From assembly GCF_000024405.1 (NCBI RefSeq), contig NC_013517.1, positions 1,488,001 to 1,552,000 of the forward strand: a stretch of DNA of 64,000 nucleotides, given 5' to 3'. Positions 1-64,000 of this stretch are shown one piece after another. Each line of letters opens with the position of its first letter. Within the stretch, counting starts at the first letter, position 1. A program made the position numbers and the translations under genes. This DNA comes from Sebaldella termitidis ATCC 33386. Its GTDB lineage: Bacteria > Fusobacteriota > Fusobacteriia > Fusobacteriales > Leptotrichiaceae. The notes beneath the pieces are model-generated. The model had not been told where the DNA came from and searched no databases. It saw nothing but the letters and a program-made list of their open reading frames with translations.

Positions 1-1
1 T

Positions 2-529
2 GAGGGGGAATTCAATCCCGGAGAGCATTGTAAGTTCTGTAAAGCAAAAGCAAGCTGCAGAGCAAGAGCAGCAAATTATTTTACACTGGAAGCTCTGAAA
101 GAAAAAGGGCCGTTACTGACTAATGAAGAAAAAGCAGAAGCACTGCAAAGAGGTGCAGAACTTGATAAATGGCTTGGAGAATTGAAAGTCGAAATATTCT
201 CAGCTATCGAAAAAGGTGAAGAAGTAAAAGGCTGGAAAATTGTACAAGGCAGATCTGCAGGAAGAAAGTTCACAGATACAGATGCAGCCGTGGGGAAACT
301 AAAAGAACACGGGATCGCAGAAGAACTATTATATGAAAGAAAAATGTTAACTGTACCACAAATGGAAACAGTGATTGGAAAGAAAGACTTTAAGGAATGG
401 GTTGGTGATATGGTTGAAACTATTCCGGGAAAACCAACATTAGCACCTGAAAGTGATAAAAGAGAAGCTATAAGTAAAAGAAAATCTAAAGATGTATTTA
501 GTGTGATAAGTAACGAAAATAATATATAA
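2..529 (+). CDS. DUF2800 phage nuclease-like protein, 5' partial
   Basis: The frame is open from base 2 to the stop at 529, so the gene enters from the left edge; the first ATG-like position inside the window (182) is not the real start. The visible part begins with a cysteine cluster (C-x2-C-x6-C, in HCKFCKAKASC) followed by a helical tail. This is the C-terminal pattern of DUF2800, a RecB/Cas4-like PD-(D/E)XK family found in phage replication modules, where the cysteines may hold an Fe-S cluster. The catalytic part lies outside the window. The next gene follows after 19 bases with its own ribosome site, and the DUF2800-DUF2815-polymerase order is a common phage arrangement. Family assignment is from recall of the pattern, not a search. 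Confidence 0.75.
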   Translation, partial: EGEFNPGEHCKFCKAKASCRARAANYFTLEALKEKGPLLTNEEKAEALQRGAELDKWLGELKVEIFSAIEKGEEVKGWKIVQGRSAGRKFTDTDAAVGKLKEHGIAEELLYERKMLTVPQMETVIGKKDFKEWVGDMVETIPGKPTLAPESDKREAISKRKSKDVFSVISNENNI

Positions 530-548
530 AAAAAAGGAGAGATAAATT

Positions 549-1136
549 ATGAATTTAAAGAAAACAGAAGCAGTAACAGGTAAAGTGAGATTGAATTTTC
601 CGGCGTTATTTACGCCTGTAGCAATGGATAAAAACAAACCAGAGGATAAAAAATATGGTTGCCAGATTCTAGTACCAAAATCGGATAAAGCAACAATGGA
701 CAGATTAAAAGCTGCAATTGATGAAGCTGTAAAGTCAGGAATAAGCGGAGCATGGGGCGGCGTAACACCTGCAATTATACATAAACCCGTTCATGACGGT
801 GACGGGACAAAACCTGTATCAGGTGAATCGTATGGTGATGAATGCAAAGATCATTATGTATTAAATGCAACAGCTAATGTAAATTATCCACCGGATGTAG
901 TTGACACACAACTAAATCCTATCTTAAATCAATCGGAAATTTATTCAGGTGTGTATGCAAGAGTGCTGTTAAACTTTTATCCTTACAATTATCAGGGGAA
1001 AAAAGGTATCGGTGTAAGTATTGGAAATGTTCAAAAAATAGCCGATGGAACTCCATTAGGCGGAGCTCCTAAAAAGTCCGCTGATGTATTTGGTGAAGTG
1101 AAATATGATGATTTGACAGGAGAAGTAATAGTATAA
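549..1136 (+). CDS. DUF2815 phage ssDNA-binding protein
   Basis: This 195-residue protein matches the DUF2815 family, described as single-stranded DNA-binding proteins of phage replication. The opening (TGKVRLNFPALFTPVAMD), the GCQILVPKSD strand and the acidic tail ending in LTGEVIV fit the family in length and layout. It would coat unwound DNA for the polymerase encoded next. The ATG at 549 has an AAAGGAGAG ribosome site 5 to 12 bases upstream. It sits between the DUF2800 gene and the DNA polymerase, which supports a replication role. Which strand or substrate it protects cannot be told from sequence. Confidence 0.8.
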   Translation: MNLKKTEAVTGKVRLNFPALFTPVAMDKNKPEDKKYGCQILVPKSDKATMDRLKAAIDEAVKSGISGAWGGVTPAIIHKPVHDGDGTKPVSGESYGDECKDHYVLNATANVNYPPDVVDTQLNPILNQSEIYSGVYARVLLNFYPYNYQGKKGIGVSIGNVQKIADGTPLGGAPKKSADVFGEVKYDDLTGEVIV

Positions 1137-1192
1137 AAATACAACATAGGAGCGGCTAAATTTTGGCCGTTCTTAGTTTTAAGGAGATAGGA

Positions 1193-3161
1193 ATGAATCA
1201 TTTAAATATAGATATAGAAACATACAGCTCTGTAGATATAAAAACTTCTGGAGCATATAAGTATGCCCAAAGTGGAGATTTTGAAATACTTCTGTTTGCA
1301 TATTCCTTAAATAACAGTCCTGTTAAAATAGTAGATCTTACTCAGGGTGAAAAAACTCCTAATGAAATTATAAAACTTTTGAATGACCCTGACTGCACAA
1401 AGCATGCATATAATGCAGCTTTTGAGTGGTGGTGTCTGAATCAGGCTGGATATGAAACAGATATAAATCAATGGCAATGTACTATGATTCAGGGATTATA
1501 TTGTGGGTATCCTGCAGGACTGGAACAGATAGGAAAGGCTCTTAAATTACCACAGGATAAAGCAAAGTTGACTACTGGGAAAGCACTAATAAAATATTTC
1601 TGTGTTCCATGCAAATCCACAAAAGTAAACGGTGGAAGATTACGGAATTTGCCACATCATGAGCCTGAGAAATGGCAGATATTTAAAGATTATTGTGTAC
1701 AGGATGTAGTCACAGAAATGGAGGTACTACGATATTTTGAAGAGTTTCAAGTACCTGAAAAAGAATGGGAATTATGGAGATTTGATGTTTTGATGAACTC
1801 AGAAGGTGTAAAGATAGACAGGCAGATGGTAGGAAATGCTTTATACATAGATAGTAAAGTATCAGCTGATTTACAGGAAGAAGCAAAAAGATTAACAGGT
1901 CTCTCTAACCCTAACAGTACAGCACAGCTTAAACCTTGGTTAATTGATAGTGGTCTTGATATAGACAATTTACAAAAAGGCACAGTATCAGAATTACTAG
2001 AAACTACAGATGGCGAAGTCAAAAGAGTTCTTGAAATAAGGCAGGAATTGTCCAAAACCAGTACTAAAAAGTATGTAGCGATGAGAGAAGGAGCCGGATC
2101 AGATGATCGTGTAAGAGGGCTGTTACAGTTCTATGGAGCCAATAGAACTGGGAGGTGGGCCAGGACGTTTAGTTCAAGTTCAAAATTTACCTCGTAATTA
2201 TTTAGATACACTCAATACAGCAAGAGAACTTGTGAAAAGTAGTGATCTTGATACTTTAGAACTATTTTATGGGAATATTCCGGATACATTAAGCCAGCTC
2301 ATCAGGACGGCTTTCATACCAGAAGCCGGAAAAAAGTTTATAGTAGCAGACTTTTCTGCTATTGAGGCAAGAGTCATAGCATGGTTAGCAGGAGAGGAAT
2401 GGCGACAGAATGTATTCAGAACACACGGGAAAATATACGAGGCATCAGCCTCACAGATGTTCGGGGTCCCTTTAGAGAAAATAGTAAAAGGTAATAAAGA
2501 GTATGAATTAAGACAAAAGGGAAAAATAGCAGAATTGGCACTTGGTTATGGCGGCAGTGTGGGAGCATTAAAAGCTATGGGAGCTGACAAAATGGGACTA
2601 AATGATGATGAACTTCAAGACATAGTAAATAGATGGAGAGCATCAAATAAAAGAATCTATGACTTGTGGCAGCAATTAGGCGGTGCTGCAGTGTATGTAA
2701 TTGAGAATAGGGAGGCAGTAAATATAAAAGGCTTAATACTGGCATATGAATATGATTTTATATCAGGTCTTGATTTTATGACTATAAAACTACCAAGTGG
2801 AAGAAAATTATATTATGCATCACCGGGAACAACACTAAGTAAATGGAATACAACTGCTATAACTTATAAAGGCGTAAATCAAACTACGAGGAAGTGGGAA
2901 ACACAGGAAAGTTATGGCGGAAAACTTGTGGAGAATGTGACGCAGGCTATTGCACGGGACTGTTTGGCAGAAAGCTTACTACGAATAAAAAATGCCGGAT
3001 ATAAGACAGTTATGCATATACATGATGAAATAGTAGTCGAGGCAGAAGAAAGTGTCACAGTAGACGAATTATGCAATATAATGGGACAGGATATCGACTG
3101 GGCTCCGGGACTTTTACTAAGAGCGGACGGTTTTGAAAGTTATTATTATAAGAAGGACTAA
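1193..3161 (+). pseudogene. Family A phage DNA polymerase, broken by a one-base frameshift
   Basis: Two overlapping frames encode halves of one protein. The first (1193-2197) starts at an ATG with a good AAGGAGA site and carries the 3'-5' exonuclease motif DIETYS at residues 7-12. A TTG 30 bases upstream lacks a proper ribosome site and is rejected. The second (readable from about 2162 to 3161) carries polymerase motif A (DFSAIEARV), motif B (RQKGKIAELALGYGG) and motif C (HDEIV). The protein reads smoothly across the joint as GANRTGRWA-GRLVQVQNLP only if one base is dropped near 2160-2162. Every catalytic motif is otherwise present, so the lesion looks recent, or is a sequencing error or a recoding site. 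Intact length would be about 655 residues. Confidence 0.85.
2151..2170 (+). other. Frameshift site in the DNA polymerase gene
   Basis: The sequence GGTGGGCCAGGACG gives W-A-R-T in the upstream frame, which then stops at 2197. Dropping one base of the CC pair at 2160-2161 gives TGG GCA GGA CGT (W-A-G-R) and joins the two frames. Moving from the first to the second frame needs a +1 shift. No RF2-like stop codon or rare-codon context is seen at the joint, so mutation or read error is more likely than programmed recoding. Confidence 0.75.
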
Positions 3162-3219
3162 AAAAAGCCCTGAAAAGGGCTTGAAAGCTAGAATAGATAC
3201 TAATAGTTTCTTATTGTAC
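3160..3219 (-). ncRNA. Candidate small RNA 1, minus strand, own promoter and terminator
   Basis: On the minus strand a TTGACA box (3249-3254), a 17-base spacer and a TATATT box (3226-3231) point to a start near 3219. About 40 bases later lies AAGCCCT-loop-AGGGCTT (3165-3182) followed by a T run (3160-3166), a textbook intrinsic terminator. The predicted RNA is about 60 nt and contains no start codon, so it would be non-coding. It lies just behind the polymerase stop codon, antisense to the phage transcript. Its 5' half resembles that of the second unit at 3261-3317. Transcription is inferred only. Confidence 0.45.
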
Positions 3220-3225
3220 GGACAT

Positions 3226-3254
3226 AATATAGCACATATTTATGAAAGTGTCAA
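3226..3254 (-). promoter_or_regulatory. Promoter for small RNA 1 (TTGACA-17-TATATT)
   Basis: Read on the minus strand, a perfect -35 box TTGACA is followed after 17 bases by TATATT, five of six matches to the -10 consensus. No minus-strand gene lies downstream before the terminator at 3160-3182. Confidence 0.55.
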
Positions 3255-3260
3255 CTATAT

Positions 3261-3317
3261 AAAAAGGGCAGCTTTTAATTGCTGCCTCTGAATAAAAAAT
3301 TATTACTTTCTTCTAGC
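3261..3317 (-). ncRNA. Candidate small RNA 2, minus strand, own promoter and terminator
   Basis: A minus-strand TTGTAT box (3347-3352), 17-base spacer and perfect TATAAT (3324-3329) predict a start near 3317. The hairpin GGCAGC-loop-GCTGCC (3267-3286) followed by five T (3261-3265) ends the transcript after about 57 nt. The A-rich 5' part, AAGAAAGTAATAA followed by TATTC, resembles the matching part of unit 1 (AAGAAACTATTAG then TATTC), so the pair looks like a tandem duplication. It lies antisense to the leader of the small gene at 3387 and could regulate it, but that is speculation. Confidence 0.45.
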
Positions 3318-3323
3318 ATGTCA

Positions 3324-3352
3324 ATTATACCAAATTTAAAATTGTTATACAA
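3324..3352 (-). promoter_or_regulatory. Promoter for small RNA 2 (TTGTAT-17-TATAAT)
   Basis: On the minus strand TTGTAT and a consensus TATAAT are separated by 17 bases. The only transcription unit it can serve is the short RNA ending at 3261. Confidence 0.55.
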
Positions 3353-3386
3353 GATATTTTTGAAAAAAAAATTGGAGGTATTAAAA

Positions 3387-3614
3387 ATGTTAAGTAATTT
3401 AAGTGAAGATTATACAAAGAAATTAGACATAATAAAGAATCATTTCGCGGAAGTGCATCAGAAGGTAAAATTGTTGGAAGAATTGGAAGAGGTAGATAAC
3501 GAATTCTGGAATTTTAAATATGGGATTACCGAAATAGACATAATTTTAGAAGATCTGAAAAACAAAGATCAGAAGATTATTAACATATTGAATGAAATAG
3601 CAGATTGCTTATAG
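3387..3614 (+). CDS. Small acidic helical phage protein of unknown function
   Basis: This 75-residue protein starts at an ATG with a TTGGAGG site nine bases upstream. An in-frame extension back to 3279 is rejected because it runs through a terminator hairpin and promoter boxes and has no ribosome site. The product is rich in Glu, Lys and Leu and should be almost wholly helical (HQKVKLLEELEEVDNEFW), probably a short coiled coil. No family was recognised. It lies in the replication part between the broken polymerase and the primase-helicase, opposite the two candidate small RNAs. Confidence 0.6.
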   Translation: MLSNLSEDYTKKLDIIKNHFAEVHQKVKLLEELEEVDNEFWNFKYGITEIDIILEDLKNKDQKIINILNEIADCL

Positions 3615-3630
3615 TTATATTTTATATGAT

Positions 3631-3810
3631 ATGGAATCAGAAGTATTGGAAATAGCAAGACAGAAAATAGACAGGACATTGGAAAGAATAGAATCAGGAT
3701 ATTATGATTCTTGTCCTGAATGTAATGGGAAAGGGTCAATAAGATTACCCTATGGGCGAACCCATACATTATGTAAAAAGTGTAAAGGAACAGGGCGAAA
3801 GGAGAAATAA
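3631..3810 (+). CDS. Small zinc-finger protein with DnaJ-like CxxCxGxG repeats
   Basis: A 59-residue frame starts at ATG 3631 and ends where the next gene begins (TAA at 3808-3810, ATG at 3811). The C-terminal half has CPECNGKG and CKKCKGTG, two copies of the CxxCxGxG motif of the DnaJ central zinc finger, which would bind one zinc ion. The N-terminal half is a charged helix. There is no J domain. The ribosome site is weak, so translation may depend on the gene before it. Such small zinc proteins are common in phage early regions; partner and substrate are unknown. Confidence 0.6.
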   Translation: MESEVLEIARQKIDRTLERIESGYYDSCPECNGKGSIRLPYGRTHTLCKKCKGTGRKEK

Positions 3811-6231
3811 ATGGAGAACAACAGGGATATAGTGATCAGTACTGGTAACAGCAGAAAGTCAATAGACTGGAAAACGGAAGTAATGAAGTGGTCTGATTTT
3901 GTTAATAAAATAAAAACACCGGTTCGTACTGATGAAACTTTAGAAGACTTTCTGGCGATGAGAAAACCGGATCAGGATGAATTGAAAGACGTCGGAGGTT
4001 TTGTAGGCGGGAAGCTTAAAGAAGGTAAGAGAAGAAATGTAAATATATTATCAAGGGACCTTGTAACTCTTGATTTGGATAATATAGAGTCCGGGAAAAC
4101 ACAGGAAGTATTAAAAAGAATAAGTGGTCTTAATATCGGATATGCCGTATATTCAACAAGAAAACATTCAGATTATCAGCCAAGATTAAGAGTAATTATC
4201 CCTGTTGACCGCAGTATGACTTCTGATGAATATGAACCGGTGGCAAGAAAATTAGGAAATATGATAGGAATAGGGCTGTGTGATCCTACCACTTTTGAAG
4301 TAGCAAGATTGATGTTCTGGCCGAGCTGTAGTTCTGACAGTATTTATATTAACGAACATGAAGATAAGCCTTTTATAAAGGTTGACTGGGTATTATCTCA
4401 ATATAATGACTGGAAAGATGTTACAGAGTGGCCACAAGTTCCGGGTTATGACAAGGTTAGGGAAAATCAGGTAAAAAAGCAACAGGACCCTACTGAAAAA
4501 GGCGGAGTAATAGGGGCTTTCTGTAAAGTATTTAATATATATGAGGCAATAGAAAGATTTATACCTGATAGTTATGAAATATGTGATGTAAAAGACCGGT
4601 TAACTTATACCGGTGGGTCAACTTACGGCGGGGCAGTAGTCTATGATGATAAATTTGTATATTCTCATCATGCAACGGATCCGGCAGGGCAAACTTTATG
4701 TAACGCTTTTGATTTAGTAAGACTCCATAAATTTGGTGCTCTTGATGAAGAAGCAAAAGAATTGACACCTAATGGAAAATTACCGTCCTCTGTTGAGATG
4801 CGTAAACTGGCACATGGAATTGATGAGGTTAACAATCTTATGATGCAGGAGAAATATCAAAAAGCTGTAGATAATTTTGATGTAGTTGAAAACAAAGAAA
4901 TGGATACATCATGGATAAAACAGCTGATAAGAGATAAGAATGGCAAGATTGAAAGTACAATAAAAAATATAGAAATAATATTGGAAAATGACCCCTACTT
5001 AAAAGGGAAAATTACTTTAGATGAGTTTGCTAACAGAAGTCTGGTGTTAGGAAAACTTCCTTGGGATCATTCAGAAGTTTTTGAGCCCAGAGAGTGGGAA
5101 GATGCCGACGACAGTGGTCTTAGAAGTTATTTAGAAACAGTACACGGCATAGTAGGAATGAATAAAATTTATGATGCCTTGATGCTTGTGACGAAAAAAT
5201 ATAAATCAAATGAAGTAAAAGATTACCTTGAAAGTTTAGTATGGGACGGGGTGTCCCGTCTTGAAACCTTACTAATAGATTATTTCGGAGTAGCTGATAA
5301 TTCTTATACAAGACAAGTTATGAAAGTATCTTTAACAGCAGCTGTAGCAAGAGCGGTAGGAAAAGGAGTGAAGTGGGATTATACGCCGATAATATACGGT
5401 CCTCAGGGGAAATATAAAACATGGTTTTTCGAAATATTGGGTAGTAAGTGGTTTAATAACAGCCTTGGAAATTTTGACGGGAAAGAAGCAGCTATAACAA
5501 TTCAGGGCTCTTGGATAGTAGAACTTGGAGAACTGGCGAGTATGGCTAAATCAGAGCTGAATGCAATAAAACTCTTTCTTACCAAAAGAGAGGATATATA
5601 CAGAGAACCCTTTGGGAGAAGAACGGGAAAACACCCAAGAAGATGTGTATTTTTTGGAACAACTAATGACTGGGAATTTTTAAGGGATAGAACAGGAGAT
5701 CGAAGATTTTGGCCAGTTGTAATTTTAGAGACTGAGCCTACAAAAGTAGTGCCTGTAGATTTACCAAAAGAACTGGATCAGATATGGGCAGAGGCATATT
5801 TTAACTATTCGGTAATGGGTCTTAAGCTCGATTTAGAAGGAGACGAAGCTAAAGCCATAGCTTTAGAAATGCAGCAACAGCATAGTGAGAGCAGTCCATT
5901 AGAAGGTATGATAACAGAATTTTTAGAAAAAGAAATACCAGAAGACTGGCAACGGAAAACAGTAAAACAGAGAAGAGATTATTTTAATAGCGGTATGGAG
6001 CCAGTTAAAGATAATACAAAAAAATATATAAAACGAGATAGAATATGCGCCTTAGAGATATGGAATGAATGTTTTGGCAGAGATCCGGGAAGTTTGAAAA
6101 GATTTAATACAAAAGAGATAAACGATATACTTGCCAATAATCCAGCATGGGAGAGAGGGAAAAAAGCAATAAGATTTGGAGAGTATGGAGTGCAAAAAGG
6201 TTTTAAAAAGAAAGATGATATCAAGAAATAA
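3811..6231 (+). CDS. VapE-type primase-helicase
   Basis: This 806-residue protein combines an N-terminal primase-like region with a C-terminal virulence-associated E (VapE) helicase domain. The N-terminal 200 residues have TLDLDN near residue 88 and YSTRKH followed by PRLRVIIP, as in archaeo-eukaryotic-type primases. Near residue 530 there is a P-loop variant, GPQGKYKT, then WIVELGEL (Walker B-like) and GTTNDWEFLRDRTGDRRFWPV, the VapE signature with an arginine finger. It probably primes and unwinds phage DNA at the origin. The repeat-rich non-coding block directly downstream is the natural candidate for that origin. The ATG overlaps the AAGGAGAAATAA end of the previous gene. Confidence 0.88.
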   Translation: MENNRDIVISTGNSRKSIDWKTEVMKWSDFVNKIKTPVRTDETLEDFLAMRKPDQDELKDVGGFVGGKLKEGKRRNVNILSRDLVTLDLDNIESGKTQEVLKRISGLNIGYAVYSTRKHSDYQPRLRVIIPVDRSMTSDEYEPVARKLGNMIGIGLCDPTTFEVARLMFWPSCSSDSIYINEHEDKPFIKVDWVLSQYNDWKDVTEWPQVPGYDKVRENQVKKQQDPTEKGGVIGAFCKVFNIYEAIERFIPDSYEICDVKDRLTYTGGSTYGGAVVYDDKFVYSHHATDPAGQTLCNAFDLVRLHKFGALDEEAKELTPNGKLPSSVEMRKLAHGIDEVNNLMMQEKYQKAVDNFDVVENKEMDTSWIKQLIRDKNGKIESTIKNIEIILENDPYLKGKITLDEFANRSLVLGKLPWDHSEVFEPREWEDADDSGLRSYLETVHGIVGMNKIYDALMLVTKKYKSNEVKDYLESLVWDGVSRLETLLIDYFGVADNSYTRQVMKVSLTAAVARAVGKGVKWDYTPIIYGPQGKYKTWFFEILGSKWFNNSLGNFDGKEAAITIQGSWIVELGELASMAKSELNAIKLFLTKREDIYREPFGRRTGKHPRRCVFFGTTNDWEFLRDRTGDRRFWPVVILETEPTKVVPVDLPKELDQIWAEAYFNYSVMGLKLDLEGDEAKAIALEMQQQHSESSPLEGMITEFLEKEIPEDWQRKTVKQRRDYFNSGMEPVKDNTKKYIKRDRICALEIWNECFGRDPGSLKRFNTKEINDILANNPAWERGKKAIRFGEYGVQKGFKKKDDIKK

Positions 6232-6718
6232 TATTTAGAAATGGTTAAAAATATAAGATTTATGTGTAACTTTCTATGTAACTAACTAGGTATTTTAATG
6301 AATTTTAAACCATATTAAGCAAATTAAGTAATACCTAAAATGTAACTTTCTGTGTAACTTACTAGTGATTTTAATTGAAAATAAATGATTTTAAGCAAAT
6401 TAAGCATTGAAAAAATGTAACTTTCTAAAGTTACAACTGGGTAGAAAGTTACAAATTGCTTGTAACCTCAAATTAGAAAGTTACATGAAAGTTACAGTAG
6501 AAAGTTACAGCTTTAATATAGTAATATCAGTATCTATAGAATATATGTAACTTTGTAACCTTATATTTATTAAAAGTATTGATTTAAGTATATTATGTAT
6601 ATTTAAGCAAATTATATATTTTGCTTAAATTGCTTAAATCCTTTATCTGAACATTCCATACGCGTGTACGTGTGAAAGTTACTAAATAGAAAAATAATTT
6701 TTTGAGGAGACATTTGAA
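6232..6718. other. Iteron-like non-coding block, candidate phage replication origin
   Basis: This 487-bp gap has no gene but is packed with short repeats. GTAACTTTCT or its core runs forward at 6266, 6342 and 6417, with shorter GTAACTT or GTAAC copies at 6278, 6354 and 6547. The reverse AGAAAGTTAC or GAAAGTTAC occurs at 6443, 6475, 6487, 6499 and 6674. Forward copies dominate the left and reverse copies the right. They meet in an inverted repeat, GTAACTTT-CT-AAAGTTAC, at 6417-6434. A second repeat, TTAAGCAAATTAAG, is found at 6315 and 6391, partly at 6603, and inverted near 6620-6637. The flanks are AT-rich. Lying between primase-helicase and nuclease/helicase genes, it fits an iteron origin or initiator-binding region. 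Confidence 0.6.
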
Positions 6719-7051
6719 ATGTTTAAAAATGAATTAAAAGAAAAAGATATTGAAAAATATTTGAGAGATGAGATAAAAAAAGTCGGAGGCATTGCTTATA
6801 AATTTGTCAGCCCGGGGAATGCAGGAGTACCTGACAGACTGGTATTGTTGCCCGGAAGATGGTCGTTTTTTGTAGAATTGAAAGCTCCGGGGAAGAAGAC
6901 AAGAGCTGTACAAGACAGACAGATCAGAAAAATAAGAAATTTAGATTTTTCAGTTTTGATAATAGATTCAAAAAAACAGGTTGATGACTTAGTAAAAATG
7001 ATAAAACACCATTTAGGAGTTGATAAAAACAATGGAATTCATACCACATAA
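6719..7051 (+). CDS. VRR-NUC domain nuclease
   Basis: This 110-residue protein is a stand-alone VRR-NUC (virus-type replication-repair nuclease) domain of the PD-(D/E)XK fold. The core is visible: GVPDRLVLLPGR, then FVELKAPGK, giving the D and E-x-K catalytic residues, followed by a conserved Q in the RAVQDRQ helix. Its likely role is cutting branched or flap DNA in phage replication, together with the helicase encoded next. The start ATG at 6719 has a TGAGGAGA site about ten bases upstream. It overlaps the helicase gene by 20 bases, so the two are probably translated together. Confidence 0.88.
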   Translation: MFKNELKEKDIEKYLRDEIKKVGGIAYKFVSPGNAGVPDRLVLLPGRWSFFVELKAPGKKTRAVQDRQIRKIRNLDFSVLIIDSKKQVDDLVKMIKHHLGVDKNNGIHTT

Positions 7052-8408
7052 TTATCAAAAATATTGTATTGACAGGGCTGTATCAGATAAAAGCCTAGGA
7101 TTGTTGTTGGATATGGGACTTGGAAAAACAATAATAACGCTGACAGCAATAAACGAATTGATATACAGCAGGCTTGATGTAGACAGAGTTCTTGTAATAG
7201 CTCCAAAGAAAGTGGCTGAATCTACTTGGAGCAAAGAAATAGAAAAGTGGGAACACTTGAGATTATTAAGAGTTTCAAAAGTACTCGGGACTTTAAAACA
7301 AAGAATAAAGGCTCTGAATACTCCGGCGGATATCTATGTGATTAATCGTGAGAATGTACAATGGCTTGTGGAATATTATCAGAATTCATGGCCTTTCGAT
7401 ATGGTTGTAATAGACGAGCTGTCATCATTCAAAAATCACCAGTCCAAAAGATTCAAAAGTCTGAAACTGGTCCGGGATAAAATAAAAAGAATTATCGGGT
7501 TGACAGGAACACCGGCACCGAATGGATTAATTGATATATGGACTCAGATCTATTTGCTTGATAAAGGCGAAAGACTGGAAAGAAATATAACAGCTTTCCG
7601 GGAAAGATATTTTAATTATACAAGATATGGTGATCAAGCTTTTGGAACATATGATTTAAAAACAGGATCCGAGGATTCGATACAGAATAAAATATCCGAT
7701 ATCTGTATCAGCATGAAATCAGAGGATTATCTGGAATTACCAGATATAAATTACAACAGAATATCAGTCGAACTGGATACAAAGGCAAAGAAAGCTTACG
7801 ACGAATTGGAAAAAGAAATGATACTTGAATTAATCGAAACAGGAGAGACAATAGATGTGACCAGTGCAGCAGCTCTGACAAATAAGCTTTTACAACTTAG
7901 TAACGGAGCTGTGTATGATGAAGATAGAAAAGTGCATGAAGTTCATAATTGCAAGATAGAGGCTTTTATGGAGCTCGTAGAAGCTCTAAATGGTCAGCCT
8001 GCATTAGTTTTTTATTCTTTTCAACATGACAAGGACCGAATAAAAAAAGCTTTGTCAAAACTAAAATTGAGAGTCAGGGAGTTAAAGACAGATCAGGATG
8101 TGACAGACTGGAACAACAGAGAAATAGATATATTACTTTCCCATCCTGCAAGCAGTGCATATGGACTGAATTTGCAAAGAGGCGGAAATCATATAATCTG
8201 GTTTGGATTAAATTGGTCATTAGAACTTTATCAGCAGGCAAATAAAAGACTTCACAGACAAGGGCAAACTGAAAAAGTATTTATACATCACCTGATAACA
8301 GAAGGGACAAGAGATACTGATGTAATGGCAGCACTTGGAGATAAAGGAGACATTCAGGAATCTTTGTTAAATAGCCTGAAAGCAAGAATTGATAAGTATA
8401 GGAGATGA
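7032..8408 (+). CDS. SNF2-family DNA helicase/translocase
   Basis: The 458-residue product is a compact phage SNF2-type superfamily 2 helicase. Motif I (DMGLGKT) is near residue 30, motif II is IDEL near residue 128, motif III is LTGTPAPNG, and the C-terminal lobe ends with QANKRLHRQGQ (motif VI) and VFIHHLI. It should use ATP to move along or remodel DNA. ATG 7032 is preferred, with GGAG 12 bases upstream; a TTG at 7020 sits directly on that site. VRR-NUC followed by SNF2 helicase is a standard pair in Firmicute and Fusobacterial phages. Confidence 0.88.
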   Translation: MEFIPHNYQKYCIDRAVSDKSLGLLLDMGLGKTIITLTAINELIYSRLDVDRVLVIAPKKVAESTWSKEIEKWEHLRLLRVSKVLGTLKQRIKALNTPADIYVINRENVQWLVEYYQNSWPFDMVVIDELSSFKNHQSKRFKSLKLVRDKIKRIIGLTGTPAPNGLIDIWTQIYLLDKGERLERNITAFRERYFNYTRYGDQAFGTYDLKTGSEDSIQNKISDICISMKSEDYLELPDINYNRISVELDTKAKKAYDELEKEMILELIETGETIDVTSAAALTNKLLQLSNGAVYDEDRKVHEVHNCKIEAFMELVEALNGQPALVFYSFQHDKDRIKKALSKLKLRVRELKTDQDVTDWNNREIDILLSHPASSAYGLNLQRGGNHIIWFGLNWSLELYQQANKRLHRQGQTEKVFIHHLITEGTRDTDVMAALGDKGDIQESLLNSLKARIDKYRR

Positions 8409-8413
8409 TAAAA

Positions 8414-8695
8414 ATGGATATGGAAACTTTGAAAAAAGCAGTAAAACTAAAGCGTGATTTAGATATATTTTCAAAAGTACATGAACACTTTGAGAAAGCT
8501 TTAACAGGGAAAGAGTTAAATGTCAATATCGATATAAATAGCAGAATAAACAGAGGATATGCGCCGTCTACCATACATCAGAGTGAAATAGACCGTTTAG
8601 GTTTGAAAGAAGAATTTGACAATTTTTTAAAGCTGGGAAAAGCTAAGACTTTAAAAAGAATAAACGAAATTGAAAAAGAAATCCAAAAGCTTTAG
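8414..8695 (+). CDS. Phage protein of unknown function, helical C terminus
   Basis: This 93-residue protein follows the helicase directly. ATG 8414 has AGGAG at a better distance than the in-frame ATG at 8405, which overlaps the helicase stop. The sequence shows an N-terminal helix (LKKAVKLKRDLDIF), a central NVNIDINSRINRGYAPSTIHQ loop and a charged C-terminal helix. No family was recognised. The next gene starts ten bases later behind its own AGGAGG, so both belong to the same early transcript. Confidence 0.6.
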   Translation: MDMETLKKAVKLKRDLDIFSKVHEHFEKALTGKELNVNIDINSRINRGYAPSTIHQSEIDRLGLKEEFDNFLKLGKAKTLKRINEIEKEIQKL

Positions 8696-8704
8696 GAGGA
8701 TATT

Positions 8705-9235
8705 ATGCAAAAAGGAAATGGAGTAAAGGGGAAGTATATGGAAAATATGGATTATACCATTAAAAATATAGATAAACTGGAAGATTTGAAGGACTTTGAG
8801 TGGGAATATAAAAACAAAAAATTTCTCTTGCTTGATGCAGTTGCATTCGATGATATGCTAACTTTAGTAGAGAAAAACTACATAGATGCTGACGGTTATA
8901 TGAGCGAAAAACGATACAGGTCTTTTTCATTGAAAAACCTCACAGAGCTAGAATTCTTCGGTTTAAAAGTAGTTCTGAATGAAAAGCCTAAACTTTCAAA
9001 AGAAGATAAAGAATTTCTTGAAAAAGAAATGTACTTTGCAAGAGAAAGAAACGGAACACTATATGTTTATTTTGAAAAACCTGTCCAAGTTCTAGAGGAT
9101 GGGCAATGGGAAGCTAATACATTTAACACATTTGATTGTTTTCCGATAGATGAAGAAAAATTCCCATTCATCACATGGAAATCAGGCAAGGCTTGGAGTA
9201 AGGCTGAGTTAATGGAATTAGAGGTGATAGAGTAA
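8705..9235 (+). CDS. Conserved phage protein of unknown function
   Basis: This 176-residue protein starts at an ATG with a strong AGGAGGAT site. An internal ATG at 8738 also has GGGGAAG upstream and could be the start of a 165-residue form. It is acidic and aromatic-rich. It ends with a proline-led strand and a WS-x2-ELMELEV tail that I associate with small conserved proteins of phage early regions, but no biochemical role is known to me. It overlaps the next gene by one base (TAATG). Confidence 0.6.
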   Translation: MQKGNGVKGKYMENMDYTIKNIDKLEDLKDFEWEYKNKKFLLLDAVAFDDMLTLVEKNYIDADGYMSEKRYRSFSLKNLTELEFFGLKVVLNEKPKLSKEDKEFLEKEMYFARERNGTLYVYFEKPVQVLEDGQWEANTFNTFDCFPIDEEKFPFITWKSGKAWSKAELMELEVIE

Positions 9236-9441
9236 TGTTTATAGAAATAACAGACTATGTAAATAGTATTAGACAGGATAATTATATTGATACTGAACAG
9301 ATAGAAGCTATACAAAAATTACCAAGTAAGATACAAATATTTTTAAAATCAGGAAGTCTTTTATATTTAGAACCCGGAGGATGGGAGAAAACAAACGAGG
9401 AACTGAACCGCATATTGCAATGCTGGAGGTCTGGTGAATGA
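9235..9441 (+). CDS. Small phage protein of unknown function
   Basis: This 68-residue protein is coupled to its neighbours: its ATG overlaps the previous stop (TAATG) and its own TGA overlaps the next ATG (ATGA). The sequence EQIEAIQKLPSKIQIFLKSGSLLYLEPGGWEKT suggests a small beta sheet with one helix, but no family was recognised. Tight coupling is the main evidence that it is translated. Confidence 0.6.
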   Translation: MFIEITDYVNSIRQDNYIDTEQIEAIQKLPSKIQIFLKSGSLLYLEPGGWEKTNEELNRILQCWRSGE

Positions 9442-9584
9442 AAGAGATAATAATAGTTTTCATAATATGCGGGGCTATATACAGCATATGGTCTGCTACC
9501 TTGGAATACAGAGCAGAGATTAAAAGGCTTGAGAAAATACAATTTTTGGAAGATCTTAAAAACTGGAAATACGGAGGGAGCTAA
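9438..9584 (+). CDS. Small single-pass membrane protein
   Basis: A 48-residue frame begins in the ATGA overlap with the previous gene and ends in a TAATG overlap with the next. Residues 3-22 (EIIIVFIICGAIYSIWSATL) form a clear membrane segment, followed by a charged helix. Such micro-proteins in phage early regions can be superinfection or host-inhibition factors, but nothing here shows which. A holin role is unlikely so far from the lysis genes. Confidence 0.6.
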   Translation: MKEIIIVFIICGAIYSIWSATLEYRAEIKRLEKIQFLEDLKNWKYGGS

Positions 9585-9808
9585 TGAAAAAAGTAGATTT
9601 TAAATACTGTAAAAAGAATATAACTGCAGCACATCGGCTAGAGATACACAAGACTATAACGGGCAAATATGAATTATGCGCTTATGATCCTTTAGGATGG
9701 ATGATATTTATAGTTTATAAAGGAAAATCTAGGCTAAAAGCAGAATTATTGAGAGCGTATTTCCGGGAATATGTACAGGAATTAAGATGGAAGATTGATT
9801 GGGAGTGA
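9584..9808 (+). CDS. Small basic phage protein of unknown function
   Basis: This 74-residue protein starts in a TAATG overlap behind an excellent GGAGGGAG site. It is basic, with several aromatic residues in the middle (YDPLGWMIFIVYKGKS) and a helical end. No family was recognised. It lies in a run of tightly packed small genes before the late regulator. Confidence 0.6.
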   Translation: MKKVDFKYCKKNITAAHRLEIHKTITGKYELCAYDPLGWMIFIVYKGKSRLKAELLRAYFREYVQELRWKIDWE

Positions 9809-9812
9809 TTGA

Positions 9813-10256
9813 ATGAAGAAATTAATGAAAATAGCTGAGTTAATAGTTGATTATTATAAAAGATATTACTACCAGCATGAGGTATTAGAGCTTGGAGATG
9901 ACTTAGTTCAAATAAATTTTTATACATACGATGGTCCTGCGATTGAATACATAATCGGATATGTTGGGAAAAAGATAGAAATTAATCAAATTGATGAAAT
10001 AAAATCGGAGGATCCGGAGTTATATCAGATGATCATGGATGTGATAGATGAATCTGAGAAAAGACCGTATAATGCAAGACCTGTGACACGAACAGAAAAA
10101 GAGAAAGCCGCACGTTTCTTGGAAATTGTAACTGAAATTAATAATCGGGGCACAGGAGAGAGAAGACTTAGAAATTTACTAGAATTTCTTAGAATGAATA
10201 ATACACAAAAGGATTTAGTGATGTTTAGGAGGCGGCTATGGAAGAAATTAAAATAA
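9813..10256 (+). CDS. Phage protein of unknown function
   Basis: This 147-residue protein follows the previous gene by four bases. The first half alternates strands and helices (LVQINFYTYDGPAIEYIIGYVGKK) and the second half is a basic helical region (RRLRNLLEFLRMN ... MFRRRLWKKLK) that could bind nucleic acid. No family was recognised. Its end overlaps the Com-like zinc-finger gene by 19 bases. Confidence 0.6.
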   Translation: MKKLMKIAELIVDYYKRYYYQHEVLELGDDLVQINFYTYDGPAIEYIIGYVGKKIEINQIDEIKSEDPELYQMIMDVIDESEKRPYNARPVTRTEKEKAARFLEIVTEINNRGTGERRLRNLLEFLRMNNTQKDLVMFRRRLWKKLK

Positions 10257-10402
10257 AGTGCAGTGCTTGCGGTAAAGTGCATATGGAACTGGATGTAAAA
10301 GCAACTACAAAATATAAATTTAGGTGCAAAAGGTGTAAACACTGGAATACTGGATATATAACAATTATGAATATGGAGGACGACAATGGCAAAAAGCAAT
10401 AA
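10238..10402 (+). CDS. Com-like zinc-finger protein
   Basis: A 54-residue frame starts at ATG 10238 behind a TTAGGAGGCGGCT site. It holds CSACGKVH and, about 20 residues later, CKRCKHW: two CxxC pairs spaced as in the zinc finger of phage Mu Com, a small RNA-binding translational activator. The match is in size and cysteine layout only, so regulatory function is inference. It overlaps both neighbours: 19 bases with the gene before and 17 with the late regulator. Confidence 0.65.
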   Translation: MEEIKIKCSACGKVHMELDVKATTKYKFRCKRCKHWNTGYITIMNMEDDNGKKQ

Positions 10403-10913
10403 GGAGCTTATAAAAGAAGTGATTGAGGAATTAGGGAAAATGAATGTACTAAAAGTAGAGTTACTGAACCCGTATCAGAAAATGGAGAAATTATTATACA
10501 TGTATACAGGCTTGAAATTGTCTATTGATAGAAAGAAAAATCAACTTGAAGATTTGGAGAAAAACGGAATTATACCACTTATAATGGGAATATCTGAACG
10601 AGTTGATGGTGGAATAATTGACCATAAATCGGAAGTGGAAAAGCAAGAAGATAGAAAAGAAAAGCTTAAAAATGAGATAGATTATTTTGAGAAAACAATG
10701 GAATTGATAGAGAATACACTTGAAACTGTAAAACAGGATAAATATTACAGAATTATAGAATTGAAATATTTTAATAAAAAAAATTTAAATGAGATAGCGG
10801 AAGAATTTCAAGTGGATATTAGTACAATCAAACGCAATAAAAATAGGTTGATAAATGAAATAGTACATATATTTATAACAGAAAAGGAACTAAAAAAATT
10901 AACTGAAATTTAA
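10386..10913 (+). CDS. ArpU/RinA-type late transcription regulator, sigma-70 region 4-like
   Basis: This 175-residue protein has a coiled-coil N-terminal two thirds and a C-terminal helix-turn-helix resembling sigma factor region 4 (ELKYFNKKNLNEIAEEFQVDISTIKRNKNRLINEI). This layout is typical of the ArpU, RinA and DUF1492 group, activators that switch on phage packaging and structural genes. Its position as the last early gene, just before a promoter-like gap and the terminase genes, is where such activators lie. The start has a TATGGAGGAC site. Its target is probably the region at 10,914-11,231. Confidence 0.7.
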   Translation: MAKSNKELIKEVIEELGKMNVLKVELLNPYQKMEKLLYMYTGLKLSIDRKKNQLEDLEKNGIIPLIMGISERVDGGIIDHKSEVEKQEDRKEKLKNEIDYFEKTMELIENTLETVKQDKYYRIIELKYFNKKNLNEIAEEFQVDISTIKRNKNRLINEIVHIFITEKELKKLTEI

Positions 10914-11231
10914 GTGAAATGCCCCTTTTTTGCACTTCCCTATGAGCTGTCAATAGGGTATAATAGGTTATAATGTGAAATTTATTCATAGGATATCAAC
11001 CCTTTCAAAGAATTTAGAGTATTTTGTTTCGATTTTTACAGGAGAGACGCAAGGCTCTTTTTATTTTTAAAAGTAAAGATAAGAAAAAACAAAAATATTG
11101 TTTTAAATGCCAAAAAGTACGACAAATATTTTTTGATTTTATGATATTCGGATGTATTTGATTTAGTTAAAATTGAATATAGTTGTTATAATTTCGGTAT
11201 AAATTGGAAGAATAGCAAGAGGTGATTAAAG
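10914..11231 (+). promoter_or_regulatory. Non-coding block with candidate late promoters
   Basis: The 318-bp gap holds no gene. Near its left end two TATAAT boxes lie ten bases apart (10959-10964 and 10969-10974). The second has a CTGTCA box 16 bases upstream (10947-10952) and an inverted repeat CCCTAT/ATAGGG (10938-10958) overlaps the spacer; weak -35 boxes would suit activator dependence. Another extended -10 (TGTTATAAT, 11184-11192) lies 40 bases before the gene at 11232. A short GAG-loop-CTC with a T run (near 11041-11070) may be a weak terminator. Confidence 0.45.
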
Positions 11232-11504
11232 ATGTCGGAATATTATTTCTTTAATAGTGTAAAGAAAAGTCAGGAGATTGAACAGTGGTTTCAAAAGAAT
11301 CTGAGAGGTATTGTATTTTTAGAGCATACAGCACCAGTAACTTTTACTATTGATCATGTAACTTATGCGATTAGGTATAATCAAGAAAGTGACTACATCT
11401 ACACAATAAAATTACATGGACACAATACAAATATTAGAGGATATCATGCAAATATTAGAAACAGAGTTGAAAGATATCTGAATAATTTAAAAGCAACCAA
11501 CTAG
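11232..11504 (+). CDS. Small phage protein of unknown function before the terminase
   Basis: This 90-residue protein starts behind an AGAGGTGAT site and ends inside the stem of a terminator. It is rich in His, Tyr and Asn, with a likely beta-rich core (IVFLEHTAPVTFTIDHVTYAIRYNQ) and a basic C-terminal helix. No family was recognised. Lying between the late promoter region and the small terminase gene it may take part in packaging, but this is positional inference only. Confidence 0.55.
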   Translation: MSEYYFFNSVKKSQEIEQWFQKNLRGIVFLEHTAPVTFTIDHVTYAIRYNQESDYIYTIKLHGHNTNIRGYHANIRNRVERYLNNLKATN

Positions 11505-11524
11505 AGCCAAGTGGCTCTTTTTTT
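11504..11524 (+). terminator. Intrinsic terminator before terminase small subunit
   Basis: GAGCC-AAGT-GGCTC is followed by seven T. It overlaps the stop codon of the gene at 11232. It lies just 5' of the terminase genes, so it may limit read-through or act as an attenuator. Confidence 0.75.
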
Positions 11525-11549
11525 ATTTCAAAATGTAGGAGGTGAGTGG

Positions 11550-11990
11550 ATGAAATTAACAGAAAAACAAAAAAGATTTTGTGATTATTTCATAGAAACA
11601 GGGAATATAACGGAAGCAGCAACTAAAGCTGGATATAGTAAAAAGACAGCGTATGCAATAGGGCAGGAGAACTTGAAAAAACCTATGCTGAAAACGTATA
11701 TTGATGAAAAACTGGAAGAAATGCAAGGTAAAAGAATAGCAAGTGCAACTGAGGTGATGGAGTTACTCACTCAAGCCCTACGTGGAGAAATAAAAGAGGA
11801 GGTTGTAGTGGTTGAGGGATCAGGAGATGGGTACAGTGAAGCGAAAACAATAGATAAGCAGATAGGGGCGAAAGATAGAATAAAGGCTGCCGAATTGCTC
11901 GGGAAGCGGTACGGACTTTATACCGATAAAGTGAATATAACTGGTACGGTTCCGGTGATGATAGTAGGAGAAGATGACCTTGAGGAGTAA
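11550..11990 (+). CDS. Terminase small subunit
   Basis: This 146-residue protein has the N-terminal pattern of the Terminase_2/XtmA family: LTEKQKRFCDYFIETGNITEAATKAGYSKKTAYAIGQENLKKP, a helix-turn-helix that binds the packaging site, then a helical oligomerisation part and RIKAAELLGKRYGLYTDKV. It recognises phage DNA and hands it to the large subunit. The ATG at 11550 with an AGGAGGTGAG site is chosen over an upstream in-frame codon lying in the terminator. It overlaps the large subunit gene by 17 bases. Confidence 0.9.
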   Translation: MKLTEKQKRFCDYFIETGNITEAATKAGYSKKTAYAIGQENLKKPMLKTYIDEKLEEMQGKRIASATEVMELLTQALRGEIKEEVVVVEGSGDGYSEAKTIDKQIGAKDRIKAAELLGKRYGLYTDKVNITGTVPVMIVGEDDLEE

Positions 11991-13266
11991 AGGAAGTAAC
12001 GGCAGTAATGCCAGTAAAGAAAGTAAATACATCAAAGTTAATCTACCTAAAATAGTAGGAGCCGGATATAAGGACTTTTGGCAGTTTAAAGGTCGTTACC
12101 GTGTTTGTAAGGGATCCCGGGCGAGTAAGAAGTCAAAAACAACAGCAATAAACTTTATACATAATATAATGAAATATCCTGATGCCAATTTGTTGGTAGT
12201 TCGTAAAGTATTTAGAACCCTGAAAGATAGCTGTTTTACCGATTTAAAGTGGGCTATTAACAGACTCAAAGTAAAGGACTACTGGGAAATAAAAGAATCT
12301 CCGCTGGAAATGACATATAAGCCAACAGGGCAAAAAATACTTTTCAGAGGTCTTGATGATCCTATGAAAATTACATCGATCACAGTGGAAACAGGTGTGT
12401 TGTGTTGGTGTTGGATAGAGGAAGCTTACGAGATAACAAAAGAAAAAGATTTTGACATGCTTAATGAGTCGATCAGGGGAGAAGTTCCTGAGAATTTATA
12501 TAAACAAATTACTCTGACTTTTAACCCATGGAATCAGGGGCACTGGTTAAAGAAGCGGTTTTTTGATGTAGAAGATAGCGACATAATGGCAAAAACAACA
12601 AATTACCAGTGTAATGAATTTCTGGACGAATCAGATAAAAAATTATTTGAGGATATGAAAGTAAAGAACCCTCGCCGTTACCGAGTTGCTGGACTTGGTG
12701 AATGGGGAATCGTTGAGGGGCTTATTTATGAAAACTGGGAAGAACGGGAGTTCGATATAGAGAAACTTTTATCAAGAACCGATATTAAAACAGCCTTTGG
12801 TCTTGATTTTGGATATACTAATGACCCAAGTGGTTTATTTTGTGGTGCTGTAGATAAAGCTAATAAAATCATATATGTATTTGATGAATTTTACAAAAAA
12901 GGCTTATCGAATAGAAAAATATACGAGGAAATAAAGATAAAAGGTTACAGTAAAGAACGGATAAGAGCAGATTGTGCGGAACCTAAAAGTATAGACGAAT
13001 TAAAAAGAGATTTTGGACTTAAGATTAAGGGAGCGAGAAAAGGGAAAGACAGCATAAATAACGGAATACAATATATACAGGACTATAAAATTATAATACA
13101 TCCCAGATGCGTAAATTTCATCACAGAGATAAGTAATTACACATGGGCTGACGACAGGCTGGGTGATAAAATAAATGTCCCTATAGACGATTTTAATCAC
13201 TTGATGGATGCAATGAGGTACGGACTAGAGGATCTGATTATTGGGGCAACATATTCATTTGAATAG
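11974..13266 (+). CDS. Terminase large subunit, PBSX family
   Basis: The 430-residue packaging motor has an ATPase part with KGSRASKKSKT as Walker A (residues 46-56) and WCWIEEAYEI as Walker B, then an RNase H-like nuclease with GLDFGYTNDPSG and a late acidic motif in DFNHLMDAMRYG. These fit the PBSX/XtmB family. It pumps DNA into the prohead through the portal. The start ATG overlaps the small subunit gene and has TAGGAG upstream. An unusual Gly-Ser-Asn-Lys-rich stretch (residues 5-18, SKGSNGSNASKESK) precedes the family's normal N terminus. Confidence 0.92.
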   Translation: MTLRSKGSNGSNASKESKYIKVNLPKIVGAGYKDFWQFKGRYRVCKGSRASKKSKTTAINFIHNIMKYPDANLLVVRKVFRTLKDSCFTDLKWAINRLKVKDYWEIKESPLEMTYKPTGQKILFRGLDDPMKITSITVETGVLCWCWIEEAYEITKEKDFDMLNESIRGEVPENLYKQITLTFNPWNQGHWLKKRFFDVEDSDIMAKTTNYQCNEFLDESDKKLFEDMKVKNPRRYRVAGLGEWGIVEGLIYENWEEREFDIEKLLSRTDIKTAFGLDFGYTNDPSGLFCGAVDKANKIIYVFDEFYKKGLSNRKIYEEIKIKGYSKERIRADCAEPKSIDELKRDFGLKIKGARKGKDSINNGIQYIQDYKIIIHPRCVNFITEISNYTWADDRLGDKINVPIDDFNHLMDAMRYGLEDLIIGATYSFE

Positions 13267-13275
13267 GAGAAAATA

Positions 13276-14727
13276 ATGTTTGATTTTATAAAAAAACTAT
13301 TTAGGAGAAAAGAAAATATGAATGAATTTAATAAAAGTGAAACCGAAGCACTTATAAATGCTTATCAAGTTTCGCCTAAATATATAAGCATGTTGACTGG
13401 AAAAAGATATTATGAGGGACAACATGATATATTGAAACGGAAAAGACAAGTAATTGGTGAGGATGGGAAACTGACACCTATTGAAAACTTGCCAAACAAT
13501 AAGCTTGTAGATAATCAATATGCTAAAATGGTTAACCAGAAAACAAATTATCTTTTGTCTAAAGTTCCAACACTGCAGAGTGAAAACACTGAGTATGTAA
13601 AGGCTCTGAATAATGTATTTAACAAACAATTTCTTAAAACAATGAAAAGGCTGGGTAAGGATTGCTACAATTATGGGATAGGATGGCTACATGTATATTA
13701 TAATGAAGCTGGTGAGTTCAAAATTAAGCGTATGGATCCACTTGAAATTATCCCAATTTGGAAAGATAACGATCATGAGGAACTGGACAGCATAATAAGA
13801 TTGTACGTCATTCAAACATATAAAAGAGGTACTTTTAAGGCTACTACTAAAGCGGAAATTTATACAAAAAATGGTATTCAGTATTTTATTTGGGACGGAG
13901 TAAAGCTTTATAAAGATATGGAAAAAGAACCCATAAGTTACATGACAATGGAAACAGACGAGGGGGAGAAAAAGCCTTACAACTGGGATAAAATACCTTT
14001 TATTTCTTTTAGACCGGATGAGCTGGAACAGCCTTTGATTATTAGACTTAAATCATTACAGGACGGGATAAATACAATTTTATCGAACTTTCAAAACAAT
14101 ATGGAGGAGGACAACAGAAATACCATTATTGTCATAACCAATTATGACGGCGAGAATTTGGGGCAATTCAGAAAGAATTTAAGCCAGTTCGGAGCGGTAA
14201 AGGTTAATGACAATGGTGGAGTTGAAACACTTACGATTGAGATAAATGCAGAGAATTACAAGGCTATATTAGATTTATTTAAAAAGGCTTTGATAGAAAA
14301 TGCTAGAGGGTTTGATAGTAAATCAGATGTGCTGGGCTCTAATCCTAACCAGATGAACATACAATCAATGTATTCTGATATTGATTTAGATGCAAACGAA
14401 ATGGAAACGGAATTTCAGGCAAGCTTTGAGGAATTATTATTTTTTGTAAAAAAACATTTTATAAATACTGATGTTGGGGACTTTGATAATGAAACGGTTG
14501 AAATTATATTCAACAGGGACATTCTTATAAATGAGTCTACGGTTATTGATGATATTGCAAAAAGTATGGGTATATTGTCACAAGAAACTCTAGTATCACA
14601 GCATCCTTATGTTATTGATACCGAAAAAGAACTGGAAAGAATTAAAAAGGAAAAAGAGGAAGATTTGGACATATATGGAGAGTTTGGTAAGGAAAACCCC
14701 GCCAGTGGTATAGATGTCAAAGAATAA
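13276..14727 (+). CDS. Portal protein, SPP1 gp6 type
   Basis: This 483-residue protein matches the SPP1-type portal family in length and order: an N-terminal helix, the KLVDNQYAKMVNQKTNYLLSK region, a central wing, PFISFRPDELEQP, and the SLQDGINTILSN segment, followed by an acidic tail. Twelve copies would form the ring through which DNA enters and leaves the head. It has an ATAGGAGAAAATA site and follows the terminase by nine bases. It overlaps the minor head gene by 14 bases, which suggests coupled translation. Confidence 0.9.
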   Translation: MFDFIKKLFRRKENMNEFNKSETEALINAYQVSPKYISMLTGKRYYEGQHDILKRKRQVIGEDGKLTPIENLPNNKLVDNQYAKMVNQKTNYLLSKVPTLQSENTEYVKALNNVFNKQFLKTMKRLGKDCYNYGIGWLHVYYNEAGEFKIKRMDPLEIIPIWKDNDHEELDSIIRLYVIQTYKRGTFKATTKAEIYTKNGIQYFIWDGVKLYKDMEKEPISYMTMETDEGEKKPYNWDKIPFISFRPDELEQPLIIRLKSLQDGINTILSNFQNNMEEDNRNTIIVITNYDGENLGQFRKNLSQFGAVKVNDNGGVETLTIEINAENYKAILDLFKKALIENARGFDSKSDVLGSNPNQMNIQSMYSDIDLDANEMETEFQASFEELLFFVKKHFINTDVGDFDNETVEIIFNRDILINESTVIDDIAKSMGILSQETLVSQHPYVIDTEKELERIKKEKEEDLDIYGEFGKENPASGIDVKE

Positions 14728-16639
14728 ATACTGGACAGAACGATTTAAACAAGAAGAAGCCAGAATGCACGCCTTAACTGAAATAGAAGTAAGAAAAGCA
14801 GCAAAAGAATATGAAAAATCATTCCGGGAAATTGAAAAAGATATCAATAACTGGTATTCTCGTATAGCAAAAAACAATGACATTTCCTATGCAGATGCTA
14901 AAAAACTGTTAAATAAAAAAGAATTACAAGAATTTAAGTGGACTGTAGACGAATACATTAAACGAGGTCGTGAAAATAACCTGACAGGTGAATGGATGAA
15001 ACAACTTGAGAACGCATCGGCAAAATATCATATTGAACGTCTGGAAGCTATGAAACTGCAGATATCAAATCAGGTAGAGCATTTATATAATGGTCGGAAA
15101 TATGACATGGATAATTTTTTAAGAAATACTTTTAAGGATTCATACTATCATTCAGCGTTCAATATTGCACAGGGTACAGGAGTTGGAAAGAAAATATATG
15201 CATTGAATTCCAACTTAGTGGACAAAGTCATAAATAAGCCGTGGATGGCGGACGGTAAAAACTTTAGTGACAGGTTATGGCAGGACAAAGAAAATCTTAT
15301 AAATACGCTGCATACTGAATTGACACAGTCATTTATCAGAGGAGATACGCAGGATAAAGTAATTAAACGGTTCATGGAAAAGTTTGATACTAAAAAACAT
15401 GTAGCAGCCAGACTGATTAGAACAGAGAGTGCTGCATATCAGTCGAAAGGACGATTACAGTGCTATGGTGATTTGGATGTTGAAAAATACGAGATAATAT
15501 CGACTTTAGATATAAAAACATCCCACATATGCCGTGATCTGGACGGAGCTATCTTTGATGCGAAAGATTATGAAATAGGTGTGACAGCTAACCCTTTTCA
15601 TCCATTCTGCAGGTCGACAACAGCACCCTATTTTGATGATGCTGAGGATGATGTAAGAGCTGCAAGGGATAGCAGAACTGGAAAAACCAATTATGTACCG
15701 GGCGACATGAAATATAATGACTGGTATAATAAATATGTTGTTGAGAAACCAAAGGAAAAACCGGAAACCGTTCCGGATGTAAAAGCAGATTTGACAATAG
15801 AAAAGAAACAGGATAATATTAAATTGGAAGATAATACACTTATAAAACAAATGAGTGATATTTACAAAAGTTGGGATGGAGAAAATAGAAGAACTTTAGC
15901 AACTGAGCTTTTACGAGCAAATGGGTTGGAAATAAAGCCGAGTATCAAGAAGTTAAAAAATGCATATGGAGAGTGTGCAGCCTACCTAATTGATGATAGG
16001 CACAGATTAGTACAATTCAATTTATTAAGTACGGATAATAGATCTATGGAGGATCAAGTAAAAACTATATTTCATGAACTTTTTCATGCAAATTATAACA
16101 ACCTACTGACTGACCGGAAAACAAAAGTACCCGGAGATGTGTGGTCTTTTATAGAGGAAACTTTTGCAGAAAGTTCTGCGCATTATTTATCTAAAGCAGC
16201 AGGAATTGAGAAAAATATGGCTTTCGCTTATCCAGATTATTTAGTCGCAGCTTTACCACGACTAAAAAAAATGGAAATGTTTAAAAATTGTTCTAGTGTG
16301 TCAGATTTTGGTAAAATTATTTCTGAATTCCGATTTGGTAAAAATAGAACTGCGCAATGGTCGAAATTTGATGGCATACTGTATAACATAAAAAATGATA
16401 ACTTTAATATAAAAAAATATGCCAAAAACTACACGGCTTATATAGCTGATAATAAAGAAAAACTCGTTGAGATATTTATTTCGTCCAATCCGACATCAAA
16501 ACATTATAAAAAATCAATTTTAGAAAGTATAACCGATACAAATGATAAATTACATAATGGGGAAACTGTAGAAATAAGTAAGTTTAAATTATATAAAAAT
16601 ATTTTGATACTTGCCATGGATGAGAAAGGAGTGATTTAA
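14714..16639 (+). CDS. Minor head protein (SPP1 gp7/Mu F type) fused to a zincin-like metallopeptidase domain
   Basis: The first ~300 of 641 residues form a phage head morphogenesis domain: long N-terminal helices, RTESAAYQSKGRLQ, CRDLDG near residue 272 and NPFHPFCRST near 294, as in SPP1 gp7 and Mu gpF. After a Pro/Glu/Lys-rich linker (about 335-375) comes a domain unrelated to head assembly with HELFH at 454-458 and EETFAES at 481-487. This HExxH plus downstream Glu pattern is typical of zincin metallopeptidases. Head proteins of this family often carry C-terminal enzyme or toxin domains that may be injected with DNA. The small gene at 16639 starts on its stop codon. Peptidase activity is inferred. 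Confidence 0.8.
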   Translation: MSKNKYWTERFKQEEARMHALTEIEVRKAAKEYEKSFREIEKDINNWYSRIAKNNDISYADAKKLLNKKELQEFKWTVDEYIKRGRENNLTGEWMKQLENASAKYHIERLEAMKLQISNQVEHLYNGRKYDMDNFLRNTFKDSYYHSAFNIAQGTGVGKKIYALNSNLVDKVINKPWMADGKNFSDRLWQDKENLINTLHTELTQSFIRGDTQDKVIKRFMEKFDTKKHVAARLIRTESAAYQSKGRLQCYGDLDVEKYEIISTLDIKTSHICRDLDGAIFDAKDYEIGVTANPFHPFCRSTTAPYFDDAEDDVRAARDSRTGKTNYVPGDMKYNDWYNKYVVEKPKEKPETVPDVKADLTIEKKQDNIKLEDNTLIKQMSDIYKSWDGENRRTLATELLRANGLEIKPSIKKLKNAYGECAAYLIDDRHRLVQFNLLSTDNRSMEDQVKTIFHELFHANYNNLLTDRKTKVPGDVWSFIEETFAESSAHYLSKAAGIEKNMAFAYPDYLVAALPRLKKMEMFKNCSSVSDFGKIISEFRFGKNRTAQWSKFDGILYNIKNDNFNIKKYAKNYTAYIADNKEKLVEIFISSNPTSKHYKKSILESITDTNDKLHNGETVEISKFKLYKNILILAMDEKGVI

Positions 16640-16845
16640 TGCTGTTAATATTTCCGGAACAACTCAATAAACCTGAAAATCTTGAAAGAGTGTATGAAAT
16701 TATAAATAGTAAAAATTTAGTAGATTGCGCACTTGTTGGGGAAAATGAAAAAAAGATTGATGAAATAATACAGGAGTTACAGGAACTGGGAGAAACAAAA
16801 ATAATTAATATGATCAATTCAGGTGAATTGATTTTAATAGGTTAG
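16639..16845 (+). CDS. Small acidic protein coupled to the head-zincin fusion
   Basis: This 68-residue protein begins in a TAATG overlap with the minor head-zincin gene and ends just before a terminator. It is acidic and helical (EKKIDEIIQELQELGETKIINMI). No family was recognised. Its exclusive coupling to a gene with a toxin-like C-terminal domain makes an inhibitor or immunity role possible; it could equally be an unrelated head accessory. Nothing in the sequence decides between these. Confidence 0.6.
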   Translation: MLLIFPEQLNKPENLERVYEIINSKNLVDCALVGENEKKIDEIIQELQELGETKIINMINSGELILIG

Positions 16846-16853
16846 TACCACAG

Positions 16854-16881
16854 GCACTTAGTGAAAACTAGGTGCTTTTTT
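16854..16881 (+). terminator. Intrinsic terminator after packaging genes
   Basis: GCACTTAGT-GAAA-ACTAGGTGC is a nine-base stem with one G-T pair, followed by six T. It separates the terminase-portal-head block from the scaffold and capsid genes, so a further promoter or read-through is needed downstream. Confidence 0.8.
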
Positions 16882-16982
16882 ATTTATCGTCGTTTTGGTA
16901 TTGTCGACGTTAAATAACAAGACTAATAGAACCGTGTCATACACGTAAAACATGAAAATATTAGAAAAAAAAGGAGAAATAT

Positions 16983-17585
16983 ATGGAAAAGGAAAAATTA
17001 ATTAAATTAGGTTTGACAGAAGAACAGGCGGACAAAGTGATTGCTGAACACAAAGCACAGCTTGAGGGTAATTATATTCCGAAAAGTAGATTTGATGATG
17101 TTAATAATGCAAAGAAAAAACTTGAAAAAGATATTGCAGAAAGAGATAAACAACTAAAAACGCTCAAAGAAGATACTAACACCAATGAAGAACTCAAGAC
17201 AATAATAGAAAAGCTTGAAGCTGATAATAAAGCAGCAAACGACGATTATAAAAAAGAAATTGCAGCTTTAAAACTCAATGCCGCAATAGAATCTACTTTA
17301 TTGACTCAAAAGGCTAAAAATATAAAAGCGGTAAAATCTTTGTTGGATATCAGTAAAATATCACTTGAAAATGAAAATTTATCAGGTTTAGAGGAACAGA
17401 TAAAAGTGTTAAAAGAAGCTGAGGACTCAAAATTTTTATTTGAGGTGGAAGCAAAAGCAGATCCAAAGACACCTGCAGGAGCAACACCGGGGGCAAGTAA
17501 TATTGATACAGGATCAGATACAAAAAATATGAGTTACGAGCAACTTGCGGAATACATGGAAGCTAACCCGGGTATAAAATTATAA
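16983..17585 (+). CDS. Scaffold protein, phage GP20 family
   Basis: This 200-residue protein opens with LIKLGLTEEQADKVI and NYIPKSRFDDVNNAKK, followed by a long coiled coil and a flexible Gly/Thr/Pro-rich tail, the pattern of phage GP20 scaffolding proteins. It shapes the prohead and leaves before packaging. The ATG has AAAAGGAGAA upstream. It lies directly before the capsid gene. The 137-bp gap to the previous gene also holds CGTCG/CGACG and CGTGT/ACACG inverted repeats of unknown role. Confidence 0.88.
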   Translation: MEKEKLIKLGLTEEQADKVIAEHKAQLEGNYIPKSRFDDVNNAKKKLEKDIAERDKQLKTLKEDTNTNEELKTIIEKLEADNKAANDDYKKEIAALKLNAAIESTLLTQKAKNIKAVKSLLDISKISLENENLSGLEEQIKVLKEAEDSKFLFEVEAKADPKTPAGATPGASNIDTGSDTKNMSYEQLAEYMEANPGIKL

Positions 17586-17602
17586 ATTAGGAGGAGAAAA
17601 GA

Positions 17603-18676
17603 ATGGCAAAATTTGACAGTAAAACATTTAACCCAGAAGCGTTCGGGGTTTATGTTGAAAGAGTACCAAATACAAAAAGAAATGAACTGATTAAATCAGG
17701 AGTATTGAAAGGAAATGAAGCAATAAGAAATACTTTTTCAAACCAATCAGGAACGGCATATGCAACATTACCAATGTACGGGCTATTGGATGGGGATCCG
17801 TTAAACTATGACGGAGAAACAGATATTACATCAACAAGTACAACAACATTTCAGAGAAGTGTGGTTGTGGTAGGGAGAGCCAAAGCATGGGTTGAGGGTG
17901 ATTTTGCTTATGATATAACTGGCGGCGCAGATTTTATGTCGAATGTAGGGAATCAAGTGGCGAGCTATTGGGAAAATATATATCAAAGGGAATTACTGCA
18001 TATTTTAAATGGTATATTCTCAATGACTGGAAATTCTGGTAATACTGGCTTTGTAACAAATCATACTTATGACATATCAGGAGATGCTGACGAAGCTAAA
18101 CAAATAGTAGGGGCTACTACTCTAAACAGTGCTGCTGCAAAGGCGACAGGGGATAATAAAAGCAATTTCAAGGTTGTAATAATGCATTCAACTATTGCGA
18201 CTAATCTGGAAAACTTAAAAGTATTGAAATATTTTACACAAACAGATGCTGAGGGTATAAATAGAGAAATAGGGCTTGCAACATGGAATGGAAGAACAGT
18301 ATTTATAGATGACTCTATGCCTGTAGAAGTGGTTCCGGCATCAGGAACTGATCCAGAGTATACAAAATATACTACTTATATTCTGGGTACAGGTTCAATT
18401 GATTATGAGGATATAGGGGCAAAAGTACCTTATGAAATGGCAAGAGATCCTAAAACTAATGGAGGACTTGATACTTTGTACACAAGAAAAAGATTTGTGT
18501 ATAGCCCATACGGGATAAGTTATACTAAAAAGAATCAAGTAACTTTATCGCCTACATCAGATGAATTGGAAGATGGTGCAAACTGGGAACTTGTAAATAA
18601 TGGAGTTACTGGAGCAGGTAAAAAGTATATTGATCATAAAGCCATAGCGATTGCAAGAATAATCTCAAGAGGTTAA
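17603..18676 (+). CDS. Major capsid protein
   Basis: The 357-residue product follows the scaffold gene and has the properties of a major coat protein of Clostridium-type phages: an AIRNTFSNQSGTAYATLPMYG segment, a VVVVGRAKAWVEGDFAYDITGGADFMSNVGNQVASYW central region, and RTVFIDDSMPVEV. A strong AGGAGGAG site fits high expression. It should form the icosahedral shell with an HK97-like fold, an inference from family and position. Confidence 0.85.
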   Translation: MAKFDSKTFNPEAFGVYVERVPNTKRNELIKSGVLKGNEAIRNTFSNQSGTAYATLPMYGLLDGDPLNYDGETDITSTSTTTFQRSVVVVGRAKAWVEGDFAYDITGGADFMSNVGNQVASYWENIYQRELLHILNGIFSMTGNSGNTGFVTNHTYDISGDADEAKQIVGATTLNSAAAKATGDNKSNFKVVIMHSTIATNLENLKVLKYFTQTDAEGINREIGLATWNGRTVFIDDSMPVEVVPASGTDPEYTKYTTYILGTGSIDYEDIGAKVPYEMARDPKTNGGLDTLYTRKRFVYSPYGISYTKKNQVTLSPTSDELEDGANWELVNNGVTGAGKKYIDHKAIAIARIISRG

Positions 18677-18694
18677 TAAAAGGAGTGGTTCAGT

Positions 18695-19087
18695 ATGGAT
18701 ATATTTGAAACCTTTGATAAAAAGCTAAAGACATTCATGGATATAACTGAAAATGATTTATTTTTACAAAACTGTGCGCTGAATAAAGTGAAAGAGTATA
18801 TAAAAAACACTGCAAACATAAAAGAAATACCCGAGGGTCTGGACTATGTTGTAATAGACCGGGCGATCGGGGAGTTTCTTTTATTTAAAAAAGGTACCGG
18901 AACTTTAGAACTTAGTAATATTGATTTAGATGCCGTTTTCTCAAGCATCCAAGAGGGGGATACTCGTGTGGATCTGGGATATGGAAAAGGCACACAAACA
19001 CCAGAGCAGCGGTTGGACGATCTTATAAATTATCTTATTACTTATGGAGAAAAAGAAATACTGGGATATAGGAGATTGAGATGGTAA
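18695..19087 (+). CDS. Head-tail connector protein, YqbG/XkdG-region type
   Basis: This 130-residue protein lies directly after the capsid gene, where gp6-like connector proteins are found. It is mostly helical and ends with RRLRW. It overlaps the next gene by seven bases. Family assignment (DUF3199-like head-tail connector) rests on size, helical character and position rather than a distinctive motif. Confidence 0.65.
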   Translation: MDIFETFDKKLKTFMDITENDLFLQNCALNKVKEYIKNTANIKEIPEGLDYVVIDRAIGEFLLFKKGTGTLELSNIDLDAVFSSIQEGDTRVDLGYGKGTQTPEQRLDDLINYLITYGEKEILGYRRLRW

Positions 19088-19440
19088 AGGGACATAGAAA
19101 AGCATTAGAAAGCTTATACTTAGCTGTATGCAATATTTATGCTTTTATAAAAGAAGAGGATGAGTTTGAATTGACAGATCAGACAGAACAGCTTATATAT
19201 GAAAATAAGAAATGCAGAGTAAGCTATAAAAATATAAGTGCTGCAAATCAAACAGAATCATTCGCAACTACAGCGCAGGAAATTAAACTGTTTATAGCAC
19301 CTGAATTATTAATTCCTCCGGGTTCTACTATTGAGGTTACCCAAAATAACCGGACTGAAAAATATAAAAGCTCCGGAAAAGCTGCAGTATACACCAACCA
19401 TCAAGAAATAATTCTTAATCTGTATGAGGAGCGTGCTTAA
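19081..19440 (+). CDS. Head completion protein, YqbH/XkdH type
   Basis: This 119-residue protein has a short N-terminal helix and then an all-beta region (CRVSYKNISAANQTESFATTAQEIKLFIAPELLIPPGSTIEVTQNN), matching the stopper or head-closure proteins of the XkdH/YqbH family. It would sit between connector and tail. It overlaps the previous gene and ends one base before the next, so it is part of the same transcript. Confidence 0.7.
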   Translation: MVKGHRKALESLYLAVCNIYAFIKEEDEFELTDQTEQLIYENKKCRVSYKNISAANQTESFATTAQEIKLFIAPELLIPPGSTIEVTQNNRTEKYKSSGKAAVYTNHQEIILNLYEERA

Positions 19441-19890
19441 ATGGGTAGAGATATTAGAATAGATACAAAATCTCTTGAAGCTTTCCGGGATCAAATACAG
19501 GAAATGGAGCAGCAGGCAGTCAATGAATTTTTTGAAAGTTTGGCAAAAGAAATTGCTGCCCGGTTGCTTAGAAAAGTTATTAAAAGAACCCCAACAAAAA
19601 CAGGGAATTTAAGAAACTTATGGGGCGCCGCTAAAGATATAAAAGTGAAAAAGACTGGCAATAATTATGAAGTAAATATTGAGAATAGTGCCAGTTATGC
19701 ATCATATGTTGAATATGGTCACAGGCAAACACCGGGGCGGTATGTTCCTGAAATAGGAAAAAGGCTGGTTAATGACTGGGTAGATGGTAAGTTCATGCTT
19801 ACTTTGTCAGAACATGAATTAAAAGGACAATTACCCGGAATAATTAAGAGAAAAATGGATGCGTGGCTTGCTGGGTTGGGAGGTTCTTAA
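19441..19890 (+). CDS. HK97 gp10-like tail completion protein, XkdI type
   Basis: This 149-residue protein shows the HK97 gp10 pattern: RTPTKTGNLRNLWG, then NYEVNIENSASYASYVEYGHRQTPGRYVPEIG. The family joins the tail to the head, or controls tail length at the neck. It starts immediately after the previous stop codon and shares its last base with the next gene (TAATG). Confidence 0.85.
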   Translation: MGRDIRIDTKSLEAFRDQIQEMEQQAVNEFFESLAKEIAARLLRKVIKRTPTKTGNLRNLWGAAKDIKVKKTGNNYEVNIENSASYASYVEYGHRQTPGRYVPEIGKRLVNDWVDGKFMLTLSEHELKGQLPGIIKRKMDAWLAGLGGS

Positions 19891-20324
19891 TGATATTAGA
19901 GGATATAATAAAAGGAATAAATAGAATTATAAAGAGTGAATTCCCATCCATGGAAATTTATGCAAACGAAATACAACAGGGCTTTAAGGAGCCTTGTTTT
20001 TTTATAAAAATGCTTAAATTGGATGAAAAACAGATAATTGGCGAACGATATTTCAGAAGATATTTTTTTGATATTCGGTACCATCCCGACAAACATAAGA
20101 AAAGTCAGAATATCTGGGGAGTGGCTGATAAGCTGCAAGATCTTCTTGAGATGATAACAACACCAGAGGGGCATTTAATGAGAGGGACAGACAGAAATGC
20201 AGCAGTCGAGGATGATGTGCTGCATTATTTTATTTCTTATAACATGTTTGTGATTAAACCAAAGAATCAGGAAGAATACATGGAACATCTACAGCAAAAA
20301 CAAGGAGTGAAAGGAAGTGGTTAA
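19890..20324 (+). CDS. Tail terminator-like protein, XkdJ type
   Basis: The ATG at 19890 overlaps the previous stop and follows GGGTTGGGAGG. An in-frame ATG at 19863 inside the previous gene is less likely. The 144-residue product has the N-terminal helix and short strands of the DUF6838/XkdJ family (EDIIKGINRIIKSEFPSMEIYANEIQQGFKEPCFFI). It probably caps the tail tube where it meets the neck. The assignment is by pattern and gene order. Confidence 0.7.
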   Translation: MILEDIIKGINRIIKSEFPSMEIYANEIQQGFKEPCFFIKMLKLDEKQIIGERYFRRYFFDIRYHPDKHKKSQNIWGVADKLQDLLEMITTPEGHLMRGTDRNAAVEDDVLHYFISYNMFVIKPKNQEEYMEHLQQKQGVKGSG

Positions 20325-20326
20325 AA

Positions 20327-20518
20327 GTGGCAAAGACTAAGAAAGAAGATGATGAAAAAGAAAAGCCAGTTTTTTCAAAAGAAAGTTTGCTGAATTCTAA
20401 AAAGTATATGTTCCAAAAAGACCTATTAAATATACTTTTAAAAGATACCAAAGAATACACATTGGAAGAAGTGGACAAAAAAATAAACGAATTCAAAATA
20501 GGAATAGTAAAAGAATAG
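20327..20518 (+). CDS. Small YqzN/YkzM-like protein
   Basis: This 63-residue protein uses a GTG start behind an AAGGAAGTGG site. It has a charged N terminus, then SKESLLNSKKYMFQKDLLNILLKDTKEYTLEEVDKKINEF. This is the pattern of YqzN/YkzM, a small protein always found just before the tail sheath gene in PBSX-like phages. Its function is not known. Confidence 0.75.
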   Translation: MAKTKKEDDEKEKPVFSKESLLNSKKYMFQKDLLNILLKDTKEYTLEEVDKKINEFKIGIVKE

Positions 20519-20527
20519 GAGGAAATA

Positions 20528-21835
20528 ATGGCATTAGGTGGAGGTACTTGGTTAGTACAAAATAAAATACTACCCGGTACATACATGAATTTCGTATCGG
20601 CTAAAAGAGCAATGTTGTCATTTGCCGATCGTGGATATACTGCTTTACCTTTGATACTTGATTGGGGTGTAGAGGGTGAAGTATTTACAGTAGAAAATGA
20701 GGACTTTCAAACAAACACACGTAAAATATTTGGTTACAGCTATGATCATGAGAAAATGAAGCCTTTGAGGGACTTATTTTTAAATGCAAAAACTTTATAT
20801 GCATTTAGAGTAAATGACAGCACAAAAGCAGTAAGCGCCTTTGGAAATGCAAAATACGGCGGAATAAGAGGTAATGACTTAAGAATAGTAATTCAGACCA
20901 ATGTAGATGATACTACAAAATTTGATGTTTCTACATATCTGGACACGTCACTTGTGGATACTCAGACAGTCGCAAGTGCTGCAGAGTTAATCAACAATGA
21001 TTTTATTGATTTTGATAAAACAGCAACGCTGGCTGCTACTGCCGGGACACCTCTAACAGGTGGAACAACAGGGGCGGCTACAGGGGATAATTACCAGAAA
21101 TTTATAGATAAAATAGATGGATATTATTTCAATGTTACGGGTTATACGGGAACAGATAAGGTGATTAAGTCTTTATTTGCACAATTTACAAAACGTATGC
21201 GTGACGAAATAGGGGCTAAATTTCAATGCGTTTTATATAGAGCAGAAGATGCAGACTATGAGGGGATCATATCAGTAGAAAATAAAAGCTTAACTTCCGG
21301 ATACGCTGAGTCTGCACTGGTTTACTGGACTGTAGGAGCTCAGGCGGGATGTGCTGTTAATAAATCGGTTACAAACAAGGTTTATGACGGAGAGTTTGAT
21401 GTAGAAACTAAAGAAAATCAAACAGCCTTAAAAGATGGAATAAACAAAGGAAAATTTCTATTCCATAAAGTAGAGGATAAAATCAGAGTATTAACAGATA
21501 TAAACACATTTACATCTGTTACCGTAGAGAAAAATATAGATTTTACAAGCAATCAAACAATTAGGGTATTAGACCAAATCGCTATTGATGTGGCAACTAT
21601 ATTTAATACAAGATATCTCGGACAGGTTCCGAATGACAATGAGGGTAGAACAGATCTGTGGAAAGATATTGTAAAACATCATGAGGAACTTTTAAGAATA
21701 AGGGCAATTGAAGATTTTACAGATGCTGACATAACAATACAAAAAGGCGAGGATAAAAAATCGGTTCTTGTCACAGATAATGTAACGCCTGTTAACTGTA
21801 TGGAAAAATTATATATGACAGTTGTGGTTGCGTAG
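20528..21835 (+). CDS. Tail sheath protein, XkdK type
   Basis: The 435-residue protein is a contractile tail sheath. The N terminus GGGTWLVQNKILPGTYMNFVS is typical of XkdK, and the C-terminal part has the expected LDQIAIDVATIFNTRYLGQVPN and late strand pattern. It forms the outer tail tube that contracts to drive the inner tube into the host, so the phage is a myovirus. The AGGAGGAAATAATG start is strong. Confidence 0.92.
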   Translation: MALGGGTWLVQNKILPGTYMNFVSAKRAMLSFADRGYTALPLILDWGVEGEVFTVENEDFQTNTRKIFGYSYDHEKMKPLRDLFLNAKTLYAFRVNDSTKAVSAFGNAKYGGIRGNDLRIVIQTNVDDTTKFDVSTYLDTSLVDTQTVASAAELINNDFIDFDKTATLAATAGTPLTGGTTGAATGDNYQKFIDKIDGYYFNVTGYTGTDKVIKSLFAQFTKRMRDEIGAKFQCVLYRAEDADYEGIISVENKSLTSGYAESALVYWTVGAQAGCAVNKSVTNKVYDGEFDVETKENQTALKDGINKGKFLFHKVEDKIRVLTDINTFTSVTVEKNIDFTSNQTIRVLDQIAIDVATIFNTRYLGQVPNDNEGRTDLWKDIVKHHEELLRIRAIEDFTDADITIQKGEDKKSVLVTDNVTPVNCMEKLYMTVVVA

Positions 21836-21852
21836 AAAGGAGAGTGTAATGC

Positions 21853-22332
21853 ATGAGTACAGCGGAAACAATGAGAGGTAGGGATGCCATCTCTGGGAGT
21901 ATGGCGAAATGCTTTATAGATTTTGGAGATAAGCGTGTAAATTTCATGACTGCTATAAAATTGGAAGCAACAATGGAAAAAACAAAAGTAAAAGTACCAG
22001 TACTGGGTAAAACTGGGAAAGGCAATAAAGCAACAGGCTGGGAGGGAAGTGGAACCCTAACATTACATTTTAATAACTCAATAATCAGAGAATTGGCAAT
22101 AAAATATGCTGAAACAGGAGAAGATTTTTATTTTGATATTCAGGTAACAAATGAAGATCCCACAAGTACAGTAGGACGGCAAACAGTGGTTTTACTAGAT
22201 TGTAATATAGATAAGACATTATTGGCGAAATTTGATGCGGATGCGGATTATATAGAGGAAGATGTAGACTTTACTTTCGATGGGATGAAAATGCCTGAAA
22301 AATTTAAAGATTTACCGGGAATGGTGCAATAA
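21853..22332 (+). CDS. Tail tube protein, XkdM type
   Basis: This 159-residue protein has the XkdM pattern: an N-terminal loop ending in RDAISGSMAKCFIDF, strands FMTAIKLEATMEKTKVKVPVLG, KGNKATGWEGSGTLTLHF and a late VDFTFDGM. It forms the inner tail tube. It directly follows the sheath gene, as in PBSX. The start at 21853 has AAAGGAGAG upstream; a nearby ATG at 21849 leads into a stop and is rejected. Confidence 0.9.
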   Translation: MSTAETMRGRDAISGSMAKCFIDFGDKRVNFMTAIKLEATMEKTKVKVPVLGKTGKGNKATGWEGSGTLTLHFNNSIIRELAIKYAETGEDFYFDIQVTNEDPTSTVGRQTVVLLDCNIDKTLLAKFDADADYIEEDVDFTFDGMKMPEKFKDLPGMVQ

Positions 22333-22357
22333 AAAAATTTAGGAGGAAAATTTAATT

Positions 22358-22777
22358 ATGGATATGAAGTCGTTTTTAAAACAGAACGTGAGAAAGCCGG
22401 AAGAGGAAAAAGTTATCGCAACAAAAAGAGTACTTAAAGAGAATGGAGAGCCTGAGGAGTGGATAATAAAAGCAATCACTAACACAACAGATGATCGCTT
22501 GAGAAAAAACAATACAAAAACTGTTAATAGAGGAAAGGGTGTTTATGTCCCCGAGCTGGATACAACAGCTTATTTAAAAGACTTAGTGGTGAATAGTGTT
22601 GTTTATCCTGACTTAGAAAATAAGGAAGCACAGGACTCATGGAATGTTATGGGAGCAGGTCAGTTACTTGATTGTTTATTACTTCCGGGCGAATATAATG
22701 CTTTGGTTGAAAAAGTTCAAAAAATCAACGGATGGGATATTTCGTTGCCAGATTTGGTGGATGAAGCAAAAAACTAA
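22358..22777 (+). CDS. Tail assembly chaperone, XkdN/G type (short product)
   Basis: This 139-residue protein corresponds to XkdN, the G-type tail assembly chaperone that holds the tape measure while the tube forms. It contains RVLKENGEPEEWIIKAIT and a C-terminal WDISLPDLVDEAKN. The gene ends in A AAA AAC TAA, a classic -1 slippery heptamer, so a fraction of ribosomes should continue into the downstream frame. The start has AGGAGGAAAA upstream. Confidence 0.85.
   Translation: MDMKSFLKQNVRKPEEEKVIATKRVLKENGEPEEWIIKAITNTTDDRLRKNNTKTVNRGKGVYVPELDTTAYLKDLVVNSVVYPDLENKEAQDSWNVMGAGQLLDCLLLPGEYNALVEKVQKINGWDISLPDLVDEAKN
22768..22774 (+). promoter_or_regulatory. Programmed -1 ribosomal frameshift site, A AAA AAC
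   Basis: The heptamer is in register with the chaperone frame (GCA AAA AAC TAA). Both tRNAs can re-pair one base back, after which reading continues CTA ATA AAT AGC in the downstream frame. The downstream frame has no start codon of its own near its beginning and lacks a ribosome site, as expected for a G/GT-type system. Confidence 0.85.
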
Positions 22778-22959
22778 TAAATAGCGGCAACCCTGATATT
22801 AATTATGCTTATTATTGTTTTACTGAGCATGGGATGCTGCCAAGTCAATATGCTGTGCTCGATGACATGGAGAAAGCATTTGTAATTGCAGCTATTGACT
22901 TAAAACTAGAAGCAGACAAGGAAAGAGATAAAAAACTAAAAAAGAAAGCGAGGAAATAA
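22774..22959 (+). CDS. Frameshift extension of the tail assembly chaperone (GT-type)
   Basis: These 61 residues are read after the -1 shift and extend the 139-residue chaperone to about 200 residues. The sequence INYAYYCFTEHGMLPSQ and the following DMEKAFVIAAIDLKLEADKER, then a Lys-rich tail, resemble the T part of lambda GT and of XkdN-type fusions, which recruits tail tube subunits. The stop TAA overlaps the ATG of the tape measure gene, the next partner in tail assembly. Confidence 0.82.
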   Translation, partial: LINSGNPDINYAYYCFTEHGMLPSQYAVLDDMEKAFVIAAIDLKLEADKERDKKLKKKARK

Positions 22960-25079
22960 TGGCAACCATACAAAGCTCAATCATGTTAAATGATAGAATG
23001 ACAAGTGTATTTACTAATATAGTAAGCTCAGTAAATACGACTATAAGAACAATGCAGAGATTAGACAATACAAATGTGTCACCAGACGTGTCGCAATTAC
23101 AGCAGGCATCTGCACAGCTAAGAATTGCAGAAAATGAACTAAATGAAATGGTTGCCAGTTCTCAGCAACTAAATAACAATCTGGGACAAACCAGTGGCAT
23201 AGCAGGGAGTTTAAAAAGTAAACTAATGGGAATAGGTGCCGGGATGTTGGCGGGCTTTAGTGTGAAAAAGATAATAGAAGCATCGGACAAAAACGCTCAA
23301 ATAACAGCCCGGTTGAATCTTATTTCAGATGATCCTGAAATGTTAAAAAAACAAATATATGCATCAGCACAAGATGCAAGAATAGCTTACACAGAAGCCG
23401 CAGACGGTGTTGCAAAACTCGGCTTACTCGCTAAAGATGCATTCAGAAATACCGACGAGGTTGTAATGTTCAGCAATCTTGTCGGAAAGTCTTTAAAAAT
23501 AGCGGGTGCAGATATTCAACAGGCAGATGCTGCAATGCTGCAGTTAACTCAGGCGATGGCATCGGGACGGCTGCAAGGTGACGAGTTTGTATCAGTTCTG
23601 GAAAATGCACCAATGATTGCACAGGCGATTGCTAAACATATGAATGTCACAATGGGACAGCTCAAGGAAATGAGTTCAAAAGGGAAAATTACATCGGATA
23701 TTATAAAAGCTGCAGTATTTAGTGCTGCAGATGATATAAATGCAAAATTTGGACAAATGCCAATGACATGGACGGATATATGGACACAAATGAAAAATTA
23801 TGCTTTGTTTGCCAGTGACGGAGTGCTTAAAAAAGTAAATCAAATTGCAAATAGCCAAGCATTTCAAAAGTTCTTAAGTGGAGCACAAACAGCTTTTGGG
23901 GTGTTGTTAAGTGTTGCGAACACGACATTTAATGCGGTAGCGGGTTTTGCTAAGATTATTATTGATAACTGGGCGCTGATTAGTCCTATAATTTATGGAG
24001 TTGCTGCGGCTTTGACAGCATATGCTGCAATACAGGGATTAGTTACATTACTATCGTGGGCGCAAACAGCAGCAGAAGTTGCAAAAGGTGTAGCTTTAAC
24101 GATAGCAAATGCAGCAATGATTGCTTTAACTTTTGTAACCGGAGGATATACGGCAGCACAAACAGCAGCTAATGCTGCAGCATGGTCTTTTCCGGGTACA
24201 TGGATAGCGGCAATTATTATTGGTGTGATTGCAGCAGTTATTGCTTTAATTGTTGCAATTGTCAAATGGGGAACAGGAACAGCAACCGTCGCTGGTACTG
24301 TAGTTGGGATATTTTACTGGATAGGTGCCGCATTTTATAATGTCGTCGCTTGGATAGTAAATACTGCAGTGAGTATGGCAAATAGTTTCAGAAGTACAAT
24401 AAACAGTATGGCGCAAGGAGCAGCTAATGTTGCCAGTGCAATAGCAAATGTTTTTATTGATGGTTTTAATTTAATTGCGAGAAAAGCTGCCGAGATATTA
24501 AACGGTATTTTTGATAAAGCCCGGGCTTTTGCGGGAGCAATAGATGGTTTGATGGGTACAAATTTATCAAGCGCAGTGAACGTCAAATTTACAGCGAAAC
24601 AAGCAGAGCGTGTCCAATTACAAGCACCTCAATTGGGGATGTATAATGGTGGAAATAGTCAAGTGATGCAAATGAAAGATTTGGGCGGAGCATACAATAA
24701 AGGTGTTGGTAAAGGGAATGACATGGCTGCAAAGTTCGGGGGGGTACTTGACGATGTAAATGGAATTATGAAAGGTTTGGAGATACCAAAAGGAGATGCC
24801 GCTGGAGCAGGAAAAGGCGCTGATCCCAACAATAAAAGAACAGCGGATAATACTGGTAAAATGGCGAATCAGTTGGAAGCAACTGAGGAAGAATTAAAAT
24901 ATTTGCGTGATGTTGCTGAAAGGGAATACATAAATCAATTCACTACTGCAGAGATAAAAATAGACATGAAAAATGAGAATAATATAAGTAATGAAAATGA
25001 TGTTGACACTATAATAGATGTGCTTGTAGAAAGACTACAAGAAGCTGCAGCAACACTTGCAGAGGGGGTGCATCAATAA
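22959..25079 (+). CDS. Tape measure protein, XkdO type
   Basis: The 706-residue protein sets tail length. It starts with a predicted helical region (residues 1-75), then GTSGIAGSLKSKLMGIGAGMLAGFSVKKIIEASDKNA-type sequence and the tape-measure core QADAAMLQLTQAMASGRLQGDEFVSVLENAPMIAQAIA. Hydrophobic segments about residues 340-400 and 412-470 may reach the host membrane during DNA injection. It starts in a TAATG overlap with the chaperone extension and ends in one with the next gene. It is shorter than many tape measures, suggesting a short tail. Confidence 0.9.
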   Translation: MATIQSSIMLNDRMTSVFTNIVSSVNTTIRTMQRLDNTNVSPDVSQLQQASAQLRIAENELNEMVASSQQLNNNLGQTSGIAGSLKSKLMGIGAGMLAGFSVKKIIEASDKNAQITARLNLISDDPEMLKKQIYASAQDARIAYTEAADGVAKLGLLAKDAFRNTDEVVMFSNLVGKSLKIAGADIQQADAAMLQLTQAMASGRLQGDEFVSVLENAPMIAQAIAKHMNVTMGQLKEMSSKGKITSDIIKAAVFSAADDINAKFGQMPMTWTDIWTQMKNYALFASDGVLKKVNQIANSQAFQKFLSGAQTAFGVLLSVANTTFNAVAGFAKIIIDNWALISPIIYGVAAALTAYAAIQGLVTLLSWAQTAAEVAKGVALTIANAAMIALTFVTGGYTAAQTAANAAAWSFPGTWIAAIIIGVIAAVIALIVAIVKWGTGTATVAGTVVGIFYWIGAAFYNVVAWIVNTAVSMANSFRSTINSMAQGAANVASAIANVFIDGFNLIARKAAEILNGIFDKARAFAGAIDGLMGTNLSSAVNVKFTAKQAERVQLQAPQLGMYNGGNSQVMQMKDLGGAYNKGVGKGNDMAAKFGGVLDDVNGIMKGLEIPKGDAAGAGKGADPNNKRTADNTGKMANQLEATEEELKYLRDVAEREYINQFTTAEIKIDMKNENNISNENDVDTIIDVLVERLQEAAATLAEGVHQ

Positions 25080-25726
25080 TGTATGATATTTATATAGACA
25101 GATATTTATTACCACTAAGCCCTCGACAAATACAAATATCAAGCAAAAATATGAATGAAACAGTAAAGCTTATAAATGATGCTGAGGTGAATATATTGAA
25201 AAAAGAGGGTTTAAAAGAAATAACTTTTGAGTTTATTTTGCCTGCTTATAAATATCCATTCACTAATTTTAGATATGGTTATGAAAGCCCACAACATTTT
25301 TTATCGAAAATAGAAAGGCTAAAAAGAGAGCAAAGACCTTTTCAGTTCATTATCGTTAGGCAATACCCTACTGGGAAGAATTACTTTAACACAAATATAA
25401 AGGTGTCTTTGGAAGATTACGACGTTTCGGATGATACTGACGAATTTATGGACATAAAAGTGTCTGTAAAATTGAAAGAATATAAAAACCCCAGATCTAC
25501 TACACTTGAGTTATTAGAAGATAAACTAGGGGCTTATATTACAATGCCCCGAGGAATTACCAAAATTATAGACCGAGTTTATACAACAAAGGCAGGTGAG
25601 GTTCTATGGCAGATATGCAGAGAACAAACAGGAGGTTTGGAAAGACTGGGGGAAATAATGAACGAAAATGGATTAAACTCACTAAATCAATATTTACCGG
25701 GGGTGTTAAGAATTGGAAATAAATAA
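25079..25726 (+). CDS. LysM-like tail protein, XkdP type
   Basis: This 215-residue protein matches XkdP/YqbP: an N-terminal beta domain (IDRYLLPLSPRQIQISSKNMNETVKLIND) and a C-terminal LysM/tail-X segment (VYTTKAGEVLWQICREQTGGLERLGEIMNENGL). It belongs to the hub between tube and baseplate, where LysM may contact peptidoglycan. It overlaps both neighbours. Confidence 0.85.
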   Translation: MYDIYIDRYLLPLSPRQIQISSKNMNETVKLINDAEVNILKKEGLKEITFEFILPAYKYPFTNFRYGYESPQHFLSKIERLKREQRPFQFIIVRQYPTGKNYFNTNIKVSLEDYDVSDDTDEFMDIKVSVKLKEYKNPRSTTLELLEDKLGAYITMPRGITKIIDRVYTTKAGEVLWQICREQTGGLERLGEIMNENGLNSLNQYLPGVLRIGNK

Positions 25727-26825
25727 TACTTTAAATAAAGTTTTTAACACTGCTTTCAATATAGCAAAAAATACTTTTGATCTTGAAAAAGATTTACAAT
25801 TGACCGTTTCTGGAAAACACGGAAGCGGTCATGTTTCTATGCCAGTAGTTGCTGATAATATAACTTTAAGTTATGAATGGCGAGGAGCACCGGGGAAATT
25901 AGATTTTAAAGTTTTAGTGCAGGAAGATAAACCCGGACAAGGGATAAATTATATAGTTGAGGGCGACCAAGTATCGCTTGTATACAAAGGTGAGAATATA
26001 TTTTTAGGATATGTATTCACAAGAAAAATAGATAAAAACAATATTATGCAAATAACTGCTTATGATCAGTTAAGATATTTAAAAAACAAGAATTACTATT
26101 ATTTTGAGAATGTAACGGCTACAGAGATAATAAAAAGAATTGCAGAAGATTTTCAACTTAAGATAGGAGAACTTGAGGACACTGTATATAAATTTGAGAG
26201 CAGGAGAGAGGACAATAAAACATTAATAGATATAATATTAACGGCTTTATCTCTGACAACACAAAATACAAAGAAAATGTATACCTTATATGATCAATAC
26301 GGGGAACTGACTCTTAAAGAAATGGAAAATATGAAAATAACTGATTTTATAATAGACGATCTATCTGCATCTGATTTTGACTATTCGTCCTCTATTGATA
26401 GTGATGTTTACAATCAAATAAAATTAACATATCCCAACAAGGAAACAAAGAAAAGAGAGAATTATATAGTATATGACAGCTCTAATATTGAACGCTGGGG
26501 GTTATTACAACTTTATGAAACTATAGATGAGAAAATAAACGGGAAAGAAAAAGCTGATAATCTTATAAAGCTTTATAATTCACCAAAACGTAAGTTTTCA
26601 ATAAAAAAGGCTTTCGGTGATATAAGAATAAAAGGTGGTTCTAGTTTTCTTGTAATGCTAAAAATGGGAGAGCTGGATATTAAAAATTACATGATTGTAG
26701 AATCAGTAAAACATACCTTTAAATTTGGGGAGTATTTTATGGACTTAAATTTAATAAAACATATAAAAGAAAAAGAAGAATCGGCAGCATATACAAGTAC
26801 GAGTAATACAGAGGTGATGACATGA
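25713..26825 (+). CDS. Baseplate hub protein, XkdQ/gpD type
   Basis: The 370-residue protein starts at a TTG with a GGGGGTG site inside the end of the previous gene. It shows the fold pattern of XkdQ and phage late control D proteins, related to T4 gp27: an N-terminal beta barrel (SLVYKGENIFLGYVFTRK), YDQLRYLKNKNYYYFENVTATEIIKRIAEDFQL, and a second barrel with GGSSFLVMLKMGELDIKNYMIVESVKHTFKFGEYFMDLNL. It forms the central hub. The TTG start is unusual but no other start codon nearby fits. Confidence 0.82.
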   Translation: MEINNTLNKVFNTAFNIAKNTFDLEKDLQLTVSGKHGSGHVSMPVVADNITLSYEWRGAPGKLDFKVLVQEDKPGQGINYIVEGDQVSLVYKGENIFLGYVFTRKIDKNNIMQITAYDQLRYLKNKNYYYFENVTATEIIKRIAEDFQLKIGELEDTVYKFESRREDNKTLIDIILTALSLTTQNTKKMYTLYDQYGELTLKEMENMKITDFIIDDLSASDFDYSSSIDSDVYNQIKLTYPNKETKKRENYIVYDSSNIERWGLLQLYETIDEKINGKEKADNLIKLYNSPKRKFSIKKAFGDIRIKGGSSFLVMLKMGELDIKNYMIVESVKHTFKFGEYFMDLNLIKHIKEKEESAAYTSTSNTEVMT

Positions 26826-27262
26826 GTAACAATTTAAGTACATTCTTGGAGCTAGTAAAAGGTACAGCCAAAGGGGTTGTGGATAACTCGGAACCCTCAG
26901 TGCTTGTTTTCGGAACAGTTGAAACAATAACGCCGTTGACGATCAGAGTGGATGCACAGACAGTTCTGCAAGAAAAAGAATTGATTTTGACACACCTTGT
27001 AAGAGATTATGAGGTGGATATAGAAGTTTCACACAGAACAATTAATGATGATATTTTAAACACTTTACACGATCACCTCGGAGTACCACAAAATAGTTTT
27101 GACTCACATCATTATCATGCGTATGAGGGGCGGAAGAAAATAAAAATATATCAAGGTTTAGTTATAGGTGAGGGGGTTGTGATGATAAAAGAGCAAGGAG
27201 GACAACGCCACATCGTATTAGATCGATTGGGTGATCCCATGACAAGTGGGGAGTGGTTTTAA
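26822..27262 (+). CDS. Baseplate protein, DUF2577/XkdR type
   Basis: This 146-residue protein overlaps the hub gene by four bases (ATGA). It has an OB-fold-like beginning (VLVFGTVETITPLTIRVDAQTVLQEKELILTHLVRDYEVD) and a loop insertion (residues 85-110, His-rich) before the second part (GEGVVMIKEQGGQRHIVLDRLG), matching DUF2577 of PBSX-like phages, a baseplate or spike-associated family. Confidence 0.8.
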   Translation: MSNNLSTFLELVKGTAKGVVDNSEPSVLVFGTVETITPLTIRVDAQTVLQEKELILTHLVRDYEVDIEVSHRTINDDILNTLHDHLGVPQNSFDSHHYHAYEGRKKIKIYQGLVIGEGVVMIKEQGGQRHIVLDRLGDPMTSGEWF

Positions 27263-27672
27263 TGGTACCTAAAAATTTTGTAAACATTCCTGATATAAAT
27301 ATTGTCACTATCCCCACTAAAACTTATAAGATGGAATTAGAGGAGAACAGCGACAGGATATCGGGTTTTACAGATGAACAGGAAGCAATGAAACAGGCAA
27401 TATATAAAATAATCAGGACAGAAAGGTACAAATACATAATTTATGACTGGAACTATGGCATTGAATTAGAAGATTTGTTTGGTATGCCTGTAAATTACTG
27501 CGTACCTGAGATAGAAAGACGAATAAGGGAAGCCTTGCTGCAGGATACTAGAATAAGTGAAGTGAACAATTTTGAATTTGATACAAGTAAAAAAGGTGTA
27601 GTATTAGTCAAATTTACTGCATACACGGAATTTGGAGAAATAAACATAATAGACGAGGAGGTGTCTATATAA
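27262..27672 (+). CDS. Baseplate wedge protein, DUF2634/XkdS type (gp25-like)
   Basis: ATG 27262 overlaps the previous stop (TAATG) with GGGGAG upstream and is preferred over a GTG at 27253. The 136-residue product has TYKMELEENSDRISGFTDEQEAMKQAIYKIIRTERYKYIIYDWNYGIELEDLFG, the DUF2634 signature related to T4 gp25. It is part of the baseplate wedge that triggers sheath contraction. It overlaps the baseplate J gene by one base. Confidence 0.88.
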   Translation: MVPKNFVNIPDINIVTIPTKTYKMELEENSDRISGFTDEQEAMKQAIYKIIRTERYKYIIYDWNYGIELEDLFGMPVNYCVPEIERRIREALLQDTRISEVNNFEFDTSKKGVVLVKFTAYTEFGEINIIDEEVSI

Positions 27673-28763
27673 TGTATGAAGATCAAACTTTTGAAAGAAT
27701 ATTAAGAAGAATATTAGGCAGAGCCCCCTCTGATGTGGATATAAGACAGGCAGCTATTATTTACGATGCTGTGGCACCTGCATCTATGGAGATTGAAAGC
27801 TTATATTTTGCTTTAGATATCATATTACAGGAAACTTTTGCGGATACGAATACAAGACCATATCTGATACGCCGATGTGCAGAGCGTGGAATAATACCTG
27901 ATCCTGCATTCAAGGCTGTGCTAAAGGGTAAGTTTAATATACAGGTTCCAATTGGTTCCCGGTTTAGCTTGGATGATTTGAACTATACAGTAATTAGTTA
28001 TATAGAGCAGGAAGTGCCGCCGACTGGAAATTATGTTTATCAAGTTGAGTGTGAAACACCGGGCATTATTGGTAACAGTAAATATGGGACTTTGATTCCC
28101 ATTCAATATATTAATGGATTAACATACGCTCAAATAACAGATCTATTAATACCCGGGGAAGATGAACAGAGTACGGAAAGCTTAAGACAAGAGTATTTTG
28201 ATAGCTTTAATATGGTCGCTTATGGCGGAAATATAGCGGACTATAAAAAGAAAGTTCTTGATATACCGGGTTTAGGAGCTGTAAAAGTAACCCCTGTATG
28301 GCAAGGTGGCGGAACAGTTAGGCTGACAATACTGGATGCGGAATATAATAAAGCAAGTAATACTTTAATAGAAACAGTTCAAACTTTAATAGATCCCACA
28401 CAGGATGCCAAAGGCTTAGGAATAGCACCAATTGGTCATATTGTTACAGTAGAGACTGCAGCAGATGTTGCTGTAAATATTTCTTTACATATAGACCTAG
28501 AAAGCGGCTTTGAGTGGGAACAAGTAAAAACACCTATTGAGGATGTTATAAAAGACTATCTGTTAGAATTACGGAAAACATGGGCGCCCAATGACAAACC
28601 AGTCAGTGATGACTTGATTGTAAGGGTTGCCAAAATAGAAGCGGCAATTTTAAATATTTCCGGAATAGTTGATGTATATAATACAGAAATAAACGGTACC
28701 GCAGGAAATTTAAACATAGGTACTTATGATATACCTGTGTTTGGGAGTGTGAACAGAGTATGA
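27672..28763 (+). CDS. Baseplate J-like protein, XkdT type
   Basis: This 363-residue protein is a baseplate J family member. It has TFERILRRILGRAPSDVDIRQAAIIYDAVAPASMEIESLYFALD, then the wedge core ETPGIIGNSKYGTLIPIQYINGLTYAQITD and EDEQSTESLRQEYFD. It builds the baseplate ring together with the gp25-like protein. It overlaps its neighbours on both sides by one and four bases. Confidence 0.92.
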   Translation: MYEDQTFERILRRILGRAPSDVDIRQAAIIYDAVAPASMEIESLYFALDIILQETFADTNTRPYLIRRCAERGIIPDPAFKAVLKGKFNIQVPIGSRFSLDDLNYTVISYIEQEVPPTGNYVYQVECETPGIIGNSKYGTLIPIQYINGLTYAQITDLLIPGEDEQSTESLRQEYFDSFNMVAYGGNIADYKKKVLDIPGLGAVKVTPVWQGGGTVRLTILDAEYNKASNTLIETVQTLIDPTQDAKGLGIAPIGHIVTVETAADVAVNISLHIDLESGFEWEQVKTPIEDVIKDYLLELRKTWAPNDKPVSDDLIVRVAKIEAAILNISGIVDVYNTEINGTAGNLNIGTYDIPVFGSVNRV

Positions 28764-29392
28764 TATTTGAAATGGAGCATATCGTAAAACTTATAGAATA
28801 CCTACCACAGTTCATGGCAGATCGTAAGGAGATGCAGGTAATAACATCGGCGGAGGAACCGGAGTTCACTTTATTCTGGGCGGTGCTGAAAAGGGTTATA
28901 AATAATCAATTCATTACAACCTGTGACGAGCAGGGAATAAGTAAGTTTGAAAAGATGCTGAAATTATATCCATACGAGTCTGATACACTGGAAATGCGTA
29001 TTGCTCGGGTATTGGTTGAATGGAATGCACAGCTACCTTACACGATGAGAAGTTTAAAACAAATGCTTGACGTATTGTGTGGAGCTGGAAATTATAGAGT
29101 TAAATTGAAAAATAATGAGTATGTGTTGGAGATCAACACATTTTTTTATGATTCAAAAATGCTGACACAACTAAATAAATTGCTCTTGAAAGTATTACCC
29201 GCAAATCTTGCTTATGATAGCACAAACTACATAGTAGAGGAAGCGAAACAAGATTATTATTTGGGTGCTGCAGCTATGTCAAGTATGCATTATGTGCTTT
29301 CAAGTGATTTTACAGGCAACTACGAATTATCTGGCAGCGGAAATTTAACAGGATCGATTATACAAGGAAAAAAATACGTTTTAGGAGGATGA
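28760..29392 (+). CDS. Tail protein, DUF2313/XkdU type
   Basis: The 210-residue protein has the DUF2313 pattern: an N-terminal helix IVKLIEYLPQFMADRKEMQVIT, FEKMLKLYPYESDTLEMRIARVLVEWNAQLPYT and a strand-rich end. The family connects the baseplate J ring to the fibres. Its last 40 residues (SSMHYVLSSDFTGNYELSGSGNLTGS) are Gly/Ser-rich and look like an adaptor for the fibre gene that follows one base later. Confidence 0.82.
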   Translation: MIFEMEHIVKLIEYLPQFMADRKEMQVITSAEEPEFTLFWAVLKRVINNQFITTCDEQGISKFEKMLKLYPYESDTLEMRIARVLVEWNAQLPYTMRSLKQMLDVLCGAGNYRVKLKNNEYVLEINTFFYDSKMLTQLNKLLLKVLPANLAYDSTNYIVEEAKQDYYLGAAAMSSMHYVLSSDFTGNYELSGSGNLTGSIIQGKKYVLGG

Positions 29393-29393
29393 G

Positions 29394-30212
29394 ATGGCAG
29401 TATTTACCAATACGATAATAACTAAAAAAGCTCATGCCCTTGTAGCTAAAGGAATGGCTGGGGAGCAGATTAATTTTACTAAAGTAAGGACAAGTGATTA
29501 TGATTATCCAAGCAGCACAAATTTTGAAAACCTGACTGTACTGGGAAGTATAAAACAAACAGTAGATATTAGTGCTGTTAACATAGAGAATGAAAGTACA
29601 GTAAGAGTAAAAGCAGCTATATTAAATACAGATGTTACAACAGGCTATTATGTCAAAAACATAGGGCTTTATGCAAATGATCCTGATGAGGGTGAAATAT
29701 TATTCAGCATCACTACAGCCACAACGGCAGACTTCATGCCTGCTTATAACGGTGTAAATACTTCTGTACTAACAGTAGATTTACTTACAACTGTAAGTAA
29801 TAGCGGGAATGTAAATTTAACTGTGAGTCCGGGCGGACTGGTTACAACTGAGATGATTGCGACAAAGACTCAGTATGGAATTGTGACTCTCAATATGGTT
29901 AGAGATGAAATAGAAAACTCATTTGAATTAAAAGCAAGTATTCCGGGGTATGAAAAAAGACCGAACGGGATAATGGAACAGTGGTTTTTAGCTCAAGCAC
30001 TCTCTTCAAATGGTGAAGCAGGAACAATTGTAAATTTCCCTTATCCTTATGAAAATTCTGTGTTGGATATACGTGGCGGAGATGGCGGGAGTGGGGCACA
30101 TTCTGTAGGAATAAGGATATTAAGCAAGACACAATGTATTGTTTGGGGGAAGCTTCCGGGTACTACAGGTTATATTGATACAACAGTAAGAATCTTTGTG
30201 AAAGGATATTAG
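29394..30212 (+). CDS. Tail fibre protein with gp53-like C-terminal domain
   Basis: The N-terminal 150 residues (ITKKAHALVAKGMAGEQINFTKVRTSD, TTGYYVKNIGLYANDPDEGEILFSIT) match the DUF3751-type attachment domain of phage tail fibres. The C-terminal part has a Gly/Pro-rich joint and ends in TTVRIFVKGY, as in gp53-like fibre tips (VWGKLPGTTGY). It is the likely receptor-binding protein and so a host-range determinant. At 272 residues it is a short fibre. Confidence 0.82.
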   Translation: MAVFTNTIITKKAHALVAKGMAGEQINFTKVRTSDYDYPSSTNFENLTVLGSIKQTVDISAVNIENESTVRVKAAILNTDVTTGYYVKNIGLYANDPDEGEILFSITTATTADFMPAYNGVNTSVLTVDLLTTVSNSGNVNLTVSPGGLVTTEMIATKTQYGIVTLNMVRDEIENSFELKASIPGYEKRPNGIMEQWFLAQALSSNGEAGTIVNFPYPYENSVLDIRGGDGGSGAHSVGIRILSKTQCIVWGKLPGTTGYIDTTVRIFVKGY

Positions 30213-30220
30213 GTGGAAAA

Positions 30221-30661
30221 ATGTATTTATTATTTAATAAGCAGGGTGAATTTTCAGGATTTTCATATGGAAATTTAACTGATAAAGAGAAAAAAGATGG
30301 TTTCAATATAAAAGAAATCACAGATGAGGAACATAAAACCTATATAGAAAAAACAAATATGAAAGGATATACTTACTATCTTGAAAATGATGAGGTAGTT
30401 GAGAGAAGTCCAAAGCCTGATTTGTTTCATATTTGGAATACAGAAAGTAAAGAATGGAATTATAAAAAAGAGTTAGAAATTTCAGTACTTGAAGAGGAAC
30501 TAGGAAGTTTGGAATTGGAAATAACTAATATACAAAAAGAAATAAAAAATCTTAAAGAAGCTGGAAAAACTTTTGCAGCAAAGAAGTTGGAAAAGGAAAA
30601 TATAGAACTCGATAAAACATATCAGGAAAAACTAAAGAGATATGAAGAATTGGAGGGCTAA
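30221..30661 (+). CDS. Tail fibre assembly-like protein with coiled-coil C terminus
   Basis: This 146-residue protein follows the fibre gene by eight bases. Its first part (YLLFNKQGEFSGFSYGNLTDKEKKDGFNIKEITDEEHKTYIE) has the feel of fibre chaperone or accessory proteins; the second part is a long charged coiled coil (residues 85-145). No exact family was recognised; the role is inferred from position between fibre and lysis genes. The start codon has TAGGTGG upstream. Confidence 0.55.
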   Translation: MYLLFNKQGEFSGFSYGNLTDKEKKDGFNIKEITDEEHKTYIEKTNMKGYTYYLENDEVVERSPKPDLFHIWNTESKEWNYKKELEISVLEEELGSLELEITNIQKEIKNLKEAGKTFAAKKLEKENIELDKTYQEKLKRYEELEG

Positions 30662-30665
30662 AAAT

Positions 30666-31223
30666 ATGAAATACAATGAAGTAAAGAAAAATCATTTACC
30701 AGTGAATAAGAAAAGAACTGGGAAGAAACTGGACTTTAAATGGATTACAGTGCATAACACAGGTAACCCAAAGAGTACGGCAGCAAATGAAAGGGCATGG
30801 CTTACTAATCCTGAAAATACAACATCTACAGGGTGGCATATAGTAGTAGATGGTAAGGAAGCAATAGAAGCTATACCGATTACCGAGATAGCTTATCACG
30901 CAGGCACATCTGAGGGGAACAGTACATCAATAGGCATAGAAATATGCGATAGTGCGGGACTTGCAGCAGAGAAAAATGCTATTGAACTAATTGCTAGTCT
31001 TTTGATAGAAAAGAACTGGGGAACGGATAAAGTCCGTACACATAAAAGTTGGTCTGGAAAGCAGTGCCCTCACATCATACTTCCAAGATGGGATCAGTTT
31101 GTAAAAGACATTGAAACAGAAGTAAAAAGACAGAAAGCTGGAAACAATGCTGTAGTGGAAGAAACTAAAACAATAGAATTATTCGATAAAACAGGTAAAT
31201 TATTAGGAAGTATAAAATTATAA
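30666..31223 (+). CDS. Endolysin: N-acetylmuramoyl-L-alanine amidase
   Basis: This 185-residue protein is an Amidase_2 (T7 lysozyme/PGRP-like) enzyme that cuts the bond between muramic acid and L-alanine in peptidoglycan. Zinc ligands are visible: His in TVHNTG (residue 30), and the H-S-W-S-G-K-x-C-P-H region near residue 130. AYHAGT and STSIGIEICDSAG are also typical. A C-terminal extension after residue 160 may bind cell wall. The ATG at 30666 has GGAGGG upstream. It is the lysis enzyme of the phage. Confidence 0.92.
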   Translation: MKYNEVKKNHLPVNKKRTGKKLDFKWITVHNTGNPKSTAANERAWLTNPENTTSTGWHIVVDGKEAIEAIPITEIAYHAGTSEGNSTSIGIEICDSAGLAAEKNAIELIASLLIEKNWGTDKVRTHKSWSGKQCPHIILPRWDQFVKDIETEVKRQKAGNNAVVEETKTIELFDKTGKLLGSIKL

Positions 31224-31238
31224 GGAGAGTGAAAGAAT

Positions 31239-31562
31239 ATGACAGAAATGGCAATGAAAATATTTATAGTAGGAAAGATTAACGAGTGGATCAGAAAAAG
31301 AATACTTGAGGAGGAAATAATAAGCAGAGGAAAGGCAGGTATAGAAAAGCTGCAGAACGTTCTAGACAAACATGTATGGGAGAACATAGAAAAGTTTATA
31401 AAAGCTGCTAAAGCAAAAGATAATAAGCTTATACCGAACTTTATTGAAAATTTTACCGAAGATGTATTTGAAAAAGTATTCACCGAAATAAAAGGAATGC
31501 TGGACTTGAACGAGTTACTGGAAAGTATACTGAAAGAGGAAAAGAAAGCAATAAAAATTTAA
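31239..31562 (+). CDS. Phage late protein of unknown function, lysis region
   Basis: This 107-residue protein lies behind the endolysin with a AAGGAGAG site. It is helical and charged without a clear membrane segment (KIFIVGKINEWIRKRILEEEIISRGKAGIEKLQNVLD). No family was recognised. Position suggests a lysis accessory or a structural protein, but there is no direct evidence. Confidence 0.55.
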   Translation: MTEMAMKIFIVGKINEWIRKRILEEEIISRGKAGIEKLQNVLDKHVWENIEKFIKAAKAKDNKLIPNFIENFTEDVFEKVFTEIKGMLDLNELLESILKEEKKAIKI

Positions 31563-31577
31563 GATCAGGAGAAGTAA

Positions 31578-32126
31578 ATGGACATTCTTACAATAATAAA
31601 TAAAATTGCAGAATTAGGGCTACTGGTAGTCTTGTCTAGTGTATCAGTATGGAATCAAATTAATATGTATAAAAGAATGAATTCCGATGCGACCAACAGG
31701 GATATATTAGAAGCATTAAAACAATTCCAAAAAGGGCACCTAATGTCGGCAGGATTAAAAATCATAGTGCCTTACTTTATTCAAGGATCCCGGTGGAAAA
31801 TAGAAAATACCTTGCGGGACATTATAAATGTCAATAACATAAGTGCAAATTATAATGATGTGAAAACCAAAATAGCGCTATGTTATTCTAAAGAAAGAAA
31901 TAAATTAAAAAATATTCTGGAAGTATCTGCAGATAATGCATATAAATACATAATAATTAAAAGTGTATATGATAATTTACAAATAAATGAAAATGCAATA
32001 AACTCAATATTTGAGGATATAAAAGAAGAAACAAAAGAAAATTATCATAAATATAAAGAAAAAATAAAACTTGAGATGAATCAATTTGAAGAAAATGCAG
32101 TATCTCAAGTGAATGATATATTATAA
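31578..32126 (+). CDS. Candidate lysis protein with N-terminal membrane segment
   Basis: This 182-residue protein is the last gene before the prophage terminator. Residues 6-27 (INKIAELGLLVVLSSVSVWNQI) form one probable membrane helix; the rest is long charged helices. One N-terminal anchor and a helical domain could suit a holin partner or spanin-like protein, yet typical holin hairpins are absent. No other holin candidate lies nearby, so it is the best candidate, with low certainty about mechanism. GATCAGGAGAAG precedes the start. Confidence 0.5.
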   Translation: MDILTIINKIAELGLLVVLSSVSVWNQINMYKRMNSDATNRDILEALKQFQKGHLMSAGLKIIVPYFIQGSRWKIENTLRDIINVNNISANYNDVKTKIALCYSKERNKLKNILEVSADNAYKYIIIKSVYDNLQINENAINSIFEDIKEETKENYHKYKEKIKLEMNQFEENAVSQVNDIL

Positions 32127-32135
32127 ATAAAAACG

Positions 32136-32167
32136 CCCTCTGGAATTTTTCGGAGGGTTCTTTTTTT
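32136..32167 (+). terminator. Intrinsic terminator closing the prophage late operon
   Basis: CCCTC-loop-GAGGG is followed by TT-C-TTTTTTT. It ends the long late transcript. Between it and the sugar kinase gene lies about 140 bp of very AT-rich DNA, where GTAAAATATTA occurs twice (32191-32201 and 32270-32280). The prophage edge is probably in this stretch, but no attachment core can be fixed without the left end. Confidence 0.75.
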
Positions 32168-32306
32168 ATTTGGTTAAATATTATATAATAGTAAAATATT
32201 ACGCAATATACACACAATATACAAAAATACACTCAATGCACTATTAATAGGGCTTAGAAATATAATAAGGTAAAATATTATAAAAAATGATTATCTGAGG
32301 TGGAGA

Positions 32307-33245
32307 ATGCTTTATACAATAACATTAAATCCGGCAGTTGATAAGGTAATAGAAATTGCGGGAACTCTTGAAAGAGAGCAGAATAACAAAATAAAAAAAG
32401 TGCTTTATGATATCGGAGGAAAAGGATGTCATGTATCAGCAGTATTTTCTGCACTGGGGCTTCCTAATATTGCTACTGGATTTACTGGCGGGAGAAATGG
32501 TATAAAGCTTGTGGAATTAATGGAGGAAAAGAATATTAAATGTGAATTTATAAACGCAGGCAGTACAAATACCAGAGAATGTACCATTCTAGTAGATGAA
32601 TCTAATCTCGGCAGCTACATGATTACAGAATCTGGGGAGCTTCCTGATGAGAAAGCATACAGTGAACTGATTCTGAAAATACAGAAAGAGATAAATGAGG
32701 ACGATATAGCAGCATTATCAGGATCACCGGCAACAGGCTTTCCGAAAGAAAAATACTGTGAAATAGTGAAAACGCTGAAAAATACCGGGGCTAAGATATT
32801 TATAGATGCAAGAGACGAATATTTGAAGGAGGTAATAAATCTGGAGCCTTTTTTTATAAAACCAAATAAGTATGAATTTCAGGTATTAACAGGGAAAAAA
32901 CTTGAAAAAACAGACGATTTTATAGAGGAAATACAAAGGCTTAATGAAAAAATAGAGATAGTAGCAGTGTCTCTCGGGGAGGAAGGAAGCATAGTAGGGG
33001 TAAAAGACAGGGGAGTATACGGATTTACTCCACCAAAGATAGATGTAGTAAGTGAAACAGGCTGCGGGGATATATTCGTAGGCGGTGTAATTTCAAAATA
33101 TTATCTGAAAAAAGACATAGAGGAAATTTTTAGATTTGCCACAGCGATAAGTGCATCTAAAGCAGCACATTTTTTAAGCTCGGATTTTTCACTGGAGCAG
33201 ACCAGTAAACTCCTGCCTCTGGTAAAAATAAAAAAATATAAGTAA
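32307..33245 (+). CDS. 1-phosphofructokinase family sugar-phosphate kinase
   Basis: This 312-residue PfkB/ribokinase-type enzyme opens with TITLNPAVDKVIEI, typical of FruK and LacC. It has the GGKGCHVS substrate loop and the C-terminal ETGCGDIFVGG motif with the catalytic Asp and anion hole. It should phosphorylate a sugar phosphate, most likely fructose 1-phosphate to the 1,6-bisphosphate; tagatose 6-phosphate is the other option. It starts behind TGAGGTGGAG. It would serve glycolysis downstream of a fructose-type PTS, and such a PTS lies on the other strand at 38,380-40,266. Confidence 0.85.
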   Translation: MLYTITLNPAVDKVIEIAGTLEREQNNKIKKVLYDIGGKGCHVSAVFSALGLPNIATGFTGGRNGIKLVELMEEKNIKCEFINAGSTNTRECTILVDESNLGSYMITESGELPDEKAYSELILKIQKEINEDDIAALSGSPATGFPKEKYCEIVKTLKNTGAKIFIDARDEYLKEVINLEPFFIKPNKYEFQVLTGKKLEKTDDFIEEIQRLNEKIEIVAVSLGEEGSIVGVKDRGVYGFTPPKIDVVSETGCGDIFVGGVISKYYLKKDIEEIFRFATAISASKAAHFLSSDFSLEQTSKLLPLVKIKKYK

Positions 33246-33343
33246 AGCAGAAAATAAATAATACATAATAACTGTATTTTCAGCTTATGTCCAAATACTT
33301 CAAAAAATTTGAAATAAATAAGCCTTTAAAAAACACAGGGAAA

Positions 33344-33354
33344 AATGCTATAAT
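33344..33354 (+). promoter_or_regulatory. Extended -10 promoter for the phosphohexomutase gene
   Basis: TGCTATAAT (33346-33354) is an extended -10 box 33 bases before the GTG start. A TTTAAA or TTAAAA box lies 17-18 bases upstream. It shows that the mutase can be transcribed separately from the kinase gene. Confidence 0.45.
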
Positions 33355-33386
33355 AAGACAAATATAAAAACACAGGAGGTTTAGGT

Positions 33387-34907
33387 GTGGAGAAAGTTTT
33401 AAGAAAATTACAAAGCGGTTCCGACATCAGAGGAATAGCTATTCAGCACGAGGACAAACAGGTGACTTTGAACAGAGAAACTGTAGCTGCATTGGCACAG
33501 GGATATGTGAATTATATAAGTAAAAAACTAGGTAAAAATCCTGAGGAAATAGCAGTTTCAGCCGGGACTGACCCGAGAATAACAGGAGGTAAGCTGCAAT
33601 GTGCCTTTATTGAAGAGCTGCTGGATGCGGGAATGACAGTTTATGATTTTGGTTTATCAACGACTCCGTCTATGTTTATGAGTACAATTTTTGAAAAGTA
33701 TAACTGTGATGCTGCTATTATGTTCACTGCAAGTCATCTTCCTTTTTATTATAACGGAATAAAATTCTTTACTAAAGAAGGCGGATTTGAGAAGGAAGAT
33801 ATCAAACAGGTTATAGAAAATTCGATAGATATTTTGAAAAATTCTACGGTTAAACAAACTAAAAAGGGAAAAATAGTTAAGACCACAATAATAAAAGATT
33901 ACTCTAAATTTTTAGTAGAAAAAATAAGAACAGAAGTAAATTCTAAAAAAAATTATGAAAAACCGCTTGAAGGACTGCATATAGTAGTAGATGCCGGAAA
34001 CGGAGCAGGAGGATTTTTTGCAGAGGAGGTTTTAGAAGTTCTTGGTGCTAAAACTGCAGGAAGTGCTTTTCTGAATCCTGACGGACTTTTTCCTAATCAT
34101 GTGCCTAATCCTGAAGACGAAACAGCAATGGGATTCCTGAAAAGAGCAGTTCTTAACAGTAAGGCAGATTTTGGTATAATATTTGATACAGATGTGGACA
34201 GAGCATCATGTGTGGATAAGAACGGAGAGGAAATAAACAGAAACAGATTAATCGCTTTATCTTCTGCAATAGTTCTTGAGCAGAATCCGGGAAGTACAAT
34301 AGTAACAGATTCCATTACTTCTGATGAATTAAATGAATTTATTACTAAGCTCGGCGGAAAACATTTCAGATATCAGAGAGGGTACAAGAATGTTATAAAT
34401 AAAGCAAAAGAACTAAATGAAAAAGGGATAGAGTGTCCTCTGGCTATAGAAACATCAGGACATGCAGCTTTTAAGGAAAATAATTTTCTTGACGACGGTG
34501 CTTATCTTACTGCCAAAATATTAATAACTCTGGCAAAGCTCCACGAAGAGAACAAGAATATAGAGGATCTTCTTGAAGGATATAAGGAACCGCTTGAATC
34601 AAAGGAGATACGTCTGAATGTAAATACACAGTCAATAAAAGAATATGCCGATAAAGTAATAAGCGAGCTTGAGCAGTTCGTGAAAGAGGAACCGGAATGG
34701 TCTCAGGTGGAAGAAAATTACGAGGGAATAAGAGTAAACTGCAAGGGCGGAGAAGGAAGCGGATGGTTTTTATTAAGATCATCTCTGCATGAACCGATAA
34801 TCTGTATAAATATGGAAGCAGATTATGCCGGAGGAGTGGAGAAAACAGAGAAGAAGCTTGCTGAATTTTTGAAAAAATACAGTGAAATAGATACTTCAGC
34901 TTTATAA
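33387..34907 (+). CDS. Phosphoglucomutase/phosphomannomutase
   Basis: The 506-residue enzyme belongs to the alpha-D-phosphohexomutase superfamily, which moves phosphate between C1 and C6 of hexoses. Its landmarks are in order: the catalytic phosphoserine loop MFTASHLPFYYNGIKFF, the metal loop DTDVDRAS, the sugar-binding loop IETSGHAAFKENNFLDDGAY, and the phosphate site GGEGSGWFLLRSSLHEP. The GTG start follows AGGAGG. Glucose versus mannose preference cannot be told. It links hexose phosphates to cell-wall and polysaccharide precursors. Confidence 0.9.
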   Translation: MEKVLRKLQSGSDIRGIAIQHEDKQVTLNRETVAALAQGYVNYISKKLGKNPEEIAVSAGTDPRITGGKLQCAFIEELLDAGMTVYDFGLSTTPSMFMSTIFEKYNCDAAIMFTASHLPFYYNGIKFFTKEGGFEKEDIKQVIENSIDILKNSTVKQTKKGKIVKTTIIKDYSKFLVEKIRTEVNSKKNYEKPLEGLHIVVDAGNGAGGFFAEEVLEVLGAKTAGSAFLNPDGLFPNHVPNPEDETAMGFLKRAVLNSKADFGIIFDTDVDRASCVDKNGEEINRNRLIALSSAIVLEQNPGSTIVTDSITSDELNEFITKLGGKHFRYQRGYKNVINKAKELNEKGIECPLAIETSGHAAFKENNFLDDGAYLTAKILITLAKLHEENKNIEDLLEGYKEPLESKEIRLNVNTQSIKEYADKVISELEQFVKEEPEWSQVEENYEGIRVNCKGGEGSGWFLLRSSLHEPIICINMEADYAGGVEKTEKKLAEFLKKYSEIDTSAL

Positions 34908-34935
34908 AAAATAAAATTTATTATAAGATAACAAT

Positions 34936-34970
34936 ACTGTCGGAATAACAGAATTCCGGCAGTATTTTTC
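34936..34970 (+). terminator. Intrinsic terminator after the phosphohexomutase
   Basis: ACTGTCGGAAT-loop-ATTCCGGCAGT is an 11-base stem with one G-T pair, followed by ATTTTTC. Confidence 0.8.
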
Positions 34971-35030
34971 AGGTGTTATTTTATGGGAGAATGATGAGAA
35001 TCAATTCTTTCTTTATCTGAATATAAATGT

Positions 35031-35036
35031 TATAAT
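35031..35036 (+). promoter_or_regulatory. -10 box for the DKNYY-type gene
   Basis: TGTTATAAT, an extended -10, lies 28 bases before the ATG at 35064. No good -35 box is seen. Confidence 0.4.
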
Positions 35037-35063
35037 AAACAAAAAATTAAGGAGTTATAAATC

Positions 35064-35543
35064 ATGAAGAAAGTAATGTTTTTATTTTTTCTGTTTTCAA
35101 TTACGGCTTTCCCGTGTAAAATGCTGGTAAATCCGGGGAAACCATTTATAATATCAAATAATAAAGTCTATTATACAGAAGCTGGAAATGCAAAGATGGA
35201 GCTGTCAGGGGCAGATTCTGCTGATTTTCAGACTATTTCATATTCTGTGGAATCATGTGAATACAGAGATTACGGGAAAGACAGCCGAAATGTATATTTC
35301 AAAAATACAAAGGTAGAAGGAGCAGATGCCGGGAGTTTTATTATGCTGGAACAGGGCTATTATAAAGATAAAAGATATCTGTATTTTTACGGTAAGAAAC
35401 TGAGAGACAGTGATTCCAGAAAAGAAATAAAATTTATCAAGGATAACAAAGATACGGACTGTATTCCCTGGGGAGACGGCGGCTGTGTTATCAACAACGG
35501 AAATAAATATAAAGACGGGAAAAAATATTTCAAAGGAGCATAA
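35064..35543 (+). CDS. Exported DKNYY-type protein
   Basis: This 159-residue protein starts with a signal sequence (MKKVMFLFFLFSITAFPCK); the Cys at position 18 after a hydrophobic core could be a lipoprotein cysteine, although the lipobox is imperfect. The mature part repeats short units of the DKNYY type (KDSRNVYFKNTKVEGADAGSF, YYKDKRYLYFYGKKLRDSD), which stack as small beta hairpins. Such proteins are common in Fusobacteria; their function is unknown. It has its own promoter and shares a bidirectional terminator with the mannosidase operon. Confidence 0.7.
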   Translation: MKKVMFLFFLFSITAFPCKMLVNPGKPFIISNNKVYYTEAGNAKMELSGADSADFQTISYSVESCEYRDYGKDSRNVYFKNTKVEGADAGSFIMLEQGYYKDKRYLYFYGKKLRDSDSRKEIKFIKDNKDTDCIPWGDGGCVINNGNKYKDGKKYFKGA

Positions 35544-35564
35544 ATATAGTGATTTTTACATATT

Positions 35565-35594
35565 AAAAAATCAGGGGAATTTCCCCTGATTTTA
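35565..35594. terminator. Bidirectional terminator between convergent genes
   Basis: AAAATCAGGGGAA-TTTCCCCTGATTTT is a near-perfect palindrome with A and T runs on both sides. It ends the DKNYY-type gene on the + strand and the mannosidase operon on the - strand. Confidence 0.88.
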
Positions 35595-38276
35595 TATGGT
35601 AATTTTTAAAGTAAGAATCTCTGCATTTTTTAAACCCGGCAGGATATAAGAATTATCCGAAATTTTGAGATTTCCTAAAAATGCCGTTTCTTTCAGGTTA
35701 GTAATAGAAACAGAATTATGCGGGAAATTTATTTTCAGTCTGTTATTTTCAGAAAGCTTCTGAGAAGGATTAAATAATCTCAGAATAATATTTTTATCTC
35801 TTTCTGCTTTTTTCAAAGCTGATACTTCAATATTATTTCCTGTTAATTCAATATACTCTTTTCTTAAAGGTCTGTCTCCTGTTTTTATATCTTCTAAAAA
35901 CTGTTTTACATTAACCGGAGCAGAATAAAGGGATACAAGCCTTTGAATCTGTGTATCAGAATAATTGCCTGAATGAGGAATTATCCCGAATTCAAATTTA
36001 TAATTCCCCGTCATCTGAGAATCAGGCGTATTGAATTCTATTCCGCTCACTCTGCCCGGACGTATTTCGAGATCTGATTTTCCCATTTTTCCTACACTTC
36101 TCATAAGTGTGAGGGCAATAGTGTCGTTATTATAAATTTCATATTCCGGCAGACCGGCAGACAGCACTGCGATTCCTGTTTTACTGTCGGAAATATCAGT
36201 GAATCCCTGCATTGGATATATAGGAAGCGGCTTTGATTTATAGTTCAGCTCTTTCCAGTTTTCAGGGACTGAAATTTGATTATCTCTTTTTATGACTGAA
36301 AAATGGTCTCCTGCATATGATGAATCTGTGGTAACAGGGGCACTGCATAATACCTTTATTATATGATCATGAGAATTATTGTAAAGTTCGGTTTTTACTG
36401 CAATTATTCTTGAAGCAGCTCTTAATGAAACGGTGCTTTTGATTTTCAGTTCTGTCAGTTCTGTATTTCTTCCTGATCTGTCGGGATTTAATGCATTTGG
36501 CACCATCATAACATGTTTTATTTCAAAAGCTGTTTCAAAATTATTTTCATACAGCTTAGTTATTTCTGCTTTCAGGTTTTCAGTAGTAAAAATTCTGTCA
36601 TTTTTTGGAGGAGAATAGTCGTATTCATCTCCGTCATCACCTTTTTCTTCATATGTCAAAGCCGAAAATTTTTCTCCGCTTTCTTTTTCAAAAATATCTA
36701 AAGAACCGTTTTCCTTGATATTTATTTTCAGATATTCATTTTCCAGCTGATTTTCATGAGAGGATACCAGCTTTTCATTATTGTTCGCTGCTTCATTCTC
36801 ACGTATATCAATAACTTCATAGCCGCCTGCCGGAAGAAAATCAGAAGAAATTATGATTTTATTTTTCCAGAAGACATATTTTGGATTTTTGCTGTAAGAA
36901 TCCAGAATATAATTTTCTGATGCGATGTCCATGGCAAGACTTATATCAGTCTCTGAAAGATCTGTATTTAGAGATGAAACAATCTCATAAGGAATCTTTT
37001 TACCTGCAGAAGTATAAATAGAGAATTCCTTTTCCTTTGTGTATACTGTAATTTCGATAAATTTTTCCCTTTTATAAGGGAGTGTATTAACAAGAAGAAC
37101 TGCTCTGCCTTTTATTTGGGAAAGATCAAGCTCTCTTTCCATATATCTGAAAAACATGTTTTCCAGCTCTTTGTTTATCTGTCCTGAGTACTTGAATCTG
37201 TTCATAATATCATCGTGGCTTTCATCTGTACAGCATGTGCATATACTGTCATGTGCCTGATTTTCAAAAAGATATTTCCATGATTTATTAATCAGTCCGT
37301 TGGAATAAATACCATTTTCAAGATATGCAAATGTCGAAAGAGGCTCAATAACAGAAGAAATTTTATATTCAAGTGTTTTATTCAGGTATTTTATATCCAT
37401 TCTGCTGGAAGAATCACCGAAATGAACTCTTTGTTCCTTCGGGTTTCTTAATTCACCGTGAAGCACCTGTAATTTTCTGCTGCTTTTCTTCAATGCATTT
37501 TTTATATCTTTAGTTAATAATTCAGGATTTGATATTTTTATATTTAAATCATAATTATTTTTTTTGAAATATTCATTTGCATAATTGATGATATCGGGAA
37601 GACCATTTTGTATAGTTGTATGATCACCTCCGCCCATAAGCATAACTTCGCCGTCTTTAAATCTGTCAGCTATTTTTTCTTCGGTTTCCAGAATTTTTTT
37701 TACGGCATTTTCCTTATCAGCGGGAAGATATCTGTTATAGCCGTATCCCAGCGGGAAATGTATGCCAAGTATCTCCGAGCCGTCAGGTGACTGCCAGGAA
37801 AATACCGAATCATCAATGTCGTCACAGGCAATTCCCCGCCATACAAGAACAGATTTCAGATCAAAGCCGTTTAATATCTGGGGAAGCTGTGCAGACTGAC
37901 CGAAGGAATCAGGAATATAGCCTGTCTCCATAGAGTGCCCCATGTCATCTGCTATATTAGAGCCTATTAAAAGATTTCTGACAAGGGATTCTCCGCTGAT
38001 AAGATAAAAATCCGGCTGTGTATACCAAGGACCTACAAAGAGCCTTTTATCAGAAATTAATTTTTTCAGTCTTTCTCTGTTTTCGGGATATACTGTGAGA
38101 TAATCATCAAGAATGGAAGTCTGGGCATCATACATAAAATAGTCAAAATTTTTGTCATTTTCCATAGTGTCCAGAAGAATTTCCATACTATAGCCAAGTC
38201 TTACCCTGAAAGCTTCAAAGGTTTTGTGCCATTCTCTGTCCCAGTGAGTATGGGGAATGTAATGTAAATTTTTCAT
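35592..38276 (-). CDS. mngB: GH38 alpha-mannosidase, mannosylglycerate hydrolase-like
   Basis: The 894-residue enzyme is a glycoside hydrolase family 38 alpha-mannosidase. The N terminus has HYIPHTHWDREWH, the zinc-binding HxHxD-like start of the family, and GYIPDSFGQSAQLPQIL contains the nucleophile Asp region. A further zinc His is likely in ENQAHDSICTCCTDESHDD. The C-terminal half is the beta-rich GH38 domain. It lacks a signal peptide, so it works in the cytoplasm on a sugar imported by the PTS encoded upstream. In E. coli the same pairing (MngA/MngB) degrades mannosylglycerate; the exact substrate here is inferred. Confidence 0.85.
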   Translation of the reverse strand: MKNLHYIPHTHWDREWHKTFEAFRVRLGYSMEILLDTMENDKNFDYFMYDAQTSILDDYLTVYPENRERLKKLISDKRLFVGPWYTQPDFYLISGESLVRNLLIGSNIADDMGHSMETGYIPDSFGQSAQLPQILNGFDLKSVLVWRGIACDDIDDSVFSWQSPDGSEILGIHFPLGYGYNRYLPADKENAVKKILETEEKIADRFKDGEVMLMGGGDHTTIQNGLPDIINYANEYFKKNNYDLNIKISNPELLTKDIKNALKKSSRKLQVLHGELRNPKEQRVHFGDSSSRMDIKYLNKTLEYKISSVIEPLSTFAYLENGIYSNGLINKSWKYLFENQAHDSICTCCTDESHDDIMNRFKYSGQINKELENMFFRYMERELDLSQIKGRAVLLVNTLPYKREKFIEITVYTKEKEFSIYTSAGKKIPYEIVSSLNTDLSETDISLAMDIASENYILDSYSKNPKYVFWKNKIIISSDFLPAGGYEVIDIRENEAANNNEKLVSSHENQLENEYLKINIKENGSLDIFEKESGEKFSALTYEEKGDDGDEYDYSPPKNDRIFTTENLKAEITKLYENNFETAFEIKHVMMVPNALNPDRSGRNTELTELKIKSTVSLRAASRIIAVKTELYNNSHDHIIKVLCSAPVTTDSSYAGDHFSVIKRDNQISVPENWKELNYKSKPLPIYPMQGFTDISDSKTGIAVLSAGLPEYEIYNNDTIALTLMRSVGKMGKSDLEIRPGRVSGIEFNTPDSQMTGNYKFEFGIIPHSGNYSDTQIQRLVSLYSAPVNVKQFLEDIKTGDRPLRKEYIELTGNNIEVSALKKAERDKNIILRLFNPSQKLSENNRLKINFPHNSVSITNLKETAFLGNLKISDNSYILPGLKNAEILTLKITI

Positions 38277-38297
38277 TTGCGTCTCCTTTTTATTATA

Positions 38298-38352
38298 ATG
38301 CCAATACTCTGACAGGGACTGGTATTCTTAATCTCTGTCTGAGTATTGGCAT
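38298..38352. other. Long inverted repeat between PTS IIC and mannosidase genes
   Basis: Arms of 18 bases (starting ATGCCAATACTC) pair with one mismatch around a 19-base loop. On the - strand transcript no T run follows, so it is not a terminator for the operon; it may stabilise or cut the mRNA between the transporter and enzyme cistrons. On the + strand it is followed by ATTTTTGTTTT. Confidence 0.65.
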
Positions 38353-38379
38353 ATTTTTGTTTTGTTATAAAATTAGAAT

Positions 38380-39438
38380 TTATTCGGCAGCCAGCTCTTG
38401 AGCCGGTTTTCTGAGAAGTATATTTGCAAAAGCTATAAAAAATGCACCGATAAATATAGATAAAACATACAGCGGCCATTTTTCCACAGTAAACCATCCG
38501 TAAAAACCTGAAATAGGCGCGGGGTTATTTGCTCCGAACATGACTGCAAGAGCAGAAGCCAGTGCTGAGCCTATTACATTTATAGGAATTACTTTTAACG
38601 GAGATTCTATGGCAAAAGGTATTGCACCTTCTGAAATACCGACAAGTCCCATTAAAATAGAAGACTTTCCGGCTTCAAGCATAGATTCGTCATACTTTTT
38701 CTTTGACAGAAGAGTAGCGATTCCCAAGCCTATAGGAGGAACAATTATTGCTACCTGAGCAGCAGTATTGGGTGTAGTGATTCCGGAAGTAAGAAGAGCC
38801 ATGGCTGTAGTAACCGCTGCTTTATTAACAGGGCCGCCGAGATCAAAACCGACCATTCCGCCGATAATAGCAGCAAGAACGATTTTATTTGTACCTGTCA
38901 TACTTGTAAGCCATAATTCAAGAGCTCTGTTAATGCCGGCAAGCGGTGCTCCCACGACATACTGCATAAGAAGGCAGGTAACGAGAGTTCCCAAAACAGG
39001 TGCCAGAAAAATAGCCGTAATACCTGCTGCAAAATCAGGAAGCTGCATTTTTTCTAGAATAAATTTTACTGTGTATCCTGCAAGTATACCTGCGGCAAGT
39101 GCTCCTAGAAATCCGGTATTCATATTTTTAGCAAGAAGCCCTGCTACGAATCCCGGTACTATTCCAGGTCTGTCTATAATGGAAAAAGCTATAAATCCTG
39201 CAATAAACGGAAGCATCAGCCCAAGCGCAAGACCGCCTATACCATCCATAGTATGAAAAAGCTTTACCAGTGCATGACTGCTTTCAGCGTGTGAAGCATC
39301 CCATATATCCACGACTCCGTAAAAAGAAGAACCTATTCTGGCTATTCCCATGATCACAGCTCCGGCTATTACTAACGGAATCATATATGAGATTCCTGTT
39401 AAAAAGTGTCTTTTTAAATCAATAAAAAAATTTTTCAT
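38380..39438 (-). CDS. PTS fructose-type IIC permease
   Basis: This 352-residue membrane protein is the sugar channel of a fructose-family PTS. It has multiple hydrophobic segments and the conserved loops GFDLGGPVNKAA and GISEGAIPFAI, typical of IIC-Fru. The start codon with AGGAGGAAAC upstream at 39438 is chosen over an in-frame ATG at 39462. It is a separate chain, whereas E. coli FruA and MngA are fused proteins. Together with IIA, IIB and the mannosidase it forms a four-gene operon. Confidence 0.9.
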   Translation of the reverse strand: MKNFFIDLKRHFLTGISYMIPLVIAGAVIMGIARIGSSFYGVVDIWDASHAESSHALVKLFHTMDGIGGLALGLMLPFIAGFIAFSIIDRPGIVPGFVAGLLAKNMNTGFLGALAAGILAGYTVKFILEKMQLPDFAAGITAIFLAPVLGTLVTCLLMQYVVGAPLAGINRALELWLTSMTGTNKIVLAAIIGGMVGFDLGGPVNKAAVTTAMALLTSGITTPNTAAQVAIIVPPIGLGIATLLSKKKYDESMLEAGKSSILMGLVGISEGAIPFAIESPLKVIPINVIGSALASALAVMFGANNPAPISGFYGWFTVEKWPLYVLSIFIGAFFIAFANILLRKPAQELAAE

Positions 39439-39508
39439 GTTTCCTCCTAAAATTAATTTCAAAATAACAGATAAAATCGCTTGTATTCATTTTTTAGAGT
39501 ATGACAAA

Positions 39509-39814
39509 TTATAATGCCAGAGCATCATTGATAGCTTTTTCAGCATTTTTGATAGCTTCCTTTACAGAAATTTTGTGTATGATTTTATCCTTAAATCTTT
39601 CTTCTTCTCTTACTTTAGTCTCCACTGCAAATATAACAGCATCAGCATCAGCGATTTCCTGTACAGTGATTTTGTTTTTTATTCCGGTAGCACCCTGAGT
39701 TTCCACCTTTATATCATAATTTAATTTTTTTCCTGCAGTTTCAAGAGCTTTGGCAGCCATAAAAGTATGGGCTATCCCTGTAGGACAGGCAGTAATTGCA
39801 ACTATTTTTTTCAT
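39509..39814 (-). CDS. PTS fructose-type IIB
   Basis: The 101-residue IIB domain has the active-site loop ACPTGIAHTFMAA with the phosphorylated Cys near residue 9, followed by VETQGATGIKN. It takes phosphate from IIA and gives it to the sugar during transport. Its start overlaps the end of the IIA gene (ATGA). Confidence 0.92.
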   Translation of the reverse strand: MKKIVAITACPTGIAHTFMAAKALETAGKKLNYDIKVETQGATGIKNKITVQEIADADAVIFAVETKVREEERFKDKIIHKISVKEAIKNAEKAINDALAL

Positions 39815-40266
39815 TTGGAATCCTCCTTTTCTGTAATAATCTTATAAATTTCATTTTTGCTGTCAGAATTTTTTATATTGGAAATAAAGTCTTCCTCCAT
39901 AATTTTTGATGCAAGCTCGGACAGTATCTCTATATGTGTGTCTGAGGAATCTTTTTTTACTGCAAGCATAAAGATAATATCGATTTCTTCTTTTGTTTCA
40001 AAATTCCATATAACCGGTTTTTTCAGAGTAGCAATACAGACCGAGTTTTCTATTACCGTTTCTGACCGTCCATGCGGTATAGCAGTATATTCTCCCACTT
40101 CTGTAGTAGATTCATTTTCTCTTTCATATATGGAGTCTCTGAATTCTGATAAAGAATTTATTCTGTTTTCTTTATCCAGCATACAGATAAGCTGTTCAAT
40201 TGCCGAATCCTTGGAGTCTGCCTCCAGATTCACGGCAATTAGTCTTTCACTGTAAAGATTTGACAT
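39811..40266 (-). CDS. PTS fructose-type IIA
   Basis: The 151-residue IIA domain has the phosphohistidine motif TAIPHGRSETV near residue 65 and the HIEILSELASKI helix. It receives phosphate from HPr. It is the first gene of the operon IIA-IIB-IIC-mannosidase. A promoter lies about 120 bases upstream. Confidence 0.92.
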   Translation of the reverse strand: MSNLYSERLIAVNLEADSKDSAIEQLICMLDKENRINSLSEFRDSIYERENESTTEVGEYTAIPHGRSETVIENSVCIATLKKPVIWNFETKEEIDIIFMLAVKKDSSDTHIEILSELASKIMEEDFISNIKNSDSKNEIYKIITEKEDSK

Positions 40267-40381
40267 AGCAGTTTCCTTTCTGATATTTATAAAAACTCAT
40301 GAGTATTTTTATATATAACTCCTTTGGCTGTAAAAAGGATTTTAGTGATCAGCTTTTGTAGCACAGCTTATTCACACTAGA

Positions 40382-40409
40382 AGTATATAATGAAAAAATA
40401 TATAGTCAA
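40382..40409 (-). promoter_or_regulatory. Promoter of the mannoside PTS operon (TTGACT-16-TATACT)
   Basis: On the - strand TTGACT (40404-40409) and TATACT (40382-40387) are 16 bases apart. The leader of about 108 bases includes the palindrome ACTCATGAGT. No regulator gene is adjacent. Confidence 0.6.
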
Positions 40410-40460
40410 TCAAAAATTGACAGATTATTTTTTTCAGTCGTCTTTGGAAATAAAAAAAAC

Positions 40461-40498
40461 TTGAAAAATAAACCTAAAAAAACTATAATCAATTATAG
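40461..40498 (+). promoter_or_regulatory. Promoter with palindromic operator over the -10 box of the rep gene
   Basis: TTGAAA (40461-40466), 17 bases, then TATAAT (40484-40489). The -10 lies within the perfect palindrome CTATAATCAATTATAG (40483-40498), a natural site for autorepression. The TTG of the -35 box could be mistaken for a start codon of the gene. Confidence 0.65.
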
Positions 40499-40541
40499 AC
40501 GACGAAAAAATATTATTGAATCGTTATATAGGAGGCGGTCT

Positions 40542-41696
40542 GTGAATAAAAAATTTTCAAACAGGATAAAAATGTCACTGTCTTTGAGTAAGCAGCAAAA
40601 AAAGCTCTTCAAATACCTGTTTCTTGAAGCTAAAAAGGTATATGAGGAAGATAAAAATATTATAGAGTTCAAACTTGAGATAAAAAAAATATTCAGATAC
40701 TTAAATGTAAGATATAATATTATCGAAATTTTTGAATTTGAAAAAAATCTTGAGAAAATTTTGGAGAATAAAATAATTTATACAGTTATCTCTGCTGATA
40801 ATACTGAAATTATGCGGGGAAGATTTAATCTTTTAAGCTCTTACAGCATACAGCAGGATATTCTCAGCTATGTATTTCCGAAAGAAATACTGGAAAGCAC
40901 CGGAGAGGAAAATTATTTTTCGGCACTGGATTTTCTTGTTTCTATAGAGCTGGAGCTGGAAAGAAGTCTTATATTATATAAAGAGCTAAGCAGAAGTCTG
41001 GATTCCATCAAAAGAAAAAACAGCGTGGAGATAGAACTGGAAAAATATAAAGAACTAATGGATGCTGCTGATATGTATAAGAGAATGTATGATCTTGAAA
41101 GAAAAATTATAGAGCCGACATTAAAGGATATAAACAGCTATTCACAGTATTTTATATCCGTGGATAAAATAAAAGAGAATAATAATCCTAAGAGTAAAGT
41201 AAAATCTCTTGTTTTTCATATATATTTAAAAGAGGATAATGAAAAGATACAGCATCTTCTGAATATGTTTCCGGCAGATATCAGAAATAAAAACTCTGTA
41301 AGGGAGAAAACCGAGGATTTTTATTACAGGGAAGGATATGATTTCGTATATAAGGTAATAAAATATTCCAAAGAAAAGCACGGGAATCTTGCTCTGGAAG
41401 ATATGTTCTTTAAGACGCTTGATGAAATATATGTGGAGAATAAAGAAGAAACCGAGGGATTTATGCTGTATGAGGATATAAAAGACGGTCTTGAAAAATT
41501 TTCAAAATTTAAAAACAGAATGGGGAGAGTACTGCTTCAGACAAGATTCGAGCTTCCCGTACTTTTGGACATATTAAACACTCTTGCTATTGAAAAGAAT
41601 CTGAAGTATGAAAATAAATATTATAAAATAACAGCCTGTTATTCCGAAAATCCTGAGAAGAGATTCATAAAAATATACAAAAATACAAAAAAATAA
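40542..41696 (+). CDS. Rep_3-like replication initiator protein (plasmid type)
   Basis: GTG 40542 behind GGAGG is the best start; a longer frame from 40461 runs through the promoter. The 384-residue product resembles Rep_3/RepB plasmid initiators with two winged helices: LSLSKQQKKLFKYLFLEA near the start, IMRGRFNLLSSYSIQQDILSYVF in the first, and LERKIIEPTLKDINSYSQYFISVDKI in the second, where RKIIEP-x-LKDIN fits the family signature. A C-terminal extension of about 150 residues is not assigned. Initiators usually bind iterons and repress their own promoter; a palindrome covers the -10 box here. A plasmid-like gene in the chromosome suggests a remnant of an integrated element. Confidence 0.55.
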   Translation: MNKKFSNRIKMSLSLSKQQKKLFKYLFLEAKKVYEEDKNIIEFKLEIKKIFRYLNVRYNIIEIFEFEKNLEKILENKIIYTVISADNTEIMRGRFNLLSSYSIQQDILSYVFPKEILESTGEENYFSALDFLVSIELELERSLILYKELSRSLDSIKRKNSVEIELEKYKELMDAADMYKRMYDLERKIIEPTLKDINSYSQYFISVDKIKENNNPKSKVKSLVFHIYLKEDNEKIQHLLNMFPADIRNKNSVREKTEDFYYREGYDFVYKVIKYSKEKHGNLALEDMFFKTLDEIYVENKEETEGFMLYEDIKDGLEKFSKFKNRMGRVLLQTRFELPVLLDILNTLAIEKNLKYENKYYKITACYSENPEKRFIKIYKNTKK

Positions 41697-41724
41697 AAAA
41701 GTTCACACTAATATCACATTGTAA

Positions 41725-41733
41725 TGGTATAAT
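41725..41733 (+). promoter_or_regulatory. Extended -10 promoter of the FadA-like gene
   Basis: TGGTATAAT is an extended -10 box 31 bases before the ATG at 41765. The -35 region (CACACT at 18 bases) is weak. Confidence 0.5.
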
Positions 41734-41764
41734 TATTCTAACAGAAAAAATACCGGAGGTAGAT

Positions 41765-42187
41765 ATGAAAAAAAAATTAGCTGTTTTATTTATTTTGTTT
41801 GCTGCTGTTTTAACAGCGGGGAGTGTATCAGAGGATTTGGTAAAAAAGCAGAATAAAATAAATGAAAAACAGAGAAAGATAGATGAGAAAAAAAAGCTGA
41901 ATCAGATAAAGTACAAGGATAACAAAGGAAAGCTCGCAGCAAAAAATGCAGAGCTTGAATTTGACCAGAGAGAAGTGGACTATGACAAGGCAAAATTAAA
42001 GTTCATGAAGGATAATAAGGATCTTCTGGTAAAAATAGAAAATAAAAAAACAGAAATACATTATGAAAAAAGAAAGAATAATCCAGACTGGGCAAAAATA
42101 GATAAAATGATTTCCGAAAGAGAAGCACTTGAAGATAAGTACAGAGATAAAGAATTAAAATTTGAGACAAATTATGCCAAAAAATAG
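41765..42187 (+). CDS. Secreted coiled-coil protein, FadA-like adhesin candidate
   Basis: This 140-residue protein has a signal peptide (MKKKLAVLFILFAAVLTAGS, likely cleaved after residue 20) and a mature part that is nearly all charged alpha helix (KQNKINEKQRKIDEKKKL ... KFMKDNKDLLVKIENKK). Size, signal and helical hairpin-like layout recall the FadA adhesins of Fusobacterium, which bind host cadherins, but clear sequence identity cannot be shown by eye. It lies just upstream of a giant autotransporter, a neighbourhood seen for FadA-like proteins in this group. A periplasmic chaperone (Skp-like) is another option. Confidence 0.55.
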   Translation: MKKKLAVLFILFAAVLTAGSVSEDLVKKQNKINEKQRKIDEKKKLNQIKYKDNKGKLAAKNAELEFDQREVDYDKAKLKFMKDNKDLLVKIENKKTEIHYEKRKNNPDWAKIDKMISEREALEDKYRDKELKFETNYAKK

Positions 42188-42198
42188 AAACAGAAGAA

Positions 42199-42228
42199 TA
42201 AGCCGGTGAGAAATGCCGGTTTTTTTTA
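42199..42228 (+). terminator. Intrinsic terminator after the FadA-like gene
   Basis: CCGG-loop-CCGG with flanking AA/TT pairs and a bulge is followed by eight T. It shows that the autotransporter is transcribed separately. Confidence 0.65.
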
Positions 42229-42229
42229 T

Positions 42230-42729
42230 TGCTGATTTTTAATTATTTTAAGAAGGGAAATTATTAAATAGACTGAATATACTATGAAAATTATAGTTTT
42301 GAAAGAGTAAATATTATTATTTTAGAAAATAAATTTATAAAAGCAAAAAAATATAAAAAAGTTGGAAGTACGACAATTTCTTTATTTGAAATAAATTTTG
42401 TTTTATACTTCTAAACTAATTAAAACAGAGTTTGGATATAATTTTGAATTGCCTTAGAAAATAAAGCTTGTAAGTAATATTTTATGAAATCGATTACTTA
42501 TCTGACAATAAAATTATGTTTATATTATTTAAATATAATTTTTATATTAAATAATATAAAAGGATAAATAAAGTCAATTGACAGCTTGTATTGTTTTTAG
42601 TATTATTAAATGGGAAGTAATGAAAGAATATAAATTAGTTTTGAAGTAATGTAAGAATATTAAAAAATAAAATTTTATGAAAGGAGATTAAAAATAAATA
42701 TATAATTATAAAATACTTAAGGAGGAAAT
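42230..42729 (+). promoter_or_regulatory. AT-rich leader of the first autotransporter with strong promoter
   Basis: This 500-bp gap has no gene. TTGACA (42578-42583), 17 bases, TATTAT (42601-42606) form a strong promoter giving a leader of about 115 bases. An inverted repeat TAAGTAAT/ATTACTTA (42471-42478 and 42493-42500) lies 80-100 bases upstream and may be an operator. The rest is AT-rich without visible structure. Confidence 0.55.
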
Positions 42730-45700
42730 GTGAAAAAAAATAAAAAACTGTTAGTATTATTTTTAGCTCTTAACTCAATTTTGACATCTTATGCCGATAC
42801 AGCAGGCGGAACAGGTCTGTCCGGCAGTAAATATGAAAGAATGTATAATAATATAGTAAAAAATATAGAAAAAGGAAATTCTACACAGAAAAATTATCAG
42901 GTTATAGAAAATATTCTAAAAAAGAAGAATAAAGAATTAAAGGATTTATATCTGCAGGGGGATTATGTAGTAAAGCCGGAATATTTGGAATGGCAGGTAT
43001 TTTTTACAGGATTTTATGCAGAAAATGAAAAAGGCGATAATACAATGGAAAATGCTGATTATTATACTTCAGCAAGAACACAGAGCGGTAAATTAACAGT
43101 AAATTTAAGAATATATAATGAGCTTCTGGCGGCAGGACTGACTTCAAACCAGGTAGAGGCACTTTTTAACGGTGACAGGAATGTGATAAATTCTCTGACT
43201 GATGAACAGAAGAATATTTTTTATAGTCCGAGTAATCTTTCTGGTACTTTTAAATCATTTCATCAGAAAGAAGATCCTAATAATATAAAACTGGGGGCTT
43301 CGATACCAATAAAAGAAGTATTGGATTTTTCACTTGATCCTCAGATAAAAATAGTGGAAAAAGCAATAAACCCGATAATAGTAAATCTTCCAAATACAAA
43401 AGTAGAAAAAATAATGATAACAGATTTCAGAGGAATAACAGCACCGACACCGCAGGCACCTACGATTAATATTACTGTAAATCCTTCTGCTACCATTAAT
43501 TCACCTGTTATAAACTTTAATTTTAGTGCAGGACATAATGCGGGGGCTCCGATGAATCTGAGCGGAGGTGTAGTAAACCACGATACATATAATAATAAAA
43601 TAGTTTCAATGAATTATAACCGTGTTTTTACAATAACAGACACTTTTCATATTGTTAACAGTCCTGGCGGAAAAATGTTTTTTGCTCAGGGGACTGATAT
43701 AGAATTTACAAATTCAAATCCCAGTCCTGCAAGTTCATACGGGAGATTTTTTGCAGAAAACAGAAACAATGCTACATTACTTGCAAATTATGGGAAGATA
43801 ACAATATCAGCGGCTTCATCAGACGCATTTATATTTGGTGATACTGTGGATTCGGTTCTATCCGGAGGTGTACCGTTCAGTACTTCTGTATATAATGGGG
43901 GAACAATGATACTGAATGCTGCTTCTCATAACGGACAGGCGAGTATTCCGGGTGGTGTTGCTATGGCATATCTTTCCAGGGGTGATGATGCCAATAGCGG
44001 TGCGAAGCAGAGATACTTGGTAAATGGAATAAATGGTGTCATGAATATAAACGGTTGGGGAAATTACGGAATATTAATGAATCAGGTAGATAGTGAGCCT
44101 ACTTCACATAAAACAGAAGTAACAGAAGCGAATATAAATTTACTTATAAATAAAGGTAAAGTAAATATAAATGTAAATGGAAGACCAGGAGGATATACAG
44201 AGGGGAATGTAGGTATAGCTGCTTTTGCAGATAACACACTGGGTACTGGGAATGATAATTCGTTTGTTTTAAATGATAATGAAGGAACAATAACTTCAAA
44301 TAGTGGAAATAATATTCTTTTAAGACATAAAGGAACAGGTGAGGTTTGGAATAAAGGAGTAATGCTGATTAATTCGGGAAATACAATAGGGATTGACAGG
44401 GAAAACTGGCTTTATGCGGCATCTTCTAATCCTGGAAGTCTGGCATTGGGAGTTAATGATGGTGCAATAATTGTAACTGAAAATGCAGAAAATGTAAAAG
44501 CAGTATCTGGTACAAGCGATACAAAAAAACATAACAATACACAAAATACGGATAAAAAAATAATCATAAAAAATGGAGACGGTGTAACGGGCGGAGCTGA
44601 TTACGATAAAGATAACGCGGCTTCTTCTTCTATTACTAAGAATATAAGTAAAAGCAGTGCTGGAAAAGGCGGAAGCGTAAACGGAGATATAACTGGAATG
44701 ATGTCTACTGCACCGGGGATGTCAGCAGGAACAACAACTTTGGATAATGATCCTAATATTGATAGTATAATTGAAAATAAAACAACAACTTTCAGTATGA
44801 CAATAGCAGGGAAAACTTATAATTATTCCACACAGGATGGTGTCATATTTTTAGGAGGAAAAAATTCAGCCGGACTAGCTTCTGATGTAAGAAATATAGG
44901 TTCTTATAATCCTCAATTAGACTTGGTTACAGTGAGAAATGACATAGACGGAAAAATATTCATTTATTCCACAGGAAACAGTGCAAGTCAGTATACTATA
45001 GGGATAAATGGTCTATATTCAACAGTAGAAAATAAAGGCGGAATATTTCTGGGACTTACGGCACAAAGCGGTCCAATAGCAGCACTGGCTTCAGCTGTAG
45101 CAACTGAAGGCGCAGTTGCGACACCCGGGAATTATAACTATATAGGTATTTACGGAAAAGGAAGTAATATATCCAATACCGGATTTATAACTGATAAAGC
45201 TTCTGATGCTTTAAACTATTCTCAAAAGGCAATAGGAATCTATGCCGAAAATTCTAAAGTGAACGGGACACTAGTAGGGAAAGTGGAAAACAGCGGGAAT
45301 ATAACTCTTGGAATCGGCGGAAGTGCAGTTATAACTAAGGGATTAAGTGCAGCTGAAAAGATAGGACTGAAAAGTACAGGGGAAATCAGTGTGTCTGGAA
45401 ATGCTGTATATCAAGGAATCGGATTTACACTTGAAAATACTGATGCCGAAATTTCAAATAAAATAAACCTTTCCGGAGAAAATACGATCGGAATCTATGG
45501 AAAGAACAGCACTATTAAGGCAGGCTCACTGGAAATCGCCGGGAATAATATCGGGAAAAGTATTGGAATCGTGGGAGATACTGCAGTACTGGAAGTGAAA
45601 AACGGAGTAAAAATAAATCTTCTTAACGGCGAAAATAATATAGGTATTTACGGAAAAAATATTACCTATACAGACAGCATTACAGGAACACAGCCGGATT

Positions 45701-48700
45701 ATCTGACGGTTAATCTTGGTAACAGTGGTATAGGAGCTTATTTAACAGACCTTGTATCCAATACAACATTAAAAATAAATACTATTAATACAGGAAATAC
45801 AACTACTGCACAGCTTGCAGGAGGAATTTATGCCACGTCTTCGGCAGGAAGCATAAATATAACCGGCGGATCAATAAAAGTAGGAACTTCTCTTCAGAAC
45901 GGAGGCGGATTTGGAATATACGTTTCTGGAGGAGCTGGAACCAACGGTACCATAAATCTGGGAACAAATGCAGTAACTGTAAATCAGAGATCAGGATTAG
46001 GAATTTATGCAAATAATATAACAAATATAACAACAGGAGATATAACTGCAGGAAATACAGGTGTATTCCAAAATAATACTTCGGCAGCAGGGGCGCTAAA
46101 AACTGGAAAGATAATCCTTACAGGCAGTGAGGACAATATGATAGGTGTTTATACTTCCGGAAATACTACAAATGCAGAAATTAACGGACTTGAAATGACA
46201 GGCCTTGAAAAACTGACAGGTATATATGTAGGAAAAGGCGGATTTAAAAATACAGGAAATATAAGCATAAATGCAGGAAAATTATCCTACGGTATCTATA
46301 TAAAAGGGGATGCAGGCAATAAAACCGTAGATTTTGGAAGCGGGACAAGCAATATAGTATTAGGAAACGAAAGTCTGGGATTATATCTTGATAACGTAAA
46401 TGTAACTGGAAGTATGCCGACAGGCATAACTGTAGGGGATTCAAATACCTCAGGCAAGCAGAGTGTGGGAATTTATGCCAAGGATACAGCTTTTAGCAAT
46501 CCTGTGGGTACCAATGTAATTTCAGGAAAAGAATCTGTAGGTGTGTACTTTGATACAAATACCGGAAACATAGAGTATAACGGAAGTGTGTCTCTTGGAG
46601 AAAATTCACTCGGGATTTATAAAAACAGCGGTACGCTGAAAAGAGATCCATCGGCTTCATTAGTATTTGCAGGTACTAACAATATGCAGTCCACAGGTTT
46701 TTATCTTGATAATGCAGTACTGGATTTTACATCAGGTGCTCTAAATGCAAATACTCTTTCAATGAATTCGGGAATAGCCTTTTTATTAAAAGGAAATACT
46801 TCTGATGTAAGGGTAAACGGTACAACAATAACTCCGACACAGCTGGACAGTCTCGGTCTTGCACCGAAGGTAGAACGGATTGTTTATTCGGAAAAAAATG
46901 AAACAGTAGCAGGAGATATAACACTGGATCCGGCAGTAAGATATTACGGTCACAGAGCTAAGGACGGAAGGCTGGAAATAAACGGAAATATATATACCAG
47001 CAGTAATATAACAGCTACATACGGGGTAGCGGTACAAAACAGATATACAGTACTGCCTGTGACGGAAGAAGTACTTTTGAACAGCGGATATGTAGTAGAT
47101 ATGTCAAATTCTTCCGGAAGTGTAGGTATACAGTCACTGGCAGGAGCAAGAGCAGTAAATAAGGGGAAAGTAATAGTCGGTAACAGCAGCAGTGCAAGTG
47201 CAGGAATAGGTATACTTGCCGAAAGCAGTACAATAAACCTTACAAGCGTGGTAAATGATTCTGGAGCAGTAATAGAGATGCCTTATGCAGGAATTGGTAT
47301 ATATCTGGATTCACTTGAGCTTGGCGGAAGTGTAACAAATGCAGGGACAATAAGCTCTACCCAGGCAAATGCTTTGGGAATTTATGCGAAAATGTCCTCG
47401 ACGGGAGTTTTGGGAGCACCGATTACTGCAATTACAAATACGGGAAGTATTAATCTTTCTGATAACGGATTTGGAATATTTACGGATAATTCTACAATTA
47501 CAAATTCGGGAAATATAACAGTGGATAATCCTGGAACAAACAGTATTATTGCTATTTATGGAGGAAGAAACTCTATTATTAACAATACCGGAGGAAATAT
47601 TTCAGTGGGAGAAGGCGGAATAGCCTTTTACGGAAATAATACAGCTATGACAATTTCAGGCGGAAATTTTTCTACTGAAGGCGGTACACTGATTTATGCA
47701 GAAAATAATACAAATATAACTTATACAGCCAATGGAACAACTCTGGGGAATAAAATAGGAATTTACCTTGATCAGAGTAAAATAGATCTTGGAGGAAAAA
47801 ATTTCTCAGTTATGGATTCAGGTTCGGCTATATATCTTCTTGGGGCAAATGCAGAGGCTAAATCATTGGGAACAATGACTCTGGGGAATAATTCCGAAGG
47901 TGCTTACGTAAAAAACAGCATGATGAATCTTCTCGGCGGTACTATGAATATAACAGGCTCTAATTCTACAGGGATAATAGGAATAAACTCCAATATTGAA
48001 AATACAACGGCAATAAATGCCAATATATTGGCAGGAAGCTTTGAAAATAAAGGATTACTTGTAAAAGTAGATGACGGCGGAACATATACAATAAGAAACA
48101 AGGCAGCCATAAATATAACAGGTGCTAATTCACTGGGAATATACGGAAGTACTCTTGACAGCAGCGGAAATATTCTCGGAGCACTTAATATAATAAATGA
48201 AAATAATATAAATATGGGTTCTGCTTCTGATATAAATAATATGCTGATGGGAATATACGGAACACAGAATGTAAATATTTCCAATACTACAGGAAATATA
48301 ACAGGGGGCAGTTATACTGCCGGAATATATTCAGCAGGAGGAACAGTAACGCATGATTCCAGTATTAGTCTCGGTGATGCATCAGTAGGGATTTATATGT
48401 CAGGAGGAACAGGGACAGTAAGTCTCGGAGCCGGTGTATCAGTAGGGAACGGAATAAGAAAGATAGTTTCCGGAAATCAGGTAATAGAGAGCGGAGTGGC
48501 ACTATATGCCAATAATGGTGCAGTTATTACCAATTTCTCCCCTAATATAAATGTGGGAAGCGACAGTATAATAGGTTATTCAAAAGGTGCAGGCTCAAAA
48601 ATAATAAATCACGGCAATGCAGCACTTGGAACAGAAGCTATAGGATTTTACACAAGCGGTGCCGAGCTTGAAAATTACGGGACACTATCTTCAAGTGGTG

Positions 48701-50922
48701 ACGGAGTAATTTATTTCTACGGTAAAGACGGGAAAATAACAAACAGCGGAAATATAAACGGAGCTGCACATAATTACGGAGTGGGAATATATGGTAAAAA
48801 TTCTGAAATTATAAATACAGCAGATATACTATTGGGAGATACATACTATAATCCTGCCAAAGCTGATGATCCTTCTGATTCAAGCCACAGATATGCAGTA
48901 GGAATCTACGGGGATCAGTCAAAAATATATAATAACGGAGAAATACATATAGGACAGCGTGGTATAGGAATTTATTCATATGGTCAGACCGGTGATCTTA
49001 TAAATGATATAAACGGGAAAATAATTTCTTCCGGGGATAATACAGTAGGCTTACTTGTGGAAGGAAGCGGAAGCTATAATGTCATTAATAACGGGCAGAT
49101 AATCTTATCGGGGAAAAATTCGGTAGGAGCTTCTATAAACAGAAATACTACACTGATAAACAACGGATTAATAGAAGTAAGCGGAGAAAACAGTGTGGGT
49201 ATAATGGCGGAAGCAAGCTCGAAGGTAGTTAACAATGCTGTAATAAGTGCATTGGGAACAAGTGTGGCGGGAGTGGTGCTGAGAAGCGGTTCAGTGCTGG
49301 AAAACCACGGGACTATAACCGGTCTTGTGCTTGCCGATGATGTGGACAGTGCAGTAGCAAGTGCTTCCAGTGCATCAGTGGCGGCAACAAGCCTTTACGG
49401 ATATACTGAAAAGCTTCCGGGAACTGTGCTGCCGTCTTATGCAAAACCGACAATAGTAAACTCAGGTGTAATAAATGTAGATAATAATTTTCTTCTTGAC
49501 GGGATTAATCTGATAATAAAGCCTGATCTTCAAAATCCATCGACTACTGTAATAAGCTCAGGAAATATAGACTTTATATATGATGCAGTGAAATTCACAG
49601 GAGGAAAAATAGATAAGGGTATGCTGGTAGAGGTTACGCCTGACTTTGCAGAAGGAACAACAGCAACGGCAATACAGCTTCTGAAAACATTTACGTCTAC
49701 TTCGGGACTGGATATAAATGATTTTGATGTAATAAGCCAGTCTATTCTATGGGCAATAACACCGGCATATAATAAGGATGACGGAACATCAATCGATCTT
49801 ATAGCTACGAAAAAGTTATTTCATACATTATCTGAAGGCTTATGGTATGAAGATTTTGCCGCTAATATGGACAATAATTATTCAGGTTCTGCGGGAGATG
49901 CACTAAAAATATACAATAAAGCAAACTGGCTGACTTCCGACAAGGACTTGAGACATGTAATGGCAAGTCTTGCAGGAAATGTATATGCCAATATAAATCA
50001 GAGAGAAATGGATATAGAGGCAGTATTTGATAATTCCGTGAATTTCCTTCAGGATTCGGAAAATAATACAAAAGAAAATGTAAAAATAAATGTAATAGCA
50101 GGAAAAGGTGAATTAAAAGAGGATACAGACGGTGTAGTGCCGTATGATTACAGAACAACAGGAGTAATAGCACTTAGAGAAGTAGAAAGAACATACAGAC
50201 ATACATTTGGCTACTCGCTGGGATATGCAAATACCAATTTTGATATGAAGGATAATAATGACAGCGAGGAAACAGTAAATACAATACAGCTTGGATTTCA
50301 TAATAAATACACAACGGACAGCTGGAAAATAAAAAATAATCTTACAGGAAGAGTAAGCTTCCATGATATGGACAGAAATATCATGTGGCCGACAAAAGAC
50401 GGAAGATCAGAGATGAGCAGCAGATATGAAGTATACAGTATTTCAAGCGATAATATTCTCGGGAAAGAATTGGCACTTGGTAAAAATGCAAGTATAACAC
50501 CATATGGAGCGATAAAAGCAGTATATATGACAAGACCTGATTTTACGGAAGACGGACTGGAAAGTCTTCAGGTGGACGGAAATGATGCATGGAGCGTAAA
50601 ACCTAGAGCTGGAGTAGAGCTTAAGGCAGAAGTTCCTTTGGGAGCAAATACAGCATGGAAATTAAAGGGAACTATTGATCTGGCATATGAATATGAACTG
50701 GCAGATATAAATGAGAGAGAATATGCAAGATTAACAGCAATAGAAAGTGATTATCACGAGCTTTCAAAACCAGAGGATGAAAAAGGAGCATTTAGAAGCA
50801 AGGCTGCTATAGGTGTGGAAGTAGAAAATAGATACGGAATATTCCTTACAGGGGAATATGTAACAGGAGAAAATGACAAAGAGGATTACAGAGCGGGAGT
50901 TTCTCTGAAAGCAGTATTCTAA
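42730..50922 (+). CDS. Giant type Va autotransporter
   Basis: The 2,730-residue protein starts at a GTG behind TAAGGAGGAAAT. It has a signal peptide (residues 1-22, cut near SYA), a helical N-terminal domain (about 35-100; ENILKKKNKELKDLY and KPEYLEWQVFF) shared with the second autotransporter, a passenger of about 2,250 residues made of GIYGKNS-type units (N-x-G-x-I followed by GIY), expected to form a beta helix, and a C-terminal beta-barrel translocator from about 2,370 ending in KAVF with the terminal Phe. It would display the passenger on the surface for adhesion or shielding. No protease motif was noted. Very few Cys. Confidence 0.9.
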   Translation: MKKNKKLLVLFLALNSILTSYADTAGGTGLSGSKYERMYNNIVKNIEKGNSTQKNYQVIENILKKKNKELKDLYLQGDYVVKPEYLEWQVFFTGFYAENEKGDNTMENADYYTSARTQSGKLTVNLRIYNELLAAGLTSNQVEALFNGDRNVINSLTDEQKNIFYSPSNLSGTFKSFHQKEDPNNIKLGASIPIKEVLDFSLDPQIKIVEKAINPIIVNLPNTKVEKIMITDFRGITAPTPQAPTINITVNPSATINSPVINFNFSAGHNAGAPMNLSGGVVNHDTYNNKIVSMNYNRVFTITDTFHIVNSPGGKMFFAQGTDIEFTNSNPSPASSYGRFFAENRNNATLLANYGKITISAASSDAFIFGDTVDSVLSGGVPFSTSVYNGGTMILNAASHNGQASIPGGVAMAYLSRGDDANSGAKQRYLVNGINGVMNINGWGNYGILMNQVDSEPTSHKTEVTEANINLLINKGKVNINVNGRPGGYTEGNVGIAAFADNTLGTGNDNSFVLNDNEGTITSNSGNNILLRHKGTGEVWNKGVMLINSGNTIGIDRENWLYAASSNPGSLALGVNDGAIIVTENAENVKAVSGTSDTKKHNNTQNTDKKIIIKNGDGVTGGADYDKDNAASSSITKNISKSSAGKGGSVNGDITGMMSTAPGMSAGTTTLDNDPNIDSIIENKTTTFSMTIAGKTYNYSTQDGVIFLGGKNSAGLASDVRNIGSYNPQLDLVTVRNDIDGKIFIYSTGNSASQYTIGINGLYSTVENKGGIFLGLTAQSGPIAALASAVATEGAVATPGNYNYIGIYGKGSNISNTGFITDKASDALNYSQKAIGIYAENSKVNGTLVGKVENSGNITLGIGGSAVITKGLSAAEKIGLKSTGEISVSGNAVYQGIGFTLENTDAEISNKINLSGENTIGIYGKNSTIKAGSLEIAGNNIGKSIGIVGDTAVLEVKNGVKINLLNGENNIGIYGKNITYTDSITGTQPDYLTVNLGNSGIGAYLTDLVSNTTLKINTINTGNTTTAQLAGGIYATSSAGSINITGGSIKVGTSLQNGGGFGIYVSGGAGTNGTINLGTNAVTVNQRSGLGIYANNITNITTGDITAGNTGVFQNNTSAAGALKTGKIILTGSEDNMIGVYTSGNTTNAEINGLEMTGLEKLTGIYVGKGGFKNTGNISINAGKLSYGIYIKGDAGNKTVDFGSGTSNIVLGNESLGLYLDNVNVTGSMPTGITVGDSNTSGKQSVGIYAKDTAFSNPVGTNVISGKESVGVYFDTNTGNIEYNGSVSLGENSLGIYKNSGTLKRDPSASLVFAGTNNMQSTGFYLDNAVLDFTSGALNANTLSMNSGIAFLLKGNTSDVRVNGTTITPTQLDSLGLAPKVERIVYSEKNETVAGDITLDPAVRYYGHRAKDGRLEINGNIYTSSNITATYGVAVQNRYTVLPVTEEVLLNSGYVVDMSNSSGSVGIQSLAGARAVNKGKVIVGNSSSASAGIGILAESSTINLTSVVNDSGAVIEMPYAGIGIYLDSLELGGSVTNAGTISSTQANALGIYAKMSSTGVLGAPITAITNTGSINLSDNGFGIFTDNSTITNSGNITVDNPGTNSIIAIYGGRNSIINNTGGNISVGEGGIAFYGNNTAMTISGGNFSTEGGTLIYAENNTNITYTANGTTLGNKIGIYLDQSKIDLGGKNFSVMDSGSAIYLLGANAEAKSLGTMTLGNNSEGAYVKNSMMNLLGGTMNITGSNSTGIIGINSNIENTTAINANILAGSFENKGLLVKVDDGGTYTIRNKAAINITGANSLGIYGSTLDSSGNILGALNIINENNINMGSASDINNMLMGIYGTQNVNISNTTGNITGGSYTAGIYSAGGTVTHDSSISLGDASVGIYMSGGTGTVSLGAGVSVGNGIRKIVSGNQVIESGVALYANNGAVITNFSPNINVGSDSIIGYSKGAGSKIINHGNAALGTEAIGFYTSGAELENYGTLSSSGDGVIYFYGKDGKITNSGNINGAAHNYGVGIYGKNSEIINTADILLGDTYYNPAKADDPSDSSHRYAVGIYGDQSKIYNNGEIHIGQRGIGIYSYGQTGDLINDINGKIISSGDNTVGLLVEGSGSYNVINNGQIILSGKNSVGASINRNTTLINNGLIEVSGENSVGIMAEASSKVVNNAVISALGTSVAGVVLRSGSVLENHGTITGLVLADDVDSAVASASSASVAATSLYGYTEKLPGTVLPSYAKPTIVNSGVINVDNNFLLDGINLIIKPDLQNPSTTVISSGNIDFIYDAVKFTGGKIDKGMLVEVTPDFAEGTTATAIQLLKTFTSTSGLDINDFDVISQSILWAITPAYNKDDGTSIDLIATKKLFHTLSEGLWYEDFAANMDNNYSGSAGDALKIYNKANWLTSDKDLRHVMASLAGNVYANINQREMDIEAVFDNSVNFLQDSENNTKENVKINVIAGKGELKEDTDGVVPYDYRTTGVIALREVERTYRHTFGYSLGYANTNFDMKDNNDSEETVNTIQLGFHNKYTTDSWKIKNNLTGRVSFHDMDRNIMWPTKDGRSEMSSRYEVYSISSDNILGKELALGKNASITPYGAIKAVYMTRPDFTEDGLESLQVDGNDAWSVKPRAGVELKAEVPLGANTAWKLKGTIDLAYEYELADINEREYARLTAIESDYHELSKPEDEKGAFRSKAAIGVEVENRYGIFLTGEYVTGENDKEDYRAGVSLKAVF

Positions 50923-50991
50923 GATAAAAAATATAGTAAATGATAATAGCTTCCCGAAATAAAATTTTGGGAGAGATAAACAGGTACAAAT

Positions 50992-51048
50992 AAATGGAAC
51001 CGAATAGATTAATACATGCAGATGTGTATTTTCTAAATGGTTCCATTT
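50992..51048 (+). terminator. Nested hairpin behind the autotransporter, likely terminator
   Basis: AAATGGAACC and GGTTCCATTT form a ten-base outer stem; inside, AATACA and TGTATT form a second stem. The 3' arm ends in ATTTTATATT, an imperfect T tract. A weaker CCC-GGG hairpin lies at 50951-50972. The 357-bp gap up to the regulator gene otherwise holds no gene; TATAAT at 51201-51206 may be the regulator's -10 box. Confidence 0.55.
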
Positions 51049-51279
51049 TATATTATAAAAGCAGTAATTTTTTAGTATTATACTTATTCTGACGACAGAC
51101 AGAATAAAGTACGGGGAATTTTTTTCCGGTATTATCGTTTATTTGTTTATACAATTTTGTGTTTGGAATAAAAGAATTTTTAAAACTTTTTGTAACTTTA
51201 TAATACAAATTTGTGAATCTTTCCTTTTTCCCTATTTGGGGTATATTATAAGTGACTATAGTTGAAATGAGGGTTAAAT

Positions 51280-53334
51280 ATGATTATTAGTTCTAGAACA
51301 ATAAAAATTCTGGAGTATGTTTCCAGAAAGGGGGAAACTACAATCAGGGATATCGGGGAAAATCTGCTGTTATCCGAAAGAATAGTGAGATATGAGATTG
51401 ATAATATCAATTTTATTGTATCAAATGAAAAAACTGCTTCATATATTATAAACAAAAGAGGCAGGCTGCATATGAACAATACTCCGAAAATGCTGGGAAT
51501 AATAGAGGACTTAAAGGAAGTGGAAAAAGTATCAAAGCATGAAAGAGAAGATTATATATTTATAAAACTCCTGTTCGAAGGAAAAATAAACCTGAGAAGA
51601 CTTACAGAAGAGCTGGATGTAAGCAGGACAACAGTAAAAAAGGATCTGGCTTCACTGGAAATGAAAAAGACAGGAATAGAGATAGTGAACAATTCACTTT
51701 GTTTTCCGGTAAATGATGAGTTTGAAAAAAGAAAACTGCTTATTGATACGCTGGATGAATATATAGATGAATATCTGAACGGAATCGGAAATAACATAGT
51801 TATAGATGTTTTGAAAAAGATGTTTAGCAAAGAGGAGCAGCTTCTCATAGAAAAATTTTTGAAAAATATTTCCGAGCATAACCTGAAGGCAAATAAACTC
51901 TACAAAACCTTTTATATGTACCTCATTATCACAATTCAGAGAATAAGAACCAATAACCTGATTTTGAAGAATGAAAATGCTAATTTCCTGAAAACCACAG
52001 AGGAATATCAAAAGATAAACAAGGAAATAATATTGCTGGAGAAAAATTTTGAAATATTGTTTACAGAAAATGAAAAATTACAGATAGCGGATTTTTTAAC
52101 GGGATTATTTTCATATTCATATAATACGTCCATATTTGATGTATGGATAAAAATAAACATATTTATAAAGGAAATAATAAAAAATGTAGGGGGAAAGCTG
52201 CAAATAAACCTTGAAGATGATGTCTGGCTTCTTGAAGGTCTGATGAATCACATAAAGCCTGCAATTTACAGAATACGAAATAATATAAATCTAAAAAGCA
52301 TGGAGGTATATTACGAAGAGGCACGGGAAATCTATCCGAGACTTTTTACAGTAATAAAGGAAGAGCTGAAGGCTTTGGAAAAACTTATAAATATTGAATT
52401 TCCCGAAAATGAACTTCTGCTTTTTCTTATTCACTTTCAGGCAGCTTTGGAAAGAAATAAAAATAACGGGGAAATAAAAAATGTACTGCTGGTGTGCATA
52501 GGAGGCTTCGGTACGACAAATATACTGGCATATAAGCTTCAGAGAGCCTATGAACTGAATGAAATAAAAATAATATCTTATCTGGAAATTGATAAATCTT
52601 ATCGAAATATAGATGCTGTTATTACAACCGCAGATCTGAATATTAATGTAAAGGAAAATATCAGTGTTCCTGTAATTAAGGTTTCGCCGTTTCTCACGGA
52701 AAAGGATACGGCAATATTAAATGAACACGGCTTTTCGAGAAAGCAGAATACATATGATATTTCAGAGATAGTAAAACAGCTGAATGAGAGTGCGAGTATA
52801 AAAAATAAAGAAAAATTCAGAAAAGAGCTCCAAAATATTTTCAGTGTAAGTATAAGAGGAGATGAAGCAGAAAAAAAGGATTTATTTTATTTTTTGAAAG
52901 AGGAAAATATAATCTTTGAAAAGAAAAAGCTGGAAAAATGGGAAGATGCAGTAAAGGAAGGATTTAAACCTTTGGAAAAAGGGAAGTATGTAGATGAAAG
53001 TTATTATAAAAGTATAATAGAACTGATAAATAATTTTGGTTCATACATGGTAGTAAGCGAAGGTCTGGCAATTCCCCATGCGGAAAATATGAATAATGTA
53101 CATAAATCAGGGATAAGTCTTTTGTATTTAAAACATCCGGTGATATTTCCCGGCAATAAAAAAGTAAATTTGTTATTCTGCCTGTCAGCAGTAGACAAAA
53201 AGGATCATGTACAGAGTCTGGAGGATATTATCAGACTTGAAGAAGAGTTTTCATTCAGAAAAAAAATGGCAGAAACAAACTCAAAAGAGGAAATTACAGA
53301 AATTTTAGATAAATATAAAAGATTCAGGAGGTGA
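51280..53334 (+). CDS. PRD-domain transcription regulator with PTS IIB- and IIA-like domains
   Basis: The 684-residue regulator belongs to the MtlR/LicR-type group. It has two N-terminal helix-turn-helix regions (TIRDIGENLLLSERIVRYEID at 20-40 and RLTEELDVSRTTVKKDLASLE at about 108), two PRD segments (about 170-400), an EIIB-like domain (VLLVCIGGFGTTNILAYKLQ near 405) and a C-terminal EIIA domain (LAIPHAENMNNVHKSG near 595). Phosphorylation by HPr and the PTS should tune its activity. It is the first gene of an operon with an ascorbate-type PTS and transketolase, and probably activates that operon when the sugar is present. Confidence 0.88.
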   Translation: MIISSRTIKILEYVSRKGETTIRDIGENLLLSERIVRYEIDNINFIVSNEKTASYIINKRGRLHMNNTPKMLGIIEDLKEVEKVSKHEREDYIFIKLLFEGKINLRRLTEELDVSRTTVKKDLASLEMKKTGIEIVNNSLCFPVNDEFEKRKLLIDTLDEYIDEYLNGIGNNIVIDVLKKMFSKEEQLLIEKFLKNISEHNLKANKLYKTFYMYLIITIQRIRTNNLILKNENANFLKTTEEYQKINKEIILLEKNFEILFTENEKLQIADFLTGLFSYSYNTSIFDVWIKINIFIKEIIKNVGGKLQINLEDDVWLLEGLMNHIKPAIYRIRNNINLKSMEVYYEEAREIYPRLFTVIKEELKALEKLINIEFPENELLLFLIHFQAALERNKNNGEIKNVLLVCIGGFGTTNILAYKLQRAYELNEIKIISYLEIDKSYRNIDAVITTADLNINVKENISVPVIKVSPFLTEKDTAILNEHGFSRKQNTYDISEIVKQLNESASIKNKEKFRKELQNIFSVSIRGDEAEKKDLFYFLKEENIIFEKKKLEKWEDAVKEGFKPLEKGKYVDESYYKSIIELINNFGSYMVVSEGLAIPHAENMNNVHKSGISLLYLKHPVIFPGNKKVNLLFCLSAVDKKDHVQSLEDIIRLEEEFSFRKKMAETNSKEEITEILDKYKRFRR

Positions 53335-53337
53335 AAA

Positions 53338-53787
53338 ATGCTGACCGATTACATAAAAAAAGAATGGATAAAATTAGACACGGAAGCGGAAAACTGGGAG
53401 GAAGCGATAGAAAAAGGGGCTAACGAGCTTCTGAAAGATAATGTAATAACTAAAAGCTATATAGAAGCCATGAAGAAAGCGGTAAAAGATATGGGGGCAT
53501 ATTTTGTGGTAACAAAGAATGTGGCACTTCCCCATGCGAAGGCAGAAGAAGGAATATTAAAAACAGGCTTTGGTCTTGTTACATTGAAAGATCCCGTAGA
53601 ATTTGGAAATGTAGATAATGACCCGGTAAAATATATATTTTGTCTTGCTATAAAAAGCAGCAATGAACACATAGAAATACTGAAAGAATTATCGGAGCTT
53701 CTGGAAGATAAAGAGTTTTTCAGACTTTTGGACAGTGAAAAAGACGAAGGGAAAATTTATACTTATTTGAAAAATAAAAAAATATAA
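53338..53787 (+). CDS. PTS ascorbate-type IIA
   Basis: This 149-residue IIA has the phosphohistidine motif VALPHAKAEEG near residue 65, typical of the ascorbate/mannitol-type IIA. AGGAGGTG lies before the start, which follows the regulator stop by three bases. It passes phosphate from HPr to the IIB encoded next. Confidence 0.88.
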   Translation: MLTDYIKKEWIKLDTEAENWEEAIEKGANELLKDNVITKSYIEAMKKAVKDMGAYFVVTKNVALPHAKAEEGILKTGFGLVTLKDPVEFGNVDNDPVKYIFCLAIKSSNEHIEILKELSELLEDKEFFRLLDSEKDEGKIYTYLKNKKI

Positions 53788-53799
53788 GAGGTGAGAAGT

Positions 53800-54084
53800 A
53801 TGAGAAGAGGTCTGGTAGTGTGCAGAACAGGAATGGGAAGCAGTATGATGCTTAGAATAAAGCTGGAACAGGTAATAGGTGAAAATAAATTTCCCATTGA
53901 AATGGAGCATGATGTATTAAGTGCATTAAGTAATTATGATGTAGACTTCGTGGTAACTATGAATGATCTGGTGGATCAGGTAAAGGAAGAGACAAAATAT
54001 ACCATTGGAATAGAGGATCTTATGAATAAAGGGGAGATAAAGGAAAAACTGGAAAAATATCTAAAAGAAACTGAGGAGGTATGA
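53800..54084 (+). CDS. PTS ascorbate-type IIB
   Basis: The 94-residue IIB has the active-site loop VVCRTGMGSSMMLR with Cys at about residue 8. This fits the lactose/ascorbate IIB superfamily. ATG 53800 has AGAGGTGAG upstream; a GTG at 53791 lies within that site. Its TGA overlaps an ATG of the IIC gene. Confidence 0.9.
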   Translation: MRRGLVVCRTGMGSSMMLRIKLEQVIGENKFPIEMEHDVLSALSNYDVDFVVTMNDLVDQVKEETKYTIGIEDLMNKGEIKEKLEKYLKETEEV

Positions 54085-54086
54085 AA

Positions 54087-55355
54087 ATGGAGATTTTGAA
54101 AATATTTGTCTTTGACTTTCTGGGATCGGCTCCGATTCTGGTGGGTCTTATGGCATTATTGGGACTTATTCTGCAGAAAAAAAGACCTGAAAAAATAATA
54201 TCAGGAACGCTGAAAACAATAGTAGGCTTTCTTATTTTCGGCGGCGGAGCCGGTATGGCAGTGGCGTCTCTTGCCAGCTTTCAGACATTATTCAGTGAGG
54301 GCTTCGGTCTGAAAGGGGTTCTTCCTCTGGCAGAGGCAATAACGGCACTTGCCCAGACAAAATTCGCATCTGTGGTATCACTTGTAATGGTAGTGGGATT
54401 TATCTGCAATCTGCTTGTAGCCAGATTTACAAAATTTAAATATATATTTCTTACAGGGCAGCATAATCTGTATCTTGCAGCTTTATTGACAGTAGTTTTG
54501 AAAGCACTTAATTTTGGGAATACTACTGTAGTAATAATGGGAGGAATAATACTGGGATTCGCAGCAGCACTTTACCCGGCACTGGCACAGCCGTGGATGA
54601 GAAAGGTAACAGGTAATGATGAAATAGCAATGGGGCATTATGTTACTATAGCTTATGCACTTTCAGGATGGCTTGGCTCAAAAGTAGGGAATCCGGACGA
54701 AAGTACTGAAAAGCTGAAGCTTCCCGGATGGCTTTCCATATTTAAGGATTATATAGTATCTGTAAGTATTTCCATAATTATATTTTTCTATATAGCAGCA
54801 TTTATGGCGGGTAAAGTAAAGGTAGAACAGCTTTCGGGAGGAGTAAGCTGGCTTGTGTTTCCGCTGTTTCAGTCACTGACATTTACTGCGGCTCTTTATA
54901 TTATCATAACAGGGGTAAGAATGTTTCTGGGTGAAATAGTTCCTGCATTTGTAGGAATATCGGAAAAATTAATACCAAATGCAAAACCGGCTCTGGATTG
55001 TCCCGTAGTGTTCCCGTATGCACCTACAGCCACAGTAGTAGGATTCATATCTGCATATATAGGCGGTCTCTTATGTATGTTTATACTGGCCGCTCTTCAT
55101 ATGACAGTAATAATTCCCGTGGCAATTCCTTATTTCTTCATAGGAGCTACGGCAGGGGTTTTTGGTAATGCAACAGGCGGATGGAAAGGTGCAATAGCAG
55201 GAGGTTTTGTAACCGGAATACTTATTGCGATAGGACCGGCTTTGTTATATCCTGTTATGGAAGTAATAGGACTTTCGGGAACTACTTTTCCGGAAACAGA
55301 TTTCGTAGCTTTAGGTCTGGTAATATATTATCTGGGAAAAATGTTCGGACGTTAG
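54087..55355 (+). CDS. PTS ascorbate-type IIC permease (UlaA/SgaT family)
   Basis: This 422-residue integral membrane protein has about ten to twelve hydrophobic segments. The TLKTIVGFLIFGGGAGM and FLTGQHNLYLAAL regions and the LDCPVVFPYAPTATVVGF loop are typical of UlaA/SgaT. ATG 54087 lies at a good distance from GAGGAGGT; ATG 54081 is too close. UlaA carries L-ascorbate in E. coli, but relatives carry other sugars, and the usual ascorbate-catabolic genes are absent here. Confidence 0.9.
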   Translation: MEILKIFVFDFLGSAPILVGLMALLGLILQKKRPEKIISGTLKTIVGFLIFGGGAGMAVASLASFQTLFSEGFGLKGVLPLAEAITALAQTKFASVVSLVMVVGFICNLLVARFTKFKYIFLTGQHNLYLAALLTVVLKALNFGNTTVVIMGGIILGFAAALYPALAQPWMRKVTGNDEIAMGHYVTIAYALSGWLGSKVGNPDESTEKLKLPGWLSIFKDYIVSVSISIIIFFYIAAFMAGKVKVEQLSGGVSWLVFPLFQSLTFTAALYIIITGVRMFLGEIVPAFVGISEKLIPNAKPALDCPVVFPYAPTATVVGFISAYIGGLLCMFILAALHMTVIIPVAIPYFFIGATAGVFGNATGGWKGAIAGGFVTGILIAIGPALLYPVMEVIGLSGTTFPETDFVALGLVIYYLGKMFGR

Positions 55356-55445
55356 TGCTTTGTCTTCTTTGTATTTTGCGGATATAGTTAAAAATTGACA
55401 TTATAAGATATAAATATTGTTCAGACAAAACTTGGGAGGAATAAA

Positions 55446-56267
55446 ATGAAAAAAGACATTAGTACATTAAAAGAGGAAGCAAAAAAGAATAGAAAAAAAA
55501 TACTGGAAATGGTATATAAAGCAAATGCGGGACATCCCGGCGGGTCACTTTCGGTAATAGATATTCTTACTGCAATTTATACTAATGAAGTGGACTTTAC
55601 TGCAAAGGAGAGAAGCAGGGTTATACTGTCAAAGGGACATGCGACTCCGGCATTATATGCAGTATTAAATCAGCTTGGATTTATAAGTGAAAGTGAATTT
55701 GATACATTTAGAAAGGCAGATTCAAGACTGCAGGGACACCCGGACAAAAATAAAATTCCTGAAATAGATGCGAATACAGGGCTGCTCGGACAGGGGCTTT
55801 CTATTGGCATAGGAATGGCCCTTGGGAAAAAACTAAAAAAGGATGGAAACAGGGTTTATGTTATTTTGGGAGATGGAGAGCTTCATGAGGGACAGGTATG
55901 GGAAGCATTAATGTCGGCACCTCACTATAAACTTGATAATCTCGTGGCAATACTTGATTATAACAGGCTTTCTTCAAAAGATGATGTAAATAAGGTGATG
56001 AATCTGGAACCCTTAAGAGATAAAATAAAGGCTTTTAACTGGGAATTGATGGAAATAAACGGACACAGCATGGAAGAAATCACCGAAGTACTGGGAAAAG
56101 CAAAGGAAATCGTGGAGAAGCCTGTATTCATAATTGCTGATACTGTAAAGGGAAAAGGTGTGAGTTTCATGGAAAACAATCCTAAATGGCACAGCGGAGG
56201 ACTTAAGGAAGAGGAATATATAACCGGCATAAAGGATATAGATACAGGAGGTAATAATAATGGATAA
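55446..56267 (+). CDS. Transketolase, N-terminal subunit
   Basis: The 273-residue subunit carries the thiamine diphosphate binding part: NAGHPGGSLSVIDIL, LSKGHATPALYAVL, GLLGQGLSIGIGMAL and the GDGELHEGQVWEA ... LDYN motif for Mg and the cofactor. Split transketolases occur in several bacteria. With the next gene it makes an active enzyme that moves two-carbon units between pentose and hexose phosphates. GGGAGG precedes the start; the gap to the PTS IIC gene is 90 bases without an obvious terminator. Confidence 0.92.
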   Translation: MKKDISTLKEEAKKNRKKILEMVYKANAGHPGGSLSVIDILTAIYTNEVDFTAKERSRVILSKGHATPALYAVLNQLGFISESEFDTFRKADSRLQGHPDKNKIPEIDANTGLLGQGLSIGIGMALGKKLKKDGNRVYVILGDGELHEGQVWEALMSAPHYKLDNLVAILDYNRLSSKDDVNKVMNLEPLRDKIKAFNWELMEINGHSMEEITEVLGKAKEIVEKPVFIIADTVKGKGVSFMENNPKWHSGGLKEEEYITGIKDIDTGGNNNG

Positions 56268-57204
56268 TTACAAGCTGGTATCTCCGAGAGACTTTATAGG
56301 GGAGACACTTATTGAATTTGCAGAGGAAAATGAAAAGATAGCAGTAATAGACAGTGACTTATCTTCGTCAGTTACAACAAATAAATTTGCTGAAAAATTT
56401 CCGGAAAGATTTTTTGAGATGGGAATTGCAGAGCAAAACTCAATGGGAGTGACAACAGGACTTGCCCTTGAAGGGCTGATACCGTTTTTCGTGGATTTTT
56501 CAATATTTGTTACTGGTACTGTATGGACACAGCTGAGACAGGCATGTTATTCCAAGGCAAATGTAAAAATAATAGGCTCGCATCCGGGGATAGATAACGG
56601 GCCTGACGGGGCAACGCATCATGCACTGGAGGATATAGCACTTTCGAGAGTTCTGCCTAATCTTACAGTATTGATTCCGGCTGATACTTATGAACTGAAG
56701 GATATGATAAAAAAAGCGATTGAAATAAACGGGCCTGTTTATATAAGAACAGCAAGAGATGTTGTACCTTTATACAATACTGAGGATACAGGATTCGAAC
56801 CGGGGAAAGCTCAGGTCATATACGATGAGGGTGATGATATAGCTCTGATATTTGAAGGTACAGCGGGCAAACAGGCTTTTGAAGGATTTAAGCTTTTGAA
56901 GGAAAAAGGATATAAATGTAAATTAATCAATATAAGAAGTATAAAGCCTGTAGATAAGGAATTAATACTAAAAACAGGAAGGACTGTAAAAGGAATAATA
57001 ACAGTGGAGAATCATTCTGTATACGGAGGGCTGGGCTCTGTCACGGCAGAAATACTCGGCACGGCTGAGCATAAAGCTGTTCTCAGATATGTAGGTATAA
57101 AGGATACATTTACAGAATCCGGCAAGACATCAGATGTTAAAGAGAAATACGGATTAAGTAAAGAAAAAATATTAATAGCAGCAGAAGATATAATGAAAAA
57201 GTAA
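56260..57204 (+). CDS. Transketolase, C-terminal subunit
   Basis: The 314-residue subunit completes the split transketolase. It has DSDLSSSVTT, the glutamate motif GIAEQNSMGVTTGLALEG, and the pyrimidine-binding and C-terminal domains. It overlaps the N-terminal subunit gene by eight bases behind AGGAGGT. It ends at a strong terminator. The pair suggests that the imported sugar enters the pentose phosphate pathway, for example as xylulose 5-phosphate. Confidence 0.92.
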   Translation: MDNYKLVSPRDFIGETLIEFAEENEKIAVIDSDLSSSVTTNKFAEKFPERFFEMGIAEQNSMGVTTGLALEGLIPFFVDFSIFVTGTVWTQLRQACYSKANVKIIGSHPGIDNGPDGATHHALEDIALSRVLPNLTVLIPADTYELKDMIKKAIEINGPVYIRTARDVVPLYNTEDTGFEPGKAQVIYDEGDDIALIFEGTAGKQAFEGFKLLKEKGYKCKLINIRSIKPVDKELILKTGRTVKGIITVENHSVYGGLGSVTAEILGTAEHKAVLRYVGIKDTFTESGKTSDVKEKYGLSKEKILIAAEDIMKK

Positions 57205-57226
57205 TTTTAACGAGTAAAAAAATCCA

Positions 57227-57260
57227 AAACTATATCATAAAAAATTGATATAGTTTTTTT
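57227..57260 (+). terminator. Intrinsic terminator of the sugar operon
   Basis: AACTATATCA-loop-TGATATAGTT is a perfect ten-base stem followed by a T run. Confidence 0.88.
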
Positions 57261-57713
57261 ATAATACTTTGTATTTCCATTGAATTGTATTAGTATTTAA
57301 TTTGAAAAAGAAATTGACAAAATCAAATTCATGAAGTAAAATATACTACAATACTGTTTTAGCTATGTTATAGATTCAATGAAATTAAATAATTTGATCA
57401 TTATTATTTTAAAAAAATAATATAATTTTTTTAAAACTAAGGAGGTGCAGACTAATTTTTAAAAAATAATAATTATTACTGAAAATAACTATCAATAATG
57501 TTAAAATATTTGTTTGATTAATTTAATATACACAAAATAATAATTTTATTTTAGAAATATTTAGACTGATCCTTAGTAAAGTAAGGCATGATTTTCTTAA
57601 AATAGCAAAAAATAGATTTATTTATAAAGATAATTTATAAAACAAAATCAGGAAAGGATATTTTTTGATAAACAGGGGAAGGCTATTTGAGAGGCACAGC
57701 TAAGGAGGAAAAT
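57261..57713 (+). promoter_or_regulatory. Long AT-rich leader of the second autotransporter
   Basis: TTGACA (57314-57319), 17 bases, TAAAAT (57337-57342) predicts transcription from about 57349 and a leader of about 365 bases. Within it lies an isolated ribosome-site sequence, TAAGGAGGTG (57438-57447), followed only by a five-codon frame (GTG to TAA). No other gene is visible. The real start of the autotransporter has its own TAAGGAGGAA at 57701. Confidence 0.5.
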
Positions 57714-60700
57714 ATGAAAAAACCAAAAAGAAATAAAAGATTATTAATGTCTTTTTTAGCAATAAACACACTGGTAACAGCTTATACTGGAACAAATCAG
57801 AGTCTGACAACTACCAAAACAGACAGACTTTATAATAGTATAGTTAAAAACATACAAACTGGAAAAACAAATAAAGACAATTATAAACTTATCGAAAACA
57901 TTCTAAAGAAAAAAAATAAAGAATTAAAAGATCTTTATGTACAGGGGGATTATATTGTAAAGCCGGAATATCTGGAATGGCAGATATTTTTCAGCGGTTA
58001 TTATGAAGAATATAATAAAGATGTAGATAATACAGGTGAAAATGCATTGTACCATTCTAATCCTGAACATGGTACAAGCGGTTATTATGATGCAAACGGA
58101 GTTTATGTGGCAACAGGAAGAACTTCGGGATTATTTGGTAAAGCCTACCAGCCGCCTCAGGAGGGTAAGGAAATAAGAATGGGTGTAAATATTACGCTCA
58201 GAGACATGAAAAAGGAAGCTATTAACCTTAGTGTGGGAAATGTAGATGTGGCTGAAGTGACACCGCTTACAATGAATGTAACACCGCCAGAGGTAAAGGA
58301 TCTTCCGGAAATATCAGTAGGAACATACGGAGGAATAACGACTCCGTCAATTTCGATACCCACAGTAAATCCTATCAGTATAGGAACAATAACAGCAAGT
58401 TCACCGGGAGCGATTTCGACACCTACGATTACTCCGTTTGAAGTAACAGTTCCTACGGCACCTACGGTAAAAGAACCGGTAGTAGGGGAAATAATGGCGC
58501 CTTCGGCACCTGCTACGCCTACAGCACCTACTGTTACGGCAGTAGCTTTTAATCCGGTTACTCCAAATGTTGCAACACCAAATACTACAACACCGCCTAA
58601 TCTGACTTTTGTTCCAACAGGATTTGGACAACCGAGTGGTTATAGCTATAATACAGGGTCAACGTCAGGAATATTTAATAACTATGACAGATATGATGCA
58701 GCGGGGACCACAATAACTGTAAACAGTTCCGGAGGAAGTAATTTCAGCGGATCAATCACTTATTATCAGGGAGCAACCCCCTTAACTACAGCAGCAAGTG
58801 CTAATATATCAGCAAATCAGGATGCATTTATAAACCACGTGGATAACAGAGATGTAAATATAAACGGAACATATACAGTAAATAATTTAAATAGAAACTA
58901 TGGAACAATAAGATTTGTAAGCTATAATCCATATATGGTTCAAACAACAGACAGAACAGTGAATTTCAATGGAGTTTTGAATTTGAATGGTATAAACAGT
59001 GCTACTTGTAATCTTGCTTCAGGATGTGTACTTGTAGGAATAGAACATCAGTTATTATTTGGTAACGGAGGCGGTACTTCTGCCGCAATGTTGACTTCAA
59101 GATCTACATTTGATAATACTGGTACCATAAATATAACAGGTGGAAATCAGACTATAGCTATAATGATAGACTCGGAAGGGACACAATCTCCTTTCAGATC
59201 TTATACAAGAAACAGTGGAACTATAATTATAGCTGGTTCAGAAAATATAGGGATTGATTTTGGAGCGTACTATAATTCAGCTCAAATAGGAGGTACTTAT
59301 ACTGCAGGGGAGTTAGCAGGGAAACCTGTCACAGGACATCCTAATGTAGAGGTACAGCCTGGAAATATTAATATAAACGGAAGTCAAAACTATGGGGTAA
59401 GAGTACAGAATCTGATTGGGAAAGGGAGATATTCTGATATAACAGCAGATTATTACAGATACTCGCTGATAAATGGCTCTAATGGAGTTATAAGAGTAAA
59501 TGGTGATAAAAATGTTGGGATATCTTTTTCACAGTATATACGTCCTGACGGTTCTACAGATCCTATAGGAAATGTCAGTAATTTACGAATAGTATTAAAC
59601 GGAACAGACGGAGTAGGTTTTTTACGAAGAGAAGATTATGCTGCTACACAGACAGATAATATGGTTCTAACAGGAACTCATATTCAACAGTTGGATTTTG
59701 GGACAAGCGCCTCAGGAGGAGTGTTAATCAGATCAGATTTTGGAAAAATTATATTGGACAGAGATATAAGTGTAAGTAGTGGCGGAGCAAACAATACAGT
59801 AATACAGTCTAATGGTACAGGGACTTCTGTGGAACTAAATGCCGGACGTACTATTACATTAGGAACTGGAACGACAGCTTTTACAGGAATGCTGGCATCA
59901 AACAGCGGAGCTTTGGCAAACAGAGGAACAATTACAGTAAACAGAAATTTATCACAGGGAATTGCGATATTGGCATCATCCAGCGGAACAAATTCAGGAA
60001 CAATAACAGTAGGTGGAAATACTGCAACTGGTGTGTATAATGCAGGAACATTTAATATGACTGCTGGAAGTATAAATGTCTCTAATTCAGGAATAGGAAT
60101 TTATGCTGCAGGAGGTGCTACGACTAGTTTAACTTCAGGAACAATAACAGCAAGCAGCGGATCAGCGGCAATATATGCCAATAATGCAACTGTAGGATTA
60201 GGAAGCGGATTTTCAACAACAATAAATAACGGAGGACTTCTGTTTTACAGAGGCGGTACCGGAAATCTCAGCGTAACAGGAACATCAACAGCTAATATAA
60301 ATTCCGGAGGAACAGCATTTTATCTTTCAGGAGGAACAGTGGCTTCACTTGGAAATCTGGTAAGCTCGGGAAATCTGGCATTAAATATGGCATCAGGTTC
60401 AAGCCTTGTAGGGTGGGATTCGCCGTCGACGCCGATTCAGTCATCGGCAATGCCTACATTGCTTTCTGTAAGCTCAATAACTAATACAACAGTTACCGGA
60501 TCAGGGTATAATAATTTCTTGATAAATAAAGCAACTGTAGACATAAACAATGCAGTAAATCTGGATACTTATGCAGGGAAATATTATGATAAAGTAGACT
60601 TTGTTTCATCGAATGTAGGAGTATCAAGCGGAGGATCCTTAACAGGAACGAATTCCAACCAGATCGGAATTGCACAGAGAAGTTATAATGGAGCAACAGT

Positions 60701-63700
60701 AGGAAGTATAAACCTGACTAACAGCGGTACTATAAGTATGTCGGGAAGTGACTCTACAGGTATAGCAGGAGATTTTGCAACTATAACAAATAACGCTGCA
60801 GGAATTATAACAATATCAGGAAATAAATCAACAGGAATATTCTCGGCTAACGGTTCACTCACTAAAAACAGCGGAATAATTAATGTAAATACATCCGGTG
60901 CCGGAAACAGTTCAGTAGGAATTTACGGTTCGAATAATTTCGGCGGTTCAGCTGCGACATACGGCGACCAAAAAATTAATATAACTAATGACGGGACTAT
61001 AAGATACGGAGGATCACTTACTTCTGACGGAATAGGAATTTATGTAAAAAACAATAATGCAAACAAATCAGATGCCTTAATAACATTAAACGGAAGCTCA
61101 AATATAGATATGACTGGTTCTAAAAGCGGAGTAGGAATATTCGCAGACAAAGCTCTTATAAATATAGCTGCCGGAAAAATAAAAGCAGGAGAGAATACAA
61201 CAGGTATTTATGCAGAGAACGGGACAGAAATTTCTACTACCGGGGGAACAATAGATATTTATGAAAAAGGAGTAGGGATATATCTTGCAGGTTCAAGCAA
61301 ATATAATTCAGGAACAGGTAAATTTGTACTTTATGAAGAGGGAGGAGCGGTTTTCGGACTTGAAAACGGTTCAGTATTTAATATAACTACTGCAAATATA
61401 GATAATACAACATACGGCGGAGGTTCGGCACTGAGCTTTGTACTGGGAAGCGTAGGGAAAAAGGCCTATACACATAACTCGGTCATAAATCTGGGTGCAA
61501 TAGACAATGCGACTCTTCTTGGAACTAAAGGCGGAGTAATAACACTCGGTACAAGTTCTGATCTTCAGTCTACTGGTAAAAGTGTGGTAGGAATAGGAGC
61601 AGGATCAATAAAAGACAGCTCTGTAGCAGGAACAAGAGAAATAACAAACAGCGGTAATATAAAGCTGACAGGCGAAGGTTCAACAGGTATTTATGTAAAA
61701 GACGGTGCGAGAGCACTGAATAATGCCACAGGAGCTAATGCACTTACTATAAGTGATTCATCTGTAGGAATGTTCGCTACAGGAGCAGCTACGACAGCTG
61801 AAAACAGCGGAAATATTCTGGCGGGAACAGGTTCAGTTGGTATGTATTCAGCAGCCACAGGGGCAGGAAGCGGAATATTCCTTACAGGGGGAAGTATAAA
61901 ATCTTATGAGACAGTTCCCGGAACACCTGATGAAAAAGTAACCGGAATGTATATAAAGGCTTCTTCAAACGGAAGCCAGTCAGGCGGAACTATCCAGCTA
62001 GAAGGAAAAGAGTCAACAGGAATATATAATGAAGGAACATATGCTCTCTCAAACGGTGCAATAACAATGAAATCTGAAAAAGGGGTAGGAATTTATGCCA
62101 CATCAGGATCTACTACAAATATAAGCAACGGAACAATAAGTGCGGAAAATGGATCAGTTGCATTATATGCTGATAAATCAACAATAAATATTTCAGGCGG
62201 AAATTTTGTTATCGGAAATGCAGGACTTCTGTTTTATAACTATCCTTCCGCGGGAACGGGAAGAGGAAGTCTGTATATGACAGGCTCTGCCAATGCTACA
62301 ATAAACAGCGGCGGAATGGCTTTTTATATAGAGGGCGGAGCATCTTCGAATATAGCAACTGAATTATCTTCACTGGTAGGAAGCTCTGGCTCGGGAAATA
62401 AATTAAACATAACTATGAATTCAGGATCGAATTTGATTAGATGGAATGCTCCTACGGGAGGAAGTATAAATCTTTCGAGCATAAGCAGTCTGAGCAGTTC
62501 GATAGCTAATGTAACAGTAACAGGGAGCAACTATAACACATTATCTATAAATAAAGGAGAACTGGTAATAGATGAGAATGTGGCTTTGACAGGTACAGGC
62601 AATGCATATAACGGTGTAGAAATGTCACAGTCAAAGGTAACTCTGGCTTCCGGTTATAATATAACAGGTGCTCTTGACGGTCAGATTGGAATAGCTCAGA
62701 TAAATCCGGGAACACTTTCTGATGTTTCAATAACAAATAACGGAACAATTACATTAAGCGGTAAAAAATCTACTGGTTTGGCTCTTGATCACGGCTATAT
62801 AACAAATACAGGTACTATAGAAGTGACAAATCCCGGAATAACAGGAGAAGGTTCATTGGGAATTTTCTCGGCTAACGATACAGTGACTGTTAATAACGGA
62901 GCTATAAATGTTAGCGGAATTGAATCAGTGGGAATATACGGAGCCAATGATTTCGTAGCTGGTACCCCTGCTTCTTACGGGACAAGAAAAATAGATATTA
63001 CACATAATAATATTATTACATTGACAGATTCAAAAAATAACTATGGAATTTATCTGAATAATACAGCAGTTCCACAAAGTGACTCAAATCTGGTTTTAGG
63101 ATCAGGATCAAAAATAATAATGGGAAATAATACTGTTACTGACAGAAGCATAGGAATAACACTAAAAAATTCAACTCTTACCAATAACGGCGGTACAATA
63201 GAAGTAGGCAAAAATGGAGTGGGAATTTATGCAGAAAATAGTAAAGTAACTGGCAGCGGCGGAGTAACAAAGCTTCTGGAAAAATCAGTGGCTTATACAC
63301 TTGAAGGAAATATTGACTTTAATGCAGCAGTGGGAACAGTGGAATTTAACGGAAATAATACCACTGATGCATCTGCTATATACTCAATAGGGGATAACAG
63401 CGGAGCTAATACCCTTGCATTTAATACAGGGGATATAAAGGTAAATGTTACAAACGGGGGAATACTTACTGTAGGGAATATAGGGAAGAACAGAGTATTA
63501 ACTTTAAATAATAAAATAGAGGTGGGAAATCCGTCAGCAGGAACAATTACAGGTTCAATACTGGGACTTACCGAATCAAAAATAACACTGGGAACATCAT
63601 CACAGCTGATTACTGAAAATGCAATGACAGGAGTAAGTGCTGCGGGTGCATCAAGTGCAGGCGGATATGAAGTAACAAATCAGGGGAAAATAACAATAGG

Positions 63701-64000
63701 TAAAGAAGCCGCAGGAATATATGTATCTGACGGTGCTGAGGCATTAAATGATTCCGGTCAGATAACAATAGGAGAAAAGGCAGTGGGAATGTATGCGATG
63801 ACTTCCGGAGCTGCCAGCAGTAAAGCGGTAAATACTGGGTTAATCACTCTAAATGGTGAATCAGCATTAGGATTATACGGAAAATCATCAGGAACAGGAA
63901 CTGTGGAAATAGAAAATACAGGTTCCATTGTTTCTGCACAGGACAGCTCATCGAATTATTATATAAAAACACTTGGAATGGTTTTGGAAAGTGCAAAAAT
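57714..64000 (+). CDS. Second giant autotransporter, 3' partial
   Basis: The frame stays open from ATG 57714 to the right edge (more than 2,095 residues). It has a signal peptide (RLLMSFLAINTLVTAYT), the helical N-terminal domain (ENILKKKNKELKDLY, KPEYLEWQIFF, about residues 38-105) shared with the first autotransporter, then a Pro/Thr/Ala-rich linker (about 180-305; PSAPATPTAPTV), and a passenger with GIY-type repeats of the same kind. A block of about 663 residues is repeated, starting near 60,231 and 62,220. The beta barrel is expected beyond the window. It follows its own promoter after the sugar operon. Confidence 0.88.
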   Translation, partial: MKKPKRNKRLLMSFLAINTLVTAYTGTNQSLTTTKTDRLYNSIVKNIQTGKTNKDNYKLIENILKKKNKELKDLYVQGDYIVKPEYLEWQIFFSGYYEEYNKDVDNTGENALYHSNPEHGTSGYYDANGVYVATGRTSGLFGKAYQPPQEGKEIRMGVNITLRDMKKEAINLSVGNVDVAEVTPLTMNVTPPEVKDLPEISVGTYGGITTPSISIPTVNPISIGTITASSPGAISTPTITPFEVTVPTAPTVKEPVVGEIMAPSAPATPTAPTVTAVAFNPVTPNVATPNTTTPPNLTFVPTGFGQPSGYSYNTGSTSGIFNNYDRYDAAGTTITVNSSGGSNFSGSITYYQGATPLTTAASANISANQDAFINHVDNRDVNINGTYTVNNLNRNYGTIRFVSYNPYMVQTTDRTVNFNGVLNLNGINSATCNLASGCVLVGIEHQLLFGNGGGTSAAMLTSRSTFDNTGTINITGGNQTIAIMIDSEGTQSPFRSYTRNSGTIIIAGSENIGIDFGAYYNSAQIGGTYTAGELAGKPVTGHPNVEVQPGNININGSQNYGVRVQNLIGKGRYSDITADYYRYSLINGSNGVIRVNGDKNVGISFSQYIRPDGSTDPIGNVSNLRIVLNGTDGVGFLRREDYAATQTDNMVLTGTHIQQLDFGTSASGGVLIRSDFGKIILDRDISVSSGGANNTVIQSNGTGTSVELNAGRTITLGTGTTAFTGMLASNSGALANRGTITVNRNLSQGIAILASSSGTNSGTITVGGNTATGVYNAGTFNMTAGSINVSNSGIGIYAAGGATTSLTSGTITASSGSAAIYANNATVGLGSGFSTTINNGGLLFYRGGTGNLSVTGTSTANINSGGTAFYLSGGTVASLGNLVSSGNLALNMASGSSLVGWDSPSTPIQSSAMPTLLSVSSITNTTVTGSGYNNFLINKATVDINNAVNLDTYAGKYYDKVDFVSSNVGVSSGGSLTGTNSNQIGIAQRSYNGATVGSINLTNSGTISMSGSDSTGIAGDFATITNNAAGIITISGNKSTGIFSANGSLTKNSGIINVNTSGAGNSSVGIYGSNNFGGSAATYGDQKINITNDGTIRYGGSLTSDGIGIYVKNNNANKSDALITLNGSSNIDMTGSKSGVGIFADKALINIAAGKIKAGENTTGIYAENGTEISTTGGTIDIYEKGVGIYLAGSSKYNSGTGKFVLYEEGGAVFGLENGSVFNITTANIDNTTYGGGSALSFVLGSVGKKAYTHNSVINLGAIDNATLLGTKGGVITLGTSSDLQSTGKSVVGIGAGSIKDSSVAGTREITNSGNIKLTGEGSTGIYVKDGARALNNATGANALTISDSSVGMFATGAATTAENSGNILAGTGSVGMYSAATGAGSGIFLTGGSIKSYETVPGTPDEKVTGMYIKASSNGSQSGGTIQLEGKESTGIYNEGTYALSNGAITMKSEKGVGIYATSGSTTNISNGTISAENGSVALYADKSTINISGGNFVIGNAGLLFYNYPSAGTGRGSLYMTGSANATINSGGMAFYIEGGASSNIATELSSLVGSSGSGNKLNITMNSGSNLIRWNAPTGGSINLSSISSLSSSIANVTVTGSNYNTLSINKGELVIDENVALTGTGNAYNGVEMSQSKVTLASGYNITGALDGQIGIAQINPGTLSDVSITNNGTITLSGKKSTGLALDHGYITNTGTIEVTNPGITGEGSLGIFSANDTVTVNNGAINVSGIESVGIYGANDFVAGTPASYGTRKIDITHNNIITLTDSKNNYGIYLNNTAVPQSDSNLVLGSGSKIIMGNNTVTDRSIGITLKNSTLTNNGGTIEVGKNGVGIYAENSKVTGSGGVTKLLEKSVAYTLEGNIDFNAAVGTVEFNGNNTTDASAIYSIGDNSGANTLAFNTGDIKVNVTNGGILTVGNIGKNRVLTLNNKIEVGNPSAGTITGSILGLTESKITLGTSSQLITENAMTGVSAAGASSAGGYEVTNQGKITIGKEAAGIYVSDGAEALNDSGQITIGEKAVGMYAMTSGAASSKAVNTGLITLNGESALGLYGKSSGTGTVEIENTGSIVSAQDSSSNYYIKTLGMVLESAK

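Follow-up and report, generated by a model that had tools for sequence, protein, structure and literature searches.

A putative SaPI/PICI-type replication origin beside vapE in a Sebaldella termitidis prophage and its covariation with the VapE C terminus

Results

Gene content of the locus

The window analyzed here is a 64-kb stretch of the Sebaldella termitidis ATCC 33386 genome (NC_013517.1, positions 1,488,001 to 1,552,000), and it is part of an integrated prophage. IMG/VR contains a 41.9-kb viral contig whose VapE and VRR-NUC are identical to those of the window, and an integrase-like gene is located upstream (L189 4584-5618). The surrounding genes encode DUF2800, an Enc34-type single-stranded DNA (ssDNA)-binding protein, a family-A DNA polymerase, VapE, VRR-NUC, and SNF2, and then terminase and portal.

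The gene for the VapE primase-helicase, the proposed initiator, occupies positions 3811 to 6231 of the positive strand (PF05272, E = 1.1e-74; PHROG 256, DNA helicase, E = 2e-302). On the same strand, it is followed by genes for a VRR-NUC-type endonuclease (6719 to 7051; PHROG endonuclease family phrog_93, E = 1.4e-30; Pfam VRR_NUC subthreshold, E = 0.03) and an SNF2-type helicase (7020 to 8408; PF00176, E = 3.5e-22). The original prediction had placed a repeat array between genes of these types, and the profile matches bear out its assignments.

The family-A DNA polymerase gene (1163 to 3161) is broken into two overlapping frames at approximately 2151 to 2163, and the polymerases of relatives align with this interval first in one frame and then in the next. 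The split may be a frameshift, a sequencing error, or a programmed shift. In VapE, the Walker A motif (residues 530 to 539, window 5398 to 5427) is GPQGKYKTW instead of the GPQGxGKST of the family. Gly535, which is nearly invariant in the family, is a tyrosine in the window VapE and in that of Bacteroides phage BF503P2 (L019). With its polymerase gene split and a tyrosine at this position, the prophage may be impaired, and its own replication is not to be assumed.

A repeat array fills the gap between VapE and VRR-NUC

The VapE and VRR-NUC genes are separated by 487 bp (6232 to 6718) with a G+C content of 23%. This gap contains eight exact copies of GTAACTTTC, three on the positive strand (6266, 6342, and 6417) and five on the negative strand (6444, 6476, 6487, 6500, and 6674), and these are all the copies found in the 64-kb window. 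The relaxed motif GTAACTT occurs 11 times between 6266 and 6682, in agreement with the predicted eleven or so core copies within 420 bp. When 300-bp intervals were scanned across the 64 kb, more than four copies of a 7-mer were found only in this gap, where the count reached 10.

The most frequent 8-mer and 9-mer of the gap occur 10 and 9 times, respectively, as opposed to maxima of 7 and 5 in 300 dinucleotide shuffles. The 12-mer TAGAAAGTTACA is present five times in the whole 4.49-Mb genome, every time inside the gap. Given a G+C content of only 23%, the repeats might be put down to chance or to AT-rich low-complexity sequence. However, the 8- and 9-mer counts exceed those of every shuffle, the 12-mer is unique to the gap, and arrays with other sequences occupy the corresponding gap in relatives (see below), so that the probability of this explanation is negligible.

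The canonical form of the iteron is approximately 10 bp long, 5'-AGAAAGTTACA-3'. Read in the 5'-GAAAGTTACA-3' orientation, the copies at 6265, 6341, and 6416 point leftward, as do a half-site at 6461 and a pair at 6546 and 6554; the copies at 6427, 6444, 6476, 6487, and 6500 and a single final copy at 6674 to 6682 point rightward. Three leftward iterons, then five rightward ones, are thus followed by the leftward pair, an AT-rich tract containing a palindrome, a CG box of alternating sequence, and, last, a single rightward iteron. The mirrored repeat directions of the original prediction hold in the main, but they are a simplification, since leftward copies are also found right of the center (6461 and 6546/6554).

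The leftmost iteron, TGTAACTTTC, is accompanied by a half-site, TGTAAC (6265 to 6282, negative strand), and the next one, also TGTAACTTTC, by the half-site TGTAACTT (6341 to 6360, negative strand). The latter lies inside a 64-nt direct repeat (6265 to 6328 and 6341 to 6404; 81%, with a start-to-start spacing of 76 nt). The duplicated unit makes up the left part of the array (6265 to 6404) and carries an iteron pair and a copy of TTAAGCAAATTAAG (6315 to 6328 and 6391 to 6404, positive strand). Besides these two exact copies, there is a third one of 13 nt at 6602. Much of what had been reported as a second, interleaved repeat family is thereby explained: the third copy lies in the palindrome of the AT-rich tract and the other two lie in the duplicated unit.

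The orientation switches at a head-to-head iteron pair, TGTAACTTTC/AAAGTTACA (6416 to 6435). As predicted, the meeting point is an inverted repeat, GTAACTTTCTAAAGTTAC (6417 to 6434), and it is exact. It is followed by an iteron, TAGAAAGTTACA (6442 to 6453, positive strand), the half-site TGTAAC (6461 to 6466, negative strand), and three tandem iterons, TAGAAAGTTACA, GAAAGTTACA, and TAGAAAGTTACA (6474 to 6509, positive strand). The leftward pair, TGTAACTTTGTAAC (6546 to 6559, negative strand), which has a counterpart in the same place in many relatives, adjoins the AT-rich tract (6560 to 6640). This tract, the proposed unwinding element, contains the inverted repeat ATTTAAGCAAA/TTTGCTTAAAT and a tandem GCTTAAAT, which sits within an 11-bp inverted repeat. 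The CG box, CATACGCGTGTACGTGT (6657 to 6673), consists mostly of alternating purines and pyrimidines, and relatives have an ACGCGCG/TACGCGT-type counterpart. The last iteron, GAAAGTTAC (6674 to 6682, positive strand), is located right of the AT tract, directly before the ribosome-binding site of VRR-NUC.

A search of Rfam with positions 6000 to 6900 returned no match, even at E ≤ 1. GC-skew, which had been proposed as a check on the origin, does not switch at the gap; from about -5.8 kb on, it keeps a positive sign throughout on the transcribed strand. Because this uniform sign runs along the direction of transcription, the skew neither supports nor contradicts an origin here.

Arrays are common downstream of VapE

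With a VapE alignment as the query, we collected 177 VapE loci, 162 of which had a recognizable VRR-NUC downstream; a single VapE sequence had recovered few loci in viral contigs and none in genome contigs. The collection yielded 172 usable gaps from prophages and phages. An array was considered significant if the copy number of a 7-mer exceeded that in each of 60 shuffles. By this test, 139 of the 172 VapE-downstream gaps contained a significant array and 33 did not. Over all 172 gaps, the best 7-mer was found on average in 6.0 copies, as opposed to 2.1 after shuffling and 2.2 in VapE coding sequence of equal length. The original prediction had named a lack of repeats here in related phages as its refutation; the outcome is in its favor.

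The repeats vary by locus and include GTTACA, GTTGACA, GTTTACA, GTATACA, GTCAACA, GGCAACA, GTTCC, and others, with a form of roughly AGAA(A)GT..ACA common to many of them. Most relatives have the same block order, although nearly palindromic motifs leave the orientation call ambiguous. Their AT fraction peaks at 0.78 to 0.79, approximately 105 to 135 bp upstream of the VRR-NUC match. Inverted repeats whose arms reach at least 9 are more common in their gaps than in shuffles (0.25 versus 0.06). CGCCTA was found in 44 of 102 gaps (2 in shuffles), TATACGC in 33 (1 in shuffles), and ACGCGCG in 24 (1 in shuffles). CGCCTA is often tandem and near the AT tract and the CG box, for example, in L118, L125, and L135. 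The corresponding elements of the window are the tandem GCTTAAAT and CATACGCGTGTACGTGT.

Further afield, Paenibacillus phage GaryLarson has nine copies of CTGCAAC and Corynebacterium phage CL31 nine copies of GGGACAA. A VapE relative in Streptococcus satellite phage Javan257 is accompanied by five copies of TGCTACA in the same place. No array was found after VapE in Bacteroides phage BC679P5 or in BF503P2, where VRR-NUC directly follows VapE. The four VRR-NUC loci that lack VapE (L008 to L011) had no array either; thus, the array accompanies VapE and not VRR-NUC.

Predicted structure of VapE

The N-terminal part of VapE is an AEP-like primase with invariant D88/D90 and H119, and residues from approximately 470 to 690 comprise a D5-like AAA+ helicase. 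The AlphaFold model (61 sequences; pLDDT, 89.9) contains helices at residues 747 to 754 and 764 to 776, followed by a strand-rich wing at 780 to 800. This order of elements, from which we take the name, fits a winged helix; the predicted domain (residues 741 to 800) is encoded by positions 6031 to 6210 of the positive strand.

The best structural match of the model was PriRep1 with double-stranded DNA (7pds; Z = 34.9 over residues 366 to 806). PriRep1, described as "similar to D. nodosus vapE," is the closest solved relative of the helicase and C-terminal part of VapE, with 35% identity; its solved chain of 477 residues aligns from VapE residue 366 on and leaves the N-terminal primase part uncovered. 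A second region, residues 4 to 198, matched the AEP domain of cyanophage S-2L PrimPol (Z = 10.1). Weaker matches were to NrS-1, the SaPI5 primase-helicase, poxvirus D5/E5, and papillomavirus E1.

An 84-residue family, PHROG 22020, matches the C-terminal domain of VapE alone (residues 737 to 801, window 6019 to 6213, E = 1.7e-7). Judging from this match, the family may represent free-standing iteron-binding proteins of other phages.

Iterons covary with the C-terminal wing of VapE

For 122 VapE proteins less than 90% identical to each other, iteron similarity was compared with the similarity of sliding 30-residue VapE segments, with whole-protein identity partialled out. Shared ancestry is only partly removable from such association statistics, among which the last segment, residues 771 to 800, gave the highest partial rho, 0.250 (0.003 ± 0.032 in permutations). 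The value for the overlapping segment 761 to 790 was 0.191, and segments that did not overlap 771 to 800 reached at most 0.13.

With neighbors capped at 60% overall identity, residues 776 to 800 were the best region for finding the right 7-mer. The 7-mer taken from the locus nearest in these residues was present in 1.46 copies per gap, compared to 0.41 with a random neighbor and 0.27 to 0.64 when the neighbor was chosen by regions not in the C-terminal domain. The wing-nearest neighbor was not clearly better than other regions at predicting the repeats of gaps in which no array had been detected.

Among pairs more than 60% identical, a difference at residue 794 was seen in 96% of those with different iterons and in 45% of those with the same iterons. 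This residue, the x of YGxQ(K/R)GF, is V with TGTAACA/GTTAC-type repeats, R with GTCAACA (all four loci with that 7-mer), K with GGCAACA (three of three) and with GTTCC-type repeats, N with GTAG, and W with GTGACAA (two of two), pairings that are suggestive of a link between residue and iteron type. In a Bacillus-type subgroup (YGxVKG), K or R was found by inspection with GTAGAC or GTTGAC, and L mostly with GTATAC. In agreement with the covariation, two loci, L028 and L014, are natural near-chimeras: their VapE residues 1 to 360 are 93% identical, the C-terminal parts are 52% identical, and the iterons differ.

The ranking of individual columns depended on how ancestry was handled. Residues 561, 788, and 605 came first and 794 fifth in one ranking; 794 was first among pairs more than 60% identical; and 786 and 785 were among the top on independent pairs, where no single VapE column survived correction. 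Because the ranking shifts in this way, we relied on the segment rather than on one residue. Together, the covariation and the nearest-neighbor prediction point to residues 771 to 800 of VapE, placed by the model in the wing, as the putative iteron reader. An origin recognized by a neighboring protein had been predicted; VapE is the favored candidate, since the array accompanies VapE and covaries with its C-terminal domain.

The repeats could instead form an operator array through which a phage transcription regulator, or VapE as an autorepressor, controls the VRR-NUC/SNF2 operon. In favor of this reading, approximately 20 bp separate the last copy from the VRR-NUC ribosome site downstream of it, and autoregulation is common among iteron systems. 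However, a promoter and terminator scan of the gap gave nothing above shuffles, and promoter-like matches were fewer than in shuffles (2 versus 4.8). In addition, the array accompanies VapE rather than VRR-NUC, its sequence covaries with VapE, and some 12 sites plus an AT tract are more than an operator usually needs. We therefore consider an operator array unlikely.

Discussion

The Rep proteins of SaPIs recognize iterons directly downstream of their own genes via a C-terminal domain (PMC7581432). PICI origins have an AT-rich region between two sets of iterons, and pri-rep-ori is able to replicate in plasmid form (PMC6092414). The locus resembles the pri-rep-ori replicons of SaPIbov1, SaPI1, SaPI5, EfCIV583, and EcCICFT073 in having a primase-helicase initiator (VapE-like in Pfam, PHROG 256, the 7pds match, and the predicted winged helix at approximately 741 to 800), an array (6265 to 6682) directly downstream of the initiator stop at 6231, and iteron sets on both sides of an AT tract (6560 to 6640), although the right set is minimal here, with one near-full iteron (6674). 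Recognition by the C-terminal domain would be a further likeness, suggested here by the covariation at residues 771 to 800. In contrast to those replicons, the array belongs to a temperate phage that also encodes a family-A polymerase, an ssDNA-binding protein, VRR-NUC, and an SNF2 helicase of its own. The array is further distinguished by an additional leftward pair, the CG box, and the last iteron, which adjoins the ribosome site of the next gene.

A looser parallel is the Cch2 helicase of SCCmec with its putative origin, where the C-terminal domain (residues 400 to 538) binds direct repeats downstream of the gene (PMC7581432). That system is not a phage, has only three 5-nt repeats, and uses a separate polymerase-SSB pair as the primase.

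On the sequence features accessible to computation, the window array is filed as a putative SaPI/PICI-type Rep-iteron origin on a temperate phage. We are confident, short of certainty, that the gap is such a replication origin and is bound by the C-terminal domain of VapE, and VapE very probably docks at the repeats to start copying the viral DNA. Our search of the open-access literature, with most subscription papers outside its reach, found no description of a VapE-phage origin.

Iteron-like arrays also serve partition, incompatibility, recombination, and packaging functions in plasmids, and another phage protein might bind this one as a partition/incompatibility site or a recombination/packaging site. 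However, the prophage, which has the integrase-like gene mentioned above, belongs to the integrating type; no partition gene was noticed adjoining the array; and in most relatives the array lies beside the initiator gene and covaries with it. This alternative appears even less probable than an operator array.

Two other origin types were considered and rejected. A lambda-type origin has its iterons inside the initiator gene, but all copies of GTAACTTTC are noncoding and the VapE coding control contains no array. An iteron plasmid origin with a Rep_3 or RepA_N initiator lacking a helicase domain does not fit either, as Pfam finds only VapE-like/DUF5906 in the adjoining initiator.

If the gap is a VapE-dependent origin, we infer that binding, melting, loading, and priming proceed as follows. 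The C-terminal winged helix of VapE would bind the approximately 10-bp iterons just downstream of its own gene. Once bound to the oppositely oriented iteron blocks, VapE would form helicase rings next to the AT-rich tract, which would melt, and the AAA+ part would be loaded and unwind the DNA. The N-terminal primase-like domain would then prime synthesis, and the phage family-A polymerase would extend the primers with the ssDNA-binding protein. Paired family-A polymerase and SSB act as primases on mobile elements (PMC10061031); by analogy, the polymerase could also be involved in the priming step here. With iteron and wing sequences changing together, initiation by each phage would be confined to its own origin.

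The wing-iteron covariation is a more interesting part of the finding than membership in a class of origins. With this locus, a widespread prophage replication module gains a concrete origin candidate and a link to the SaPI/PICI replicons. The many natural iteron dialects, each with its short wing sequence, make up a data set for DNA choice by D5/VapE-type initiators, and they suggest how the replication of coresident phages and satellites could be kept apart. More speculatively, and with somewhat less than even confidence, we propose that VapE-type phage initiators make up a large and rapidly diversifying collection of matched wing-iteron pairs whose preference is at least partly readable from residues 785, 786, and 794, in which case iteron preference could be predictable from the protein sequence. 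Under the same proposal, the conserved elements other than iterons, tandem CGCCTAA and a TATACGCG box, would be a second site, perhaps for a strand start by the primase domain.

In Bacteroides phage BF503P2 (L190, OP172671.1), 14 copies of TGGCA/TGCCA were found in 300 bp of noncoding sequence (44901 to 45161), compared to a mean of 0.84. This cluster, located 15 kb from the VapE gene of the phage, is a candidate relocated origin.

What the first reader, a model, noticed from the sequence alone, without database searches (positions are those of the whole stretch)
14714..16845. Head protein fused to a zincin-like peptidase, with a coupled small gene
The Mu F/SPP1 gp7-type domain is followed by a linker and a domain with HELFH (454-458) and a downstream Glu cluster (481-486), the layout of zinc metallopeptidases. 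Proteins of this family can enter the host with the DNA, so the phage may inject a protease. The 68-residue acidic protein encoded in a TAATG overlap right after it, and before a terminator, could protect the producing cell. Enzyme domains on this family are known (for example ADP-ribosyltransferases), but I do not recall this zincin plus small-partner pair.
Basis: partly seen in the sequence, partly recalled or inferred. Interest (0 to 1): 0.72.

Follow-up and report, generated by a model that had tools for sequence, protein, structure and literature searches.

The report
Phage head protease with guard gene
A phage head protein ends in a predicted zinc protease and is followed by a small gene of one kind wherever we could check, a pairing that looks like a virus-delivered toxin with its own antidote; the antidote-like gene also turns up alone in other bacterial genomes, but nothing has been tested in the laboratory.

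Summary
The 641-aa MuF head protein (14714-16639) ends in a ~265-aa zincin-like domain, and a 68-aa gene starts in its stop codon, before a terminator. Searches that did not use the small gene gave 58 loci (some redundant); in all 55 with a complete zincin domain the same small-protein family follows directly (34 groups at 85% identity). HExxH and the distal Glu are kept in 34 of 34. Carriers differ (PF04233, PF06152, portal fusion) and partner similarity follows the zincin more than the carrier. Eight related phage loci and four MuF paralogue loci lack both. Six partner genes stand alone in clostridial genomes, one behind a decayed zincin stub; no complete family zincin lacked its partner. 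That asymmetry fits toxin and immunity. Published mass spectrometry found the TP-84 relative in phage particles. Best reading: a virion-borne protease of the MuF polymorphic-toxin kind with a cognate immunity protein. The kind is published (Jamet 2017); this zincin family, its partner and the stand-alone copies I found in no paper, but supplements could not be read. Activity, injection and protection are untested.

The parts
14714..16639 (+). MuF / SPP1 gp7-type minor head protein with C-terminal zincin-like domain (641 aa)
   Evidence: PF04233 E 5e-14; TIGR01641 E 5e-24; phrog_115 minor head protein E 1e-115 over residues 1-628
15305..15622 (+). MuF domain, residues 198-303
15833..16636 (+). 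zincin-like domain, residues 374-641
   Evidence: AlphaFold pLDDT 95.3, pTM 0.93; hhalign to ArdC-type peptidases 95%, E 3.9e-8 for that one comparison; conserved in 34 groups
16073..16087 (+). HELFH motif, residues 454-458 (HExxH)
   Evidence: 34 of 34 groups for H454, E455, H458
16169..16171 (+). E486, predicted distal zinc-ligand Glu
   Evidence: 34 of 34 groups; sits in the helix after the HExxH helix
16639..16845 (+). partner gene, 68 aa, acidic, predicted immunity protein, TAATG overlap
16852..16877 (+). terminator-like hairpin followed by T-run
   Evidence: 11 stem pairs; 4 terminator-like sites found in 2.6 kb, 1.1 expected from shuffles
13276..14727 (+). portal protein gene upstream, overlapping the MuF gene
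   Evidence: phrog_64 portal E 2e-108
16983..17585 (+). head scaffolding protein gene downstream
   Evidence: phrog_194 E 8e-48
17603..18676 (+). major head protein gene downstream
   Evidence: phrog_247 E 3e-90

Best explanation
It is a virion-borne peptidase toxin with a cognate immunity gene, of the MuF polymorphic-toxin kind. The MuF part (with the portal) places a few copies in the phage head; the C-terminal zincin enters the next cell with the DNA and cleaves an unknown host protein. The small acidic protein, made from the same late transcript through an overlapping start, binds and neutralises the peptidase in the producing cell. Stand-alone copies of the small gene protect other bacteria or prophages against such phages. 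SHOWN by sequence: the pairing, the exchange of zincin domains between carriers, the active-site conservation, stand-alone partners. SHOWN in print for one relative (TP-84): the zincin-bearing protein is in purified particles. INFERRED: zinc binding, proteolysis, entry into the cell, toxicity, co-expression, neutralisation by binding, and any role of the stand-alone copies.
For: Partner directly after 55 of 55 complete zincin domains among 58 loci, some redundant (2 run off the contig, 1 is broken inside the domain), starting -31 to +3 bases from the stop; these zincins were found without using the partner. Zincins 55% identical (L070, L080) lie on carriers in different BLAST clusters, and carriers 69% identical (L012, L080) bear zincins 32% identical. 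Across 34 groups partner similarity follows zincin similarity with carrier held fixed (partial rank correlation 0.58, 0 of 999 permutations reach it), much less the carrier with zincin held fixed (0.16, 57 of 999). Related carriers without the zincin lack the partner: 8 phage loci and 4 MuF loci of the same genome; two of the five such phage carriers tested against Pfam end in the toxin domain Ntox50. Partner without complete zincin: 6 loci; their genomes have no zincin match by the 32-row profile except G137, which has the pair elsewhere. Complete family zincin without partner: none seen. L143 keeps an apparently intact partner after a 36-residue remnant of a zincin C-terminus. TP-84 TP84_08 was detected in purified particles by MS with at least two peptides; TP84_09 (partner) is not among the proteins detected (PMC5889276 passages). 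Characterised MuF toxins Bxa and Apk2 are neutralised by products of adjacent genes (PMC11699363, PMC12226406 passages).
Against: No activity, toxicity or protection data. The example pairs do not by themselves show that the partner moves with the zincin: partner similarity is 0.30 for L070/L080 (like zincins) and 0.38 for L012/L080 (like carriers). The folded fusion of an L060 zincin with its partner (pTM 0.81) gives no interface score and has a one-residue linker, so it neither supports nor refutes binding. TP-84 is described as lytic, perhaps a lytic variant of a temperate phage (PMC5889276), whereas Jamet et al. found MuF toxins only in temperate phages; protection of a lysogen cannot then be the whole story. 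The partner lies in the late head operon, so its expression in a quiescent lysogen is doubtful. Absence of TP84_09 from the particle MS could be due to its small size. L030's partner is not recovered by profile.
Confidence: 0.68

Rival explanations
1. Counter-defence enzyme: the injected peptidase cleaves a host defence protein or a repressor early in infection (it resembles ArdC, IrrE and CapP peptidases) rather than harming a competitor; the partner keeps it in check during assembly, and stand-alone partner genes are host or prophage blocks against it.
For: Profile match to ArdC-type peptidases; the top structural neighbours are IrrE/PprI and ArdC, with CapP lower in the list; Jamet et al. 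suggest that MuF toxins of low toxicity such as proteases may give resistance to cellular defences (PMC5576092).
Against: Structural Z values are below 8, so the neighbours may only reflect a common arrangement. No defence target is indicated; no co-occurring defence gene was examined.
Confidence: 0.2
2. Assembly enzyme and inhibitor: the zincin processes head proteins or itself during head maturation, and the partner is a chaperone or inhibitor that delays it; no injection.
For: Location in the head module between portal and scaffold; overlapping start; phrog_595, one of the families matched, is labelled head maturation protease.
Against: Related head proteins do without the domain or carry other domains such as Ntox50; TP-84 has a separate putative prohead protease; stand-alone partners occur away from head genes in the stretches read.
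Confidence: 0.1
3. Dead or non-peptidase zincin: a structural C-terminal extension whose motif is kept for metal binding or folding, with the small protein as a structural partner.
For: No activity known; PDB Foldseek search not significant; below curated Pfam cut-offs.
Against: All four predicted catalytic or ligand residues kept in 34 of 34 groups, although 31 aligned relatives are only 26-35% identical to the window's domain.
Confidence: 0.05

Closest known systems
MuF polymorphic toxins (Jamet et al. 2017, PMC5576092; sections 7 and 13 read, other passages seen)
   Same: MuF1 (PF04233) or MuF2 (PF06152) N-terminus next to the portal gene, variable C-terminal toxin domain, small ORF after the gene; 20% of their 191 putative toxins carry a metallopeptidase and 89.4% are followed by an ORF under 150 aa
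   Different: Their metallopeptidase type is in supplementary tables I could not read; in the parts I saw, this zincin family, the partner family and stand-alone partners are not described; this family also occurs in TP-84, reported as lytic
Apk2/IapK/Aph1 and Bxa MuF toxin-immunity systems (PMC12226406, PMC11699363; passages seen)
   Same: MuF N-terminus, enzymatic C-terminus, adjacent genes whose products are shown to neutralise it, some by binding
   Different: Alarmone synthetase and ADP-ribosyltransferase instead of peptidase; part of the immunity is enzymatic; experimentally tested
MPTase of polyvalent proteins and ArdC (PMC5512222 passages seen; PF18818)
   Same: Zincin-like domain with HExxH and Glu on the next helix, in phage-delivered or conjugation-delivered proteins; profile match 95%
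   Different: Below the PF18818 cut-off (15.6 vs 27.5 bits); an extra helical half (about residues 500-641) conserved in this family and a coupled small gene; an ArdC-N domain was not looked for by itself
Tox-MPTase1-5 of polymorphic toxins (PMC3482391 passages seen)
   Same: Zincin-like toxin domains with HExxH in polymorphic toxins
   Different: The table rows I saw list T2SS, T6SS, T7SS, TcdB/TcaC or PVC carriers, not MuF, and no immunity protein for them; not compared by sequence here

Membership tests
MuF polymorphic toxins | MuF-superfamily N-terminus encoded next to the portal gene | tested here: met
MuF polymorphic toxins | Conserved N-terminus with exchangeable C-terminal domains | tested here: met
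   related carriers end in zincin, Ntox50 or unassigned domains
MuF polymorphic toxins | Small gene linked to the C-terminal domain rather than to the carrier | tested here: met
MuF polymorphic toxins | C-terminal domain toxic and neutralised by the small protein | not testable with these tools
   needs expression experiments
MuF polymorphic toxins | Carried by temperate phages or prophages | tested here: inconclusive
   The window lies inside a 4.49 Mb bacterial assembly with phage head genes, but integrase and ends were not examined; the TP-84 relative is reported as lytic
MuF polymorphic toxins | Toxin domain also found on non-phage polymorphic toxin carriers | tested here: inconclusive
   No full-length relative outside head proteins in the collections searched, but these are limited and the weak partial hits were not inspected
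Zincin metallopeptidases | HExxH motif | tested here: met
   34 of 34 groups
Zincin metallopeptidases | Third ligand Glu on the following helix | tested here: met
   E486 34 of 34, helix 101-122 of the model
Zincin metallopeptidases | Zincin fold | tested here: inconclusive
   Profile match to ArdC peptidases 95%; structural neighbours mostly zinc peptidases but best Z 6.8 and no significant Foldseek PDB match
Zincin metallopeptidases | Zinc-dependent proteolysis | not testable with these tools
   needs biochemistry
PF18818 MPTase-PolyVal | Score above curated cut-off | tested here: not met
   15.6 bits whole protein, 17.1 bits domain alone, cut-off 27.5
PF10263 SprT-like | Score above curated cut-off | tested here: not met
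   20 bits whole protein, cut-off 25.6
Tox-MPTase1-5 | Sequence membership | not tested
   known only from passages of PMC3482391
phrog_34655 (small partner) | Profile match | tested here: inconclusive
   26 of 31 partner proteins match at E 0.1 or better, best E 5e-39, but the window protein itself only at E 0.08

The most novel reading that the evidence does not exclude
Phages of this type inject a peptidase, and bacteria and rival prophages have taken up the phage's own antidote as a stand-alone gene that disarms the injected enzyme: a small, single-gene form of resistance to infection or superinfection, recognisable because the antidote outlives or travels without the toxin.
Probability: 0.28. 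Interest if true: 0.75.

Novelty: new variant of a known kind. Interest (0 to 1): 0.52.

Why it matters
MuF toxins are widespread in prophages, but why a phage would carry a toxin into its own host is open. This family gives a compact test case: a peptidase with a clear active site to mutate, a tightly linked antidote candidate, a relative in a cultured phage (TP-84) whose particles are reported to contain it, and stand-alone antidote candidates in bacterial genomes. If those block infection, they would be a simple class of resistance gene that current catalogues would miss: no Pfam, NCBIfam or PADLOC model matched the 31 partner proteins beyond scattered weak hits, best E 0.0019, 0.0015 and 0.008.

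Tried and rejected
Ordinary artefact or chance ORF pair: rejected by leave-one-out profiles and held-out groups. Small gene as a general companion of MuF heads: rejected by 8 phage loci and 4 paralogue loci. Weak clostridial zincin hits as further members: of the ten weak places (E 3.5e-7 to 9.6e-4), seven were fetched; they are ArdC-like proteins by their sequence (my reading) and none has the partner (best E 0.22). The other three and the twenty weak places were not inspected.

Led nowhere: exact-pattern scan with the window domain in genome contigs (none); PDB sequence searches with domain, zincin profile and partner profile (nothing credible); Foldseek PDB (nothing at E 0.001); plasmids with the L060 domain (none); window partner and L113 partner in named phages (none); paper searches for metalloprotease plus immunity in prophage capsids (none). 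Scans for orphan partners in viral contigs gave one further pair (L112), one pair already held (L153, contig of L020), one stand-alone copy 98% like that of L142 (L154, a 27.7 kb record without zincin match; it may be a fragment), and once nothing. The fusion fold was not usable for an interface because no inter-domain confidence is reported.

Rows dropped before counts: L011 is the window itself and is left out of the 34 groups; L019 and L088 run off the contig; L083 is broken inside the domain; L112 and L154 came late and are in no count. L053 and L076 run off the contig at the 5' end, their zincin domain being complete. L062 has a partner cut short by a frame change; its near-twin L064 (same group) has it complete and stands for the group. 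Eight loci (L025, L070, L071, L077, L078, L081, L085, L086) have an in-frame upstream start that lengthens the partner; the offsets -20 to -31 come from that. The zincin search of the 391 genomes used a 4-row profile; the genomes of that set with stand-alone partners were searched again with the 32-row one.
Full report
WHAT IS THERE. The window lies at 1,488,001-1,552,000 of contig C1 of a 4.49 Mb assembly. The viral contig that holds the same gene is IMGVR_UViG_646311952_000004; from memory that IMG number is Sebaldella termitidis (Fusobacteriota), which no call confirms. The gene order is terminase large subunit, portal, MuF protein, 68-aa gene, terminator-like hairpin, scaffold, major head protein. 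The MuF protein is 641 aa. Its first 340 residues match many phages (946 of 50,697 records at E 1e-5; in the 60 rows listed the match ends at residue 337-400), whereas the last 268 residues match only 4 records, three different phages, at E 0.01. So the C-terminal part is a separate module.

THE DOMAIN. HELFH (454-458: H454, E455, H458) and E486 are kept in 34 of 34 groups of relatives, as are G419, R443, K450, T451, G497, Y506, P515, L517, K518, G533, Y573 and G639. AlphaFold with a 32-row alignment gives mean pLDDT 95.3 and pTM 0.93: helices, three strands, the HExxH helix (model 72-86), the Glu helix (101-122), then a further helical half. Foldseek finds no significant PDB match. Among predicted viral proteins two minor capsid proteins match at E 0.001 or better. 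The second aligner ranks IrrE, ArdC, MATCAP and PprI first, at Z 6.8 or less, which its notes call middling. A profile-profile comparison with six ArdC-like proteins aligns HExxH with HExxH and E486 with their conserved Glu (95%, E 3.9e-8 for this one comparison). Pfam gives only sub-threshold hits to SprT-like and MPTase-PolyVal. I take it as a zincin family distantly related to those; activity is not shown.

THE PARTNER. I collected relatives of the zincin without using the partner: named phages, viral contigs, genome contigs, 98 genomes of the window's phylum and 391 genomes of the class of G098, the genome of L022, titled Clostridium thermobutyricum. Of 58 loci scored, two run off the contig (L019, L088), one is broken inside the domain (L083), and 55 have a complete zincin domain; 55 of 55 have the partner at -31 to +3 bases from the stop. 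Some loci are near-copies, and L011 is the window itself. The other 54 fall into 34 groups at 85% identity. For 12 clusters, one member each, a profile trained without the cluster ranked the partner first among six-frame ORFs in 11; it failed for L030, whose small gene is the most divergent. The 22 groups not used in training score E 1.9e-6 to 4e-21. The partner has 59-82 residues and a negative net charge in 32 of 34, has no credible Pfam, NCBIfam or PADLOC match, and 26 of 31 members match phrog_34655, function unknown, at E 0.1 or better (the window protein itself only at E 0.08).

CASSETTE EXCHANGE. Of 12 carriers tested against Pfam (of 34), six are plain PF04233 (window, L012, L014, L022, L055, L061), four PF06152 (L008, L018, L023, L070; L008 with a sub-threshold PF04233 hit too), one is Portal_Mu fused to PF04233 (L087, of the L030 group), and one (L063) has no match. 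By BLAST the 34 carriers form three unconnected sets of 28, 4 and 2. Zincins 55% identical sit on carriers in different sets (L070, L080), and carriers 69% identical bear zincins only 32% identical (L012, L080). Over 561 pairs, partner similarity correlates with zincin similarity (rank correlation 0.61; 0.58 with carrier held fixed; 0 of 999 permutations) more than with carrier similarity (0.30; 0.16 with zincin held fixed; 57 of 999). These pairs are not independent; the permutation shuffles whole loci but does not model phylogeny. Single pairs can go the other way: partner similarity is 0.30 for L070/L080 and 0.38 for L012/L080. Eight phage loci with related carriers but no zincin (phiC2, FNU_1P, phiPaco, Jimmer2, MT835552, IPP31, CD1801, phi OH2) have no partner, best E 0.044; nor do the four other MuF loci of the same genome, L002-L005, held as 3.1-3.3 kb stretches. 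Five of the eight phage carriers were tested against Pfam; phiC2 and phi OH2 carry Ntox50 there instead.

PARTNER WITHOUT ZINCIN. In the 98 genomes of the window's phylum the partner profile has three strong matches (E 2.5e-16 or better; the next is 1.1e-4, inside a 766-aa frame), in the same three genomes that have the zincin; these three were in its training set. In the 391 genomes of the class of G098 there are six strong matches (E 1.3e-10 or better, two weaker ones at 5e-4 and 9e-4 not counted): two next to a zincin (G098, G137) and four not (G283, G154, G363, and a second copy in G137). In 397 genomes of the family of G099 (the genome of L023, titled Lachnospiraceae) there are three (one weaker at 8e-4 not counted): one paired (G099), two not (G824, G866). 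So 6 of 9 are unpaired, and G098 and G099 were chosen as centres because they have the pair. Searched with the 32-row zincin profile, G154, G283 and G363 and G824 and G866 show no match, and G137 only its paired one. Around the six unpaired copies (8 to 8.5 kb each) tblastn with 34 zincin domains finds nothing better than E 0.011 except in G866, where a 36-residue remnant of a zincin C-terminus (E 1e-4; profile E 0.002) stands directly before an apparently intact partner. Neighbours differ: genes that look chromosomal to me in G283, G363 and the G137 copy, and a tape-measure gene (PF20155) upstream in G154 and G824. In named phages the TP-84 partner finds only the records that have the zincin. 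So no complete family zincin was seen without a partner, while partners do occur without the zincin. That is what one expects of an immunity gene and less of an assembly factor.

HOW IT MOST LIKELY WORKS. [quoted passage not shown] In TP-84 the zincin-bearing protein TP84_08 was detected by mass spectrometry in purified particles with at least two peptides; TP84_09, its small neighbour, is not among the detected proteins (PMC5889276, passages). I infer that the domain travels in the head, enters with DNA and cleaves a cytoplasmic protein; the partner holds it inactive in the producing cell. Stand-alone partners would protect other cells. Rival readings are a counter-defence role and an assembly role. 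The fold of an L060 zincin-partner chain (pTM 0.81; partner mainly in three helices) does not decide binding.

WHAT IS KNOWN. Jamet et al. defined MuF toxins: 191 putative toxins, 20% with a metallopeptidase, 89.4% followed by a small ORF against 25.5% of short MuF genes, found only in temperate phages and prophages, an association they give as not significant in the phage set alone (p = 0.055) (PMC5576092; sections 7 and 13 and passages). Zhang et al. and Iyer et al. described zincins in polymorphic toxins and polyvalent proteins (PMC3482391, PMC5512222; passages). Bxa and Apk2 have tested immunity proteins (PMC11699363, PMC12226406; passages). The listings of my paper searches showed no paper on this zincin-partner pair; supplements could not be read, so Jamet's metallopeptidases may include it. 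I therefore call it a new variant of a known kind.

Noticed in passing
L113 3897-4079; L114 4124-4327; L115 3669-3881; L116 4081-4305; L142 4469-4666; L143 3930-4112 (minus strand): Stand-alone copies of the partner gene without a neighbouring zincin in clostridial genomes; in L114 and L142 they lie downstream of a tape-measure gene, in L143 behind a decayed zincin C-terminus.
   Followed up: partly
L145 2501-4113 (phiC2); L152 2501-4149 (phi OH2): Related MuF proteins carry an Ntox50 domain followed by a different small gene that looks alike in the two phages, possibly another toxin-immunity pair.
   Followed up: no
L147 2495-4069 (phiPaco) and L146 2480-4045 (FNU_1P): MuF proteins of Fusobacterium phages end in other domains without a convincing Pfam assignment; the phiPaco one looks to me like an acetyltransferase (my reading).
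   Followed up: no
L010 2223-4474 (TP-84): A phage reported as lytic carries the toxin-like pair, against the published observation that MuF toxins are confined to temperate phages.
   Followed up: no
L030 3291-6536 and L087 426-3671: Portal, MuF and zincin fused in one 997-aa protein, followed by an 82-aa divergent partner in the same frame.
   Followed up: partly
window 42730-50922: A 2730-aa ORF on the plus strand, beyond the phage head and tail genes; not examined.
   Followed up: no
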